Below, in pieces: positions 1-51,586 of a DNA stretch of 51,586 nt. The translations under genes and the position numbers were made by a program. This stretch comes from Bacteroidota bacterium (GTDB taxonomy: Bacteria; Bacteroidota; Rhodothermia; Rhodothermales; JAHQVL01), in NCBI GenBank assembly GCA_039111535.1, contig JBCCIM010000019.1:1-51586 (forward strand). The letters run 5' to 3'. Every line of letters begins with the position of its first letter. The stretch's first letter is position 1. The notes beneath the pieces are model-generated. The model did no database searches and was not told the origin of the DNA. It saw only the letters and a program-made list of their open reading frames with translations.

Positions 1-1
1 G

Positions 2-850
2 GGGGAGAGCGGCACAGGCAAAGAACTGGTTGCGCGAGCGATTCACTACAATGGGCACCGCAAAGACAAACCCTTTCTCGCACTTTTCTGCGGCTCACTG
101 CCAGACGCATTGCTCGAAAGCGAGCTATTTGGCTACAAAAAAGGAGCTTTCACTGGCGCATCAGCTGACAAACCCGGTTTATTCGAGGCAGCAGATGGCG
201 GCACGCTGTTCCTCGACGAAGTAGCTGACCTGAGTCCGTCCATTCAAACCGCGCTCCTGCGTGTATTGCAAGAAGGAGAAGTAAAACGCATTGGTGAAAA
301 CCACGTGCGCCATGTTGATGTCCGTATTATCTCAGCATCCAATAAATTGCTGACCGATTTGGTTGAAGAAGGCGCATTCAGGGAAGACCTCTTTTACAGG
401 CTCAACACCATCACCCTTGTCACACCACCCCTCAGAGAACGAGGTGAAGACATTGTATTGTTAGCACACCATTTTCTAGACAAATATGCCACAGGCACCC
501 GGTCTTATGTAAAAGGATTTGAACAAGAGGCAATTCAAGCCCTGAAATCTTATCACTGGCCTGGCAACGTGCGTGAATTGCAGAATTCCATAGAGCGCGC
601 TGTTGTGCTGGCTACCGGTGAAATGATCAACAGCACTGACCTGAGTTTGCCAGCCCTTTCAGGGCCGCTCGACAAAAAATACCAGCCGACAACCTATGCC
701 GGCAAAACTTTGAAAGCGATCGAAAAAGAAGTTGTTTTGCAAACACTGGAAGAATGTGAGCACAACGTCTCAAAAACGGCGCGTACCCTTGATGTATCGC
801 GTAGCTGGTTACACTACAGGCTAAAGGAATGGGAAATCACAAATCCATAG
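2..850 (+). CDS. sigma-54-dependent transcriptional activator, 5' end outside window
   Basis: This is the C-terminal part (about 282 codons) of an NtrC-type AAA+ activator that remodels sigma-54 RNA polymerase. The reading frame is open from base 2, so the start and any N-terminal sensory domain lie upstream of the window. Seen in order: Walker A (GESGTGKE) at the very edge, the sigma-54-contacting GAFTGA loop near base 148, Walker B (GGTLFLDEV) near base 200, the PLRERGEDI and [10 protein letters not shown] segments, and a C-terminal Fis-type helix-turn-helix ([20 protein letters not shown]). The stop overlaps the start of the downstream kinase by 22 nt, so the two are translationally coupled and probably functionally linked. 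Family assignment is secure. The signal it senses and its targets are unknown. Confidence 0.95.
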
Positions 851-2652
851 GTGGTGTCACACCGTTCCTTAAAATCCAGGAAGGCACCTGGGCCGGCGTA
901 TTCAAAGCTCATGATGCGTCGCTGGACAGGTACGTCCTGTTGAAAGTGCTACACGACCGCTTCCGGCACAACGCTTCCCTCGTAAGCCAGTTTGAACAGG
1001 AAGCCCGTCTGATGGCCAAAGTACAGCACCCCAATGTTGTTCAAATACTCGCGTACGGCGAAGATCAAAACCGGGTATACCTCACAACCGCCTTTATTGA
1101 AGGCTTTTCGCTGCAACAAATACTTGCATCCCACGGCAAACTACCCGCACCCGTGGCCTTGCATGTTGTAGCAGACATGGCGCGTGGCCTCCAGGCGGCT
1201 CATACCCAGCAAATTTTGCACAGGGATCTCAAGCCGGCCAACGTATTAATCGCCCACGATGGCCAGGTAAAACTGACTGACTTTGGGCTCGCCACCCTCA
1301 AGCAAACGGATACAGACACACAAAACCCTGCCCTGGCCGGCACACCGGCGTACCTCGCGCCTGAATGCATAACAGAAGGCCGACCGACGACAAAAAGTGA
1401 CCTGTTTGCGCTCGGTGCTACCCTTTTTGAAATGCTCGCCGGCAAAGCTGCATTCCGTGGCGCAGATAGCCGCGCCCTTTTTGACAGCCTGTTGCACTAT
1501 GATCCAGTACCCGCGCTCAGAGCGGATCCCGCGCTACCGGCTGACCTTGTTAATTTGTGCGCCTCCCTACTCGATAAATCACCAGCACAGCGGCCAGCTG
1601 ATGCAGCTTCCGTTGTAGAGCAAGCGGAAGCGTTAAAAGGATGCTATACCAACTTCGAGGGCCAGAAAACGGTGCAACGGTTCCTGGAAGTGCCTGAGGA
1701 CTACGTAGCTCCAGCACTGGTAACGCAGGCACCGGAAGCCCCGAATAAATCGACCCCCGGGCCTGCACCTTTTACCTCAAAAACAGCAGATCGAGCCACA
1801 GACCGTTTAGCTGAAAGCCGCAAACAAAGCGGTACACCTGGATTCAAATGGGCCGTAATTGCCACTGCCTTACTACTGGCTGGTCTTATCGTTTTTCAAG
1901 GATGGAGTGCATTTAATACCTCAACGCCAACGGGTTCTGCGCCAGAAACTTCGCCTCTCCCCCCCATGTCAACTGACACGGAAGTTGTCGACACCAACAT
2001 CGATGCGCAGCCACTCCCTGAAAATCCAAGGGCGCAACAACCAAATACAGCACAACACAAATCCGAAACGCCGGCAATATTACCGGCACCTGAACCAGTA
2101 GAAGATCCTGTTGTCCAATCGGGCAGCGATGCGTCAAGCGTAAAAACAGAAGTATCTTCGCTACAGCCTGTTTTTTTCACTACGGATAGCCTGCTGCAAA
2201 CTGAAACCGTACCCCCAAAGCCCGGAAACCTGACAGTCCTCTGTACACCGTGGTGCAATGTTTTAATGGATGGCATCAACATAGGCACCGCCCCCCCGGC
2301 CATCAGCCATACGACCACACCGGGTTCATATGCATTGGCGCTTGTCAATCCACATTACCCGACCTACTCGCGTCAGGTAACCCTTGCGCCGGGACAACAG
2401 GATACGGTTCGGTTGTCTTTCAAAGATTTTGTGGCCTCCGTGGACCTGGAAGTTCTCCCCTGGGCAGAAGTGTTTATCGACTCTGTTGCCTATGGCACAT
2501 TGCCGCCAAATAAAACCGTTTTACTTGCACCGGGCACCCATTCAATCACGTTGAAAAACGACGAATTGGGGGAATGGCAGGGGGAATTGATTGTGACTGC
2601 GGGCGAAAAACGCCGGCAGCCTTATAACTTGCGTGAACTGATCAACAACTAA
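829..2652 (+). CDS. membrane Ser/Thr protein kinase with two PEGA domains
   Basis: A 607-aa Hanks-type kinase. The N-lobe has a poor glycine loop (about residues 17-24, EGTWAGVF) but keeps the ATP-binding lysine (K39 in YVLLKVL). The catalytic loop HRDLKPANV starts at 131, DFG is at 151-153 and APE at 177-179, so the enzyme should be active. A Pro/Thr-rich linker leads to one transmembrane helix (about 342-362). Outside the membrane are a further low-complexity linker and two PEGA domains (about 463-530 and 536-601), known as surface or periplasmic beta modules. The kinase domain should be cytoplasmic. The ATG at 829 lies inside the sigma-54 activator gene and AAAGGA directly abuts it, suggesting coupled translation. 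The neighbouring activator is a natural candidate partner, but that is inference. Confidence 0.93.
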
Positions 2653-2725
2653 AATTGGTACGTCCATTGCAAAACATAAAATTCCACCATTTAAGTCGTA
2701 ATAAGCGACCATTATTTGTACACCT

Positions 2726-4822
2726 GTGATAGTAAATCGTCACATAACATCTATCGGACGCGTATGCTGCGCCCTGTTGTTAGCCTGCCTCATGGCGACT
2801 AATGCATTTGCAGATGATCCACGGTCCTGGCAACGCAGGGCGCCTATCCCTGAAGCACGTTCCGGGGTAAGCGCCGTTGTACTAGACAACCAGGTGTATG
2901 TGATAGGTGGCAGAAATGAAGCAGGTCAGATTCTGAACACGGTAAGTCGCTACGATCCAGCAAACGATACGTGGACAACCGTACAGCCCATGACACAAGC
3001 CCGCTTCAATGCCGCAGCCGTTGTGCATAACAATAAAATTTACGTAATGGGAGGCCGTGGCAACAGCAGCGCTGTGTTGGACAAAGCAGAAGTATTTGAC
3101 CCGGTTGCGCAGACCTGGACTGACATCAGTAACCTGCGCGAAAGCCGAGAAGGACTTGCCGCTTTTGTGCAGGACAACACCCTGTATGTAGCTGGAGGCT
3201 CCAATGGCAATGCGCAAATCCTGAACACTGTCGAATATTTTGACGAGGCTGGAAATACCTGGCGCGACTTCTCAGCCTGGAATCTCGACGTTGCCCGGGC
3301 TTCGTTTTCGGCCCTTACGTTTGCCGATTCTGTCTATACCTTTGGTGGCTTCAGCACTTTCGGCCCGCTCAACCAGGTGCAGCGGTATCACCCGGCAAGT
3401 GGTGTTACATCTTTAGCGCCTTTTATGCCGGCACGCGGCGGGTTGACTGCCGCACCGCTTGACGACGCCATCTACGTGATGGGTGGCCGCATGAGTGATA
3501 ATGATGTAGTTGATATCGTAAACCGGTTTATCCCGGCAGAAAACCGATGGGAGCTCGCGGCACCTCTACTCGAGGCACGGGAAAACGCGGCAGCCGTATT
3601 TGCCGACAACCAGCTGTTTGTATTTGGTGGCGAAGATGCTGCGGGGAATATCCTTGCAAGCGTTGAAGCGTTTGATGTCATTGCAGCCCCCATCGCAAAC
3701 AACGATGCCATCAGTACATTGGAAGACACTGCAGTGGTTGTTGATGTACTGCGCAACGATACAGATCCTGCCGGCAGTCCGCTAAACATCAGCGGGTTTA
3801 CGCAACCGCTTCAAGGAACGGTGACGCAGGTCGACAACCAGTCGTTCAGGTATGAACCTGCTGATGATTTCAACGGACTGGATCTCTTCTCGTACACCAT
3901 ACAAAACGCCGCAGGTGCAGCTGCACTGGCTACCGTACAAATTACCGTTACCCCCGTAAACGATGCCCCACAGGTACGTACAGATCCGGTTACCGGCATA
4001 CTCACCGAAACAGCCTACGTTTATGAAATTTCGGCATCTGATGCAGAAGGGGACGCCATCACCATTACCGTTAACCCACTGCCTGACTGGCTGACTTTCC
4101 TGGATCGCGGAGATGGTTCAGCAGCGCTCTCTGGCACGCCGGCGCCTGCAGATGCCGGAACAGTGCCAATTGTCCTGACTTTTTCAGATGGACAGGATAA
4201 TAGCACCCAGAATTTTGACCTGCTGGTGGTGACTGCGCTGCCAGCAATCCCGATTCTCACCTTTCCCGCAAACGAAACTACTGTTGACACTACGCCTGTC
4301 GCTTTTACCTGGATAGGGTCAGACAATGCACAGTACCGGTTCCAGCTTGCCAGCAACGAAGCATTCAATGACATTCTCGTAGACTCTACCCTGACATCAC
4401 CCGAAGTCACCCTTTTTCCACCAGATGGCAGTAAATTCTGGCGAGTTCGCGCCTTTAATGCAGCCGGCACCAGCGACTGGTCAGCTACTTTTTCCTTTGG
4501 CTTTGTAAGCACAGTCGGTGTTGATGATGAACTGCCGGCGATCCCCTTTGCCCTTGCGCCAGCCTACCCTAATCCGTTCATCACACAGGTAACCATTCCG
4601 TTTCAACTGGAGCTGCCGGCAGACCTTGTTTCTGTTGCCATTTACACCCTCGCCGGACAGGAGATCAGGCAACTGCTACAACACCCACTGCCGGCAGGCA
4701 GCCACCAGATATCCTGGGATGGCCTGGATAACCAGGCACGCAGCGTTGCCAGTGGTCGTTATCTCGTTGTGCTCAAAGTCCAGGGTACCCTCCAATCTCA
4801 GGTCTTGTTGCTTGTGCGCTGA
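2726..4822 (+). CDS. secreted Kelch-repeat / Ig-like protein with C-terminal sorting domain
   Basis: A 698-aa exported protein. It begins at a GTG; no in-frame ATG precedes the signal peptide (about 1-29, cleavage after AFA). Residues about 43-330 contain six Kelch repeats with YVIGG, YVMGG and FVFGG signatures, predicting a beta-propeller. Then come a cadherin-like/VCBS-type module with NDAISTLEDTAVVVDV and VTPVNDAP (about 331-413), a putative Ig module (about 414-510), a fibronectin-III-like segment (to about 590) and a C-terminal domain with AYPNPF and a FlgD-like GxYxVVLK ending. This last domain resembles the type IX secretion sorting domains of Bacteroidota and relatives. It lies 73 nt after the PEGA kinase and 3 nt before the next gene, so it is probably in the same operon. 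The ligand is unknown; surface adhesion or scaffolding is inferred. Confidence 0.88.
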   Translation: MIVNRHITSIGRVCCALLLACLMATNAFADDPRSWQRRAPIPEARSGVSAVVLDNQVYVIGGRNEAGQILNTVSRYDPANDTWTTVQPMTQARFNAAAVVHNNKIYVMGGRGNSSAVLDKAEVFDPVAQTWTDISNLRESREGLAAFVQDNTLYVAGGSNGNAQILNTVEYFDEAGNTWRDFSAWNLDVARASFSALTFADSVYTFGGFSTFGPLNQVQRYHPASGVTSLAPFMPARGGLTAAPLDDAIYVMGGRMSDNDVVDIVNRFIPAENRWELAAPLLEARENAAAVFADNQLFVFGGEDAAGNILASVEAFDVIAAPIANNDAISTLEDTAVVVDVLRNDTDPAGSPLNISGFTQPLQGTVTQVDNQSFRYEPADDFNGLDLFSYTIQNAAGAAALATVQITVTPVNDAPQVRTDPVTGILTETAYVYEISASDAEGDAITITVNPLPDWLTFLDRGDGSAALSGTPAPADAGTVPIVLTFSDGQDNSTQNFDLLVVTALPAIPILTFPANETTVDTTPVAFTWIGSDNAQYRFQLASNEAFNDILVDSTLTSPEVTLFPPDGSKFWRVRAFNAAGTSDWSATFSFGFVSTVGVDDELPAIPFALAPAYPNPFITQVTIPFQLELPADLVSVAIYTLAGQEIRQLLQHPLPAGSHQISWDGLDNQARSVASGRYLVVLKVQGTLQSQVLLLVR

Positions 4823-4825
4823 TTG

Positions 4826-5641
4826 ATGAGCCGCCGCATCCGACATATCACCCTTTTGCTGCTTTGCTTTGCCGGCTTCGTTGTAGACGGATTTGTTGTA
4901 AACTGCATGGCACAACAGTCAAATGAAGCAGTGATTCGCGATATAAAGGGGGCTTATGAAAGCCTTGATTTCTCGGTTGCAGAAGCAAGGATAGAAGCTG
5001 CGCTGGAAGGGTTTGATCGCTTTACCCCCGCAGAACTGGGTGAAATATACACCGTCTACGCGCTGATTCTTTTCACCAGGAATGACCAGGCCGGCACCCG
5101 GAAACAACTGGCGCTTGCCCTCCAGGTTAACCCCGCCCTACAGCTTTCCCCACAGGATACACCGCCACAGGTTATTGATATTCTGGATGAACTCATCACC
5201 CTCCGGAATACAGCCAGTCCGGCTGAGACCGAGTTGCGGTACCTCGTTATAGAAGACGTGAGACCTGCCGCTGTTATGCGCTCCATGATTCTGCCCGGAT
5301 GGGGGCAATTGCACAAAAATGAGCGGACAAAAGGAATTGCACTGATGTCGGCTTGGGGCGTTAGCGCTGCCGGCGCATTGCTTTCGCATACGCGCAGACA
5401 ACAGGCTGAAGAGGACTACCTTGCCGCCTTAACACCTGCTGACATCGAAGACCGGTACAGCACGTTCAACCAATGGCACAAAACCCGTAACAATTTGATC
5501 GTGGCGGCTGCCGGCATCTGGGTTTTTAGTTATGTAGATGCTCTACTAAAAAGACCAGCCGCTGGTAAACAATCGCCTGTCCGGTTGACCTACACTCCAG
5601 CACCCAACCAGCATAACCTCACCTTGCGTTACAGTTTTTAA
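4826..5641 (+). CDS. DUF5683-like envelope protein
   Basis: About 271 aa, starting at the ATG that directly follows an in-frame TTG (4823). The previous gene stops at 4822, so the two are translationally coupled. A signal peptide (about 1-28, ending near CMAQQ) is followed by a helical region reminiscent of TPRs (about 30-125) with the phrase NPALQLSPQDTPPQVIDILD. The C-terminal part has MILPGWGQLHKNERTKG and hydrophobic segments, the signature of the DUF5683 family, an uncharacterised envelope family common in Bacteroidota and relatives. The combination of helical N-domain and PGWGQ membrane domain suggests a periplasmic protein tethered to the inner membrane. Its role with the Kelch protein and kinase is unknown. 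Confidence 0.75.
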   Translation: MSRRIRHITLLLLCFAGFVVDGFVVNCMAQQSNEAVIRDIKGAYESLDFSVAEARIEAALEGFDRFTPAELGEIYTVYALILFTRNDQAGTRKQLALALQVNPALQLSPQDTPPQVIDILDELITLRNTASPAETELRYLVIEDVRPAAVMRSMILPGWGQLHKNERTKGIALMSAWGVSAAGALLSHTRRQQAEEDYLAALTPADIEDRYSTFNQWHKTRNNLIVAAAGIWVFSYVDALLKRPAAGKQSPVRLTYTPAPNQHNLTLRYSF

Positions 5642-5689
5642 AAGTGGTGGGAACAGGTCGTGAACCTTAATAGGGATACCTGCACGCTC

Positions 5690-5785
5690 AGATCCTTCGC
5701 GCGGCTCGGGATGCCATGTGGAGAAACTGCGCAGGCCCTTGTAATTCAACACTCGGCATTCAACACTCGGCAATCAACCCTCGAC
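5690..5785. repeat. intergenic repeats: a HPEPREGSE-type element and a 14-bp tandem array
   Basis: The 255-nt gap before the sigma factor holds two repeat-like pieces. Positions 5690-5713 read AGATCCTTCGCGCGGCTCGG and continue; the minus strand in one frame encodes WHPEPREGSER, resembling a short non-coding repeat seen between genes in many bacterial genomes. Positions 5744-5757 and 5758-5771 are perfect tandem copies of ATTCAACACTCGGC, and 5772-5785 is a third copy with three mismatches. Neither piece looks coding. The sigma-factor promoter should lie between 5786 and 5896. Confidence 0.6.
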
Positions 5786-5896
5786 ACCCTGGCGCGCCGT
5801 GACGACAGTAACATACAAACCCATCTTAGCCACCGGTAGTCATATCGGGTATTTTGTGTACTATCAAGTAAATAGCCAAGGAACTAGTCCATCCCA

Positions 5897-6472
5897 ATGA
5901 GTACGAGCCCTTCATTTGAAGAGTACTGCAAGCGCCTTAACGCCTCCGACCGGAGTGCTTTTGGCGACCTGTTCAGGCTCCTCCGTGCAGAGCTCATCCG
6001 GTATGTACACCGCATTGTTAAAGACGAGGCGCTCGCGCACGATCTTATTCAGGATGTATTTATTTCCCTCTGGGGGCTCAGGACCTCCCTGGACCCTTCC
6101 CGCTCACTTAAAGCATATATCTATCAGATGGCAAAGAATCGTGCCATACGACATCTGCGAGATGAGCGGATCCATGATGAAAAACACAAAATCATCAAGC
6201 AACAATCGTCTAACAAAGTCCCGAAAAGGGAGCAACCAGACGCTATGGTTGATGTGCGTACGCTTTCAACACGATTGAAAGCCTGGATAGAGGAATTGCC
6301 GGATAGACAACGGGAAGCCATATTGCTTAGCCGTTTCCAAGGTCTGAGTCATCGCGAAATAGCCGACATTATGGCGATTTCGCCGCGTACAGTGAACAAT
6401 CACATTATGCGGGCCCTGACCCATTTACAACACCGTATTGAAGCATTTGAACCTTCATTGCTTGAGTTATGA
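5897..6472 (+). CDS. RNA polymerase sigma-70 factor, ECF subfamily
   Basis: A 191-aa ECF sigma factor. Region 2 spans about residues 20-95, with LAHDLIQDVFISLW as the core-binding helix and YQMAKNRAIRHLRDER as the -10 recognition end. Region 4 lies at about 135-185, with LPDRQREAILLSRFQGLSHR and a recognition helix ISPRTVNNHIMRAL. The stop overlaps the start of the FecR gene as ATGA. With the downstream FecR and STN-containing receptor it forms a classic cell-surface signalling trio: ligand binding at the receptor releases the sigma factor through the anti-sigma protein. Its target promoters probably include the receptor gene, by analogy with FecI systems. Confidence 0.94.
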   Translation: MSTSPSFEEYCKRLNASDRSAFGDLFRLLRAELIRYVHRIVKDEALAHDLIQDVFISLWGLRTSLDPSRSLKAYIYQMAKNRAIRHLRDERIHDEKHKIIKQQSSNKVPKREQPDAMVDVRTLSTRLKAWIEELPDRQREAILLSRFQGLSHREIADIMAISPRTVNNHIMRALTHLQHRIEAFEPSLLEL

Positions 6473-7542
6473 GTACGCCAAGTCATTCATCTTTACCTCC
6501 CGAGTTGCAGGATGACCTGCAGCAGAAGACTCCTGATGAGCAGGCGCGCATTAAGCGTGTATGGCAATTGCTTGGGCATCTGGAAGAAGATGACTCCGTC
6601 CAGTCAGGCCTTATTCCGGATACAGAAGCTGCCCTGCAAGATATCGAACGTTCCCTGGATTCAGGAGAAAGCACGCCGGCCCCAGTTGGTCTGGGCAAAC
6701 GCGCACGTCGTGCCCCGGATCGTCAGTCGCTTTCCGGCGCAACAAACCCCAAAGAACGGGCGATGCAATGGACTACGATGAGCGCTGCTGTTACACTGGC
6801 GCTCTTTGCCTGCATGATCTGGTTCTGGCGTATACCCGTCGTTGTGCAAGCGCCGCTCGGCGAACAGGTAACAACCGTTCTCCCCGACCAGTCTGTAATC
6901 ACACTCAACAGCGGTTCACGGATTGAATATGCCCGCCGCTTTGAATCATGGCCATTAATCTCAACAACAAAACGACGCGTTTACCTGCAAGGCGAAGCCT
7001 TTTTTGAAGTTGAAGAAATGGATGTCCCGTTTGTTGTAGAGTCATTTAATGCACAGGTCCGCGTGCTTGGCACCAGCTTCAATGTGTGGGCCCGCGAACA
7101 CGACGCAACCCCTGAAACGCGCGTAGCCCTGAAAACAGGCACCGTGCTCGTTACAAGCCATCAAGACGAAGCCCCTCTTGACACCCTCGCTGCAGCCGGC
7201 GACATGGCCCGCGTTGTTACCCGGCCCAACGGCCGCATTGAAACCGTCGCCTCCCGCGTTCCTGTTGAACAGGCAGATGCGTGGCGTTCCAATGGCTTTG
7301 CCATTCAGGATTTGTCCATTGCTTCCATTGTTGCCGAAATCGAGCGCAGATATGTCATGGACATTACGCTTGACCCCACCATAGATGCTGAGCACAAACT
7401 AAACCTGTTTGTCAAAGACCCGACGCCGGCTGAACTGCTTGAGTCAATCTGCCTGTCGGTACAATGTCAATTCAGAGAAACCAGCAATGGGTTCAGTATT
7501 TTCACGCCCCCATCGGGTAATTCCCAGCCCCCAACACCCTAA
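6469..7542 (+). CDS. FecR-family anti-sigma factor
   Basis: A 357-aa single-pass membrane protein. A cytoplasmic N-terminal segment (about 1-100) would hold the sigma factor. One transmembrane helix (about 103-122, with LALFACMIWFW) follows, then the periplasmic FecR domain (about 125-235, with LPDQSVITLNSGSRIEY and YLQGEAFFEVE). The C-terminal domain (about 270-350) begins IQDLSIASIVAEIERRY and matches the DUF4974/STN-like module that pairs with the receptor's signalling domain in Bacteroidota FecR proteins. The ATG overlaps the sigma stop codon by 4 nt, so co-translation is expected. Family assignment is secure; the signal is unknown. Confidence 0.93.
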   Translation: MSTPSHSSLPPELQDDLQQKTPDEQARIKRVWQLLGHLEEDDSVQSGLIPDTEAALQDIERSLDSGESTPAPVGLGKRARRAPDRQSLSGATNPKERAMQWTTMSAAVTLALFACMIWFWRIPVVVQAPLGEQVTTVLPDQSVITLNSGSRIEYARRFESWPLISTTKRRVYLQGEAFFEVEEMDVPFVVESFNAQVRVLGTSFNVWAREHDATPETRVALKTGTVLVTSHQDEAPLDTLAAAGDMARVVTRPNGRIETVASRVPVEQADAWRSNGFAIQDLSIASIVAEIERRYVMDITLDPTIDAEHKLNLFVKDPTPAELLESICLSVQCQFRETSNGFSIFTPPSGNSQPPTP

Positions 7543-7644
7543 GCTGGAAACTGTAATCCGTTTTCGGGATACATGCTATACAAGGATTTCCCCGGCAACT
7601 TTTAGCCTGGCGGCTTCTCCTTTCTTTGTGTCCTGTTACCGCCT

Positions 7645-10404
7645 ATGATCCCTTTCTTACGATATATCTGCTTTGCTGTACTTTTCCTGGTTTTTGCTGC
7701 CGCCCCAGCAGACCAGGTTTTTGCGCAATCAGGAGGCACGTACAGCTTGCTGTTGCGCGGTGTATCGATGGAAGAAGCACTTGAAACCCTGGTGGCACAG
7801 ACACAGCTCGATCTTGTTGTCTCCAGTGAGCTCATCAAAGACAAGCAGGTTTTTTGCTCAAAAAAAGACGCACAACCAGAAGCCCTGCTGCAGTGCATAC
7901 TAAGAGACTCCGGCCTGGATTACATCCGCTCCTCTTCTGGGACTTACATTTTGATCGAAGCCATCCAGCAAGCCCCGCTATTTGGCGACCTTGCCGGCAG
8001 TATTACAGACCTGGAAACGGGCATGCCGCTGCCTTATGCCAATGTATTACTGGCAGATGGCTCATCGGGTACAACAACAAACCAGGATGGCTTTTTCAGC
8101 TTCAAGTCGCTCATATCAGGACTCCAGCGCGTTGTTGTTACCTACGTCGGATATGAAACGACCATGGACAGTATCTGGGTACAACCGGGTGCAAAAAGCC
8201 GCATCAACATTGAACTCCAATCCAGCGCGCTGTCTGTTGGCCCCATCGTAATCGATGGCCTCGAGCAGCGCATCCCCTCACAGGACCTCGGCAATCCAAC
8301 CCTTGATGGCAACAGCATGGTTGGGATGTCGGCCCACGGTACCCCCGATGTTATGCGCGGCGCCAGTAAACTGGCCGGCGTATCTATCCTGCAGCCACTT
8401 GCCGGTGTGCAGATTCAAGGCGGGATCAGCAATGAACATGTAACCTTGCTGGACGGCGCACCCGTAAGAGATCCTGTAGCACTGGGCCGCTACCTGGGTG
8501 CATTTAGCCCGCTTGCCATTAAGCGCATGACGGTTCACAAAGCCGGCTATGGTGCCCGGTATGGAAGCCATCTAACAGGATTTGTTGCCATTGACCAGGA
8601 TTTGCACCCAACGGATCGTTACAGCGCCACTTTTATGCTCGACCCGGTTAGTGCAAACGGACAAGTAAAAGGCCGCTTCAACCTTAATGAGGCGCGTGAA
8701 GGCTTGTTCATGGTTGCGGCAAGAACGAGCAACTGGAATTTATATCAAGACCGAGGGATCCAGGCGCTACTGGAAAACTGGAGTGGTATTGATCCTTTTC
8801 TGACCAGTTTGTGGACGGGAGAATCCGTAGCGCCGACAACCCTCACAACCCATACACAAACACCGCTGATTGCCTTTTCAGATTTACACTTTGCCTCACG
8901 CATCAAGCTCTCGCCCTACCAGAATTTGCACGCATCGCTTTATCGGGCCAGCAACCGCATTGCCTCTGACCTCGTTGTCACAAACGACTTACTCCAGGTT
9001 GGCAACGACCTTTTTGTGATCACGTCTGACCGGTATAGCTGGCTGAACTGGGCCGGCCAACTCAAACACAGTTGGCTGCTTGGCAATCAGTCAGCCCTTT
9101 CAACGCAGATTAAAGGAAGCTGGCATGACTCCCGCTACAGCTACCGCGCATCGAACGACTTTATCGAAGACCAGCCTTCTACGCAACTTGTAGACCTCAA
9201 AGCCCTGGATCTCAAAAGCACCCTCGCTGATGCACTCTCCTCTTCGGAACGCAATTTCATACGCGAATTAACCGTCAGCTCGACCCTATCACACAGCTTC
9301 TCCCCTTTTCATCATACCGATGTCGGGGTTGAGTTTACCCATGTAGATACAGAGTTTGATTTCCGTAACGCTTTTGTTGCCCCCCTCGTCCATCACATTT
9401 CAACAACCAATCTGGCTGCATTTGTGCACAACCAGATTGCGCTGAATGCCTATGCAACCGTTGAACCTGGTGTGCGGCTGACGTATCTGCCCATCCATAA
9501 AAAAGCATACCTTGAGCCCCGGCTTGCACTCCGGCTTGATGCAGTTAGTCCCTTGCTCGGCAATTATGCCATCAGGCTTGCCGGGGGTATGTATCGGCAG
9601 TACGTGAATCAGTACGACCTCACAAGTTTTGGTACCACATCCGCAGCGCCATCCATTCTGTTTTGGTTGCCGCTGGATGCCTCTCAATCCCCACCACTCG
9701 CCTCTCACCTTGCCGTGGAGATGCTGATTACCCCCGGGGTAAAATGGACCATCAGCGCGGAGTCCTTTATCAAATGGCAAGAAGTGCTAACCGTAGACTA
9801 TGCCGGCTTGCAAGAACTTGAAGGGTCTGAATTGTCTCGCCCGCAAGATCAATTCATAAAACGGGCAGATGGTAGATCTTACGGCGCCAGCCTGCACGCA
9901 GCCCGCTCGGGCAACTGGCTTACCCTCAAGGCTGGCTACGACTACATTCTGTCAGAACAGCAATTCCCTAACCGATTCAACGATGAGCGCATCGCCGTCC
10001 CCTGGAATACGCCACATCAGGTGCGGCTGGACGCCAGTGCGCAGCTCAGCCCTTCTTTTTCTCTCGAAGCCAATTGGGTTAACCAGTGGGGCAAAAAATG
10101 GGCACTTCGGCGCGCCTACTACGATTTCCTGGCTTTCAGGCCTTTACCGCTCTCGCTTACACCGTTTGATTTGACATCGCCGCTGAACGACGAAACACCG
10201 CGCTATCAACGCCTTGATCTCGGTGCAACCGTACAAATCTCGTCCAATGCTGTGCGGTCTTCCATCCAGTTTTTCGTGTTGAATGTACTGGACAAGGAAA
10301 ACGTGTTCGACCAGTTGCTCCAACCTGCAAGCCCCGCTGCACTTACCTCACCCCGGTCGCTACCAGGCCGGCAATTTACGCTTTCCTTCCGCGTAGACTA
10401 TTAA
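7645..10404 (+). CDS. TonB-dependent receptor/transducer with STN signalling domain
   Basis: A 919-aa outer-membrane receptor. The signal peptide covers about 1-27 (cut near QVFA|QSGG). An STN (secretin/TonB N-terminal) domain follows at about 32-105, then a carboxypeptidase-regulatory-like domain (about 113-195, PLPYANVLLADGSSGTTTN and GFFSF). The plug is around 230-330 and a long beta-barrel ends in LPGRQFTLSFRVDY, with the terminal aromatic typical of outer-membrane proteins. The STN domain marks it as a transducer that signals to the FecR protein encoded just upstream (102-nt gap). Substrate cannot be told from sequence; siderophore, glycan and peptide are all possible. Length and domain order are normal for the family. 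Confidence 0.92.
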   Translation: MIPFLRYICFAVLFLVFAAAPADQVFAQSGGTYSLLLRGVSMEEALETLVAQTQLDLVVSSELIKDKQVFCSKKDAQPEALLQCILRDSGLDYIRSSSGTYILIEAIQQAPLFGDLAGSITDLETGMPLPYANVLLADGSSGTTTNQDGFFSFKSLISGLQRVVVTYVGYETTMDSIWVQPGAKSRINIELQSSALSVGPIVIDGLEQRIPSQDLGNPTLDGNSMVGMSAHGTPDVMRGASKLAGVSILQPLAGVQIQGGISNEHVTLLDGAPVRDPVALGRYLGAFSPLAIKRMTVHKAGYGARYGSHLTGFVAIDQDLHPTDRYSATFMLDPVSANGQVKGRFNLNEAREGLFMVAARTSNWNLYQDRGIQALLENWSGIDPFLTSLWTGESVAPTTLTTHTQTPLIAFSDLHFASRIKLSPYQNLHASLYRASNRIASDLVVTNDLLQVGNDLFVITSDRYSWLNWAGQLKHSWLLGNQSALSTQIKGSWHDSRYSYRASNDFIEDQPSTQLVDLKALDLKSTLADALSSSERNFIRELTVSSTLSHSFSPFHHTDVGVEFTHVDTEFDFRNAFVAPLVHHISTTNLAAFVHNQIALNAYATVEPGVRLTYLPIHKKAYLEPRLALRLDAVSPLLGNYAIRLAGGMYRQYVNQYDLTSFGTTSAAPSILFWLPLDASQSPPLASHLAVEMLITPGVKWTISAESFIKWQEVLTVDYAGLQELEGSELSRPQDQFIKRADGRSYGASLHAARSGNWLTLKAGYDYILSEQQFPNRFNDERIAVPWNTPHQVRLDASAQLSPSFSLEANWVNQWGKKWALRRAYYDFLAFRPLPLSLTPFDLTSPLNDETPRYQRLDLGATVQISSNAVRSSIQFFVLNVLDKENVFDQLLQPASPAALTSPRSLPGRQFTLSFRVDY

Positions 10405-10419
10405 GCGCCGTTCCCACCG

Positions 10420-10872
10420 TTAATTAGCCAGCAACTCGCTGAACCGCTCGGTTCTATAGTCAAAAATTCGATCAAGCGTTCGTCGAATAAAAACGGCGTT
10501 GGCAATCTGGCCAAAAACAAGAAATGGCGGCTCATAGGTTACTTCATCGGTAAACAGCACACCACCTTCTACTTCTTCTATTTTGTGGAAATGATACCAG
10601 AGCTTGTACGGACCAACCCGTTGCTCGTCTACAAAAGAATGGTTTGGTTTGATGTGTTTGATTTCAGAAATCCAGCGCTGGGCGCCAATCACTGGAATGG
10701 TTACCCGGTATTCTACGAGTAAACCATTGAACATCTGATCAGGGACATCAGAGATAATCTCAAAAGACAGGTCATCTGGCGTAATGAGATTAAGGTTTTC
10801 GGGCCGGCTGATAAAATTCCACGCTTTTTCTAGCGTCGTATCGACCAATAGTTCGCGTTTCAGGGTATACAT
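10420..10872 (-). CDS. SRPBCC-superfamily (START/Bet v1-like) protein
   Basis: A 150-aa protein with the single-domain SRPBCC fold pattern: LKRELLVDTTLEKAWNFISR at the start, GLLVEYRVTIPVIGAQRWIS in the middle strand region, VGPYKLWYHFH, and a long C-terminal helix with RTLDRIFDYRTERFSELL. These small hydrophobic-pocket proteins are often annotated as cell-division-inhibitor-like or polyketide-cyclase-like, but most have no proven function. It is transcribed divergently from the 143-aa membrane protein; the 114-nt gap at 10873-10986 should hold both promoters. In related bacteria such SRPBCC and small membrane genes are sometimes found near photolyases; here the photolyase is about 28 kb away. 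Function unknown. Confidence 0.8.
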   Translation of the reverse strand: MYTLKRELLVDTTLEKAWNFISRPENLNLITPDDLSFEIISDVPDQMFNGLLVEYRVTIPVIGAQRWISEIKHIKPNHSFVDEQRVGPYKLWYHFHKIEEVEGGVLFTDEVTYEPPFLVFGQIANAVFIRRTLDRIFDYRTERFSELLAN

Positions 10873-10986
10873 ACGTTCTCAATCTTGCAAGATTTATATA
10901 AAGCCGGCACTCCTCGGTCCGATGTCTAAATTATCAGCCCTACCGGTCTCTTTCTTTAACCGCTAAGCATCCGCAGTAACTACCCA

Positions 10987-11418
10987 ATGACCAAACTGAT
11001 TTTTCAATTCAGTAATGAACTCCGCACCATGGTCGACTTTGGCCTAGTTGTGCTGATCTGGCTGGTACAATTAATCATATATCCGAGCTTCCTCCATAGC
11101 CAGCCAGCTACATTTCAGGATTGGCATCAGGTGTACAGCTTCCGTATCTCATTGTTTGTGATCCCACTCATGTTTGCACAGGTTGGCCTGATAGGTTTTC
11201 AACTTTTTAATGCCCCGGGATGGCCCGTGTATGCCGCAGCGCTCCTGGTATTGCTGATCTGGATTTCCACATTTACCCAGGCGGTCCCGCTTCATAATCT
11301 TATCTCAGCCGGCCAGATTCAACCCGACACCCTCTCTTTACTTGTCAGCCGAAATTGGGTACGCACGGTGCTTTGGACAATCGTTTTTCTACTTGGCTGG
11401 GTCCGCACGTCTACCTGA
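10987..11418 (+). CDS. small integral membrane protein, unknown function
   Basis: A 143-aa protein with about four hydrophobic helices (roughly residues 16-35, 49-70, 77-95 and 122-140). Recognisable phrases are LIWLVQLIIYPSFLH, WHQVYSFRISLFVIPLM and NWVRTVLWTIVFLLGW. This pattern, with a YP near the end of helix 1 and a WHxxYxxRI loop, recurs in uncharacterised membrane proteins of Bacteroidota and Leptospira, sometimes near photolyase and SRPBCC genes. The ATG at 10987 is preceded only by a weak ribosome site. No catalytic motif is evident. Real gene, function unknown. Confidence 0.72.
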   Translation: MTKLIFQFSNELRTMVDFGLVVLIWLVQLIIYPSFLHSQPATFQDWHQVYSFRISLFVIPLMFAQVGLIGFQLFNAPGWPVYAAALLVLLIWISTFTQAVPLHNLISAGQIQPDTLSLLVSRNWVRTVLWTIVFLLGWVRTST

Positions 11419-11558
11419 CAACCGCAATACCTCAACAAAAGCAAATCTTTTCTACAATCCTTTTGGTGATTTCCCCCAACCTCTCGTCTTGATAGATGTG
11501 AGTGCTTAGGCAATTCACATGCTCCATTACAATGACAATTTTATATAGAGGTCTTCCT

Positions 11559-11942
11559 ATGGTCACCCTGATTCCTGCTACCCCCCCATTGCAAACCACA
11601 AGTCATCAGAAAGAAGCCATTTGGTACGATAGAGACGGTGTTGGCTGGGATGTCGGCTATGTACTGCAATTTGAAAGATTTCGCAACAAGCTTGCCGGGA
11701 GCCTGATATGTGCCTGGGATACAGGGTATGACAAAACCCGCAAGGTCTGGACGGCCATTGACAGTTGCTGGCCGGCAGCAATGGCCCGGTGCGCGAACGC
11801 TGAAGATATTCAGATCTGCCTTACGTTTGCGCAGCAAAACAACCTGCACGTAGCCATTCGCGTCAAACCGGCACCCATCGACAGACAGTTTGCCGAAAAC
11901 GGTGTACTCATTCTCGACACGTCTGCATGCGGAGCCATCTAA
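11559..11942 (+). pseudogene. truncated FAD-binding (berberine-bridge-type) oxidoreductase remnant
   Basis: An open frame of 127 codons. The chosen ATG has AGAGGT six bases upstream (11547-11552); an ATG at 11532 and a GTG at 11502 are in frame but lack a site. Residues from about 45 on (YDKTRKVWTAIDSCWPAAMA, then ARCANAEDIQICLTFAQQNN and LHVAIR) match the start of the FAD_binding_4 domain, where the family reads roughly YDxARxVWN, RPAxIARCxxxxDVxxAVxFA and VAVRGGGH. The GGGH that normally binds FAD covalently is replaced by KPAPID, and the protein stops after GVLILDTSACGAI, where a full enzyme continues for over 300 residues. It is a decayed fragment or a repurposed short protein. Neighbours give no clue. 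Confidence 0.6.
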
Positions 11943-12280
11943 GGCATACCGAAAATATGCAGCTTATCCCCTGTACTTTCTTCCCGAGTATGCATTTTTA
12001 CCCCAAAATAAGCAGATTCTTATCATACTATATGCTAACTTATCGACCCACCTGTGTGCCCCGCCTTGGGGATGTGTGTTAAGAATGCAGTCTATAATAA
12101 TGATTTGATCGAATGATTGACTGCATTTGATTGACGATCCATTGCACAAGTGCAGCACCACCACTGCCGGCAGAATCAACGGTTTCAATAGCCGCTTAAT
12201 TACATATTCTTGAGGCTTATCTATCTCGTTGGGCAAGCCTCCCAACGATGTGCCTTAACCAAATTTAGGAGCGAGATAAG
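11943..12280. other. gene-free stretch and 5' leader of the sorting-domain protein gene
   Basis: No coding frame with homology or a good ribosome site is visible here. The sequence is AT-richer than its surroundings between 11985 and 12120. The last 60 bases are a plausible untranslated leader with pairing potential, listed separately. Confidence 0.5.
12222..12278 (+). promoter_or_regulatory. possible leader hairpin next to the ribosome-binding site
   Basis: TATCTCG (12222-12228) is complementary to CGAGATA (12272-12278), which lies directly after the Shine-Dalgarno AGGAG (12267-12271) and before the ATG at 12281. Between them GTTGGG (12228-12233) pairs with CCCAAC (12241-12246) around a 7-nt loop. 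The outer pairing would place the spacer between ribosome site and start codon in a stem, so it could modulate translation. Pairing is seen directly; a regulatory role is inference. Confidence 0.35.
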
Positions 12281-13522
12281 ATGAGCATCTGTAAGAGCTT
12301 AGCGCTTAGCGCTATCTGTTTATTTTTATTGATTGGATTCACTGACCCGGTACTCGCACAATCTGCGGCCTTTGAACTAAGGTCGCCGGCCCCCAATACT
12401 GCCGGCAACCGGATTGACATGACCTGCTTCCCCCCCCCGCCACCACCCGGGGGCGAACCGGGTATTGGGCCTCCCCCGCCTTGCCTGTTACCTACTGATT
12501 TGGATCCAGACCTGGTAGCACCAAATCCGTCGGGATTTGCCAAGTACCAGGCGCTTTCCAACGGAAAACACCGCATTGTAATAAACCTGGAAGGTCTTGA
12601 TCCTGATCTAGTCCTCACAGCATGGGTTTCCTACTTCTTTCCGGGAGGCCCCGTTGCGCCGCACCCGATCTTTGATCCCATAGGCCCAGGATTGCCGCCC
12701 ATTGCCGGCGTTTCTGCGCCCGTTGCCCCTACAACCGCAGCGTTCACCGAAGGACTCGGCCCCGAACCCAACCAGTTCCATATCCGACCCAACGGGAAGT
12801 CGCAGTTGATTATAGACCTCGATTACAACCCACTCCTGCCCGGCCAAGGACCTCTGAGGAATGGCATGTCGAACACCATTCAAGCACTTGCACCCGATGG
12901 TAGCGATTCAGAACAACCGCTTTGCTGTCCGAATGGCGTGCCCGCCCCTGAATACCAGCCAGTGGGCAGTTCGTATCTGCGCGCATTTGATCTCAATACG
13001 GGTTTTCAGGAGCTCGACCACAACGGCCGGCCCGTGCTTATCCGCAGTCCGCGTGCTGTTGATTTCATAGCGCTAGTAATACACACAGACAAAACGACAC
13101 ACGGTATCAATCCCGGCGTACCAATTTTGCCCATACCCGGGCTATCCGCTACTACGGGTGATCACTACCTGCTAGGCATCATTGACATGCGGTCGCTGCA
13201 TCCTGGCAATGAAGCCGTGTCTGGTGAATTGGCTGGAGATCCGGCACAGCTCAATGATGAATATGCGCTCTCGGGTGTATATCCTAATCCGTTTAATCCA
13301 AGCACGACATTCCAATTGCGCGTAAAGGAAACCCAGCACGTCAGGATTGAGGTCTATGACATGCTGGGACGGTTTGTGGCGCAGGTTCATAACGGCGAAC
13401 TGGGTGGTGAACAGGCGCATCTGTTTACCTTTGACGCCAGTAGCCTTGCCAGTGGACGCTACCTGCTCAGGGCTGTTGGCGAACGTTTTGTTGTAGACCA
13501 AAACATTACCCTGATCAAGTAA
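12281..13522 (+). CDS. secreted proline-rich protein with C-terminal sorting domain
   Basis: A 413-aa exported protein with a clear ribosome site (AGGAG, 9 nt before ATG). A signal peptide covers about 1-26 (ends PVLA|QS). The region to about residue 300 has short Pro/Gly-rich stretches (CFPPPPPPGGEPGIGPPPP) and several cysteines (CFP, PPPC, CCPNG) but no domain I recognise. The C-terminal ~85 residues (LSGVYPNPFNPSTTFQLRV, VRIEVYDMLGRFV, LASGRYLLRAVGE) are a textbook sorting domain of the type used for type IX-like secretion. The gene stands alone and is closed by a strong terminator at 13544-13575. Function unknown; probably surface-attached or released. Confidence 0.85.
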   Translation: MSICKSLALSAICLFLLIGFTDPVLAQSAAFELRSPAPNTAGNRIDMTCFPPPPPPGGEPGIGPPPPCLLPTDLDPDLVAPNPSGFAKYQALSNGKHRIVINLEGLDPDLVLTAWVSYFFPGGPVAPHPIFDPIGPGLPPIAGVSAPVAPTTAAFTEGLGPEPNQFHIRPNGKSQLIIDLDYNPLLPGQGPLRNGMSNTIQALAPDGSDSEQPLCCPNGVPAPEYQPVGSSYLRAFDLNTGFQELDHNGRPVLIRSPRAVDFIALVIHTDKTTHGINPGVPILPIPGLSATTGDHYLLGIIDMRSLHPGNEAVSGELAGDPAQLNDEYALSGVYPNPFNPSTTFQLRVKETQHVRIEVYDMLGRFVAQVHNGELGGEQAHLFTFDASSLASGRYLLRAVGERFVVDQNITLIK

Positions 13523-13543
13523 ATTTTCTCGTGTTCGACTTGA

Positions 13544-13575
13544 GGGGGAGATGCCTGGGCGTCTCCCCCTTTTTT
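13544..13575 (+). terminator. rho-independent terminator
   Basis: GGGGGAGA (13544-13551) pairs perfectly with TCTCCCCC (13562-13569) around a 10-nt loop and is followed by six T residues. It sits 21 nt after the stop of the secreted sorting-domain protein and insulates it from the catabolic cluster downstream. Confidence 0.92.
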
Positions 13576-13672
13576 GTACCCATACGATTCTCGACAACAT
13601 TCACTTGCCAAACTCGTATCCGTCTGATATATTACAGGAATACCAAAACAAACCCTACTTAATGGTCCTGCC

Positions 13673-14587
13673 ATGAAAACTCCCTGGAAAGGTATTTTCC
13701 CCGCTGTAACTACCAAATTCACAGCTGATGACAAACTGGATTTCGGCGCCATGCGTCACAATTTCCAGGCACAAATCGAAGCCGGCGTCCACGGCATTAT
13801 CGTATCTGGTTCCTTGGGCGAGAGCAGTACGCTGACGCCAGAAGAAAAACTGGATGTTCTCAAACTGGCTGTTGATGTAAGCGGTGGCCGCGTGCCAGTT
13901 ATGACCGGTGTGGCAGCGCGCAGAACAACTGATGCCTGCGCATTTGTAGAGCAAGCCGGCAAGGTAGGCGCTGACGGATTTATGGTCCTTCCACCGATGC
14001 TGTATAAATCTGACCGGCGTGAAACGATGCATCACTTCAGAACAGTCGCCAACGCGTCACCCTGCCCGATCATGGTGTACAACAATCCCGTGGCATACGC
14101 CGTTGATGTAACCCCCGAAATGTTTGCAGAACTGGCTGATGAACCTAAATTTGTAGCCATCAAAGAATCATCAGACAATGTGCGCCGGATTACAGATCTT
14201 TATAATATTGTGGGAGATCGGTATCAGATATTCACCGGTGTCGATAACCTGGCCCTTGAAAGTCTGCTGCTTGGTGCCGTTGGATGGGTTGCTGGCCTGG
14301 TTTGCGCTTTCCCGCGTGAAACGGTGGTAATTTACGAACTGGCAATGGCCGGCCGGCTCCAAGAGGCCCGTGCACTGTATCGCTGGTTCAAACCGCTGCT
14401 GGATCTGGATGTATCCACAAAACTTGTTCAAAACATAAAAATGGCCGAGGTTATGACCGGCCTGGGCACCGAACGCGTACGCGCACCACGACTGGAGCTG
14501 GTTGGCGAAGAACGTGCCCATGTAATCAAGGTGATAGAGGACGCGTTGGCAGTTCGACCCACGCTGCCCGAACCCGTATCCGTTTAG
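13673..14587 (+). CDS. DapA-family lyase/deaminase, likely 1-pyrroline-4-hydroxy-2-carboxylate deaminase
   Basis: A 304-aa class I aldolase-type TIM barrel of the dihydrodipicolinate synthase family. The Schiff-base lysine is K164 (VAIKESSDN) and the partner tyrosine Y136 (MVYNNPVAY). The substrate loop reads GSLGESSTLTPEEK, with Ser-Leu where true DapA has Thr-Thr, so lysine biosynthesis is unlikely. The start MKTPWKGIFPAVTTKFTADD is typical of the deaminase that acts on the D-hydroxyproline oxidation product in trans-4-hydroxy-L-proline breakdown, giving alpha-ketoglutarate semialdehyde and ammonia. The downstream epimerase and FAD dehydrogenase support this. Other DapA-like aldolases (N-acetylneuraminate lyase, 2-keto-3-deoxy acid aldolases) are the alternatives. 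Confidence 0.8.
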   Translation: MKTPWKGIFPAVTTKFTADDKLDFGAMRHNFQAQIEAGVHGIIVSGSLGESSTLTPEEKLDVLKLAVDVSGGRVPVMTGVAARRTTDACAFVEQAGKVGADGFMVLPPMLYKSDRRETMHHFRTVANASPCPIMVYNNPVAYAVDVTPEMFAELADEPKFVAIKESSDNVRRITDLYNIVGDRYQIFTGVDNLALESLLLGAVGWVAGLVCAFPRETVVIYELAMAGRLQEARALYRWFKPLLDLDVSTKLVQNIKMAEVMTGLGTERVRAPRLELVGEERAHVIKVIEDALAVRPTLPEPVSV

Positions 14588-14613
14588 TCCTGTACAATTA
14601 GCTCAGCATTAAA

Positions 14614-15267
14614 ATGCAATCTGTTACGCAACCTGCCAGCCTTGCCGACAAAGCTTATACCCTTGTGGAAAGCCTCATTGTCACGCTGGCTTTGCCGCCA
14701 GGTCACATTTTTTCTGAAGCTGAATTGAGCCGGCAGATTGATATCGGACGGACTCCGCTGCGCGAGGCGCTTCAACGCCTCGCCGCAGCGCGCCTTGTCA
14801 AAACGCTCCCCCGCAAAGGCATGATGATCGCAGAGATCAGCATGACGGACCATTTCGCTCTACTGGAAACCCGGCGCGTCCTGGAAAAACTGGTTGCGAC
14901 CCTCGCGGCAAAAAAAGCAACCACTACACAGCGTACAGCGCTACAAACCATCAGAGATGAAATGGAAAGCGCCGCTGAACATAACGATCTTGCAACGTTT
15001 ATGACGCTCGATCGTACCTGCGACACCCTCCTTGAATCTGCATCTAAAAACCTGTATGCCACCACTGCCCTGGCACCTCTCCATGCGCACTGCCGGCGGT
15101 TCTGGTATCAATACCAGCATGAAGGTGATCTCCGCCGTTCTGCAGCATTGCATATGGAAATGATCGCTGCCGTAGTATCTGGCGACGAACAAGGGGCAGC
15201 CTTTGCTGCAGATGCAATTCTGGATTACCTCGATGCATTTACCAGAAAAGCCCTCAACCTGATTTAG
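14614..15267 (+). CDS. GntR-family regulator, FadR/FCD subfamily
   Basis: A 217-aa repressor-type protein. The N-terminal winged helix-turn-helix (about 10-75) shows the GntR signature SEAELSRQIDIGRTPLREAL, then RLVKTLPRKGMMIAEIS. The C-terminal FCD effector domain (about 85-210) is all-helical, with LLETRRVLEKLVATLAA and a late HMEMIAAVVSGDE segment. It lies inside the hydroxyproline-type cluster, 26 nt after the DapA-family gene and 15 nt before the epimerase, so it probably controls the cluster in response to hydroxyproline or a breakdown product. That role is inferred from position. Confidence 0.9.
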   Translation: MQSVTQPASLADKAYTLVESLIVTLALPPGHIFSEAELSRQIDIGRTPLREALQRLAAARLVKTLPRKGMMIAEISMTDHFALLETRRVLEKLVATLAAKKATTTQRTALQTIRDEMESAAEHNDLATFMTLDRTCDTLLESASKNLYATTALAPLHAHCRRFWYQYQHEGDLRRSAALHMEMIAAVVSGDEQGAAFAADAILDYLDAFTRKALNLI

Positions 15268-15282
15268 GGCCCATCCGATACC

Positions 15283-16284
15283 ATGGCCAGACACACCTTT
15301 TTTTGTATAGATGCCCATACCTGCGGCAACCCCGTTCGTGTTGTCACCGGCGGCGGCCCACAATTAGAGGGTAAAAGCATGAGTGAACGCCGGCAGCATT
15401 TCCTTGCCGAGTTCGACTGGATCCGCACAGGCCTCATGTTTGAACCGCGGGGGCATGATATGATGTCTGGCAGCATCCTCTACCCTCCCTGCCGCGAAGA
15501 CTGTGATGTGGGCATCCTCTTTATCGAAACCAGCGGCTGCCTGCCCATGTGCGGACATGGCACCATTGGTACCGTCACTGTGATGATTGAACATGGCCTG
15601 GTCACACCCCATGAACCGGGCACGCTGCGTCTCGAAACGCCGGCAGGACTTGTCGTTGCAACTTACCAGATGGAAGGCCAACGTGTAAGCGCCGTCAGGC
15701 TCGTCAATGTCCCGTCTTATCTGGCAGCTGAAAACCTGTCTGTCGAATGCCCCACCCTCGGTACGTTGCGCGTTGATGTAGCCTATGGCGGTAATTATTA
15801 TGCCATCGTTGAACCACAGGAGAATTTTGCAGACATGGCTGACCATGCAGCAACCGACCTGATAAGCTGGAGTCCAGTGGTTCGAAAGAGGCTCAATGAA
15901 TTGTATACGTTTGAACATCCTGAAAACCCAACCATAAACGGACTAAGCCATATTGAATGGACAGGCAAACCTCGAAACAAAGCGGCCCATGCCCGTAATG
16001 CCGTATTTTATGGCGATAAGGCCATTGACCGCTCACCTTGCGGCACAGGGACGTCTGCACGCATGGCTCAATGGGCTGCGCGGGGTGATCTCCAGGTAGG
16101 TGATGCGTTTGTACACGAAAGTATCATTGGCAGCCTGTTCAAAGGCCGGGTTGAAAAGACGGCACGTGTTGGCGGGTATAATGCCATTGTGCCAAGCATC
16201 GAAGGATGGGCGCGTATTATGGGCTTCAACACTATTTTTATCGATGATGATGATCCGTACGCTCATGGATTTCAGGTCATCTAG
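15283..16284 (+). CDS. proline racemase family, likely 4-hydroxyproline 2-epimerase
   Basis: A 333-aa enzyme of the proline racemase family. Both catalytic cysteines are present: C90 in PMCGHGTIG and C253 in DRSPCGTGTSARMA. A Cys pair defines racemases/epimerases; the related trans-3-hydroxy-L-proline dehydratases have Thr at the second position, so dehydration is unlikely. In trans-4-hydroxy-L-proline catabolism this epimerase makes cis-4-hydroxy-D-proline, the substrate of the flavin dehydrogenase encoded next. Neighbouring DapA-family and FAD genes favour hydroxyproline over proline as substrate. Length and motifs are full and normal. The enzyme should be cytoplasmic. Confidence 0.87.
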   Translation: MARHTFFCIDAHTCGNPVRVVTGGGPQLEGKSMSERRQHFLAEFDWIRTGLMFEPRGHDMMSGSILYPPCREDCDVGILFIETSGCLPMCGHGTIGTVTVMIEHGLVTPHEPGTLRLETPAGLVVATYQMEGQRVSAVRLVNVPSYLAAENLSVECPTLGTLRVDVAYGGNYYAIVEPQENFADMADHAATDLISWSPVVRKRLNELYTFEHPENPTINGLSHIEWTGKPRNKAAHARNAVFYGDKAIDRSPCGTGTSARMAQWAARGDLQVGDAFVHESIIGSLFKGRVEKTARVGGYNAIVPSIEGWARIMGFNTIFIDDDDPYAHGFQVI

Positions 16285-16337
16285 CAGCTGTGCGCCACCA
16301 AAACGCGGAAGCAAAAGTTCGAACAGGTATCAGCCCA

Positions 16338-17672
16338 ATGCATAAACAAAAAAACATTGTTGTAATAGGCGGAGGTGCCATAGGACTATGCACTGCGCAC
16401 TACCTGCAACAATCTGGTCACTCAGTTACCGTGATTGAAAAAGGCGTCTACGATAAAGGGACTTCGCTGGGCAATGCAGGTATGTTGGTTCCGAGCCACG
16501 TAGTACCGCTTGCTGCACCGGGGGTGATTTCACAGGGCATGCGCTGGCTGTTCCGGCGCGATAGCCCTTTTCGTATCAAACCCCGGCTCGATCCTGCCCT
16601 GATGTCATGGCTGTGGCAATTCCGTAGCTTCTGTACCGAAAAACATGTTGCCCGCTCCATGCCGTTACTACGCGACCTGAGTCTGGCCAGCGTTGAGGCC
16701 TTCGCAAGCCTCGCTACGCTGTTCGACTTTCACTTCGAGCAAAGAGGCTTGCTGATGGTGCACCGGACGGATAAAGGAGAAAAAGAAAACCTCAAGTACG
16801 GCAAAAAGGGGCAAGCAGCCGGCCTTGACGTCACCTTCCTGACAGCAGATGAATTAAAGCAAAAAGCACCCAATCTAAAATCTAGTGCTCGAGGTGCCGT
16901 ATATTTCCCGCAAGACGCACACTTGAGTCCTAATTTGTTCATTGCGGGCATAACAAAGGCCCTTGCTGATAACGGTGTTGTCCTCCGACCTGACACAGCA
17001 GTGACAGGCTTTGAAACAACCGATACAAAAAATAATCGAACAATTCGCGCCGTCAACACTAACAAGGGTCGGATTGAGGCTGACGAAGTAATTCTGGCAG
17101 CCGGCGCCTGGACGCCGGCATTGGCCCGTATGCTACGCATTAAGGCACCAATCCAGCCTGCGAAAGGTTACAGCATTACGGTTGACGCCCCAGAAAACGC
17201 GCCGACTATCCCTGTTATTCTTACGGAAGAGAAAGTTACGATAACACCCATGGGCAATAAACTGCGATTTGGAGGCACCCTCGAGTTGGCCGGATTTGAT
17301 GCATCCGTTGACCTGATCCGTGCCCGTGCCATTCGCAACGCCATCCCGGATTATTTGCCATCTGTTTCCCCAGACCAAATTGACCAAAAAATGATCTGGT
17401 CGGGCTTCAGGCCCTGTACCCCTGACGGCTTGCCTATCATTGGCCGGCCGGGAACGATGCAAAACCTTGTTATTGCATCCGGACACGCCATGATTGGCAT
17501 CACACTGGCCCCCATAACAGGGCAGCTTGTTACGTCGATCATCAACAATGAAAAGCCGGCTATCGACACGGAAGCGCTCCATCCTGATCGTTTCTCAAGA
17601 CTGGGTTCTTTGAAGCAGCGAGCAGGTACTGCTGGTCTTCCTCCTCAAACAGAACCGCTTCATGCAGCCTAG
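16338..17672 (+). CDS. FAD-dependent D-amino-acid dehydrogenase, likely D-hydroxyproline dehydrogenase
   Basis: About 444 aa from the ATG at 16338; an upstream in-frame GTG at 16290 is less likely because the nucleotide-binding fold begins directly after the ATG. The DadA/glycine-oxidase fold shows KNIVVIGGGAIGLCTAHYL at the N-terminus, the middle ILAAGAWTPALARML and a C-terminal FRPCTPDGLPIIGRPG followed by GHAMIGITLAPITG. This family oxidises D-amino acids to imino acids. In the cluster it should convert cis-4-hydroxy-D-proline to the pyrroline substrate of the DapA-family enzyme. The stop overlaps the next gene by 11 nt. Substrate assignment rests on neighbours; the fold is certain. Confidence 0.86.
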   Translation: MHKQKNIVVIGGGAIGLCTAHYLQQSGHSVTVIEKGVYDKGTSLGNAGMLVPSHVVPLAAPGVISQGMRWLFRRDSPFRIKPRLDPALMSWLWQFRSFCTEKHVARSMPLLRDLSLASVEAFASLATLFDFHFEQRGLLMVHRTDKGEKENLKYGKKGQAAGLDVTFLTADELKQKAPNLKSSARGAVYFPQDAHLSPNLFIAGITKALADNGVVLRPDTAVTGFETTDTKNNRTIRAVNTNKGRIEADEVILAAGAWTPALARMLRIKAPIQPAKGYSITVDAPENAPTIPVILTEEKVTITPMGNKLRFGGTLELAGFDASVDLIRARAIRNAIPDYLPSVSPDQIDQKMIWSGFRPCTPDGLPIIGRPGTMQNLVIASGHAMIGITLAPITGQLVTSIINNEKPAIDTEALHPDRFSRLGSLKQRAGTAGLPPQTEPLHAA

Positions 17673-18477
17673 ACAATATAACCGCCATATTTTCTGGGCG
17701 CTGCTCTCCATTGTGAGCGTACTGTCAATGGTCACCATTTACCTCGTATTTTTTCGCGAAGTCCCAAAAACGCTCCAAACAACCCAAGACCCCTTCCTTT
17801 CAAGCGATTTTGTCCGTATCGAGCCCGGTACGTTTATGATGGGCTCAGCCGCTGCCGACGCATATCCGGATGAACAACCCGTCCACAGGGTGACCATCAC
17901 CAAGACTTTTCTGATGGGCAAAACAGAGGTAACCCAGTCCCAATGGTCGGCCATCATGGACAAAAACCCCAGCCTCTTCCCAAACGACGACCATCCCGTA
18001 GACAATGTTGATTGGGGCGACATCCAGATCTTTCTTAACCGCTTGAATAAAGTAGCCGGCTGCCAGCGTTGTTACCGGCTGCCGACCGAAGCGGAATGGG
18101 AATACGCCGCCCGTGCAGGCTCTGAAAGCCACTACACCTTCGGAGACGAAGAAGGGAAACTCAAACATTTCGCCTGGTATGCTAAAAACTCTGGGTTTAC
18201 CACACACCCGGTTGCAACCCGCCGGCCCAACGCCTGGGGCCTGTACGACATGCACGGCAACGTTTATGAATGGGTCCAGGACTTCTATGGTGAATACAGC
18301 GAAGAACCCGAGGTTGACCCGCAGGGAGAAACCTTTGGTAACCAATATGTGCTCCGCGGCGGCAGTTGGACCGATGAAGCGCGCGAACAACGGGTTTCCT
18401 ACCGGGACTACTACGCCCCAAGCCATCGCCACAACTTCTTTGGCTTTAGGCTCGTTCGTACCAAGAGCTTCAAATAA
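17662..18477 (+). CDS. membrane-anchored SUMF1/formylglycine-generating-enzyme-like protein
   Basis: A 271-aa protein with an N-terminal transmembrane anchor (about 12-33) and one FGE-sulfatase fold domain (about 48-270). Seen: FVRIEPGTFMMGS, TEVTQSQW, RLPTEAEWEYAARAG, GLYDMHGNVYEWVQD, LRGGSW and FFGFRLVR, the usual order of family landmarks. The segment after RGGSW (TDEAREQRVSYRDYY) lacks the cysteine pair that true formylglycine-generating enzymes use, so sulfatase activation is unlikely and no sulfatase gene is nearby. Members of this fold often act as binding or structural proteins. It overlaps the FAD dehydrogenase gene by 11 nt, tying it to the catabolic operon, which is unusual. Probably faces the periplasm. 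Confidence 0.85.
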   Translation: MQPRQYNRHIFWALLSIVSVLSMVTIYLVFFREVPKTLQTTQDPFLSSDFVRIEPGTFMMGSAAADAYPDEQPVHRVTITKTFLMGKTEVTQSQWSAIMDKNPSLFPNDDHPVDNVDWGDIQIFLNRLNKVAGCQRCYRLPTEAEWEYAARAGSESHYTFGDEEGKLKHFAWYAKNSGFTTHPVATRRPNAWGLYDMHGNVYEWVQDFYGEYSEEPEVDPQGETFGNQYVLRGGSWTDEAREQRVSYRDYYAPSHRHNFFGFRLVRTKSFK

Positions 18478-18569
18478 CCGCTCGCCTATCCATTCGGTTT
18501 TCCTGAACGTAGCTTGCACCTGCACGCGCTTTTTCATTAACATGCCTGCCCAAGAAATGAGTAAAAGGC

Positions 18570-19733
18570 ATGAGTACCACACCGAACATTACGATACGAT
18601 CCGAGAGCGCCGCAGGCGCAGAAATCGCGTGGTTCGCCCCGATCTGCAATGGCGATGACGTGTACCTCGGCACCCATGACCCGCAATACAAAAGCAACTG
18701 GGAAAACACGTCCAATATCTTGCTTACGGCAGACAAACTGGGGTACCGGAATATCCTGTGCCCGTCGTCTTATCAGGTAGGGCAAGATGTATTGCCTTTT
18801 GTATCAGCTGTTGCGCCGCTAACAAAGCAAATCAACCTGCTGCCGGCTATCCGGTGTGGTGAAATCCATCCTCCCATGCTGGCACGTTCAATCGCTACAC
18901 TCGACCATATCCTCAAAGGCCGGCTCACGCTCAATATCATTTCGTCGAACCTGCCTGGTACCTCGATGGAGTCGGAGGCGAGATATCAACGTTCGCGTGA
19001 AGTTATTCAGATACTGAAGCAAGCATGGACTCAGGATGCCATTGACTTCTCTGGAGACTTTTACAACATCCAGTTGCCGGCTACCCCCGTAAAGCCGTAC
19101 CAGCAAAACGGTGGCCCATTACTCTACTTTGGCGGCTACTCTCCGCCAGGCGTTGCGCTCTGTGCAGAACATTGTGACGTATACCTCATGTGGCCCGACA
19201 CCCAGGAAAAGCTGCTGCGTTTGATGCAAAACATGAGCGCTCAGGCTGCAACGCACGGCCGGACCGTCGATTTTGGACTCCGCGTTCATGTTATTGTCAG
19301 AGAAACTGAAAGCGAGGCCCGCGCAGCTGCCCGAAGCCTGGTTTCACAACTCGACGACGCCCATGGCACCGCACTTCGCGAACGCGCCCAGGATGCAAAA
19401 TCACTGGGCGTATCCAAGCAATCTGCCTTGCGCGAAGGGGCTGATGATGAAGGCTATGCTGAGCCTTTCCTCTGGACCGGCATTGGTCGGGGCCGATCGG
19501 GTTGTGGTGCGGCGTTGGTTGGCAATCCCGACCAGGTGTTGACGAAAATTAAAGCGTACATGGCAATGGGCATGCGCGCATTCATTTTCTCAGGTTACCC
19601 GCACCTGGAAGCATGCGGTCTCTTTGCACGGTATGTATTACCAGAACTGGAGACTTTGTCTATGCCTCAACTACAAGGCCGCATACCTTCAGGTCCACCC
19701 AACACGCCCCTTGCCGCCGGCCCCCGACGCTAA
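18570..19733 (+). CDS. LLM-class flavin-dependent oxidoreductase (SsuD-like)
   Basis: A 387-aa bacterial luciferase-like TIM barrel. Landmarks include the N-terminal [66 protein letters not shown] and [20 protein letters not shown], matching the alkanesulfonate monooxygenase branch. Such enzymes use reduced flavin and oxygen to cleave C-S, C-N or C-C bonds, and need a flavin reductase, none of which is visible here. It lies 92 nt after the SUMF1-like gene and 24 nt before the symporter on the same strand. A role in hydroxyproline use is not established; it may act on another substrate carried by the symporter. Confidence 0.88.
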
Positions 19734-19757
19734 CTTTCCCCAGCCCCCAATACCACC

Positions 19758-21368
19758 GTGTTAGACCTGGCCATAGTACTTGTCTATTTTGCAGCTATTT
19801 TTCTTGTAGCCCTCTCTGGCCGGCAAGACAAAAACGTATCCACCGAAACCTATTTCCTGAGCAATCGCTCGCTCCGCTGGCCTTCAATTGCCCTTTCAAC
19901 AATCGCTACCAACATCAACGGGTATCAATTTTTGGGGATGATGGGGTCTGCCTATCTGTATGGACTGGCGCAGGCTAGCCTTGAAATCAATGCAGTACAG
20001 GGCATTTTGATAGCGGCGTTCATTTTTGTCCCGATGTACCTGCGCGATCGTGTAATCACCGTTACGCAGTTCATCAACAACCGCCTTGGCAAGCGGGTTG
20101 GTTTGGCATACGCCCTTGCCAATCTTGCCCTGTTTTCTACCATTACGTTGGGCGCAGCATTGTTTTGGGGCGCGTACGCAGCAGAACTTGTTTTCTCTGA
20201 CTATCTAAGGATCCTCAGTGACAACCCCCTTATTCAGCGGTTGGGAGAAGCCCTGTTTGCCAACTACGATACATCACCAGAATTGTCGCAACTGATGCGG
20301 GTCGGGGTACTCCTCATCGGGCTTGGTATTTTTTCAGCCATTTACACCTATCTCGGTGGCCTCAATGCAGTGGTCAAAACGGATGTGATTCAGTTTGCCA
20401 TTCTGCTCACCGGCGGCATTCTGATTGTTGTTGTCATCATTCGAGAGCTCGGCGGCTGGGGCATGCTCTACGAGAAGACACCCGAGCTTATGCAACTGCA
20501 TTTGCCGGCCGATCATCCCACCCTTCCTTGGATCCACATGTTTGGCCTGTTTCTGATGAACATCAACTACTGGTGCGCCAATCAAACCATTATGCAGCGT
20601 TCTTTTGCAGCAAAAAGTTTGAAAGAAGCACAGCTAGGCTTAATGGTAGGCGGTGCGCTCAAATATGCTATGGCCGTGGTTATCGTCGTCCCGGGTATTG
20701 CACTTGCCGGCATCCTCATCGACAACGGACTCACCGACCCCGACAATGCGTTCCCCTACATCGTCTCCACGTACATGCCCGTAGGCATCAAAGGCCTCAT
20801 TCTCTGTGCACTTTTTGCATCGCTCATGAGTACGGTCGATTCTACGTTCAACTCTCTCGCTACCCTCTGGTCAATCGATATATACAAAGCTTACTTGCGC
20901 CCGCACGCATCTGAACAGCAAGTTGTACAAGCAGGCCGGCGCGCCATTCTGGTTACGCTTTTTACGGGGATTCTGATGGGCCTCATTTTGCTCTACCTCA
21001 AGTTCGAAAACCCGGAGGCAGCGTTTACCCACACCCTCAACGAGTTACGGTACTATATTAATTGCGGGATCGTTGTCCTAATCTGCTCGGCCGGCTTAAT
21101 GATCGCACCAAACCATCGCGCAGCGCTCCTCGCCTTTGTCTCGACCATCCCACTGCACCTCACCATAATCGCCGTCTTCCCCGACATGAACTATTTCATC
21201 CGGGCAATGTGGGTGATTCTCATTGCATTTGGCTTCCTGGCTGCGGTATCCCACAAACACGGCTGGAAAAGCCGAAAAGACCTCTTTGTATCAGCCTCGC
21301 CTGTACTGACAAAAGTTGGATTTGGATTGCTGGCCTCGCTGGTCTCCCTGCATATCATTTTCCACTAG
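19758..21368 (+). CDS. sodium:solute symporter (SSS family)
   Basis: A 536-aa polytopic inner-membrane protein with about 13-14 hydrophobic helices. It starts at a GTG just before the first helix (LDLAIVLVYFAAIFLVALSG). Family landmarks are YFLSNRSLRWPSIALSTIAT near the start, ISAIYTYLGGLNAVVKTDVIQ, CANQTIMQRSFAAKSLKEAQ and the sodium-site region CALFASLMSTVDSTFNSLAT. It is the last gene of the same-strand cluster and only 24 nt after the LLM oxidoreductase, so it probably imports the cluster's substrate, perhaps hydroxyproline. The exact substrate cannot be read from sequence; SSS members carry sugars, proline, pantothenate and sialic acid. Convergent with the aldo/keto reductase 16 nt away. 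Confidence 0.9.
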   Translation: MLDLAIVLVYFAAIFLVALSGRQDKNVSTETYFLSNRSLRWPSIALSTIATNINGYQFLGMMGSAYLYGLAQASLEINAVQGILIAAFIFVPMYLRDRVITVTQFINNRLGKRVGLAYALANLALFSTITLGAALFWGAYAAELVFSDYLRILSDNPLIQRLGEALFANYDTSPELSQLMRVGVLLIGLGIFSAIYTYLGGLNAVVKTDVIQFAILLTGGILIVVVIIRELGGWGMLYEKTPELMQLHLPADHPTLPWIHMFGLFLMNINYWCANQTIMQRSFAAKSLKEAQLGLMVGGALKYAMAVVIVVPGIALAGILIDNGLTDPDNAFPYIVSTYMPVGIKGLILCALFASLMSTVDSTFNSLATLWSIDIYKAYLRPHASEQQVVQAGRRAILVTLFTGILMGLILLYLKFENPEAAFTHTLNELRYYINCGIVVLICSAGLMIAPNHRAALLAFVSTIPLHLTIIAVFPDMNYFIRAMWVILIAFGFLAAVSHKHGWKSRKDLFVSASPVLTKVGFGLLASLVSLHIIFH

Positions 21369-21384
21369 ATGTATCTCACGTGGG

Positions 21385-22293
21385 CTATGGAACGTTGTGC
21401 CCTTTGGAAGCCTGCCAAACTTTAAACCACTGTTGGCGCGTTAGCACAAGCGCTGCGGCATCACAAGCAGCTTCCACGCGGTTCATTTTCCCCGTCCCAA
21501 GTACCGGAATAATGCGAGCGGGGTGTTTCAACAGCCAGGCATAGGCAACCTGATCAAGGGTAGCGCCGCCCAATTCTTCACCCAGCGTTTCCAGACACGC
21601 CCGTACACGGACCGCCTGTGCATCCTGGCTGGAAAACAACCGTCCGCCCCCAAGCGGTGACCAGGCCATCGGTGCGATACGCAGTTCCTGGCTCTGGTCG
21701 AGGGTACCATCGTGCATCACATCAAAATTTAGTACGGAGCATTCAACCTGATTCGTAACGAGCGGGAAAGGGAGCCGGCTCGCCAGCAAGCTATACTGTG
21801 CGGGCGTAAAATTGGAAACACCAAAGTGCAATACTTTGCCGGCATCGCGCAACGCAGCAAACGCTTCAGCTACTTCATCAGCCTCCATCAAGGGGTCGGG
21901 GCGGTGCAGCAAAAGCACATCGATATGGTCGGTATGCAGCCGGCGCAGGGAGTTTTCAACGGACGCCATAATGTGCGCCTTGCTCGTGTCGTAGTGCGGC
22001 AGTGCGTGTCCAGGATGTTTATCTGATACCAGCTTGATGTCACATTTAGTTACCAGTTGCATCTGTTGCCGAAGACCGGGTGCCTGAGCAAGCGCCTCAC
22101 CAAAAAGCGCTTCACAGGAATAGTCGCCATAGATATCTGCATGATCCATCGTAGTAACACCAAGCGCCAAACACCGGTGTAGCATAGCCAGCAACTCATC
22201 GGTTCGGTATCCCCAATCAGCCAACCGCCAAAGGCCAAAAACAAGTCTGGAAAAAGTGGGACCGTCTGTACACGTTTGTATTGCTGGAATCAT
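21385..22293 (-). CDS. aldo/keto reductase
   Basis: A 302-aa NAD(P)H-dependent oxidoreductase of the AKR TIM-barrel family, most like the YdhF branch. The catalytic residues are visible: D50 and Y55 in TTMDHADIYGDYSCE, K83 in LVTKCDI and H130 in DVLLLHRPDPL. Later landmarks are VLHFGVSNFTPAQ, MAWSPLGGGRLF and the C-terminal IIPVLGTGKMNRVEAA cofactor segment. The gene is convergent with the symporter and downstream of the alpha/beta hydrolase on the same strand. It probably reduces sugar- or steroid-like carbonyls, but no specific substrate can be assigned. Confidence 0.92.
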   Translation of the reverse strand: MIPAIQTCTDGPTFSRLVFGLWRLADWGYRTDELLAMLHRCLALGVTTMDHADIYGDYSCEALFGEALAQAPGLRQQMQLVTKCDIKLVSDKHPGHALPHYDTSKAHIMASVENSLRRLHTDHIDVLLLHRPDPLMEADEVAEAFAALRDAGKVLHFGVSNFTPAQYSLLASRLPFPLVTNQVECSVLNFDVMHDGTLDQSQELRIAPMAWSPLGGGRLFSSQDAQAVRVRACLETLGEELGGATLDQVAYAWLLKHPARIIPVLGTGKMNRVEAACDAAALVLTRQQWFKVWQASKGHNVP

Positions 22294-22316
22294 GCGAAAA
22301 CTGGTTTAAGGTGGAA

Positions 22317-22407
22317 GGTTTAAGGTTGAAAGTTTTACGTCGTGGGATACGTCGAAGCGGAGACCAATAATGTTAAACTTTAAACGTTCAACCTGCAACT
22401 TTCAACC
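22317..22407. repeat. intergenic inverted repeat of the GGTTGAAAGTT type
   Basis: GGTTGAAAGTT (22324-22334) and AACTTTCAACC (22397-22407) are a perfect 11-bp inverted repeat spaced 62 nt apart, with related motifs (GGTTTAA at 22317, AACTTTAAAC at 22376) between or beside them. The right arm overlaps the hydrolase stop codon. This looks like a small dispersed repeat rather than a terminator, as no T-run follows. Confidence 0.5.
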
Positions 22408-23331
22408 CGCGTCCAGCCATCCTACGAGGACCTTGATGAGCGTTGGATGAATCAGGTAGCCGGTGCTGTGATGTGGGTTGGACTTTCCATTTCGTAGCGA
22501 CAAGTTGTAAATCTCGTGGTCTTCAATTGTGTCAACGAGATTCCACTTCAGCATCTCCCGATAATCGTTTTTGATGCGCTTGTCGTGGCAAATAAAATCG
22601 TCTTCAGCCGCGATGTTTACCCATTTTCGGATGTTGCAGGGAAATTGCCGCTCATTGGTTGCAGAAGCGCCAAACAAACCACGCTTGACGGTGTCATCAC
22701 CAAGCGGTGAACCAATGGTAAGAAATAGATCCACGAGTTTGTTGCAATAATCCGGACGGTATTCGCTCATGTACGAAAATTTCCAGAGCACATCATAGGC
22801 AATCAAGCTGCCAAGGCTGTGGGCGATGATGCATACCGAGTCGCTTCGGTTTAAAGCCCGCTTTAACGGACGCGTGACAGGCGCACGGACGGCAGAACCA
22901 AACGGACTCTGGTATCCCATCCAGTATTCTTTCATGTCGGGCGCGACCAGGCTGATCACTTCATCACCGAGGCGCGTAAAACTCAGTACTGCCGAAAGCA
23001 CATCTGCGAGGCCTTCTTTATACGACTCCTTGCCGGCCAGCCCTTCATAATTTGCTTTATCAAATTCCGACTTCTTCCACAACTTAAGTCCATCCAGCGT
23101 TGCCTTGCGGGTTGTGATATCATCTGGCACAGGATCACCACTCAACTGGCTCAGAAAGGCATTCGAGATATCACCGTAGTACACAAACTCAATGCGCGTC
23201 GCATCAAACAGATCAAGCGCTGCGGGAAAATCACGCGCAATACCAAAGCGCAACGCGTCGAGCCAGAGTTTCTTTAACTGGGTCTTGGGGGGTTTAAATC
23301 CCCGGCCATGCAATAGAATAAGGGTTTTCAT
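22402..23331 (-). CDS. alpha/beta-hydrolase-fold protein, function unknown
   Basis: About 309 aa from the ATG that starts MKTLILLHGRGFKPPK, where the fold begins; an in-frame start 90 nt upstream is unlikely. The oxyanion segment LLHGRG and the nucleophile elbow CIIAHSLGSLIAYDVL (S172) are clear. A late histidine-rich segment (NPHHSTGYLIHP) should supply the catalytic His. Residues about 50-130 form an insert with DISNAFLSQLSGDPVPDD and GLADVLSAVLSF, probably a lid. No signal peptide is visible, so it should be cytoplasmic. It resembles uncharacterised lipase/esterase-like proteins with about 300 residues. The substrate is not predictable from sequence. Confidence 0.82.
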   Translation of the reverse strand: MKTLILLHGRGFKPPKTQLKKLWLDALRFGIARDFPAALDLFDATRIEFVYYGDISNAFLSQLSGDPVPDDITTRKATLDGLKLWKKSEFDKANYEGLAGKESYKEGLADVLSAVLSFTRLGDEVISLVAPDMKEYWMGYQSPFGSAVRAPVTRPLKRALNRSDSVCIIAHSLGSLIAYDVLWKFSYMSEYRPDYCNKLVDLFLTIGSPLGDDTVKRGLFGASATNERQFPCNIRKWVNIAAEDDFICHDKRIKNDYREMLKWNLVDTIEDHEIYNLSLRNGKSNPHHSTGYLIHPTLIKVLVGWLDAG

Positions 23332-23510
23332 GCAGCGTCGTTTACGAAACGAAAGGCCACAAGTTAGAAATTGGCGGCCTTTTTCTCCACAATCATGGCG
23401 CGCTACATGGGATGCGTACAAACCGGCAGGAAGCCTGGTAGATGCGGTAAGAGAAATGAGATAGCGTGGGGAGCAATATACAAGCGATACCCAGATGGAA
23501 AATGGGGGCA

Positions 23511-23573
23511 GAGTTTCGAATGTCGAGGACGGTAACGCAGGCTCCTTGTTACCTGTGTACCCATTCGAAACTC
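23511..23573 (+). repeat. nested inverted repeat (possible structured RNA element)
   Basis: GAGTTTCGAATG (23511-23522) and CATTCGAAACTC (23562-23573) are a perfect 12-bp inverted repeat, extendable outward with GGGG/CCCC across a 2-nt bulge. Inside lies a second hairpin, GGTAAC (23531-23536) with GTTACC (23548-23553). A stand-alone 14-bp palindrome, CCGGCACGTGCCGG, follows at 23631-23644. The nested arrangement resembles a folded RNA or a miniature repeat element. Confidence 0.55.
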
Positions 23574-23672
23574 CCCTGGCCTCGAGATAAAAATGTGGAG
23601 GGCATCAGAAGGTTAACTTCTGTATGTGAACCGGCACGTGCCGGGTTATAGCCAAAAAGGAGGCAAGCGGCT

Positions 23673-23743
23673 CGGGAGGTCGGGAGGTCGGGAGGTCGGG
23701 AGGTCGGGAGGTCGGGAGGTCGGGAGGTCGGGAGGTCGGGAGG
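23673..23743 (+). repeat. 8-bp tandem array (CGGGAGGT), G-quadruplex-capable
   Basis: Eight perfect head-to-tail copies of CGGGAGGT fill 23673-23736, with a ninth copy matching for seven bases to 23743. The unit is not a multiple of three, so it is not a protein repeat. Nine GGG tracts are separated by 5-nt loops (AGGTC), which fits the canonical G-quadruplex pattern on the plus strand. Such arrays change copy number by slippage. Confidence 0.93.
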
Positions 23744-23832
23744 AAATGCGGGGAGCATCGGGGGGTTGCAAACGACGAGATCCCAGGTTCATGGCTCGGA
23801 AAGCCCGTCGTTTGCGCTATGTTATGTCCCTC

Positions 23833-23883
23833 GGGGGAACGGGGTGCGCTCGGGGTTGGCCGGGGAGCCTTGGGTTCAGGGGG
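23833..23883 (+). repeat. second multi-G-tract (G-quadruplex-type) motif
   Basis: Six runs of three to five G (GGGGG, GGGG, GGGG, GGGG, GGG, GGGGG) lie within 51 bases, separated by loops of 3, 7, 6, 6 and 4 nt. This satisfies the G3+N1-7 quadruplex rule several times over. It is not part of the 8-bp array and lies 90 nt downstream on the same strand. Confidence 0.7.
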
Positions 23884-23945
23884 ATAGTCAAAAAGCTCGG
23901 GTTCGAATCGTCAGCTGCTGCGGCACTATGGGAGGAGAAGTGCAA

Positions 23946-23982
23946 GGACGGAGACCTCTACCCACTCTTTGGGTCTCCGTCC
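23946..23982 (+). repeat. 11-bp perfect hairpin
   Basis: GGACGGAGACC (23946-23956) pairs perfectly with GGTCTCCGTCC (23972-23982) around a 15-nt loop. Only AATTTGG follows, not a T-run, so it is not a standard terminator on the plus strand. A related 10-bp inverted repeat, GCAAACGACG/CGTCGTTTGC, lies at 23768-23777 and 23806-23815. Confidence 0.6.
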
Positions 23983-24145
23983 AATTTGGAATTGATCTTA
24001 AAGATGTGTCAGCATGTAAAAGAAGTGCTTCCGTTCGTTCTGGTAATAATATCGTTGTTTCTTAAATTCCGCGGTATCGGGGGAATACTGTCATCTTTTG
24101 CAATCAAAACCCCCTACAACCCCCTTACAAAAAACGCCACACTAT

Positions 24146-25501
24146 ATGCCTGTCCTCCCCACAATAGCAACACACGCTGCAACCCTGCAATCCAGACAAA
24201 TTTCGAGTGTTGAGCTGGTTAAAGCCTGCCTAAAGCGCATTAACGCACCTGACGGGGAAGGCGACCTGGCTTTTGTTCATGTAGATGCTGATCAAGCACT
24301 GGCCGCAGCTGCTGCATCAGATCGGTTGCGTGCCGCCGGCATTATGCTCTCGCCCTTGATGGGGTTGCCGGTATCTGTAAAAGATTTGTTTGACATTGCC
24401 GGCCAGGTGACGCGCGCCGGCTCCCGCGTCCTTGCTGAAGCGCCGGCTGCAACTAAAGACGCCACCTGCATTGCCCGCCTCCGCCGTGCTGGGGCAATCC
24501 CTATTGGCCGCACCAACATGACTGAGTTTGCGTATTCCGGGCTCGGACTCAACCCACACTACGGTACGCCAGCTTCTCCTTATGACCGCACAACCCGACG
24601 TATCCCGGGAGGCTCCTCTTCCGGCGCCGGCGTATCTGTGGCTGACCAGATGGCAGTCTTTGGCATTGGCACCGATACGGGCGGATCCGTACGTATTCCT
24701 GCAGCGCTTTGCAATCTTACCGGATTCAAACCTTCAACGGGCCGCGTCCCTACAGCAGGCGTATTACCCCTCTCTACTACGTACGATTCGGTTGGCCCCC
24801 TGGCCCCTTCTGTCGCCTGTTGTGTTACAGTAGACCAGGTGATGACCGACCAGCCCACCACACCACTTGTGCCCCGACCGCTCAACCATCTCAGGCTGGC
24901 CATTCCAACAGGTATTGCAATGGAAGGCCTCGACAACCACGTTGCCACTGCCTTTGCAAGGGCGGCCAAGAAGCTGGAAGCAGCCGGCGCGCATATACAG
25001 GACGTGCAGATCGATGCCATAACAGATCCATCCAGACCAGGCAATGGCGGGCGACTCCTTGCTGCTGAAGCTTATGCCTGGCACCGCCATTATCTTGAAG
25101 CATCGTATGATATGTATGACCCGCGGGTATCAGGCCGCATGATGCCGGCATCTGAAACAAGTGCAGCAGATTATATCGCATTGCTAGGTTGGCGCCGGCA
25201 ATTTCTGCAAGATGTCGCGCAAACCCTGACACCATACGATGCACTCATCTTGCCCACCACGCCCATCACGGCCCCTCCGATCTCATTACTTGAAGAAAGT
25301 GAGGATGCGTATTTTGCCAACAACGTATTGATGCTCAGAAATACATCCATCATAAACCAAATTGACGGCTGTGCGCTTTCAATACCCTGTCATGCACCCA
25401 ATGAGCCACCGGTTGGCTTTATGTTGGCAGGTACAGCAATGCAGGATCAACAGATACTACAGAGTGGCCTGTCGGTAGAAAGCGTCTTGCGAGCGCTGTA
25501 A
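24146..25501 (+). CDS. amidase-signature family amidohydrolase
   Basis: About 451 aa from the ATG at 24146; an in-frame TTG at 24098 is possible, and neither has a clear ribosome site. The Ser-cisSer-Lys triad is complete: K79 (PVSVKDLFDIAG), cis-Ser S157 (GGSSSG, 155-160) and nucleophile S181 (GTDTGGSVRIPA), with the expected 24-residue spacing between the serines. ISSVELVKACLKRI at the start and TGFKPSTGRVPT after the nucleophile are also typical. It hydrolyses an amide bond to acid plus ammonia. It is not the GatA subunit by context, since no gatB or gatC is nearby. The substrate is unknown. It stands alone and cytoplasmic, without signal peptide. Confidence 0.92.
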   Translation: MPVLPTIATHAATLQSRQISSVELVKACLKRINAPDGEGDLAFVHVDADQALAAAAASDRLRAAGIMLSPLMGLPVSVKDLFDIAGQVTRAGSRVLAEAPAATKDATCIARLRRAGAIPIGRTNMTEFAYSGLGLNPHYGTPASPYDRTTRRIPGGSSSGAGVSVADQMAVFGIGTDTGGSVRIPAALCNLTGFKPSTGRVPTAGVLPLSTTYDSVGPLAPSVACCVTVDQVMTDQPTTPLVPRPLNHLRLAIPTGIAMEGLDNHVATAFARAAKKLEAAGAHIQDVQIDAITDPSRPGNGGRLLAAEAYAWHRHYLEASYDMYDPRVSGRMMPASETSAADYIALLGWRRQFLQDVAQTLTPYDALILPTTPITAPPISLLEESEDAYFANNVLMLRNTSIINQIDGCALSIPCHAPNEPPVGFMLAGTAMQDQQILQSGLSVESVLRAL

Positions 25502-25513
25502 AGCAAAAAAATA

Positions 25514-25574
25514 AAAACAGGCACCCGGACTACGATAAGGGCGCGGCATAGACGTAGATCCAGGTACCTGTTTT
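25514..25574 (+). terminator. probable terminator-like inverted repeat after the amidase
   Basis: AAAACAGGCACC (25514-25525) pairs with GGTACCTGTTTT (25563-25574) with a single G-T mismatch, leaving a 37-nt loop that contains more partial pairing. The 3' arm ends in TTTT. Position 13 nt after the amidase stop suggests transcription termination, but the loop is unusually large. Confidence 0.45.
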
Positions 25575-25946
25575 ATAGTCGTAGTATTTATGCACCCCGT
25601 CTAAAGGGAGACACACTTCAAACACTACAATTCCCTAACAATAATTTTGACTGGTATCGCCTGCAGCACAAGTGTCTTGTTTATAACATTGCAACCCATT
25701 ATGAACTTTAACTAACCTGGCTGCAGTGACACCAGCTATCCAATCTCTTACAAGGACCTTACCAGCCTTGGCATACCCCGCAAAAAACGGCATAGAGGCC
25801 GATTCGGTAAGATGCAATCGATTATTTGTTCATTATAGTCGACAACCGGCTGGACCTTTTGCTATACATCCGGGTTAGGCTACCCCTTTTCCTGCACGAG
25901 GCTCACCCGCCCTTAAGCAGGCACCACCCGACCACCTCGAAATTGT
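25575..25946. other. gene-free stretch before the MATE exporter
   Basis: No frame with family similarity or a ribosome site is visible. A 60-codon minus-strand frame (25635-25817) has a protein-like segment (FAGYAKAGKVLVRDWIAG) but no recognisable relatives and no ribosome site. The stretch should carry the MATE promoter. Confidence 0.4.
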
Positions 25947-27365
25947 ATGGCAAGTACCGACCCGGCGGAAGCGTCGCAGGACACCAGCTTCTGGTCAGAC
26001 CTAAAAGGCATTTTTCAGGGCAAGCGCCGCGACTTTACCTCGGGAAGCATCGGGCGGGCCATCCTGCTGTTGGCCATTCCCATGGTACTCGAAATGCTGA
26101 TGCAATCCGTTTTCGGGGTTGTTGATGTGTTTTTTGTGGGCCGGCTTGGCGCTGACGCCGTAGCCGCTGTTGGCATGACCGATTCCCTGATGGTGCTGGT
26201 TTATGCCGTAGGGATGGGTATTTCCATGGCAGCAACTGCAATGGTTGCGCGCCGGATTGGCGAAAAGAAAGAGAAAGAAGCCAGTGTTGCTGCATTCCAG
26301 GCGCTGATTGCCGGCCTGGTTACGTCTATTCCCATTGCAATCCTGGGCATCGCGTACGCCCCTGAACTCATGGCGCTTATGGGTGCCACTGAAGGGGTGA
26401 TCGAAATTGGCAGCACATACTGCGCTATTTTGCTTGGCAGTAACATTCTCATCCTCTACCTCTTTCTTATAAACGCGATCTTCCGCGGCGCCGGCGATGC
26501 CGTGCTGGCGATGCGCGTACTCTGGCTTGCCAACCTCATCAATATTTTTCTCGATCCCGCGCTCATTTTTGGCTGGGGCCCCTTCCCTGAACTGGGCGTC
26601 ACGGGAGCAGCAATTGCCACAAGCATTGGGCGTGGCATCGGCGTCATGTACCAGCTCTACATCCTCCTGCGGGGCAATGGACGGGTGCGGCTTTTCCTCG
26701 ACCAGCTTACCCTGAACCGTACCATGATGCGGCAGCTAATCAATATCTCGTGGCCGGGCATGATTCAGTATGGTGTCGCAACAGCCAGTTGGATGCTCAT
26801 TTTCCGGATTGTTGCGCTCTTTGGCAGCACCGCTATGGCCGGCTATACCATAGCCATCCGGATCATCATTTTCGCTTTGCTGCCTTCCTGGGGTATGGGC
26901 AATGCCGCAGCAACCCTTGTGGGCCAAAACCTGGGTGCCGGCCAACCCGACCGCGCCGAACGAAGTGTCTGGATAACCGCGTTCTGGAATATGGCGTTCC
27001 TCGGCACTGTTGCGCTCTTCATGTTCATCTATGCCGTTGAACTCATGGAGATCTTCACCCAGGAAGCAGCCATCATTGCCGTTGGAGTTGACTGCCTCCG
27101 CATCGTCAGTGTCACGTATATCTTCTTTGCATTTGGCATGGTGAGCGTCCAGGCCTTTAACGGCGCAGGAGACACCAAAACGCCCACGATTATCAACTTG
27201 ATTAGTTACTGGATTTTCCAGATTCCGCTTGCCTATTTGATGGCAGAGCCCATGGGGCTTGGGGCGCGCGGGGCTTTTCTCGCCATTGCCATTGCCCAAA
27301 CCGTCCTTGCCATTATCAGTGTGATCTGGTTTAAGAAGGGAACGTGGAAAACTAAATCCGTTTAG
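25947..27365 (+). CDS. MATE-family multidrug/metabolite efflux transporter
   Basis: A 472-aa inner-membrane exporter with about 12 hydrophobic helices in two homologous halves. The N-terminus is a short cytoplasmic tail, then SIGRAILLLAIPMVLEMLMQ. Family landmarks are FFVGRLGADAVAAVGMTDS in helix 2, YLFLINAIFRGAGDA, LDPALIFGWG, GVTGAAIATSIGRGIG and, in the second half, GMGNAAATLVGQNLGAGQP and VQAFNGAGDTKTPT. These proteins export drugs or metabolites using sodium or proton gradients. The gene is alone on its strand and ends at a long hairpin. The substrate is unknown. Confidence 0.95.
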   Translation: MASTDPAEASQDTSFWSDLKGIFQGKRRDFTSGSIGRAILLLAIPMVLEMLMQSVFGVVDVFFVGRLGADAVAAVGMTDSLMVLVYAVGMGISMAATAMVARRIGEKKEKEASVAAFQALIAGLVTSIPIAILGIAYAPELMALMGATEGVIEIGSTYCAILLGSNILILYLFLINAIFRGAGDAVLAMRVLWLANLINIFLDPALIFGWGPFPELGVTGAAIATSIGRGIGVMYQLYILLRGNGRVRLFLDQLTLNRTMMRQLINISWPGMIQYGVATASWMLIFRIVALFGSTAMAGYTIAIRIIIFALLPSWGMGNAAATLVGQNLGAGQPDRAERSVWITAFWNMAFLGTVALFMFIYAVELMEIFTQEAAIIAVGVDCLRIVSVTYIFFAFGMVSVQAFNGAGDTKTPTIINLISYWIFQIPLAYLMAEPMGLGARGAFLAIAIAQTVLAIISVIWFKKGTWKTKSV

Positions 27366-27423
27366 GGCATGTGGACAATCAGCTTGTAAAATGCATATGA
27401 TTTCATTTTTGTCCACACGCCCT
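27364..27423 (+). terminator. long inverted repeat at the end of the MATE gene
   Basis: AGGGCATGTGGACAA (27364-27378, including the last two bases of the stop codon) pairs with TTGTCCACACGCCCT (27409-27423), 14 of 15 positions, around a 30-nt loop that carries T-runs. It probably folds at the 3' end of the MATE transcript as terminator or stabiliser. Confidence 0.55.
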
Positions 27424-27430
27424 AAGCAGA

Positions 27431-27462
27431 AAGCCTCCATCAAACGGTGTTGATAGAGGCTT
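27431..27462. terminator. hairpin between convergent genes (bidirectional terminator candidate)
   Basis: AAGCCTCCATCAA (27431-27443) pairs with TTGATAGAGGCTT (27450-27462) with one G-T mismatch and a 6-nt loop. It lies between the MATE gene and the minus-strand ThuA-fusion gene, whose transcripts converge here. The flanking T content is modest on both strands. Confidence 0.6.
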
Positions 27463-27493
27463 CTTCATATCAGGGATACTTGTTCAAGACCGT

Positions 27494-30400
27494 CTATCTT
27501 GTGAATTCAATCCAGTCTAGCAAGAAGAGTGGATAGGCTGTATCCAGGCGGTCTTTGAATATGAAATAGATATTGTGCTGACCGGTTTGCTTTTCGAGTG
27601 TGGTTTCAAAAGCAAAGCCCGTCGTCAGTCTACCCATTTCTATTGGCGCGCTGCCAATCAATTGGCCATCAACCGCATCCATTCTCACTTCAATGGTGCC
27701 GGACGTAGTCGAGGCGGTTGTCCCCATAAGCATAAACTTGAGGCCAGCTACCCCGGTGAGGTCAATGTTTTCGAATCCGATGTGTGAGCCATCGTAAATC
27801 TCTTCAATTACGGTTGGCTCACTGCCCGAGCCGGCTTTGACTTTCACGTTGTGCGAGAAATCAAAGGTCTCAGCCTGTACCCGCGGGTGACGCAGAACAA
27901 ATAGGGACTGCCTTGTCAACGGCCCGATGCCATTTGCACCCTGATCCGTGTACGAAGCGCGGAGGAAGTACATCCCCTGCTGTTGTTCTACTTCCTGGTG
28001 TGCATCCAGTGAAAAAGTGCCCGAGAGCGGCAAACTTACGGGTGCAACCTGCTCTTTGGTCTGGGCGAGGATATACTCGACAATGGCCCCTACCTCGTCT
28101 TGCGTCATGTCAGGATGTGCTGCCATTGCCGTTTCTCCCCAGACTCCACTTCCACCATTTCTGATTTTTTCAATCAGATATGCCGGCGCCTCAGGGTCGT
28201 CTGCATAGCGTTCTGCTACATCTTGATAGCTTGGTCCGATGGACGTTTCATTTACCAGATGGCAGCTTGCACAATCGCTGTTGTCGATTAGACGCTTGCC
28301 GCCGGCCAGGCTTGCTGAAGCATCCGCCTGCTGATGACCTTGCGCTACCAATGTTTTGTCAAAACCCTGCTTCAGGTAATCCATCTGGACAAATACATCT
28401 TCCTGCGCAATTCCATCACGCAGGGCGCCGTCCTCTGCATCTTCAACCAATACATGGTAATCCAGCGTGGTGCTATCCCAGAAAAATGATCTGTTGCCTT
28501 CAATGGCAAGATCTACTTGCGGCGGCGCATTGCCTACTTTGATGCGAACGCGGTCGTTGCCCTTTCCTCCTGCCGGGTCTGTCACCTGTACTGCGACCTT
28601 GTAAACCCCAGGCTCGTTGAACGTGTGACTTACGGTCGCATCTTCAATAGCTGAAGGATTTCCTGCAAAACGCCAGGTGTAGGAAAGCGGATCATCATCA
28701 TGATCAAAAGAACCAGTTGCAGAAAAGTTGACAGTTAGCGGCGCGGCGCCGGCAAGTTGGTCCGCTTTCAATACGGCTACTGGCAATCGATTGCCAGGGT
28801 TGTATTCAATACGGGAGATGCGGGCATCTGCGTTTTCCGAGAACCACTTCTTGCCATACTCCATCACGTACATGACGCCATTTTTATCGAAAATCATGTC
28901 GATGGGATTGGCAAATTCAGCCGAAGGCATAAAGGGCTCTATTTTCTCAAGGTCACCGTTTTCGTCCATGGTGACAACGAGAATCCATCCTCTAATCCAA
29001 TCATAGATAAACAGCTTGCCGTCAAAGTAGTCTGGAAACGTGCCGGCAGCCGGCTCAAACATATCGGTGTAAAAAACCGGACCAGCCATTGCATTGCGCC
29101 CACCGCTTTTAACAATCGGAAACTCGGGTGATGCAGCGTATGGGTACCAGATGAATGCCTTTTGGGCAGGAGGCAATACGCCCAGCCCTGTATTGTTCGG
29201 AGAATCGTTCGAAGCACCATTTACGTCGAATGACGCACCAGATTCTTTGGTGGCAAAATTGTAATCGACGTATGCCTTGTTGTCGCCGACAAAATAGGGC
29301 CATCCGAAAAAGCCGGCTTCGCGCGCCTGGTTTACTTCATCATGTCCACGCGGTCCACGTACCGGGTTATCTTCATTCGCATCAGGTCCAACTTCCCCCC
29401 AATACAGATAGCCCGTTTTCTGATCAATGGCAATGCGATAGGGATTGCGATTACCCATCACATAGATCTCGGGGCGGGCAAGGGGCTCATCTGGCGGAAA
29501 CAGGTTACCTTCCGGAATTGAATACGAGCCATCAGCCTCAGGGCGAATCCTGAGGATTTTGCCGCGCAGGTCGTTTGTATTTCCAGACGTCCCCTGTGCA
29601 TCCCATGGCGCGCGTCCTGGCTGTTCATCTATCGGCCCGAAACCATCAGAAGCAAACGGGTTGGTGTCATCACCCGTGGAAATAAACAAGTTTCCATCAG
29701 GGCCAAATTCAAGTGACCCACCGGTATGACAGCATTCAACGCGTTGCGTGTTCACAACAAGCATCAACTTCTCACTGTCCATTTCCAGGACATCGTCTTT
29801 GAATACAAAACGAGAAAGGTGCTGTACTGCCTCATCCCCTGCTGGCGAGTAGAACAGATAAATCCAGTTGTTTTGCGCAAAGCCGGGATCCAGCGCAAGC
29901 CCCATCAAACCATCTTCAAACTCGTTGTGGACATCCAGTTTGGCAATCTCTTTTACTTCGCCAGCTTCCGGGTCAAGCAAACGCACGCGGCCGCGGCGCT
30001 CAATAAAAAGGATACGTCCGTCATCCAGAATCTCCAGTTCAGTCGGCTCATTGAGTCCGGCAACCAGTTCTGTTCTCACAAACCGGCTTTCATCGGGAGC
30101 ACGCCGGGCTTTCACCTTGTCATAATCGAGCGGGGTGCGCAGCCCCATTACGTATTGGATCCCGCCGGACAGGTGTTGCAGAAATGCTTCATCCGTATAG
30201 CTTTCAGCCGTGTGGCCGGCTGCGGTGTAGAAGATCTTGCCCCCTTCAAATGTCCGCGTCCAGGCCACAGGATGGTTTACGCCGTTGGTGCCACCGTTGT
30301 ATGACAATTCGTCTATAGCGAGCAGCACATTTACATCCGGTGCAACTTCAGTAAAATTTAGCCACTCGTCTTCGCGCTCCCATACTTCAGGCAAATGGCG

Positions 30401-30862
30401 CGTGCTTTTATGCTTGGCGTCTACTACGTAAAGTGTCGCCGGCTGGACGTTAGACGGGGTTGTTGGATGACCAGCATATTTGGCCCCGATCATTTCGCTA
30501 AACCATTCCCAATCCGGTTCTGTATTGATGGCCCCATGGATACCAACAAATCCACCGCCGGCCTGAATAAAGCGCTGCAAGTCCATCTCTTGCTCATAGT
30601 CGAGGAGATCGCCAGCGGTATTCAAAAAAATGACTGCTTTGTACTTTTTGAGATGCTCTTCCGTCAGCATCTCCGGCTCATCGGTAGCCACAACATCGTA
30701 GCCATGTCGTTCTCCAAGCATCTGAATGGCTTTAACCCCTTCAGTGGTAGAAGCATGTTGGTAGCCGGACGATGCCGTCAGGACAAGTACATTGGTGTCG
30801 GGAAATGGGTAAATCCATGCGAGGACGCCAAAAATCAGGGCGAACGGAATCAGTTTTTTCAC
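27494..30862 (-). CDS. multidomain secreted ThuA / glucose-sorbosone dehydrogenase / PKD / cytochrome c / carbohydrate-binding protein
   Basis: A 1122-aa fusion. An N-terminal signal or anchor (about 1-20) leads to a ThuA glutamine-amidotransferase-like domain (about 24-245; FLNTAGDLLDYEQEMDLQRF, GGGFVGIHGA). Next is a soluble glucose/sorbosone dehydrogenase (PQQ-type) six-bladed propeller (about 260-690; ELVAGLNEPTELEILDDGRI, GLMGLALDPGF, RGKILRIRPEADG). A PKD domain (about 690-780) and a c-type cytochrome with heme motif CASCH (about 863-867, Met ligand near 920) follow. The C-terminal ~130 residues look like a family 6-type carbohydrate-binding module ending LFLLDWIEFTR. It should oxidise a sugar or sugar polymer and pass electrons to the attached heme. 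This fusion is known in Bacteroidota relatives; the substrate is unknown. Confidence 0.92.
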   Translation of the reverse strand: MKKLIPFALIFGVLAWIYPFPDTNVLVLTASSGYQHASTTEGVKAIQMLGERHGYDVVATDEPEMLTEEHLKKYKAVIFLNTAGDLLDYEQEMDLQRFIQAGGGFVGIHGAINTEPDWEWFSEMIGAKYAGHPTTPSNVQPATLYVVDAKHKSTRHLPEVWEREDEWLNFTEVAPDVNVLLAIDELSYNGGTNGVNHPVAWTRTFEGGKIFYTAAGHTAESYTDEAFLQHLSGGIQYVMGLRTPLDYDKVKARRAPDESRFVRTELVAGLNEPTELEILDDGRILFIERRGRVRLLDPEAGEVKEIAKLDVHNEFEDGLMGLALDPGFAQNNWIYLFYSPAGDEAVQHLSRFVFKDDVLEMDSEKLMLVVNTQRVECCHTGGSLEFGPDGNLFISTGDDTNPFASDGFGPIDEQPGRAPWDAQGTSGNTNDLRGKILRIRPEADGSYSIPEGNLFPPDEPLARPEIYVMGNRNPYRIAIDQKTGYLYWGEVGPDANEDNPVRGPRGHDEVNQAREAGFFGWPYFVGDNKAYVDYNFATKESGASFDVNGASNDSPNNTGLGVLPPAQKAFIWYPYAASPEFPIVKSGGRNAMAGPVFYTDMFEPAAGTFPDYFDGKLFIYDWIRGWILVVTMDENGDLEKIEPFMPSAEFANPIDMIFDKNGVMYVMEYGKKWFSENADARISRIEYNPGNRLPVAVLKADQLAGAAPLTVNFSATGSFDHDDDPLSYTWRFAGNPSAIEDATVSHTFNEPGVYKVAVQVTDPAGGKGNDRVRIKVGNAPPQVDLAIEGNRSFFWDSTTLDYHVLVEDAEDGALRDGIAQEDVFVQMDYLKQGFDKTLVAQGHQQADASASLAGGKRLIDNSDCASCHLVNETSIGPSYQDVAERYADDPEAPAYLIEKIRNGGSGVWGETAMAAHPDMTQDEVGAIVEYILAQTKEQVAPVSLPLSGTFSLDAHQEVEQQQGMYFLRASYTDQGANGIGPLTRQSLFVLRHPRVQAETFDFSHNVKVKAGSGSEPTVIEEIYDGSHIGFENIDLTGVAGLKFMLMGTTASTTSGTIEVRMDAVDGQLIGSAPIEMGRLTTGFAFETTLEKQTGQHNIYFIFKDRLDTAYPLFLLDWIEFTR

Positions 30863-30907
30863 GCTTGGTCGCAGCTTTGATTGGGGGATGGCCTGGTGGT
30901 CCTATAA

Positions 30908-30944
30908 GAAAAGAAAAGCCGGGCCATTAATAAATAGCCCGGCT
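30908..30944 (-). terminator. rho-independent terminator (minus strand) after DoxX
   Basis: AGCCGGGC (30917-30924) and GCCCGGCT (30937-30944) form a perfect 8-bp stem with a 12-nt AT-rich loop. Read on the minus strand the stem is followed by TTTTCTTTTC. It lies directly after the DoxX gene and before the ThuA-fusion gene, so it separates these two transcripts or attenuates between them. Confidence 0.88.
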
Positions 30945-30978
30945 AAAAATTTGAAAAGAGTACACAGAGGGGTGAATT

Positions 30979-31395
30979 CTATGCAGCTACTTTTTCTCTG
31001 GTGGTATCAGGTGTTGCATTTACCGTGAGTACGCCGGCAAAATAGCTACGATAGCTATATGCAAGGTACACCAGCAAAACAACCGTCAGAATAGGTACAG
31101 CAATGGCTTCAGGAGCTGACGCCAGGAAAATATGGAACAGGATAATGTTCAATACAACCGGGGCCAGAATCGTCAATGCCAGGGGCACCATTCTGTTCGT
31201 AAGCAACAACAACCCGCACACAGTTTCTGTCAACTTCAGGAAGGGGAAGAAGTAGCCAGAACCGAGCAATGCACCAATAAATTCACCTGCTCCACCCGGT
31301 AGATCCGGAGCCGGCAGGAAATTCAGAAAGCCATTAAGGCCAAAAACGGTGAAAATCAGTCCCAGTACAATGCGGGCTATGAGGGTTAGATTCAT
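30979..31395 (-). CDS. DoxX-like small membrane protein
   Basis: A 138-aa protein with four hydrophobic helices (about 7-24, 45-66, 70-92, 97-118) and a DoxX-type start, LIARIVLGLIFTVFGLNGFL, followed by LKLTETVCGLLLLTNR. A perfect ribosome site AAGGAGGT (31403-31410 on the minus strand) lies seven bases before the ATG. DoxX-family proteins are linked to thiol/redox membrane complexes in some bacteria, but members of this length are uncharacterised. The gene is bounded on both sides by intrinsic terminators, so it is probably its own transcript. No substrate or partner can be named. Confidence 0.82.
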   Translation of the reverse strand: MNLTLIARIVLGLIFTVFGLNGFLNFLPAPDLPGGAGEFIGALLGSGYFFPFLKLTETVCGLLLLTNRMVPLALTILAPVVLNIILFHIFLASAPEAIAVPILTVVLLVYLAYSYRSYFAGVLTVNATPDTTREKVAA

Positions 31396-31474
31396 AGGAA
31401 AAACCTCCTTTATTAGTTTACCTCGCCAAAAAGGTAGCCAAATAAAGACAATTACTCAACGAATTGATGCATAC

Positions 31475-31505
31475 AAAAAAGGCCAGCTACACTGTAGCCG
31501 GCCTT
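31475..31505 (-). terminator. rho-independent terminator (minus strand) after the Tat peptide gene
   Basis: AAGGCC-GCTAC pairs with GTAGC-GGCCTT (31479-31505) with one internal mismatch and a 3-nt loop. Read on the minus strand it is followed by six T residues. It lies 55 nt after the stop of the small Tat-signal gene. Confidence 0.85.
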
Positions 31506-31560
31506 AAAAGGATCCTTCTTTTTCTACTTTCCTGCAGGAAAGCATCGGTAATACGGTCAA

Positions 31561-31797
31561 CTAGTTGACGGTACAACCACTGTCAATAATTTTGACAAGA
31601 ATATCGTTTGCTGCATCATAATCTCCATTGTTAATATGTTTGGAGAGTTTTGCTTGCAGTCCAGTACAATTCACTGAACTCATGGCAGATGCGGTATTCA
31701 GCAGCGGAGCGGCTGCAATCACGGGAAGGGCCCAACCCGCTTTCTTAAGAATGGCGCGACGTGAAACGGCCTGTTCTGGTTTATTGTTTTCGTTCAT
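31561..31797 (-). CDS. small Tat-exported two-cysteine peptide, unknown function
   Basis: A 78-aa protein. The ATG at 31797 is chosen over one seven codons upstream because AGAGGT precedes it at the right distance. The N-terminus holds a twin-arginine signal, SRRAILKKAGWALPVIAAAP (12-31), with likely cleavage after TASA (38). The mature part would be only about 40 residues, with two cysteines (C44, C75) that could form one disulfide, and an amphipathic middle, LQAKLSKHINNGDYDAAND. No family is recognised. Tat export of so short a chain suggests a folded, cofactor-bound or partner-bound product. It is flanked by its own terminator and a 319-bp leader region. Confidence 0.72.
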   Translation of the reverse strand: MNENNKPEQAVSRRAILKKAGWALPVIAAAPLLNTASAMSSVNCTGLQAKLSKHINNGDYDAANDILVKIIDSGCTVN

Positions 31798-32116
31798 AGT
31801 TTTACCTCTAGAAGGCAATTAGCTTGCATTTGCACGCAACTGGTTCTGGATGTCCAGTGCTTTCGATTAGTTTCCTCTCTTTGTCAGCGAAAAGTGATGC
31901 TTGCACGCTGTTCTATATAGAAAGGGCGTATCCATCCCCCCTCACCTGACAAACAAGTCCAGGTAATTCAGCCGGATTGCACAAAAATAATACAAAAACG
32001 AGCCGGTCTGCACCATCCACTTTTGGCGCATACCCATCTAGTAAAACCACCTAAAAAACCCCGCTCCAAAACTTCGAGGCCGGGCGAGATGGTAATCCTG
32101 AACGACTTTAGCGGGC
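31798..32116. other. gene-free stretch upstream of the Tat peptide gene
   Basis: No protein-like frame is visible on either strand. It holds the ribosome site and presumably the promoter of the Tat peptide gene, and the 3' end of the next minus-strand gene. I see no strong inverted repeat. Confidence 0.4.
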
Positions 32117-32401
32117 TTATTCCAGCACAAACGGCTTTCGAAAAAGTCCAAGTGCCCTAACCTGGGCGTGTAGTTGTTCTACAGAAGGCTGTTCATTCGC
32201 TGCGCGTTCTCCGGCTACAGACCGACGGCCCATAAGGTCAAATGCATATTGGTCAAACCAGGCCTGCAAGGCAGCAGCTTCATCACCAGCAAAGAGATAG
32301 CGTTGGCCGGCTATGCTGATGGAAATCATGTCTGCCTCTATCTCAACAGATTCCAGCAAATCGATGTTCAGAAACTGGTTTTCGATTTTGATCAACTTCA
32401 T
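32117..32401 (-). CDS. small conserved-looking protein, unknown function
   Basis: About 94 aa from the ATG that begins MKLIKIENQFLNIDLLESVE; an in-frame start ten codons upstream is less likely. The chain has alternating strands (ISISIAGQRYLFAGD) and then a helix (AAALQAWFDQYAFDLMGRR), with a charged C-terminal half. It has no signal peptide or transmembrane segment, so it should be cytoplasmic. I do not recognise a family. Composition and codon use look like its neighbours, which favours a real gene, but the ribosome site is weak. Confidence 0.55.
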   Translation of the reverse strand: MKLIKIENQFLNIDLLESVEIEADMISISIAGQRYLFAGDEAAALQAWFDQYAFDLMGRRSVAGERAANEQPSVEQLHAQVRALGLFRKPFVLE

Positions 32402-32720
32402 GGTCGGGAGCAGTTTTGGTGGTTGACACACAGAAAGACGTGGCAGGTAGCCCCATTATAATCCCATCTTGAAGCCTCGCCTGAAGCTAATGCCACACAC
32501 CAACATTATCCTTTAGCGCGCCAGGCATCAGCCATGCTGCGCTAAAAAGCAGGATTTCTTTTCTCTCTTCGCAGCAGGAATCCGCTCACTCCCGTTATCC
32601 TTGCGCTTTTTAGTTGAATAACGCCCCTTGTTGCCTTATCATGCCCGCATCAGTTTCGAGGCTTCTAACTTAACCAGGCGCTGTGGTTGACCCCGGTTGC
32701 CCTCCTCATTTATTGCAATC
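32402..32720. other. gene-free stretch with an inverted repeat
   Basis: No convincing small gene is seen. TTTAGCGC (32512-32519) and GCGCTAAA (32539-32546) form an 8-bp inverted repeat. This stretch separates divergent genes and should hold both promoters; no confident -35/-10 pair was found. Confidence 0.4.
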
Positions 32721-33614
32721 ATGTCTGAAAAAATTGGATTTATCGGCCTGGGTATCATGGGCCGCGGAATGGTAAAAAACTTAATGGATGCCGGCTTTGA
32801 TGTCTCGGTCTGGAACCGTACCGCATCGCGGGCCACCCCATTCGCAGACGCCGGCGCCCATGTAGGCGCAACGCCGGCAGCAGTAGCCCAAAGAAGCGAC
32901 ATCATCATCACCTGTGTGAGCGATACGCCCGACGTAGAAGCTGTAATCACTGGATCAGATGGCGTTATTGAAGGGGCAAGCGCAGGCGCGCTGGTCATCG
33001 ACATGAGTACAATTTCTCCCCAGGTAACACGCGATATAGCCGCCAACCTCGAAGCAAAAGGCATTCATATGCTCGATGCCCCCATCAGCGGTGGCAGCGA
33101 AGGAGCAGCCAATGGCACCCTGAGCATTATGATTGGCGGAGACGCTGAACAGGTTGCACGCGCCATGCCCTGTTTTGAAGCAATGGGTAAAACCATCACC
33201 CACGTAGGCCCTTGTGGTGCCGGCCAGGCGGTGAATCTGGTCAACCAAATTCTGGTTGTGGTGACCATGCTGGGCGTAAGTGAAGCCTTGCTTTTCGCTG
33301 AAGCAAGTGGGGTGGATCTCGAAAAAACACTTGCTGCAGTTACCCAGGGCGCTGCAGGCAGTTGGATGTTGAGCAATCGTGGACCGCAGGTCATCGAACG
33401 AGACTGGCGACCCGGCTTCACCATCGACTTGCAGCAAAAAGACTTGCGACTGGTTTTAGAAGCAGCCAACGAAATGGGTGTCCCGATGCTAGGTACCAGC
33501 CTTGTGTACCAGTGTTATCGAACGTTGCAAGCGCAAGGCCTGGGCCTGGAAGGCAACCACGCCCTGGTCAAAGCGCTTGAGCATCTTTCCGGTAAAACAA
33601 TCGGAAACGAATGA
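32721..33614 (+). CDS. 3-hydroxyisobutyrate dehydrogenase-family protein with Lys-to-Asn change
   Basis: About 297 aa from the ATG before SEKIGFIGLGIMGRGM; an upstream in-frame start adds eight residues without support. The N-terminal Rossmann fold has GLGIMG and the NADP-favouring segment WNRTASRA. The substrate-binding strand reads LDAPISGGSEGAANGTLS. The third family signature reads GAGQAVNLVNQ, with N172 where beta-hydroxyacid dehydrogenases have the catalytic lysine (GxGxxxKxxN). This makes ordinary hydroxyacid oxidation doubtful: it may be inactive, may use another base, or may belong to an imine-reductase-like branch, several of which lack this lysine. Otherwise length and motifs are normal. 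The gene is alone on its strand. Confidence 0.88.
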   Translation: MSEKIGFIGLGIMGRGMVKNLMDAGFDVSVWNRTASRATPFADAGAHVGATPAAVAQRSDIIITCVSDTPDVEAVITGSDGVIEGASAGALVIDMSTISPQVTRDIAANLEAKGIHMLDAPISGGSEGAANGTLSIMIGGDAEQVARAMPCFEAMGKTITHVGPCGAGQAVNLVNQILVVVTMLGVSEALLFAEASGVDLEKTLAAVTQGAAGSWMLSNRGPQVIERDWRPGFTIDLQQKDLRLVLEAANEMGVPMLGTSLVYQCYRTLQAQGLGLEGNHALVKALEHLSGKTIGNE

Positions 33615-33750
33615 CTGCCGGCTTAGTTAATGCACCAATTATTTAAATTTGCCTGCTATTACCTTACTTTAAGTGGCAGGTATGTGCACAGCACGTACAG
33701 TTTATGATCCACAACTCTATAAAAATCACGCTACGATAACACAGATTACA

Positions 33751-34245
33751 ATGAAACACATCGCTACAACTTGTCTCCTACTTCTCGCACTGGTCTATGT
33801 CGGCTGTTCTTCTTCCAAAGACGCTGCCCAGGAAGCTGCGCCTAACCCGTATCACGGTGCCTGGGTGATGGACGGAAGTGCCAATGGCGCCTTACAGTTG
33901 ATGTCCTCTGGCGACGCTGTCCTCGAGCAAGGTGATATCCTCGCGGCGATCAACCGTCACCAGAATACAGATCGTGCAAAGTATAGAACGCGGCTGGTGA
34001 AAGAAGCGACGTATAAGCTGGACTCTCCCGAGCAACTGACGCTGAATGTAATGGCTGATTGGACCGGCAAAGGCACTGGCTCAAGGCGTGCAGAAGACAA
34101 AAGCGTTGCAAGTACAATCGTGTTTTCCGTTATCCACATGGGAGATACAATGAAGCTGACGAAAGTCAGCATGACACAGTCTGGTAGTGGTACAGACAAC
34201 ACCAATGCAGACGAAGAATTGGTTCTGACGCTGAACAAAATGTAG
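33751..34245 (+). CDS. small lipoprotein, unknown function
   Basis: About 164 aa from the ATG before KHIATTCLLLLALVYVGC. The hydrophobic signal ends in a lipobox (VYVGC, cysteine near 19), so it should be anchored in a membrane facing the periplasm or surface. The mature domain holds YHGAWVMDG, a strand-rich middle and a C-terminal ELVLTLNK, suggestive of a small beta-barrel or lipocalin-like fold, but no family is recognised. TAAATTTG at 33644-33651 matches the Bacteroidota -7 box (TAnnTTTG), yet lies about 100 nt upstream without a clear -33 partner. Moderately confident gene, function unknown. Confidence 0.7.
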   Translation: MKHIATTCLLLLALVYVGCSSSKDAAQEAAPNPYHGAWVMDGSANGALQLMSSGDAVLEQGDILAAINRHQNTDRAKYRTRLVKEATYKLDSPEQLTLNVMADWTGKGTGSRRAEDKSVASTIVFSVIHMGDTMKLTKVSMTQSGSGTDNTNADEELVLTLNKM

Positions 34246-34299
34246 TTTTACCGCAAATTTTTGCGCGTAATTGGCCGGCTACCCGGCGAAAAAAATATC

Positions 34300-34341
34300 A
34301 AAGGTGGAATTCCAACGGTGTATGCCCGGAATTCCACCTTT
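34300..34341. terminator. perfect 14-bp inverted repeat after the lipoprotein gene
   Basis: AAAGGTGGAATTCC (34300-34313) pairs perfectly with GGAATTCCACCTTT (34328-34341) around a 14-nt loop. On the minus strand it is followed by gatATTTTTTT, the better terminator orientation. On the plus strand it lies 54 nt after the lipoprotein stop with little T content. Confidence 0.6.
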
Positions 34342-34521
34342 GCAGCTTTAGGGCAATACGGCGCCCCTGCTCTATCAAAAAGGCTCAAACTGCTCAAAAA
34401 ACGCGCATCACAACTTTAATCTAGAACTTGCGTTAGAGGATGAGTTTTTTGGCGTGATTTTTTCGCCCCCCAACTCTCTAGTACACTTTCCGGCCCATTT
34501 CTTAGACAAATCCAATCGAGC

Positions 34522-35658
34522 ATGGCAAACACAGCGCACCTCGACATTTTACAACAAGGCGTGCAGATCTGGAACGAGTGGAGAAAAAAGAATAAAGATC
34601 TCCGTATCGACTTGCGGGAAGCACAACTCAATCGGTTTAATCTTTCCAACGCAAACCTGAGTGGTGCACTCATGGCCCGCGCCCAATTGAAAGGGGCCAA
34701 ATTACTGCGCACCAACCTGCGCGGCGCAAAACTAACAGCATGCAATCTGTCGGGTGCTGATCTGACAGGTGCTGACCTTTACCGCGCTACCCTGTTCAAA
34801 TCAGACCTCGCGCGCGCCAGCCTGATGAAAGCCAACCTTACACGGGCCAACCTGGGCAAATCAGACCTTACCCAGGCGGTACTCAGCCGTTCTGATTTCC
34901 GCGGCGCAGACCTCAAAGGCGCGCAGATGATGGGTGCCGTGGTCTATGAAACTGTCTTTGGCGACACTGACCTTTCAGATACACAAGGACTTGAGAATTG
35001 CCAGCACCACGGGCCATCTACCGTTGATCACCGTACGATCAACAAATCCAACAACATCCCGCTCAGTTTCTTGCGGGGTTGTGGCCTGCCAGATGAAATC
35101 ATCGGCCATTACCAGGCGCTGATGGCCAAAGGCCTGCGTACACACACATGCCTCATCAGCTATGCCAAGGAAGACAAAGCATTTGCCCTTCAACTGCACC
35201 ATGACCTGCAAGACCAGGGCATCCGGTGCTGGCTTGTACCAGATGAACTGAAAGGCGGTCAGGATCTCCAATTACGCACCAACCAGGCGCTTGGCCAACA
35301 CGGCAAGCTTGTGCTTATCCTGTCTGACAGCAGTATGGCCAGCGATTGGGTGGCAGCTGAATTGAAAGGGATGCGTGAACTGGAAAAACAGGAGCGCCGG
35401 CGCATGCTGTTCCCGGTAAGCCTCGCCAGTCCACCCATGCTGCAATCATGGACCCTGATGGAGCCGGGCTCATTCATAAACCTGGCCAAAGAACTGCGCC
35501 AGTATCCAATTCCAAATTTTAGCGATATGCACCACGAGCCTTCTTATGAATCGGCACTGGTACAGTTGCTGCGTGACCTCAAAAGTCCATTTCACCACCC
35601 GCGGTCGAATAACCTGGGACCAGACGTGACAGGTGAGCTCGAAAACAAGTTATATTAA
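34522..35658 (+). CDS. pentapeptide-repeat / TIR-domain protein
   Basis: A 378-aa cytoplasmic protein. Residues about 30-150 are pentapeptide repeats of the A(D/N)LxG type (ANLSGALMARAQLKGAKLL, ADLTGADLYRATLFKSDL), predicting a right-handed beta-helix. A linker with LRGCGLPDEIIGHYQALM leads to a TIR domain (about 208-330): THTCLISYAKEDKAFALQLH, LRTNQALGQHGKLVLILSDS, and the WVAAEL helix with W276 and E280, the glutamate typical of NAD-cleaving TIRs. This arrangement (pentapeptide repeats, LxG(C/V)GLPD linker, TIR) is seen in cyanobacteria and other bacteria. TIR enzymes often act in phage defence or signalling by NAD breakdown. No defence partner is adjacent. Confidence 0.87.
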   Translation: MANTAHLDILQQGVQIWNEWRKKNKDLRIDLREAQLNRFNLSNANLSGALMARAQLKGAKLLRTNLRGAKLTACNLSGADLTGADLYRATLFKSDLARASLMKANLTRANLGKSDLTQAVLSRSDFRGADLKGAQMMGAVVYETVFGDTDLSDTQGLENCQHHGPSTVDHRTINKSNNIPLSFLRGCGLPDEIIGHYQALMAKGLRTHTCLISYAKEDKAFALQLHHDLQDQGIRCWLVPDELKGGQDLQLRTNQALGQHGKLVLILSDSSMASDWVAAELKGMRELEKQERRRMLFPVSLASPPMLQSWTLMEPGSFINLAKELRQYPIPNFSDMHHEPSYESALVQLLRDLKSPFHHPRSNNLGPDVTGELENKLY

Positions 35659-35813
35659 TCCTGCGCACCTAAGGGTTTTTTGTCCCTGAATTACCCTGTT
35701 GAAAAAAAATGGAATGCGAAGACCTGATGGTTCGTCATTAGGTCAGCGCCACCTTTTCTTTCAACCACCTGCCGGCTTGACCCCATAGAGCCCGGTGACA
35801 AACACAGTAATTC

Positions 35814-38294
35814 ATGGACACCCCTGGCTTTTCCCAAAGCTGGTGCTGGCTCGCCAGTACCTGTAAGGTAGCGTTTCTGATAGCCTGTTTGGTCGCACCA
35901 TTGTCGATTGTCCACGCACAGGACCTATCTATCTCAGGCTCGGTACGAGACGCAAACTCCAGAGAAACCCTCCCCTACGCAAGCGTAACCGTTCTCAATA
36001 CCGACCGCGGCACAGCAACCAATAACGACGGTTTTTTTGTGTTGCTCGATGTGCCCAGAGATTCGATTACCCTCGCAATCTCGTATCTCGGCTACGTTAC
36101 AGCTGAATTCAAACTCTTCGCACCCGATATCACAGGTGCACTCGATATTTTGCTCCTGCCCTACACGTCTGAGCTGGACGAGGTCATGGTGGTAAGTGAC
36201 AAATACACCATCATGAAAACAGCGGAGAACATCAGTCAAATTACGGTCTCTCCAAAGGAACTGGCTACGCTGCCGAGCCTTGGCGAAGTTGATATCTTTA
36301 GATCTTTACAATTACTTCCCGGCGTTAGTGGCACCAATGAAGGTTCTTCTGGTCTCTATGTACGAGGAGGCACGCCAGACCAAAACCTTGTTTTGCTGGA
36401 CGGCATGACCATCTACCACGTTGATCACTTCTTTGGCTTTTTCAGTGCATTCAACGCAGACGCCATTAAAGACGTACAGTTGTACAAAGGAGGCTACCCT
36501 GCAAAATTTGGTGGCAGGACCTCAAGTGTAGTTGAACTCACGGGCAAATCTGGCGACGTTTCGCAATTCAGAATGGGCGCCGGCCTCAATTTGCTTAGCG
36601 CCAGTTCCGTGATCGAGTTTCCGTTTCTTTCACGCGGATCCGTCCTGCTCTCTGCCAGGCGTTCCTATACAGATGTAGTAAGAAGTGGGGTCTACAACAA
36701 CATTTTTGATCTGTTTGATGACGACAACGACGTTGTGCAAGGGCCGGGCGGCCTCGCCGGCGGTGGCGGAGGGCCTGGTGGTGGCAGATTTGGCAACGCT
36801 GCCACGCAAACGGCACAACCCGATTTCTTTTTCTACGACTTGAATGCAAAGATATCTTACCGGCCAACGAGCAAAGACGTTGTAGCAATCAGCCTGTATA
36901 ATGGCAAAGACGACCTCGACAAATCGCGGGATCAATCCAGAACCATTGGCAACAACGCAAACCTGAATATCCTTGGCGGCACAACAGACCTTACAGATTG
37001 GGGCAATAGTGGCATCAGTGGAAAATGGGCACGACAGTGGTCTCCCCGTTTCTATTCCAATGCCCTCGTCGCTTATTCGGAGTATTTTAGCGATTACTAC
37101 CGCTTCACGGACCAGGAAGTGCTCAATGGCGAAACCAGCGAAGTCATACGATCCATACGAAGAGGCTCTGCGGAAGACAACAACATTTCCGACTTAACCA
37201 TCGGCCTTGACAATGAGTGGCAGGCCGGCAGAAATCACAAAGTGGGATTTGGGGCAAAAATTACGCGCTCAGATGCTTCGTATTTCTTCAGCCGGGATGA
37301 TACAACAACCATTCTGAATCGGGCCCAGTCCGGCCAGCATTCAGCTGTCTATATACAAGATGCGTGGCAGTTGACGCCGGCGCTTGAGTTGTCGCTCGGT
37401 GGCCGTGCGTCGTACTACGACCAAAGTGAAGAGACTTTTCTGGAACCACGCCTCGCAGCAACTTACAACGTAACGGATCGCCTTACATTCAAAGCTGCAT
37501 ATGGTAAATTCCACCAGTTTGTAAACAGGGTTGTAAATGAAAATGTATCAGAAGGGTCGCGCGATTTCTGGTTGCTTGCTGATGGCGAAACCATCGAAGT
37601 CAGCCAATCTGAACACATTGTTGGCGGCTTGAGCTTCGACCAGGGCACGTACCTGTTTGACGTTGAAGCCTATCGAAAAAAACTGGATGGGCTTTCGGAA
37701 TTCTCTCTCCGGTTCCAGCGCAGCAACTTCAGAAGCGAAACGGCTAACGAACTGTTCTTTTCAGGAAGCGGCATTGCAGAGGGCATAGAGTTTCTGGTGC
37801 AAAAGAAGCGGGGCACCTACAATGGCTGGCTGAGCTACACACTGGCCAACGTCGAACATACATTCCCTGAACTCAACGACGGCGTATCGTTCCCGGCACT
37901 GCACGACCAACGCCATGAATTCAAAATGGTCCACAACCTGGAATTGGGCCGCTGGAATCTATCCTCAACGTGGATGTTTGCCTCCGGAAAGCCCTATACG
38001 GCGCCGGAATCTGAATACACGGTAACCTTGCTCGATGGCACCGAACAATCGCAGATCCACATTGGCGAGAAAAACGGTCTCCTCTTGCCGGCATATCATC
38101 GGTTAGATGTTGCCGCCAATTACAACCTCGATTTTGGCCAGGCTAAAGGACGCATTGGGTTGTCCCTGTTCAATCTATACAACAGGCAAAATGTCTGGTA
38201 CCGGGAATTTGATCTAACAGAGGGCGACCTGCTCGTCACAGATGTCAACTATCTCGGTATGACACCCAATCTGCAATTCCGCATCGACTTTTAG
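35814..38294 (+). CDS. TonB-dependent receptor with carboxypeptidase-regulatory-like domain
   Basis: An 826-aa outer-membrane receptor. The signal peptide ends near IVHA|QDL (35). A carboxypeptidase-regulatory-like domain (about 38-120) contains LPYASVTVLNTDRGTATNND and GFFVL. The plug has SGLYVRGGTPDQNLVLLDG and LYKGGYPAKFGGRTSSVVEL. The barrel follows, with a terminal MTPNLQFRIDF. Unlike the receptor at 7645 it lacks an STN domain, so it is a transporter without sigma signalling. A glycine-rich insert (GPGGLAGGGGGPGGGRFG, about 310-330) interrupts the N-terminal part of the barrel. The next gene is its usual partner, a DUF4249 lipoprotein, 29 nt downstream. Substrate unknown. Confidence 0.92.
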   Translation: MDTPGFSQSWCWLASTCKVAFLIACLVAPLSIVHAQDLSISGSVRDANSRETLPYASVTVLNTDRGTATNNDGFFVLLDVPRDSITLAISYLGYVTAEFKLFAPDITGALDILLLPYTSELDEVMVVSDKYTIMKTAENISQITVSPKELATLPSLGEVDIFRSLQLLPGVSGTNEGSSGLYVRGGTPDQNLVLLDGMTIYHVDHFFGFFSAFNADAIKDVQLYKGGYPAKFGGRTSSVVELTGKSGDVSQFRMGAGLNLLSASSVIEFPFLSRGSVLLSARRSYTDVVRSGVYNNIFDLFDDDNDVVQGPGGLAGGGGGPGGGRFGNAATQTAQPDFFFYDLNAKISYRPTSKDVVAISLYNGKDDLDKSRDQSRTIGNNANLNILGGTTDLTDWGNSGISGKWARQWSPRFYSNALVAYSEYFSDYYRFTDQEVLNGETSEVIRSIRRGSAEDNNISDLTIGLDNEWQAGRNHKVGFGAKITRSDASYFFSRDDTTTILNRAQSGQHSAVYIQDAWQLTPALELSLGGRASYYDQSEETFLEPRLAATYNVTDRLTFKAAYGKFHQFVNRVVNENVSEGSRDFWLLADGETIEVSQSEHIVGGLSFDQGTYLFDVEAYRKKLDGLSEFSLRFQRSNFRSETANELFFSGSGIAEGIEFLVQKKRGTYNGWLSYTLANVEHTFPELNDGVSFPALHDQRHEFKMVHNLELGRWNLSSTWMFASGKPYTAPESEYTVTLLDGTEQSQIHIGEKNGLLLPAYHRLDVAANYNLDFGQAKGRIGLSLFNLYNRQNVWYREFDLTEGDLLVTDVNYLGMTPNLQFRIDF

Positions 38295-38323
38295 CCCCAA
38301 CCCCAGTTTTTTTGGTTAAGATC

Positions 38324-39169
38324 ATGAAGAACTTAAGCTACATCCTCTTTGCCGGCATTTTGTTTTTGATGCAGGCGTGTGACACAGCAACCGGCGACCT
38401 CGGTGACGACCTCGCCGTAATCGAAGCCTTCATTTTTGCCGGCGAACCTGTTGAAAATATCCGTGTAACCTCAACGGTTGCGTTCAATGGTACCGACACC
38501 ACGGCGCAACCCATCAATGATGCTGAGCTCCGGCTCATCAAAAACGACGTCAGCTATCCGCTAACACCTAGTGGTACAACGGGCTTCTACCATTATGCCG
38601 GCGACGATTTAACCGTAGCGCCTGGCGATTTTTTCGAACTTGAAATGGATTACCTGGGCCAGCGTGCAACGGCAGAAACGGTTGTTCCTCCTCCTCCAGT
38701 AGCGGTTGTATTGGATTCAACCATAATGGAAGTACCTACTTTTGAGTTTGGTGGCGGCGGACCGCGTGGTGGAGGCGCCCCACCAGACCGGGGGAATCTG
38801 GATAATAGGCTTACGGTAACCTGGGACAACAGCCAGGATCTCCTGCATTACGTGGTCATCAATGGCCTGCAGGAAGAACATGAGTCTATTTTCCCAGAAT
38901 TCCTCGGACAACGCATCGGACGCTTCCGGTTTATTTCAGAACCCAACCGAGACAACTTCTTCGAAATAAACCTGCTTATCCTGGAAGGTATAGGTGCCCA
39001 TGAAGCCCGTGTATACCGGGTCAACCAGGAATATGCAGATCTTTACGAAAGCCGCGTGCAAGATTCGCGGGATCTGAATGAACCGCCAAACAATATTGAT
39101 GGCGCCCTCGGGATATTTAGTGCCTTTAACAGCACAGCTATCCCATTTGAGGTGAAACGCGAAGAATAA
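38324..39169 (+). CDS. DUF4249-family lipoprotein, receptor partner
   Basis: About 281 aa from the ATG before KNLSYILFAGIL; an upstream TTG adds four residues. The signal ends at a lipobox (FLMQAC, about 20). The mature part begins VIEAFIFAGEPVENIRVTST and has PINDAELRLIKND, the typical DUF4249 opening. A proline/glycine-rich segment (GGGGPRGGGAPPDRGN, about 142-158) interrupts the domain. DUF4249 lipoproteins routinely follow a TonB-dependent receptor in Bacteroidota and are presumed surface or periplasmic partners of it. The gene starts 29 nt after the receptor, in the same operon. The exact ligand is unknown. Confidence 0.85.
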   Translation: MKNLSYILFAGILFLMQACDTATGDLGDDLAVIEAFIFAGEPVENIRVTSTVAFNGTDTTAQPINDAELRLIKNDVSYPLTPSGTTGFYHYAGDDLTVAPGDFFELEMDYLGQRATAETVVPPPPVAVVLDSTIMEVPTFEFGGGGPRGGGAPPDRGNLDNRLTVTWDNSQDLLHYVVINGLQEEHESIFPEFLGQRIGRFRFISEPNRDNFFEINLLILEGIGAHEARVYRVNQEYADLYESRVQDSRDLNEPPNNIDGALGIFSAFNSTAIPFEVKREE

Positions 39170-39211
39170 TCCGGCGTTGATGCAAAACCCAGCAACCAAT
39201 CGGACACATTC

Positions 39212-40648
39212 GTGCAGCACCCCCCTATTCTTGTATGGCTTCGGCGCGATTTACGATTACACGATAATCCGGCGTTATTCCATGCGGCTGCAACAGGCCG
39301 ACCCATTGTACCCGTTTTCATCTGGTCTCCAGAAGAAGCGGGTGCCTGGGCACCAGGAGGGGCGCACAAGTGGTGGTTTCATCACAGCTTGCTCAGTTTT
39401 CGGGAAAGCCTCGCTGCATGCGGGGCTTCCCTGGTTATTCGAAGTGGATCAAGCGAACGTGAACTGAATGCCATCCTTGCTACTACCGGAGCTGATGCCG
39501 TCTACTGGAATACCCGATATGAACCTGAAGGCAAAGCCATTGACGCAGCAATATTAGCAACGCTAAAAGCCCGGGGGATTTCTGTCACACCTTTTGCAAG
39601 CCATTTGCTGCATCAGCCCGACCTGATCAAGACCGGCTCAGGTTTGCCCTACAAGGTGTTTACACCTTTCTGGAAGAAAATACACGCAACCATGGAAGTA
39701 CCAGCCCAACTGCCGGCACCGGCGTCCCTGGTTGCGTCCACTTCCCAACCCGATTCAGTCCCGATCGAAGCGCTTGACTTGTTGCCGCAACGCAACTGGG
39801 CAGACGGCTTCCCTTCGCTATGGACGCCTGGCGAACAAGCAGCTCGTGAGCGCTTGACATATTTCTGTGACCACCTGATGGTGGCCTACCCTAAACAACG
39901 CGATATTCCGGAAGATGATGGTACGTCGCAGCTGTCTCCATACTTGCATTTTGGAGAAATAAGCCCACGACAGATTTGGCAAGCGGTCTCTGAAAAAATG
40001 CATGACCCCGCGCTGCAGGAGGCAGGGGTCTGTTATCTCCGAGAAATTGCATGGCGCGAGTTTTCGTACCACCTCATCCACCATTTCCCACAAACGGCAC
40101 AGGAGAACCTGCGGCCGGCGTTTGACCATTTCCCCTGGAATACAAATGCGGATTGGCTGAAGCGCTGGCAAACCGGCACAACGGGTTATCCGATAGTAGA
40201 TGCCGGCATGCGGCAATTGTGGCACACAGGCTGGATGCATAACAGGGTTCGCATCGTTGTCGCATCATTCCTGACCAAACACTTGCGGATGCACTGGCAG
40301 CACGGCGCCCGATGGTTCTGGGATACGCTTGTTGATGGTAACCTGGCCAACAACACGATGGGCTGGCAATGGTCTGCCGGCAGCGGCGCGGATGCACAGC
40401 CGTTCTTCCGCATTTTCAACCCGATTGCGCAGAGTGAGCGGTTTGATGCAAAAGGGACCTATATCAAACGGTGGGTCCCTGAACTCGGAAAGCTGCCGGC
40501 CAAATATGTCCACACGCCGTGGACCCTCCCCCGTCCCATGCAGGAACACCTTGGCTTTTATCCAGGAAAAGCTTATCCACTCCCTGTTGTTGACCACAAA
40601 ACAGCCCGTGAAGCAGCATTAGCGGCTTACCAGACCATTCGTAAATAA
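39212..40648 (+). CDS. phrB: deoxyribodipyrimidine photolyase (class I, FAD)
   Basis: A 478-aa light-dependent DNA repair enzyme that splits cyclobutane pyrimidine dimers. The start is a GTG directly before QHPPILVWLRRDLRLHDNPA, the N-terminal antenna Rossmann domain. The FAD domain shows REIAWREFSYHLIHHFP (about 275), TGYPIVDAGMRQLWHTGWMH (about 327), RVRIVVASFLTKHL (about 346) and WQWSAGSGADAQPFFRIFNP (about 385). Trp residues expected for the electron-transfer chain lie in this region. Length and motifs match class I CPD photolyases, so a cryptochrome or (6-4) photolyase is less likely. It follows the DUF4249 gene by 42 nt. Confidence 0.93.
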   Translation: MQHPPILVWLRRDLRLHDNPALFHAAATGRPIVPVFIWSPEEAGAWAPGGAHKWWFHHSLLSFRESLAACGASLVIRSGSSERELNAILATTGADAVYWNTRYEPEGKAIDAAILATLKARGISVTPFASHLLHQPDLIKTGSGLPYKVFTPFWKKIHATMEVPAQLPAPASLVASTSQPDSVPIEALDLLPQRNWADGFPSLWTPGEQAARERLTYFCDHLMVAYPKQRDIPEDDGTSQLSPYLHFGEISPRQIWQAVSEKMHDPALQEAGVCYLREIAWREFSYHLIHHFPQTAQENLRPAFDHFPWNTNADWLKRWQTGTTGYPIVDAGMRQLWHTGWMHNRVRIVVASFLTKHLRMHWQHGARWFWDTLVDGNLANNTMGWQWSAGSGADAQPFFRIFNPIAQSERFDAKGTYIKRWVPELGKLPAKYVHTPWTLPRPMQEHLGFYPGKAYPLPVVDHKTAREAALAAYQTIRK

Positions 40649-40917
40649 GCTACGTTATCAATTTGAGACGGCAGCACAGCGTATTTTGCCTTCGTGAACC
40701 AGCAGCCGGCTACCGTCTTCCCCTTCTGCATGCCCAAATACCGCGTAGTTAAGTAAACACTGTATTACCATCTGCTACAGCTGTGCGCTAAAATACCTAC
40801 ATAAATGCGGTTTTTTCGAGGGCAAGGCAATATGGAATAGCTTTTGATGTTTACCACCCACAAGTCCCCTCTGCCGCTGGGTGGCATGCTCCAGTCAGCT
40901 CTCCAAGGAACAGCAAT

Positions 40918-41400
40918 GTGACAGGTAAAACAATGGTCGCAAAGAATCTATTTCGCCCGCGTCAGGCAATCAACAGAAATGACATGTTTCAACAAGCCCC
41001 TCCTGTAACACCAGACCCTTACGCACAAAAACAGAAAGAGCACGAAGAGCAACTGGCACACCTTTCACAGCAAAAAGAGCTGCATACGCTTGCGCTGAAA
41101 GAGATGTACCAGTTCATCTGCAAACTGGACAACTCTTTCAGGGAAGAAAACAAAAAGCTTCGTGATCAAATTGCAGTGGAGCAAAGCCGCTCTGCAAAAC
41201 TGATCGAGGTAACCCGTGGACTATGGGATATTATCGAGTTGATGGATGATGGTGAGCCCAAGCCACTGGACCTTGCAGCTGAGCTTACGCGCGAAGTAAA
41301 ACAGCTTGCTGAACTGGAAGTGGAAGTTTCTGATGAGTCAGAAGCAGACAACTTCCCTAACGTCTCCGAAATTGCACCGATGATTGCCGCCGTGGGTTAA
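40918..41400 (+). CDS. coiled-coil protein, unknown function
   Basis: A 160-aa soluble protein. The GTG at 40918 is chosen because AAGGA lies eight bases upstream (40905-40909); an ATG five codons later is possible. The middle (about 35-105) is highly charged and heptad-like, with HEEQLAHLSQQKELHTLALK and FREENKKLRDQIAVEQSRS, predicting a coiled coil. The tail is acidic (AELEVEVSDESEADN). No signal peptide, membrane segment or family signature is seen. Its stop overlaps the stop of the opposite-strand acetyltransferase by 4 nt. A 7-bp inverted repeat (CCACCCA 40854 / TGGGTGG 40878) lies in its leader. Structural or adaptor role is only a guess. Confidence 0.7.
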   Translation: MTGKTMVAKNLFRPRQAINRNDMFQQAPPVTPDPYAQKQKEHEEQLAHLSQQKELHTLALKEMYQFICKLDNSFREENKKLRDQIAVEQSRSAKLIEVTRGLWDIIELMDDGEPKPLDLAAELTREVKQLAELEVEVSDESEADNFPNVSEIAPMIAAVG

Positions 41401-41996
41401 TGTTGTTGCGTTGATTCTTTGACGCCAGTAACATCTGCAGTGGTCTCAACGTCGTCCGTCGCATTCGGATCGCACAACATACCGGTACAGAGGCACATCT
41501 TCCGATCTGTTCGGGTGAGGATGTCAAAGTTAGGGCAACTGCGGCAACCGTTCCAGAATTCTTCGTCGGTTGTCAATTCGGAAAATGTAACAGGTTTATA
41601 TCCCAAATCAGAGTTGATCTTCATGACTGCCAGACTCGTGGTAATCCCGAAGAGTTTGGCATCTGGATATTTCTTGCGCGACAGTTCGAAGGCTGTTTCT
41701 TTGATTTTACGGGCGAGGCCGGCTTTTCTGAAGTCAGGGGACACAATCAAGCCGGAGTTTGCCACATACTTGTTGTGGCTCCAGGTTTCGATGTAGCAGA
41801 ATCCAGCCAAGGCACCACCTGTATGCAGGGCAATGACCGCCTTGCCATCTCGCATTTTCCCTCTAATGTACTCGGGATCGCGCTTGGCAATACCCGTTCC
41901 GCGTTTTTTGGCTGCGTCTTCGATTAATTTACATACAGCTTCAGCATAGGACAGGTGCTCCGTGGTCGCAACCTGAACGGTAAATGCGGCACTCAT
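41397..41996 (-). CDS. GNAT-family N-acetyltransferase with C-terminal cysteine cluster
   Basis: A 199-aa acetyltransferase. Motif A with the acetyl-CoA P-loop reads SPDFRKAGLARKIKE (86-100), following GLIVS. A C-terminal extension carries five cysteines (C151, C154, C168, C170, C175) in a CRSC...CLC...C pattern that could bind zinc or an iron-sulfur cluster. Similar GNAT proteins with this cysteine tail occur beside argininosuccinate synthase in arginine-biosynthesis operons of some Bacteroidota, suggesting a distant N-acetylglutamate-synthase-like role, but no arg genes are visible here. The four-base stop-to-stop overlap with the coiled-coil gene is noted. GNAT assignment is strong, function tentative. 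Confidence 0.84.
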   Translation of the reverse strand: MSAAFTVQVATTEHLSYAEAVCKLIEDAAKKRGTGIAKRDPEYIRGKMRDGKAVIALHTGGALAGFCYIETWSHNKYVANSGLIVSPDFRKAGLARKIKETAFELSRKKYPDAKLFGITTSLAVMKINSDLGYKPVTFSELTTDEEFWNGCRSCPNFDILTRTDRKMCLCTGMLCDPNATDDVETTADVTGVKESTQQH

Positions 41997-42436
41997 GGTA
42001 TAAATGCAGATTTCGTGGCTGGGAGTTCAAGAAATGTCCTAGGCTATTTTGCCTTCAATCAACACTACTGCTGAAAGTTCACCCGGTGTTGTCGATTTTT
42101 TCTGATTTGGCAAAAAATCACACAGGTAGTTTTGCCGATGTAACAACCGTAAAGGATATACGCTCAAGCAGTCTATGGAAAAAACGAGAAACAGCACATA
42201 CTTTTACAGATACCATGTGCGAGGACGTCCACCAAATGCGTGACGATGTGCGGAGGGGCTTTTATCGAGCCGTATTCCTGAATGAAGTGCAGGATGGGAT
42301 GTGCAATTGGCGATAAAAGTGTGCTTTTATTTGGTGGTGCCCATTTGGGGGCAAGCAATAACATGAACGGCCACTAGCCCCAAGGCAACTTAACAAGCAA
42401 TAAAGCGCTACTTAGCTTGCATCAATATCCTATCAA
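41997..42436. other. gene-free stretch with an AT-rich hairpin
   Basis: No convincing gene is seen. A hairpin ATAAAAG-TGTG-CTTTTAT lies at 42313-42330, and CTTTTATCG (42259-42267) pairs with CGATAAAAG (42311-42319). The stretch lies upstream of the acetyltransferase start and downstream of the small membrane protein gene. Confidence 0.4.
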
Positions 42437-42646
42437 CTAAGAAGCTTCGTTTCCCTTTTTGCAACAGCCACCATTTTTACCGAAGAACAACCAGAACCCG
42501 ACGGCTAACAAAATCCAGGGCAGCGCACCGCCAAAATGAACAAATCTGTGAAACCCACCAAAGCTGGGTGCCCCTGTGATTTGAATAACGGCCAAAAACA
42601 AAACGCCCAGGCCGGCGAGCATGATAAGTTTGGATCGGTCTTGCAT
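42437..42646 (-). CDS. small two-helix membrane protein, unknown function
   Basis: A 69-aa protein with two hydrophobic helices (about 6-25 and 40-56): KLIMLAGLGVLFLAVIQITG and GGALPWILLAVGFWLFFG. The C-terminus ends with a cysteine pair in a basic tail, KNGGCCKKGNEAS. An AGGAGAGA ribosome site is 11 nt or so before the ATG. No family recognised; small inner-membrane proteins of this kind often modulate other membrane proteins. It is alone on its strand. Confidence 0.65.
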   Translation of the reverse strand: MQDRSKLIMLAGLGVLFLAVIQITGAPSFGGFHRFVHFGGALPWILLAVGFWLFFGKNGGCCKKGNEAS

Positions 42647-42858
42647 CGGTTTTCTCTCTCCTAAAAGCAGTCAATAATCCACGCTACGACTGCATGCACA
42701 GGAAGTTACAACTGTTCACTGCTATGCACCGGGGCCGTAACCTGCATCCTGCATCGGATGCCAAAAAATCGGCAAGCCTTGCCGCCCTGCTTCAGCCACC
42801 AGGATAGCAAACCGTGATTTTCCCTTTTTTTTAACGACTACAGCATCAGGAATGGAGT

Positions 42859-43782
42859 TTGAACCTTCCAGATCCAGACACCCATACCTGCAGGTGCATG
42901 CCGCGCTGCTTCGGTGTTCTTTATCGTATCTCATTCATCAGGAACCGGGTGACGCACATGCTGCTTGCTCCAGTGATTCCGGTTGTTGTCCTTTTGATTG
43001 TGGGGCTTTTCTGCATCGAAGCCTATCTTGCCTTTCTGACCGTTGTGCTATTGCAGCCCAACCTGGTCTTGCCGTCTCAACCAGCACCGCTGCAAGCAGA
43101 CCGCAAAGGTACTGCCTGGCTGGACAACGTAAATCACGAAATCAGAACGCCGCTTGCCGGCATTCTGGCTACCGCACAAATCTTGCACGATGAAGTTGGC
43201 CCGCAACATCAAGAGTTAACAGAACTCCTGATGGAAAGCGGTCAGCGAATGAACAATGCAATTTGTGACGTCATTGATCTGGTCGCACTCACCGAACCCT
43301 CGTATAAACCAGACCAAATACCCGTCCGGATCAATCAAGAACTCCCTGCTCTCATCGACCGCTATAGCGCAGCGGCAATGGCCCGTGGCATCTCGATTGA
43401 ATTTGACCCGATGCAGAAAGATTATGCGGTAAAAAGTGACCCAGCATTGCTCAGAAAAGTATTTGAGCATTTGTTACAAAACGCCATCCAGTTCACAGAT
43501 GCCGGCGCAATCAAACTCGCCGTCAAAAAAGATGGCGAATGGCTACACGTCGAAATTAAAGACGCCAGTCCAGTAATGGCTAAAAATTTGCTTTACAGAC
43601 AGCATAACCCATCATTACTGCCAGAATCAAAACAAACACCTACAGCCGTAGCGGACGGACTTGGGCTGGCTTTAACAAAGCGTATGATCAACATCTCAGG
43701 AGGGAGAATTTCCGTATCCCACCAGGCCGGCAACAGCAATACCCTGACCGTCTCATATCCCGTTGCCGAAGAATCCGCTTAG
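42859..43782 (+). CDS. membrane histidine-kinase-like protein with degenerate G1 box
   Basis: A 307-aa protein if the TTG at 42859 is used (AGGA seven bases upstream); an in-frame ATG at 42958, just before the membrane helix, is also plausible. One transmembrane segment (about 34-65) is followed directly by a HisKA domain with the H-box WLDNVNHEIRTPLAGILA and an HATPase domain with N-box EHLLQNAIQFT. The G1 box normally reads DxGxG but here is KDASPVM, with both glycines lost, while G2 (GLGLALTKRM) is kept. ATP binding may be impaired. No sensory domain of normal size and no response regulator is adjacent, so it is an orphan and may be a pseudokinase. Confidence 0.82.
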   Translation: MNLPDPDTHTCRCMPRCFGVLYRISFIRNRVTHMLLAPVIPVVVLLIVGLFCIEAYLAFLTVVLLQPNLVLPSQPAPLQADRKGTAWLDNVNHEIRTPLAGILATAQILHDEVGPQHQELTELLMESGQRMNNAICDVIDLVALTEPSYKPDQIPVRINQELPALIDRYSAAAMARGISIEFDPMQKDYAVKSDPALLRKVFEHLLQNAIQFTDAGAIKLAVKKDGEWLHVEIKDASPVMAKNLLYRQHNPSLLPESKQTPTAVADGLGLALTKRMINISGGRISVSHQAGNSNTLTVSYPVAEESA

Positions 43783-44104
43783 GCGAGGAAACGCATGACC
43801 GTTCCATGCGTGCAAGGGATACTGATTTACCAGCATTTCATGAAGGGTCACAGCGGTTCTCCCTGCTCGTCAGGCCGAATTGCCCAGGAATGAATGACGC
43901 ATTCAAAACAGCCGTGTGCATCCTTTTCCATATCATGAAAAGCGCCTCAGTTGCTTGATCTAAAGGAGTACGATGGATATAATTGACCCATGCATGGAGT
44001 TGTCTGGCGGCCGACAATATCCACAAGTCCATTCTTTACAAGCATTTACGTCTATTTCCGAACCCAATACCCACCGTAAGTCTTCCAGGTAGTAGCTTTT
44101 TAAC
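43783..44104. other. leader region of the TPR kinase
   Basis: This 322-nt stretch holds a hairpin, ACGCATG-accgttc-CATGCGT (43791-43811), just after the sensor-kinase gene, and a candidate small ORF at 43973-44092 listed separately. No other coding or structural feature is apparent. Confidence 0.5.
43973..44092 (+). CDS. possible 39-codon leader ORF upstream of the TPR kinase
   Basis: ATG at 43973 has a strong ribosome site AAAGGAG four bases upstream (43963-43969). The ORF encodes 39 residues starting MDIIDPCMELSGGRQYPQ and ending HRKSSR, then stops 12 nt before the kinase ATG. No hydrophobic or family signal is seen. It could be a translated leader that controls the kinase, or a chance frame. 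Ribosome site strength is the main evidence. Confidence 0.35.
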   Translation: MDIIDPCMELSGGRQYPQVHSLQAFTSISEPNTHRKSSR

Positions 44105-46732
44105 ATGGAGACCGCGCGATCACATGGTTCATCCAGAGTATTGACCGAAGCTGAAGCTGAACGGTCAGGAGTGGCCTATGCCATTGAAAATGCGTGGGCC
44201 AATACGCCTGTTGATGACTCTGGCTATCAGTCCATTCACCTTTCCCAAATGGGAAAAGAGCGCCTCAAAGCTAAACCTGAGCGCTATAAAATTGGTGATG
44301 TGATTGGGGGCAGATACGCCGTACTGGACATCCACAGAGGCTCCATGGGGGTCATCTACGCAACCTACGACCGCGTAGAAAAGCTGCCGCGCGCGCTTAA
44401 AACACTGCAGCAACGCTTTGCGCACATTAAAGAAATGCAGCAGATGTTCATCGAAGAAGCCTCTGTTTGGGTGCGCATCGAAAAACATCCCTTTATTGTT
44501 CGCGCTTATCTGGTAGATATTTTTGAAGGTCAACCTTTTGTAATTACCGAGTATATCCGCGGTAAAGAAGGTGTTGGCAACGATTTACGCGCCTGGCTGG
44601 GCAAACCAGAGCTAACCCTCGATGTAACCATGGAATTGGCCTTGCAGATGGCGCAAGCCCTGCAGCATGCCACCCGTAAAGTCTCTGGACTTGTACACCG
44701 CGACCTAAAGCCTGGCAACGTGCTCGTTGACGACCGCCGGCGGGCGCTGGTAGCAGACTTCGGTCTGGTTTACGCCAACGACTCGCGGAGCGGTACGCCG
44801 GCCTACATGGCACCAGAGCAATGGATGCGAAAAGAAGTTACGATGCAAACCGACATCTACGCTTACGGCTGCATCTTGTATGAAATGATCACAGGCCATC
44901 GCCTGTTCAAGGCACAAACGATCAACGATTGGCAAAACGTCCACCTCAACCAGGAGCCCGTGCTCCCCTCTTTGCTCAACACCAATGTTGATGAGGGACT
45001 CGAGCGCTTTGTACTCAGATGCCTCGCAAAAGACAAAGGTGAGCGACCATCGGGTTGGGAAGAGGTTGTAGACGAGTGTACCAACTGGTACCGCCATCTT
45101 ACGGGCCTAAATCCAAAACTCGACTTCAGTACATACGACCTCAAAGGGGGCGAACTTGTGAACGCAAGTTATTCGCTTACCCAATTGGGCAAATATCAGG
45201 AAGTACTTGAAGTGTGCGACCGGGCCCTGCTGCTGAATGCCAACAACACCACTGCCCTCTACAACAAAGGCATTGCGCTTGGCAAAATTGGCAGATACGA
45301 GCAAGCTGTAGCAGCATACGAACGCATCCTGGCGCTCGACCCCAGTGATGCCGGCGCCCTGTACCATAAAGGCAACGCGCTGATGGCACTTGGTCGATAT
45401 GACCAGGCCGTGATTGCCTACGCAGATACCCTTGCAGTGAATAAGGAAGACGCGGCCGTTTGGTATAACAAAGCCCTTGCGTTAAACCACCTTGGGCAGC
45501 ACCAACAAGCCCTCGATGCGTGCCTGCATTCGTTGCGCATCGACCCTGAAAATGCCGCAGCCTGGCAGAACAAAGGCAACGCGCTGATTGCGCTGGAAAA
45601 ATACGACGAGGCCGTTGAAGCCTACCAAAATGCCATTGCCCTCGACAGCGCTGACCTCGACTCCTGGTACAACCTTGGCAATGCCCTCATGACCACAGGC
45701 CGGCATGATGCAGCTGTGGAGGCCTATGACAATGTCTTAAACGTAGCCCCCAATGATCCGGGAGCCTGGAATAACAAAGGCATCGCGCTAAAGCATCTGG
45801 GCCGGCATGAAGAAGCCGTAGCAGCATACAACCGGGCACTTGATCTCGACCCGTCGGATGCCGGCGCGTGGAACAACAAAGGCAACGCCCTCCTGCAACT
45901 TGGTAAAACCGACAAAGCGATGACCGCCTTTGTCCGCGCCCTCGTGCTAAACCCGGAAGATGCCGGTGCCTGGTACAACAAAGGCATTGCGCTCGCGCAG
46001 GTACACCGCTATGCGCAAGCACTCGAAGCATACAACCGGGCACTTGCCATCAATGCCGGCACAGCCCAGGTATGGTACCACAAAGGAATTGCACTCATCA
46101 AAACCGGCCAATACGAAGAAGCCATTAAAGCCAACGATCGCGCCATTAAACTGGATGCCCTTTCGGTGGACGCATGGTACAACAACGGCATTGCCCTCAA
46201 CCACCTGCGTCGATACAAAGACGCGGTGACCGCTTACAACAGGGCGTTGTCGCTCGACCCCAAATATGCAGATGCCTGGTACAACAAAGGCAATGCGCTG
46301 ACCAATCTTGGCCTCCTCCAGGATGCGCTGGAAGCATATACCAATGCGCTGGAACTGAACAACGAAGACATCGAAGCAGCCTACAACAAAGCCATTACCC
46401 ACGGCAAACTTAACCAGTTTGAAGAAGCCAACCGGGCGTATGACATTGTGCTAAACTACAATGACCGAGACGTAGACGCGTGGCTCAACAAAGGGATTGC
46501 GCTTGACAGCCTGCATCGCTACTCGGAAGCCTTCGTTGCTTATGAACACGTATTAAACTTGAAAGACGACCATCCGGTAGCCTGGAGTAAAAAGAGTGGT
46601 ATTCTGATCAAGCTGAAGCGGTTCAGAGAAGCTGTGCAGGCCAGCGACCGGGCGCTTGCGATCAATGCGCACGAGCCAGAAGCCCTGCGTAACAAAGCTA
46701 TTGCGCTGAATTATCTCAGGCGCTACTCCTGA
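44105..46732 (+). CDS. cytoplasmic Ser/Thr protein kinase fused to about 15 TPRs
   Basis: An 875-aa protein. A ~60-residue N-terminal lead is followed by a Hanks kinase (about 61-345): glycine loop HRGSMGVIYATYD, ATP lysine K99 (PRALKTL), catalytic loop HRDLKPGNV (198-206), DFG 218-220 and APE 236-238. The activation segment is short. From about 353 to the end lie 15 tandem 34-residue TPRs plus a half repeat, with consensus AWYNKGIALxxLGRYxxAVxAY and high sequence identity between units. No transmembrane segment is seen, so it is cytoplasmic, unlike the PEGA kinase. The TPR array should recruit protein substrates. The near-identical repeats suggest recent expansion by recombination. Substrates unknown. 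Confidence 0.92.
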   Translation: METARSHGSSRVLTEAEAERSGVAYAIENAWANTPVDDSGYQSIHLSQMGKERLKAKPERYKIGDVIGGRYAVLDIHRGSMGVIYATYDRVEKLPRALKTLQQRFAHIKEMQQMFIEEASVWVRIEKHPFIVRAYLVDIFEGQPFVITEYIRGKEGVGNDLRAWLGKPELTLDVTMELALQMAQALQHATRKVSGLVHRDLKPGNVLVDDRRRALVADFGLVYANDSRSGTPAYMAPEQWMRKEVTMQTDIYAYGCILYEMITGHRLFKAQTINDWQNVHLNQEPVLPSLLNTNVDEGLERFVLRCLAKDKGERPSGWEEVVDECTNWYRHLTGLNPKLDFSTYDLKGGELVNASYSLTQLGKYQEVLEVCDRALLLNANNTTALYNKGIALGKIGRYEQAVAAYERILALDPSDAGALYHKGNALMALGRYDQAVIAYADTLAVNKEDAAVWYNKALALNHLGQHQQALDACLHSLRIDPENAAAWQNKGNALIALEKYDEAVEAYQNAIALDSADLDSWYNLGNALMTTGRHDAAVEAYDNVLNVAPNDPGAWNNKGIALKHLGRHEEAVAAYNRALDLDPSDAGAWNNKGNALLQLGKTDKAMTAFVRALVLNPEDAGAWYNKGIALAQVHRYAQALEAYNRALAINAGTAQVWYHKGIALIKTGQYEEAIKANDRAIKLDALSVDAWYNNGIALNHLRRYKDAVTAYNRALSLDPKYADAWYNKGNALTNLGLLQDALEAYTNALELNNEDIEAAYNKAITHGKLNQFEEANRAYDIVLNYNDRDVDAWLNKGIALDSLHRYSEAFVAYEHVLNLKDDHPVAWSKKSGILIKLKRFREAVQASDRALAINAHEPEALRNKAIALNYLRRYS

Positions 46733-46863
46733 TCTGGCATCCGCTACTGGATTCCAGTTAACGTTGCATACCGGGTCGTAGCACATTGGACATTCCCACC
46801 TCCTTGTTCGATATTCAACCGTACCCAAAATCGAACAACGCTGAAACAAACCCCAAAAACGCG

Positions 46864-47874
46864 ATGCCGCTTTCCTGCCGCTCGTTGTACCCTGCTGTGC
46901 AAACAAGCTTACTGATATGCTTGCTGCTGCTGGCTACCGGATGCAAACCCACTGACAACAAACCAGAAAATTATCCACAGCGTCCGATCAGCTTTTTTGT
47001 CCCCTGGAATCCCGGAGGCGGCACCGATACCGTTTCAAGGGCGCTTGCGGTTGCATTGCAAAAACATCTAGACACCTCGGTAAATGTTATAAACCGAACG
47101 GGCGGCGGCGGCGTTGTCGGCCACCTTGCCTTGTCTCAGGCAAGATCCGATGGCTACACCATTGGCGCTGTTACGGGTGAAATAACGATGATGCACTGGC
47201 AAGGCCTGACAGATTTGACCGTGAACAACTACACCCCGATTGCGCTGTTGATGAATAACCCGGCAGCCCTCACGGTACGCGCTGATGCCCCCTGGCAAAC
47301 CCTCGATGATTTGCTAGGCGCGCTACGTACTGACCCCGGGACGCTACTGGCTTCGGGCACCTCGCGCGGAGGTATTTGGGATCTGGCACGTATTGGTTTT
47401 TTAAATGAAGCCGGCCTGGAAGCCTCAGCAATGCCGTGGGTACCGAGCCAGGGCGCGGCCCCTGCCTTGCAGGAATTGCTTGCGGGCGGCGTGCAGGTTG
47501 TTACAGTGGCCCTTGCAGAAGCAGAAGCCCTCTACCGGGCTGGTGAAGTTAAAGTTTTAGGCGTGATGGCCGATGACAGACTCGCTGCTTTCCCTGAAAT
47601 CCCTACCCTCAAAGAACAAGGCATCAACTGGCAAATTGGGGGCTGGGTATCACTGGGCGCACCAGCTGACCTGCCAGACGCCGTTAAAGCAAAACTTGTA
47701 GCTGCTACGCGCGCAGCAGTCTCGGATTCGGTCTACGCCGCCCCGCTAGAACGCGCCGGCTTCAACCTGACGTTCATAGACGGCGACGCCTTTGACAATT
47801 TCCTCACCGAGCAAGACGAAATCAGCGGCAGACTACTCGAAATGGCAGGTATGTCGAAAAAACAAGGAAATTGA
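46864..47874 (+). CDS. tctC: tripartite tricarboxylate transporter substrate-binding protein (TctC/Bug family)
   Basis: About 336 aa from the ATG before PLSCRSLYPAVQ; in-frame residues upstream look non-coding. A lipobox (LLATGC, about 24-29) makes it a lipoprotein, as expected for a periplasmic binding protein of this transport class in some bacteria. The start of the mature domain, RPISFFVPWNPGGGTDTVSR, is the classic TctC/Bug signature, followed by GHLALSQARSDGYTIG and EQGINWQIGGWVSLGAPADL. It binds a carboxylate (citrate or a related organic acid) for the TctA/TctB membrane pair encoded just downstream. The precise ligand is not predictable. Confidence 0.9.
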   Translation: MPLSCRSLYPAVQTSLLICLLLLATGCKPTDNKPENYPQRPISFFVPWNPGGGTDTVSRALAVALQKHLDTSVNVINRTGGGGVVGHLALSQARSDGYTIGAVTGEITMMHWQGLTDLTVNNYTPIALLMNNPAALTVRADAPWQTLDDLLGALRTDPGTLLASGTSRGGIWDLARIGFLNEAGLEASAMPWVPSQGAAPALQELLAGGVQVVTVALAEAEALYRAGEVKVLGVMADDRLAAFPEIPTLKEQGINWQIGGWVSLGAPADLPDAVKAKLVAATRAAVSDSVYAAPLERAGFNLTFIDGDAFDNFLTEQDEISGRLLEMAGMSKKQGN

Positions 47875-47957
47875 GTAAAGCCCTTAGCAACAGCGCTGAT
47901 TCGAGATGCTCATGATCCTGTAGTTGTTGTCCTCCTCGCCTGACACAGACACCACCC

Positions 47958-48407
47958 ATGCAACGACGCGCCATACATAGAGATGCTTTTTCGGGCGTGT
48001 TGCTCATCAGCCTGAGCCTGTGGGTTTTGTGGTACAGTAGAGGGTTTCCACAACTCGACAATGGCTATCCCGGCCCCTCCCTTTTTCCAGTGCTTATCGC
48101 CGGTTCAATCGGGCTTGCCGGGCTCTGGCTTGCCTATCGTGGCTTGCGTCAATCGGGGACTCCACGTAAACCCCGCACAGCAAAAAGCGTCCTTTCTGGC
48201 CTCGCCCGACTTCTTACCGGCATTGCCCTTGCAGCACTGTACCCTGTGTTGATAAACTACACACACTTTATCCCCGTGATGGCATTCCTCATTCTCTTTG
48301 TTGCGCTCATGCTAAAGCATACGGCATGGCATGCAATGCTGATGGCCATCTTAAGTGCTAGCCTGATTTACGGACTGTTTACGCAGCTTTTGAATGTGCC
48401 TTTGTAA
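47958..48407 (+). CDS. tctB: tripartite tricarboxylate transporter small membrane subunit (TctB)
   Basis: A 149-aa protein with four hydrophobic helices. Seen: AFSGVLLISLSLWVLWYS and the TctB-type YPGPSLFPVLIAGSIGLAGL near the N-terminus, then a basic loop (RQSGTPRKPRTAKS) and two C-terminal helices. It forms the small subunit of the sodium- or proton-driven TTT transporter. It lies 83 nt after the binding-protein gene and 80 nt before TctA, the standard gene order. Sequence conservation in TctB is low, so context is decisive. Confidence 0.85.
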   Translation: MQRRAIHRDAFSGVLLISLSLWVLWYSRGFPQLDNGYPGPSLFPVLIAGSIGLAGLWLAYRGLRQSGTPRKPRTAKSVLSGLARLLTGIALAALYPVLINYTHFIPVMAFLILFVALMLKHTAWHAMLMAILSASLIYGLFTQLLNVPL

Positions 48408-48487
48408 GCCCGTCTTCTAAACACAAATAACCGCTGTTTGCCCTATATTGGTGCGCTGAACGTACCACCTAGTTTGCGGTTATAACA

Positions 48488-49945
48488 ATGTCCATATTCT
48501 CCTGGGAAGGCCTGCTTGCCCTTGTGCTTGGAGGCCTGTATGGATCGTTGTTTGGTGCAATTCCCGGTCTGACAGCGACGCTTGCTGTAGCCCTGTTTAT
48601 CCCAATCGCCTTTTTCCTTGAGCCGGCTGTTGCGTTACCTGCCATCATCGCCATTTCCTCCGTTGCCATTTATGCCGGAGATGTGGGATCTGCGATTGCA
48701 CGAATTCCTGGCACACCAGCCAGTGCAGCCTACGCAGATGAACTCCATGGCCTCACTAAATCAAGGGGACCGTTTTATGGCCTCGGCATTAGTGCACTCG
48801 GATCAGCAACAGGTGGCATCATTGGCACCCTCTTGCTAATTTTCAGTGCAACGGCCCTCGCACGGCTTGCAGCCCAGTTTTCATCCTTTGAGTATTTCTG
48901 GATTGCTGTACTCGGATTAACAGCCGGCATTTTCGCCTCTGGACGAGCGCCTGTCAAGGGGTTTGTCTCACTCGCCATTGGCCTCCTCTTTGCCACCGTT
49001 GGCATCGACCCGACGCTTGGCTTCCCCCGCTTTCATTTTGAAAACCCAAACCTGTTGAGCGGGCTGAATTACATCGTAGCCATGATTGGGTTATTTGGAT
49101 TCTCGGAAGTCCTCGAACACCTGTACAAAGGAAGCCGCAAGACCAACGCTGTTGCGATTACGGATAGCAAAGATTCGGGGGCCAGGCTTTTTTTTATACA
49201 ACCCCTCAAGCTAATCATTCAGGAAAAGTGGGCGGTGGTCCGATCGTCACTGCTTGGGGTAATGGTAGGATTTCTGCCTGGCGCCGGCGCTGACATTGGA
49301 TCTTGGGTAGCAACCAGCGTTCAGAAAATGCAGGATGAAGAGCCGGATAAAGTTGTGCTTTCAGGCACAACCAGCAACAATGCAGCCGTGGCAAGCGCAT
49401 GGATCCCTGCGCTTTCACTTGGCCTCCCGGGTGATACGGTAACGGCCATTGTGCTCGGTGTTTTCCTGATGAAAGGCATTACACCTGGCCCAATGCTTTT
49501 TGAGCAAAGTCCTGAGCTTGTCTACGCGTTATTTGCGACATTTCTGATTGCCAACCTCGTACTGCTCCCCTTTTACGGTTACCTTACCGCACGGATTGCC
49601 GCACGCGTAATCAGGGCTCCGCTCACCCTGATTGTGAGTGTGATAGCCGGCCTCTGCGTTGTCGGCGCCTACGCCATCAACAACAACCCGTTCGACGTTT
49701 GGGTTATGGCTGGCATGGGACTGGTAGCTTTCATCCTCCGACGCGGTGGATTCCCGCTGGCGCAGGTTGTTTTAGGGATGGTATTGGGGCCAATTCTGGA
49801 GCAAAACTTTATGGTCAGCGCCATTAAGTCGAGATGGAACTGGTCCAGTTTTTTTGAACGTCCGATTGCGCTTGTGCTGATGGTACTCACCCTGGTTATT
49901 ATCGTCGCCGGCATCCGGTTGGTGCGCGCAAAAACCAAACAGTAG
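48488..49945 (+). CDS. tctA: tripartite tricarboxylate transporter large permease (TctA)
   Basis: A 485-aa integral membrane protein with about 11-12 helices and the two TctA signatures: GGLYGSLFGAIPGLTATLAV (about 17-36) and GVMVGFLPGAGADIGSWVA (about 256), plus LSLGLPGDTVTAIVLG. It carries the substrate across the membrane with TctB. It completes a full TctC-TctB-TctA set, so this window should encode a functional organic-acid importer. No two-component regulator, which often accompanies TctCBA, is adjacent. Confidence 0.95.
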   Translation: MSIFSWEGLLALVLGGLYGSLFGAIPGLTATLAVALFIPIAFFLEPAVALPAIIAISSVAIYAGDVGSAIARIPGTPASAAYADELHGLTKSRGPFYGLGISALGSATGGIIGTLLLIFSATALARLAAQFSSFEYFWIAVLGLTAGIFASGRAPVKGFVSLAIGLLFATVGIDPTLGFPRFHFENPNLLSGLNYIVAMIGLFGFSEVLEHLYKGSRKTNAVAITDSKDSGARLFFIQPLKLIIQEKWAVVRSSLLGVMVGFLPGAGADIGSWVATSVQKMQDEEPDKVVLSGTTSNNAAVASAWIPALSLGLPGDTVTAIVLGVFLMKGITPGPMLFEQSPELVYALFATFLIANLVLLPFYGYLTARIAARVIRAPLTLIVSVIAGLCVVGAYAINNNPFDVWVMAGMGLVAFILRRGGFPLAQVVLGMVLGPILEQNFMVSAIKSRWNWSSFFERPIALVLMVLTLVIIVAGIRLVRAKTKQ

Positions 49946-50050
49946 TTGCCTGAATCGGCTAAAAAGGTCTATAGGGGACCCAATCTCGGGCCTATTTCGT
50001 ATCTTACCTATACCCACACCCCACTGGATGGTAACAGACGTCTGTATAGT

Positions 50051-50413
50051 ATGAAATCGTGTAAGATGGCATGGCTCCTTGTGTGTGTCCTGGGTTTTGC
50101 CAGTTGCGAATCCAGTGCACCCGTATTAGAAAAGACTGAAGCCCTGCCAACTGCTGAAACCCCTTCACTCGCCATGCGCTATTCCGTTTCTCAGGTATCC
50201 GAAGCCCGCACCACACACAATGTTGACCAGCGCGCCATGACCATTGAGGGCGTGCTTAGCGTCGGCGTCGCCGGCAACAGCAATGAAGACGCGTGGATCC
50301 AGATTCAATGCGCGGACAGTTCTGCCGTATCCCGCGCCCGCGCCGCTCTCGGAGATTCTCTCGCCGGCATCCCAATCCACTTCTCCCTGTCCGATTCGAT
50401 TAAGGCGCAGTAA
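50051..50413 (+). CDS. small lipoprotein, unknown function
   Basis: About 120 aa from the ATG at 50051 (KSCKMAWLLVCVLGFASC), with a lipobox FASC around residue 19. The mature part has MRYSVSQVSEARTTHN, AMTIEGVLSVGVAGN and IPIHFSLSDS, a short beta-rich domain of unknown family. It lies 105 nt after TctA on the same strand and may be cotranscribed, but a link to transport is speculative. Probably anchored in a membrane of the cell envelope. Confidence 0.65.
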   Translation: MKSCKMAWLLVCVLGFASCESSAPVLEKTEALPTAETPSLAMRYSVSQVSEARTTHNVDQRAMTIEGVLSVGVAGNSNEDAWIQIQCADSSAVSRARAALGDSLAGIPIHFSLSDSIKAQ

Positions 50414-50625
50414 ACTACACAAGATACTTCAGCTAGTTAATTTAGGAGCTGGTATTTAATATAAATCCAGTATACAGATGCGGATACATTTCGCCCGTCT
50501 GTTCATGCTTGATATAAATTAGTGGCATATTCTGTTCAAAAAACACAACCATGCCCTGTCGGCTTAATAGAATATTTTCGCCTACAAGAATAGAACCCTA
50601 CACCAAACCCCACCATCCCCTAGAT

Positions 50626-51585
50626 ATGAGCAGAACATTCAAAGAACCTGTATTGGGCCTGATAATAATAGTGATTTCTTTATACCCTACTAATACCATT
50701 GCCCAAAACACTAAGCAAAACCAACCTGATTCCATAAGTACTGAAGAGCAGATTTTGATTCTCGAAAAGCAAATCAAAGACGCCCAGGAACTGGCGACTC
50801 AATTACAAGAGTCTCTAAGCTTGGCAAATACAAAGTCAGTAAGAAATTATGAGTTGCATGCTTTTACTTGCATCGAAGTGAATGGACAAAATAGTTCAGA
50901 GTGCGGCTTACAAGACCACTGGAGACTCGAGTTCAGAACTTATGCAACAGAGCCTGTTAACTCTCAGGGTAGTTCGAATCTAAAGCATAACCCCTATGGA
51001 TACCCAATCCCTCCAAATGACAAACCAAAGTTTAAAAACAAAGGAGGCTGGGGAATATCGATTGACCAGTATGCTAACAACTCGGTACCAGACCCAGATC
51101 CAGCGATCGAAAAGTCATTCGAAGAGCTTGCAATTACATCAATTGAGACTAAACTAGATAAATTGGCCATTTATTCTACGAATAATACTATTGCACGTAC
51201 AGAATTAAATGCTAATGGTGTGGTTGCCATTCTGGCAAATTATTATCACGATCTCTCGTTCAATAATTTTATTTCCATTGGTGGTTTTCTAGGTCTTGGC
51301 TTCGCAGGCATTCATGCTGCCTAGGCAACAACAGATAAAGCAGGAGTGAAAAGGCAATTTGGGTTTCCATCTGCTCAATTTGGCATTAACGTAACTATAC
51401 CAGCCAATTCTTTGGCAGCATTGACTATTCAATACAAAACGGCTTTATTCTTCCCTGAAGATATAAATTACATAGAAACGCTTAGTACTCCAGCGGAATT
51501 CCCCGGTTTTAATCGGGTGAGTTTTTTCGCTAAAACTGACTTCAATATTGGAGCTAGGCTTAGATTAAATCAATTAGGTCGTTGA
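50626..51585 (+). pseudogene. outer-membrane beta-barrel-like protein gene split by an in-frame amber codon
   Basis: One reading frame runs from the ATG at 50626 to the stop at 51583-51585 (319 codons), interrupted only by a TAG at 51322-51324. Before it: a signal peptide (ending NTIA|QNTK), a short coiled coil (EEQILILEKQIKDAQELATQ) and beta-rich sequence (FNNFISIGGFLGLGFAGIH). After it the same frame keeps beta-barrel character (FGFPSAQFGINVTIPANSLA, FFAKTDFNIGARLRLNQLG). The parts clearly belong together. Either the gene was inactivated by a point mutation or the codon is read through. The stretch from about 50420 is AT-richer than the rest, suggesting recent transfer. No specific family recognised. 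Confidence 0.7.
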
Positions 51586-51586
51586 C

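Follow-up and report, generated by a model that had tools for sequence, protein, structure and literature searches.

The hairpin at 23946-23982 is the likely core of one gene in a multicopy family of small non-coding RNAs (sRNAs), a reading to which we give a probability of about 60%. The hairpin lies in the window, by which we mean the whole stretch of DNA analysed here, 51,586 nucleotides in length. It belongs to a set of 19 homologous copies in three genomes of one bacterial family (G000, G001 and G002); their stems covary and several copies are retained at orthologous loci. From these features we infer a transcript, its strand, its ends and a base-pairing function, and the 19-copy RNA family probably acts in gene regulation.

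Inverted repeats at 23511-23982

The original prediction placed four inverted repeats within 23511-23982 and took their clustering as a sign of a structured non-coding RNA or a decayed element. All four repeats were found, as follows.

23511-23573: nested inverted repeat with 12-bp arms (23511-23522 and 23562-23573) and a spacer of 39; real, without relatives
23631-23644: 14-bp palindrome; real, without relatives
23768-23815: 10-bp inverted repeat with arms 23768-23777 and 23806-23815 and a spacer of 28
23946-23982, minus strand: conserved hairpin with an 11-bp stem, arms 23946-23956 and 23972-23982, a spacer of 15 and the minus-strand loop CAAAGAGTGGGTAGA

The window was divided into 217 tiles of 472 nt with a step of 236, and perfect arms of at least 9 bp with a spacer of at most 60 were counted, together with palindromes whose arms measure 7 bp or more. 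No repeat was present in 184 tiles, while 29 tiles held one, 2 held two and 2 held three. With its four repeats, 23511-23982 is the densest stretch of the window by tile count; both three-repeat tiles overlap this region, and the maximum in any 472-nt tile clear of it is two, therefore the enrichment is real. This clustering beyond expectation would suit the view that the four repeats make up a single large structured RNA or decayed element, and the minus strand of 23455-24010 indeed folds mildly better than shuffles (z -2.17); the plus-strand fold is no better than shuffles (z 0.34). However, homologues exist for the fourth repeat only. The first three occur neither elsewhere in the genome nor at the corresponding locus in G002 and G001, where unrelated sequence occupies their position. 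The whole gap, compared with its own genome and 60 relatives, gave no convincing relative of the first three repeats, and a DNA search with 23490-23660 in the three family genomes returned self and chance matches only. One weak 25-base match of 23793-23817, within the 10-bp repeat, to contig C130 of G000 (E 0.014) looks by eye like part of a coding region. The repeats at 23511-23573, 23631-23644 and 23768-23815 look like unique local sequence and, judged by sequence comparison, the four repeats do not form one element; such an element is very improbable and largely refuted. What survives of the proposed structured RNA is the fourth hairpin, which has homologous loci, copies elsewhere in the genome and compensatory changes. 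Its covariation and orthologous retention contradict a decayed element.

Between the inverted repeats, and absent from the original prediction, nine perfect tandem copies of TCGGGAGG form an octamer array at 23672-23743. The 72-base array recurs in G031, which belongs to another family of the same order; two places there carry it unchanged and a third carries it with 96% identity.

The conserved block and its copies

The fourth hairpin is part of a larger block that is found upstream of the orthologous amidase gene in all three genomes of the bacterial family. The features of this locus are listed below; class A is one of two predicted promoter classes described in the next section.

23936-24084, minus strand: conserved block, predicted sRNA gene (core, boxes and upstream region), common to G002 and G001
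23936-23943, minus strand: 3' flanking box GCACUUCU, exact match
24002-24009, minus strand: 5' flanking box ACACAUCU (family form GCACAUCU)
24021-24028, minus strand: extra box GCACUUCU (GCACAUCU in G001) of the amidase-locus copies
24031-24040, minus strand: GAACGAACGG, invariant in the three amidase-locus copies
24047-24054, minus strand: CGATATTA, putative -10-like promoter element by its position, invariant in all three amidase loci
24075-24080, minus strand: CCGATA, the same hexamer being upstream in other class A copies
24146-25501, plus strand: amidase (PF01425, by Pfam), divergent conserved neighbour, with the start taken from the aligned G002 start

The block 23936-24084 is 73% identical to G002:C410:9522-9675 (blastn, E 1.1e-16). 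The G001 block is more diverged; plain blastn did not report it, and it was identified by reading the sequence at the locus. A model, R1, gives 161.3 bits to the G002 block and 104.6 bits to the G001 block, scores that measure fit and are not independent proof because R1 was built from the three amidase-locus blocks themselves. R1 also matches other places in the three genomes. The amidase proteins are 52-57% identical in G001 and G002, a search of the genome contigs for the amidase returned distant amidases only, and the order amidase, MATE transporter, glucose/sorbosone dehydrogenase is the same in all three genomes. In G002 the amidase starts on a first contig and ends on a second, so the block and the amidase, on two contig ends, presumably belong together. 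A protein-coding block was ruled out, as no reading frame is open across all three. CCGATA lies upstream of CGATATT at equal spacing, counted by eye, in all three amidase loci.

As to the surroundings of the block, ATG at 24146 is a better amidase start than TTG at 24098, according to the aligned G002 start. At 22303-22335 there is a tandem repeat of 14 bases, GGTTTAAGGTGGAA, and a similar string, GGTTTAAGGTGG, was seen by eye beside the tRNA-Lys upstream of the G001 amidase. The segment GGTTCGAATC at 23900-23909 resembles a tRNA T-arm and is possibly a relic or a chance likeness; ARAGORN found no tRNA or tmRNA in the window.

A second model of 59 positions, R2, comprises a box plus the hairpin, and 9 of the 19 copies were used in building it. 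It returned 31 rows in the three family genomes, from which one duplicate (G001:C192), six opposite-strand echoes of kept hairpins and five weak rows (E 0.16-0.79) were dropped, leaving 19 distinct copies (9, 5 and 5 per genome). The second G001:C192 copy belongs to an inverted duplicate in one contig, and the pair was counted once. The window copy scores 59.7 bits. Each genome thus holds several paralogous copies with a shared core, at the following places.

Amidase locus: copies in three genomes
Upstream of a hybrid histidine kinase: copies in three genomes; proteins 52% and 60% identical
Adjoining rarA: same-orientation array of 5, 3 and 2 units in G000, G002 and G001; RarA 81% and 77% identical
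Adjoining an SNase gene: copies in two of three genomes; 36% identity
Near ccmF: one copy, G000 only; 32.1 bits, weak

The rarA array is upstream of dctQM in G000 and G002 (DctM 85% identical) and stands without dctQM in G001. The weakest accepted copy, G002_ar1, has a partly broken stem and 24.7 bits, against 23.7 bits for the best match in an unrelated genome, and was retained because of its array position. R2 found no credible copy in 111 other genomes of the order (11 with matches at E <=0.01, the best at 23.7 bits) and none in a 394-genome sample of the phylum (weak matches in 6 genomes besides G000); the matches in these 11 and 6 genomes were dismissed by score. Carriage by phages found no support, as two class A patterns gave no matches in viral contigs.

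The G001 contig mentioned above (L112, G001:C192, 1-15162) is duplicated onto itself in inverted orientation, probably through an error of assembly. By eye, it carries an apparent tyrosine-recombinase gene beside tRNA-Lys.

The stem of the family is maintained by compensatory changes, which had been proposed as a check of the structured RNA. Across 19 copies and 11 pairs, 195 of 209 cells form standard pairs; exchange of arms between copies gave a mean of 183.1 and a maximum of 190, and none of 2000 shuffles reached 195. Eight of the 11 pairs vary on both sides among the copies. While the stem drifts, the loop GGWGGGGUA is conserved in most copies (it reads GAGUGGGUA in the G000 and G002 amidase-locus copies), and a GCACWUCU-like box lies on each side of the hairpin in most of them, the 3'-side box being present in 19/19 with small variations. 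The common architecture is a GCACAUCU box, an 11-bp stem with a G-rich loop, and a GCACUUCU box.

A covarying hairpin that has a constant box beside it, and that each genome carries several times at scattered places as well as in a local array, could also be a repeat spread as DNA, namely a REP- or MITE-like hairpin for a single-strand transposase. This is quite unlikely: there are only 5-9 copies per genome, the orthologous loci are kept between genera (neighbour proteins 36-85% identical), and no transposase was noticed in the ORF lists of the flanks; neither the high copy number nor the site turnover of such repeats was found. Another possibility is that the hairpin works as a bidirectional transcription terminator, or as a DNA site bound by a protein, in the space separating divergent or convergent genes. 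It is a strong GC hairpin in intergenic spaces, several of them between convergent genes, with a pyrimidine-rich GCACUUCU tail and, in the G000 histidine-kinase copy, a T7 run. However, a terminator would need neither a conserved loop nor like boxes on both sides, most copies have no T-run directly after the hairpin, and dedicated terminators lie further along in some array units. We therefore regard this explanation as unlikely, and the reading as an sRNA gene is preferred.

Strand, promoter and terminator signals

The RNA strand is probably the minus strand in the window. The original prediction had looked to a plus-strand transcript, and the promoter-like signals, the terminator-like signals and the G-U wobbles all favour the minus strand. 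Strong hairpin-T7 terminators follow 3 of the 19 copies on the RNA strand and none of the 19 on the opposite strand. The three are units of the rarA array and belong to class B (n=7); the other 16 copies have no clear terminator, and the window copy has none within 110 nt. Stem pairs 1-9 hold four G-U wobbles on the minus reading versus one on the plus reading.

Two kinds of upstream sequence were found. In the five copies of class A, TTAnnTAAG, CTTAAG and CCGATA follow each other at fixed spacing, and nine of the 45 columns preceding CCGATA are invariant, against a mean of 0.2 and a maximum of 3 in shuffled sequences. Part of this agreement is due to orthology, because three of the five copies are mutually orthologous and the other two likewise. 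In class B, a CGTAT-anchored -10-like box lies ahead of 6 of 7 copies. CGTATWAT occurs twice in the 51.6-kb window, which is the chance expectation. The -35-like sequences are unlike TTGACA, which counts against the predicted promoters.

In the array units a -10-like box is followed by a 5' hairpin and the core, and 3 of 7 also end in a strong terminator; these elements all lie on the same strand. From the -10 box to the T-run, three array transcripts of 131, 163 and 167 nt are predicted, each folding into three stem-loops, of which the first is 5' of the core and the third is a terminator (z -2.5 to -5.2). The fold of the window copy is unremarkable (z -1.19). Folding energy cannot fix the strand, because folds of the opposite strand are often equally or more stable. 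In some class B array units (L161, 4600-6300; L162, 5700-6700), a GGTACCATT-like string precedes the -10-like box by about 45-60 nt and might serve as an activator site.

We first favoured a plus-strand, riboswitch-like cis-regulatory leader of the amidase, in which the hairpin and its C-rich loop UACCCAC would sense a ligand, given that the block stands before an amidase gene with a MATE gene after it. Indeed, in both the window and G002 the conserved block and the hairpin are found about 60-200 nt ahead of the amidase start, G001 is arranged similarly, and most other copies are also 5' of a similarly oriented gene (histidine kinase, dctQM, ccmF). The leader was dropped, since the other copies are not leaders and the terminators are on the other strand, as are the -10-like boxes. 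Other copies are about 340-670 nt from genes, the G001 array persists without dctQM, no gene of that orientation begins downstream of the SNase-locus copies, and the neighbouring genes have no shared function. A consistent co-directional position upstream of genes is broken by the SNase-locus and G001 array copies, and we now consider a leader unlikely.

Proposed function and known systems

We propose that the window gene would be a minus-strand sRNA gene divergent from the amidase, with its promoter near 24045-24080. The transcript would start at about 24041 and run leftward through GCACUUCU, ACACAUCU, the hairpin and GCACUUCU, ending left of 23936. Each copy of the family would be driven by its own promoter, with TTAnnTAAG/CTTAAG/CCGATA upstream in class A and CGTATTATA upstream in class B; with such differing upstream sequences, the copies may answer different signals. 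The exposed G-rich loop and the single-stranded GCACWUCU flanks may serve as seed sequences, through which the paralogues could base-pair with a common set of mRNAs.

Neither the window nor any of nine related loci had an Rfam match that reached the gathering score, and the rarA array had no match at E up to 1. Two Rfam resemblances were rejected. The C-rich-loop hairpin of RF02342 (ar7, an alphaproteobacterial sRNA) matches the plus strand at 23906-24001 with 30.4 bits versus a gathering score of 60; it is on the other strand and the array has no match, so it was judged a chance resemblance, as was a mir-3047 match. From its sequence features, the family, which is absent from Rfam, is best read as trans-acting sRNAs of a new multicopy kind. 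No literature on sRNAs of this lineage was found by title; a report on sRNAs in an extremophilic community has a single mention of Salinibacter in its available excerpt (PMC7002113).

More tentatively, the family may constitute a lineage-specific regulon in bacteria where no Hfq was detected, with up to nine paralogues, two promoter classes, boxes that would bind an RNA-binding protein and the loop as the mRNA seed; we consider this version doubtful. Searches of the three family genomes turned up no Hfq gene, and RRM_1 was found in one of the three, which is not G000, in assemblies that are 89-98% complete. If transcribed, this uncatalogued family, with its predicted promoters, paralogues and orthologues, in three genomes where Hfq was not found, offers concrete genes for studying regulation by base-pairing in the absence of Hfq, and for asking why sibling sRNAs persist under different promoters.

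The Qrr RNAs of Vibrio are sibling sRNAs. Base-pairing to mRNAs is suggested here by analogy with Qrr, LhrC, FopS and the SmelB053 family. LhrC1-5 of Listeria are siblings too, in which one short motif recurs in loops and single-stranded stretches, as outlined in PMC4132741; the LhrC motifs are UCCC, whereas the RNA strand here has G-rich loops and GCACWUCU boxes. FopS is a 14-copy paralogous sRNA family of Bacteroides, which lacks classical RNA chaperones, according to the available part of PMC11697453. It is likewise multicopy, dispersed and mostly intergenic. FopS differs in its length of about 65-70 nt, its 5' seed R1' and its partner RbpB (RRM-1), and the presence of RRM_1 in one genome only, not G000, does not point to a partner of this type. 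The closest architecture is that of the SmelB053 family of Rhizobiales, multicopy sRNAs with three stem-loops of which the first is variable or missing, the second loop-conserved and the third a terminator, as the accessible text of PMC3927594 describes them. The SmelB053 loop is GGAUGUA, in Alphaproteobacteria, versus GGWGGGGUA here, and that family is reported with fragmented synteny near mobile elements, whereas the present loci are conserved across genera; both families have several copies per genome.
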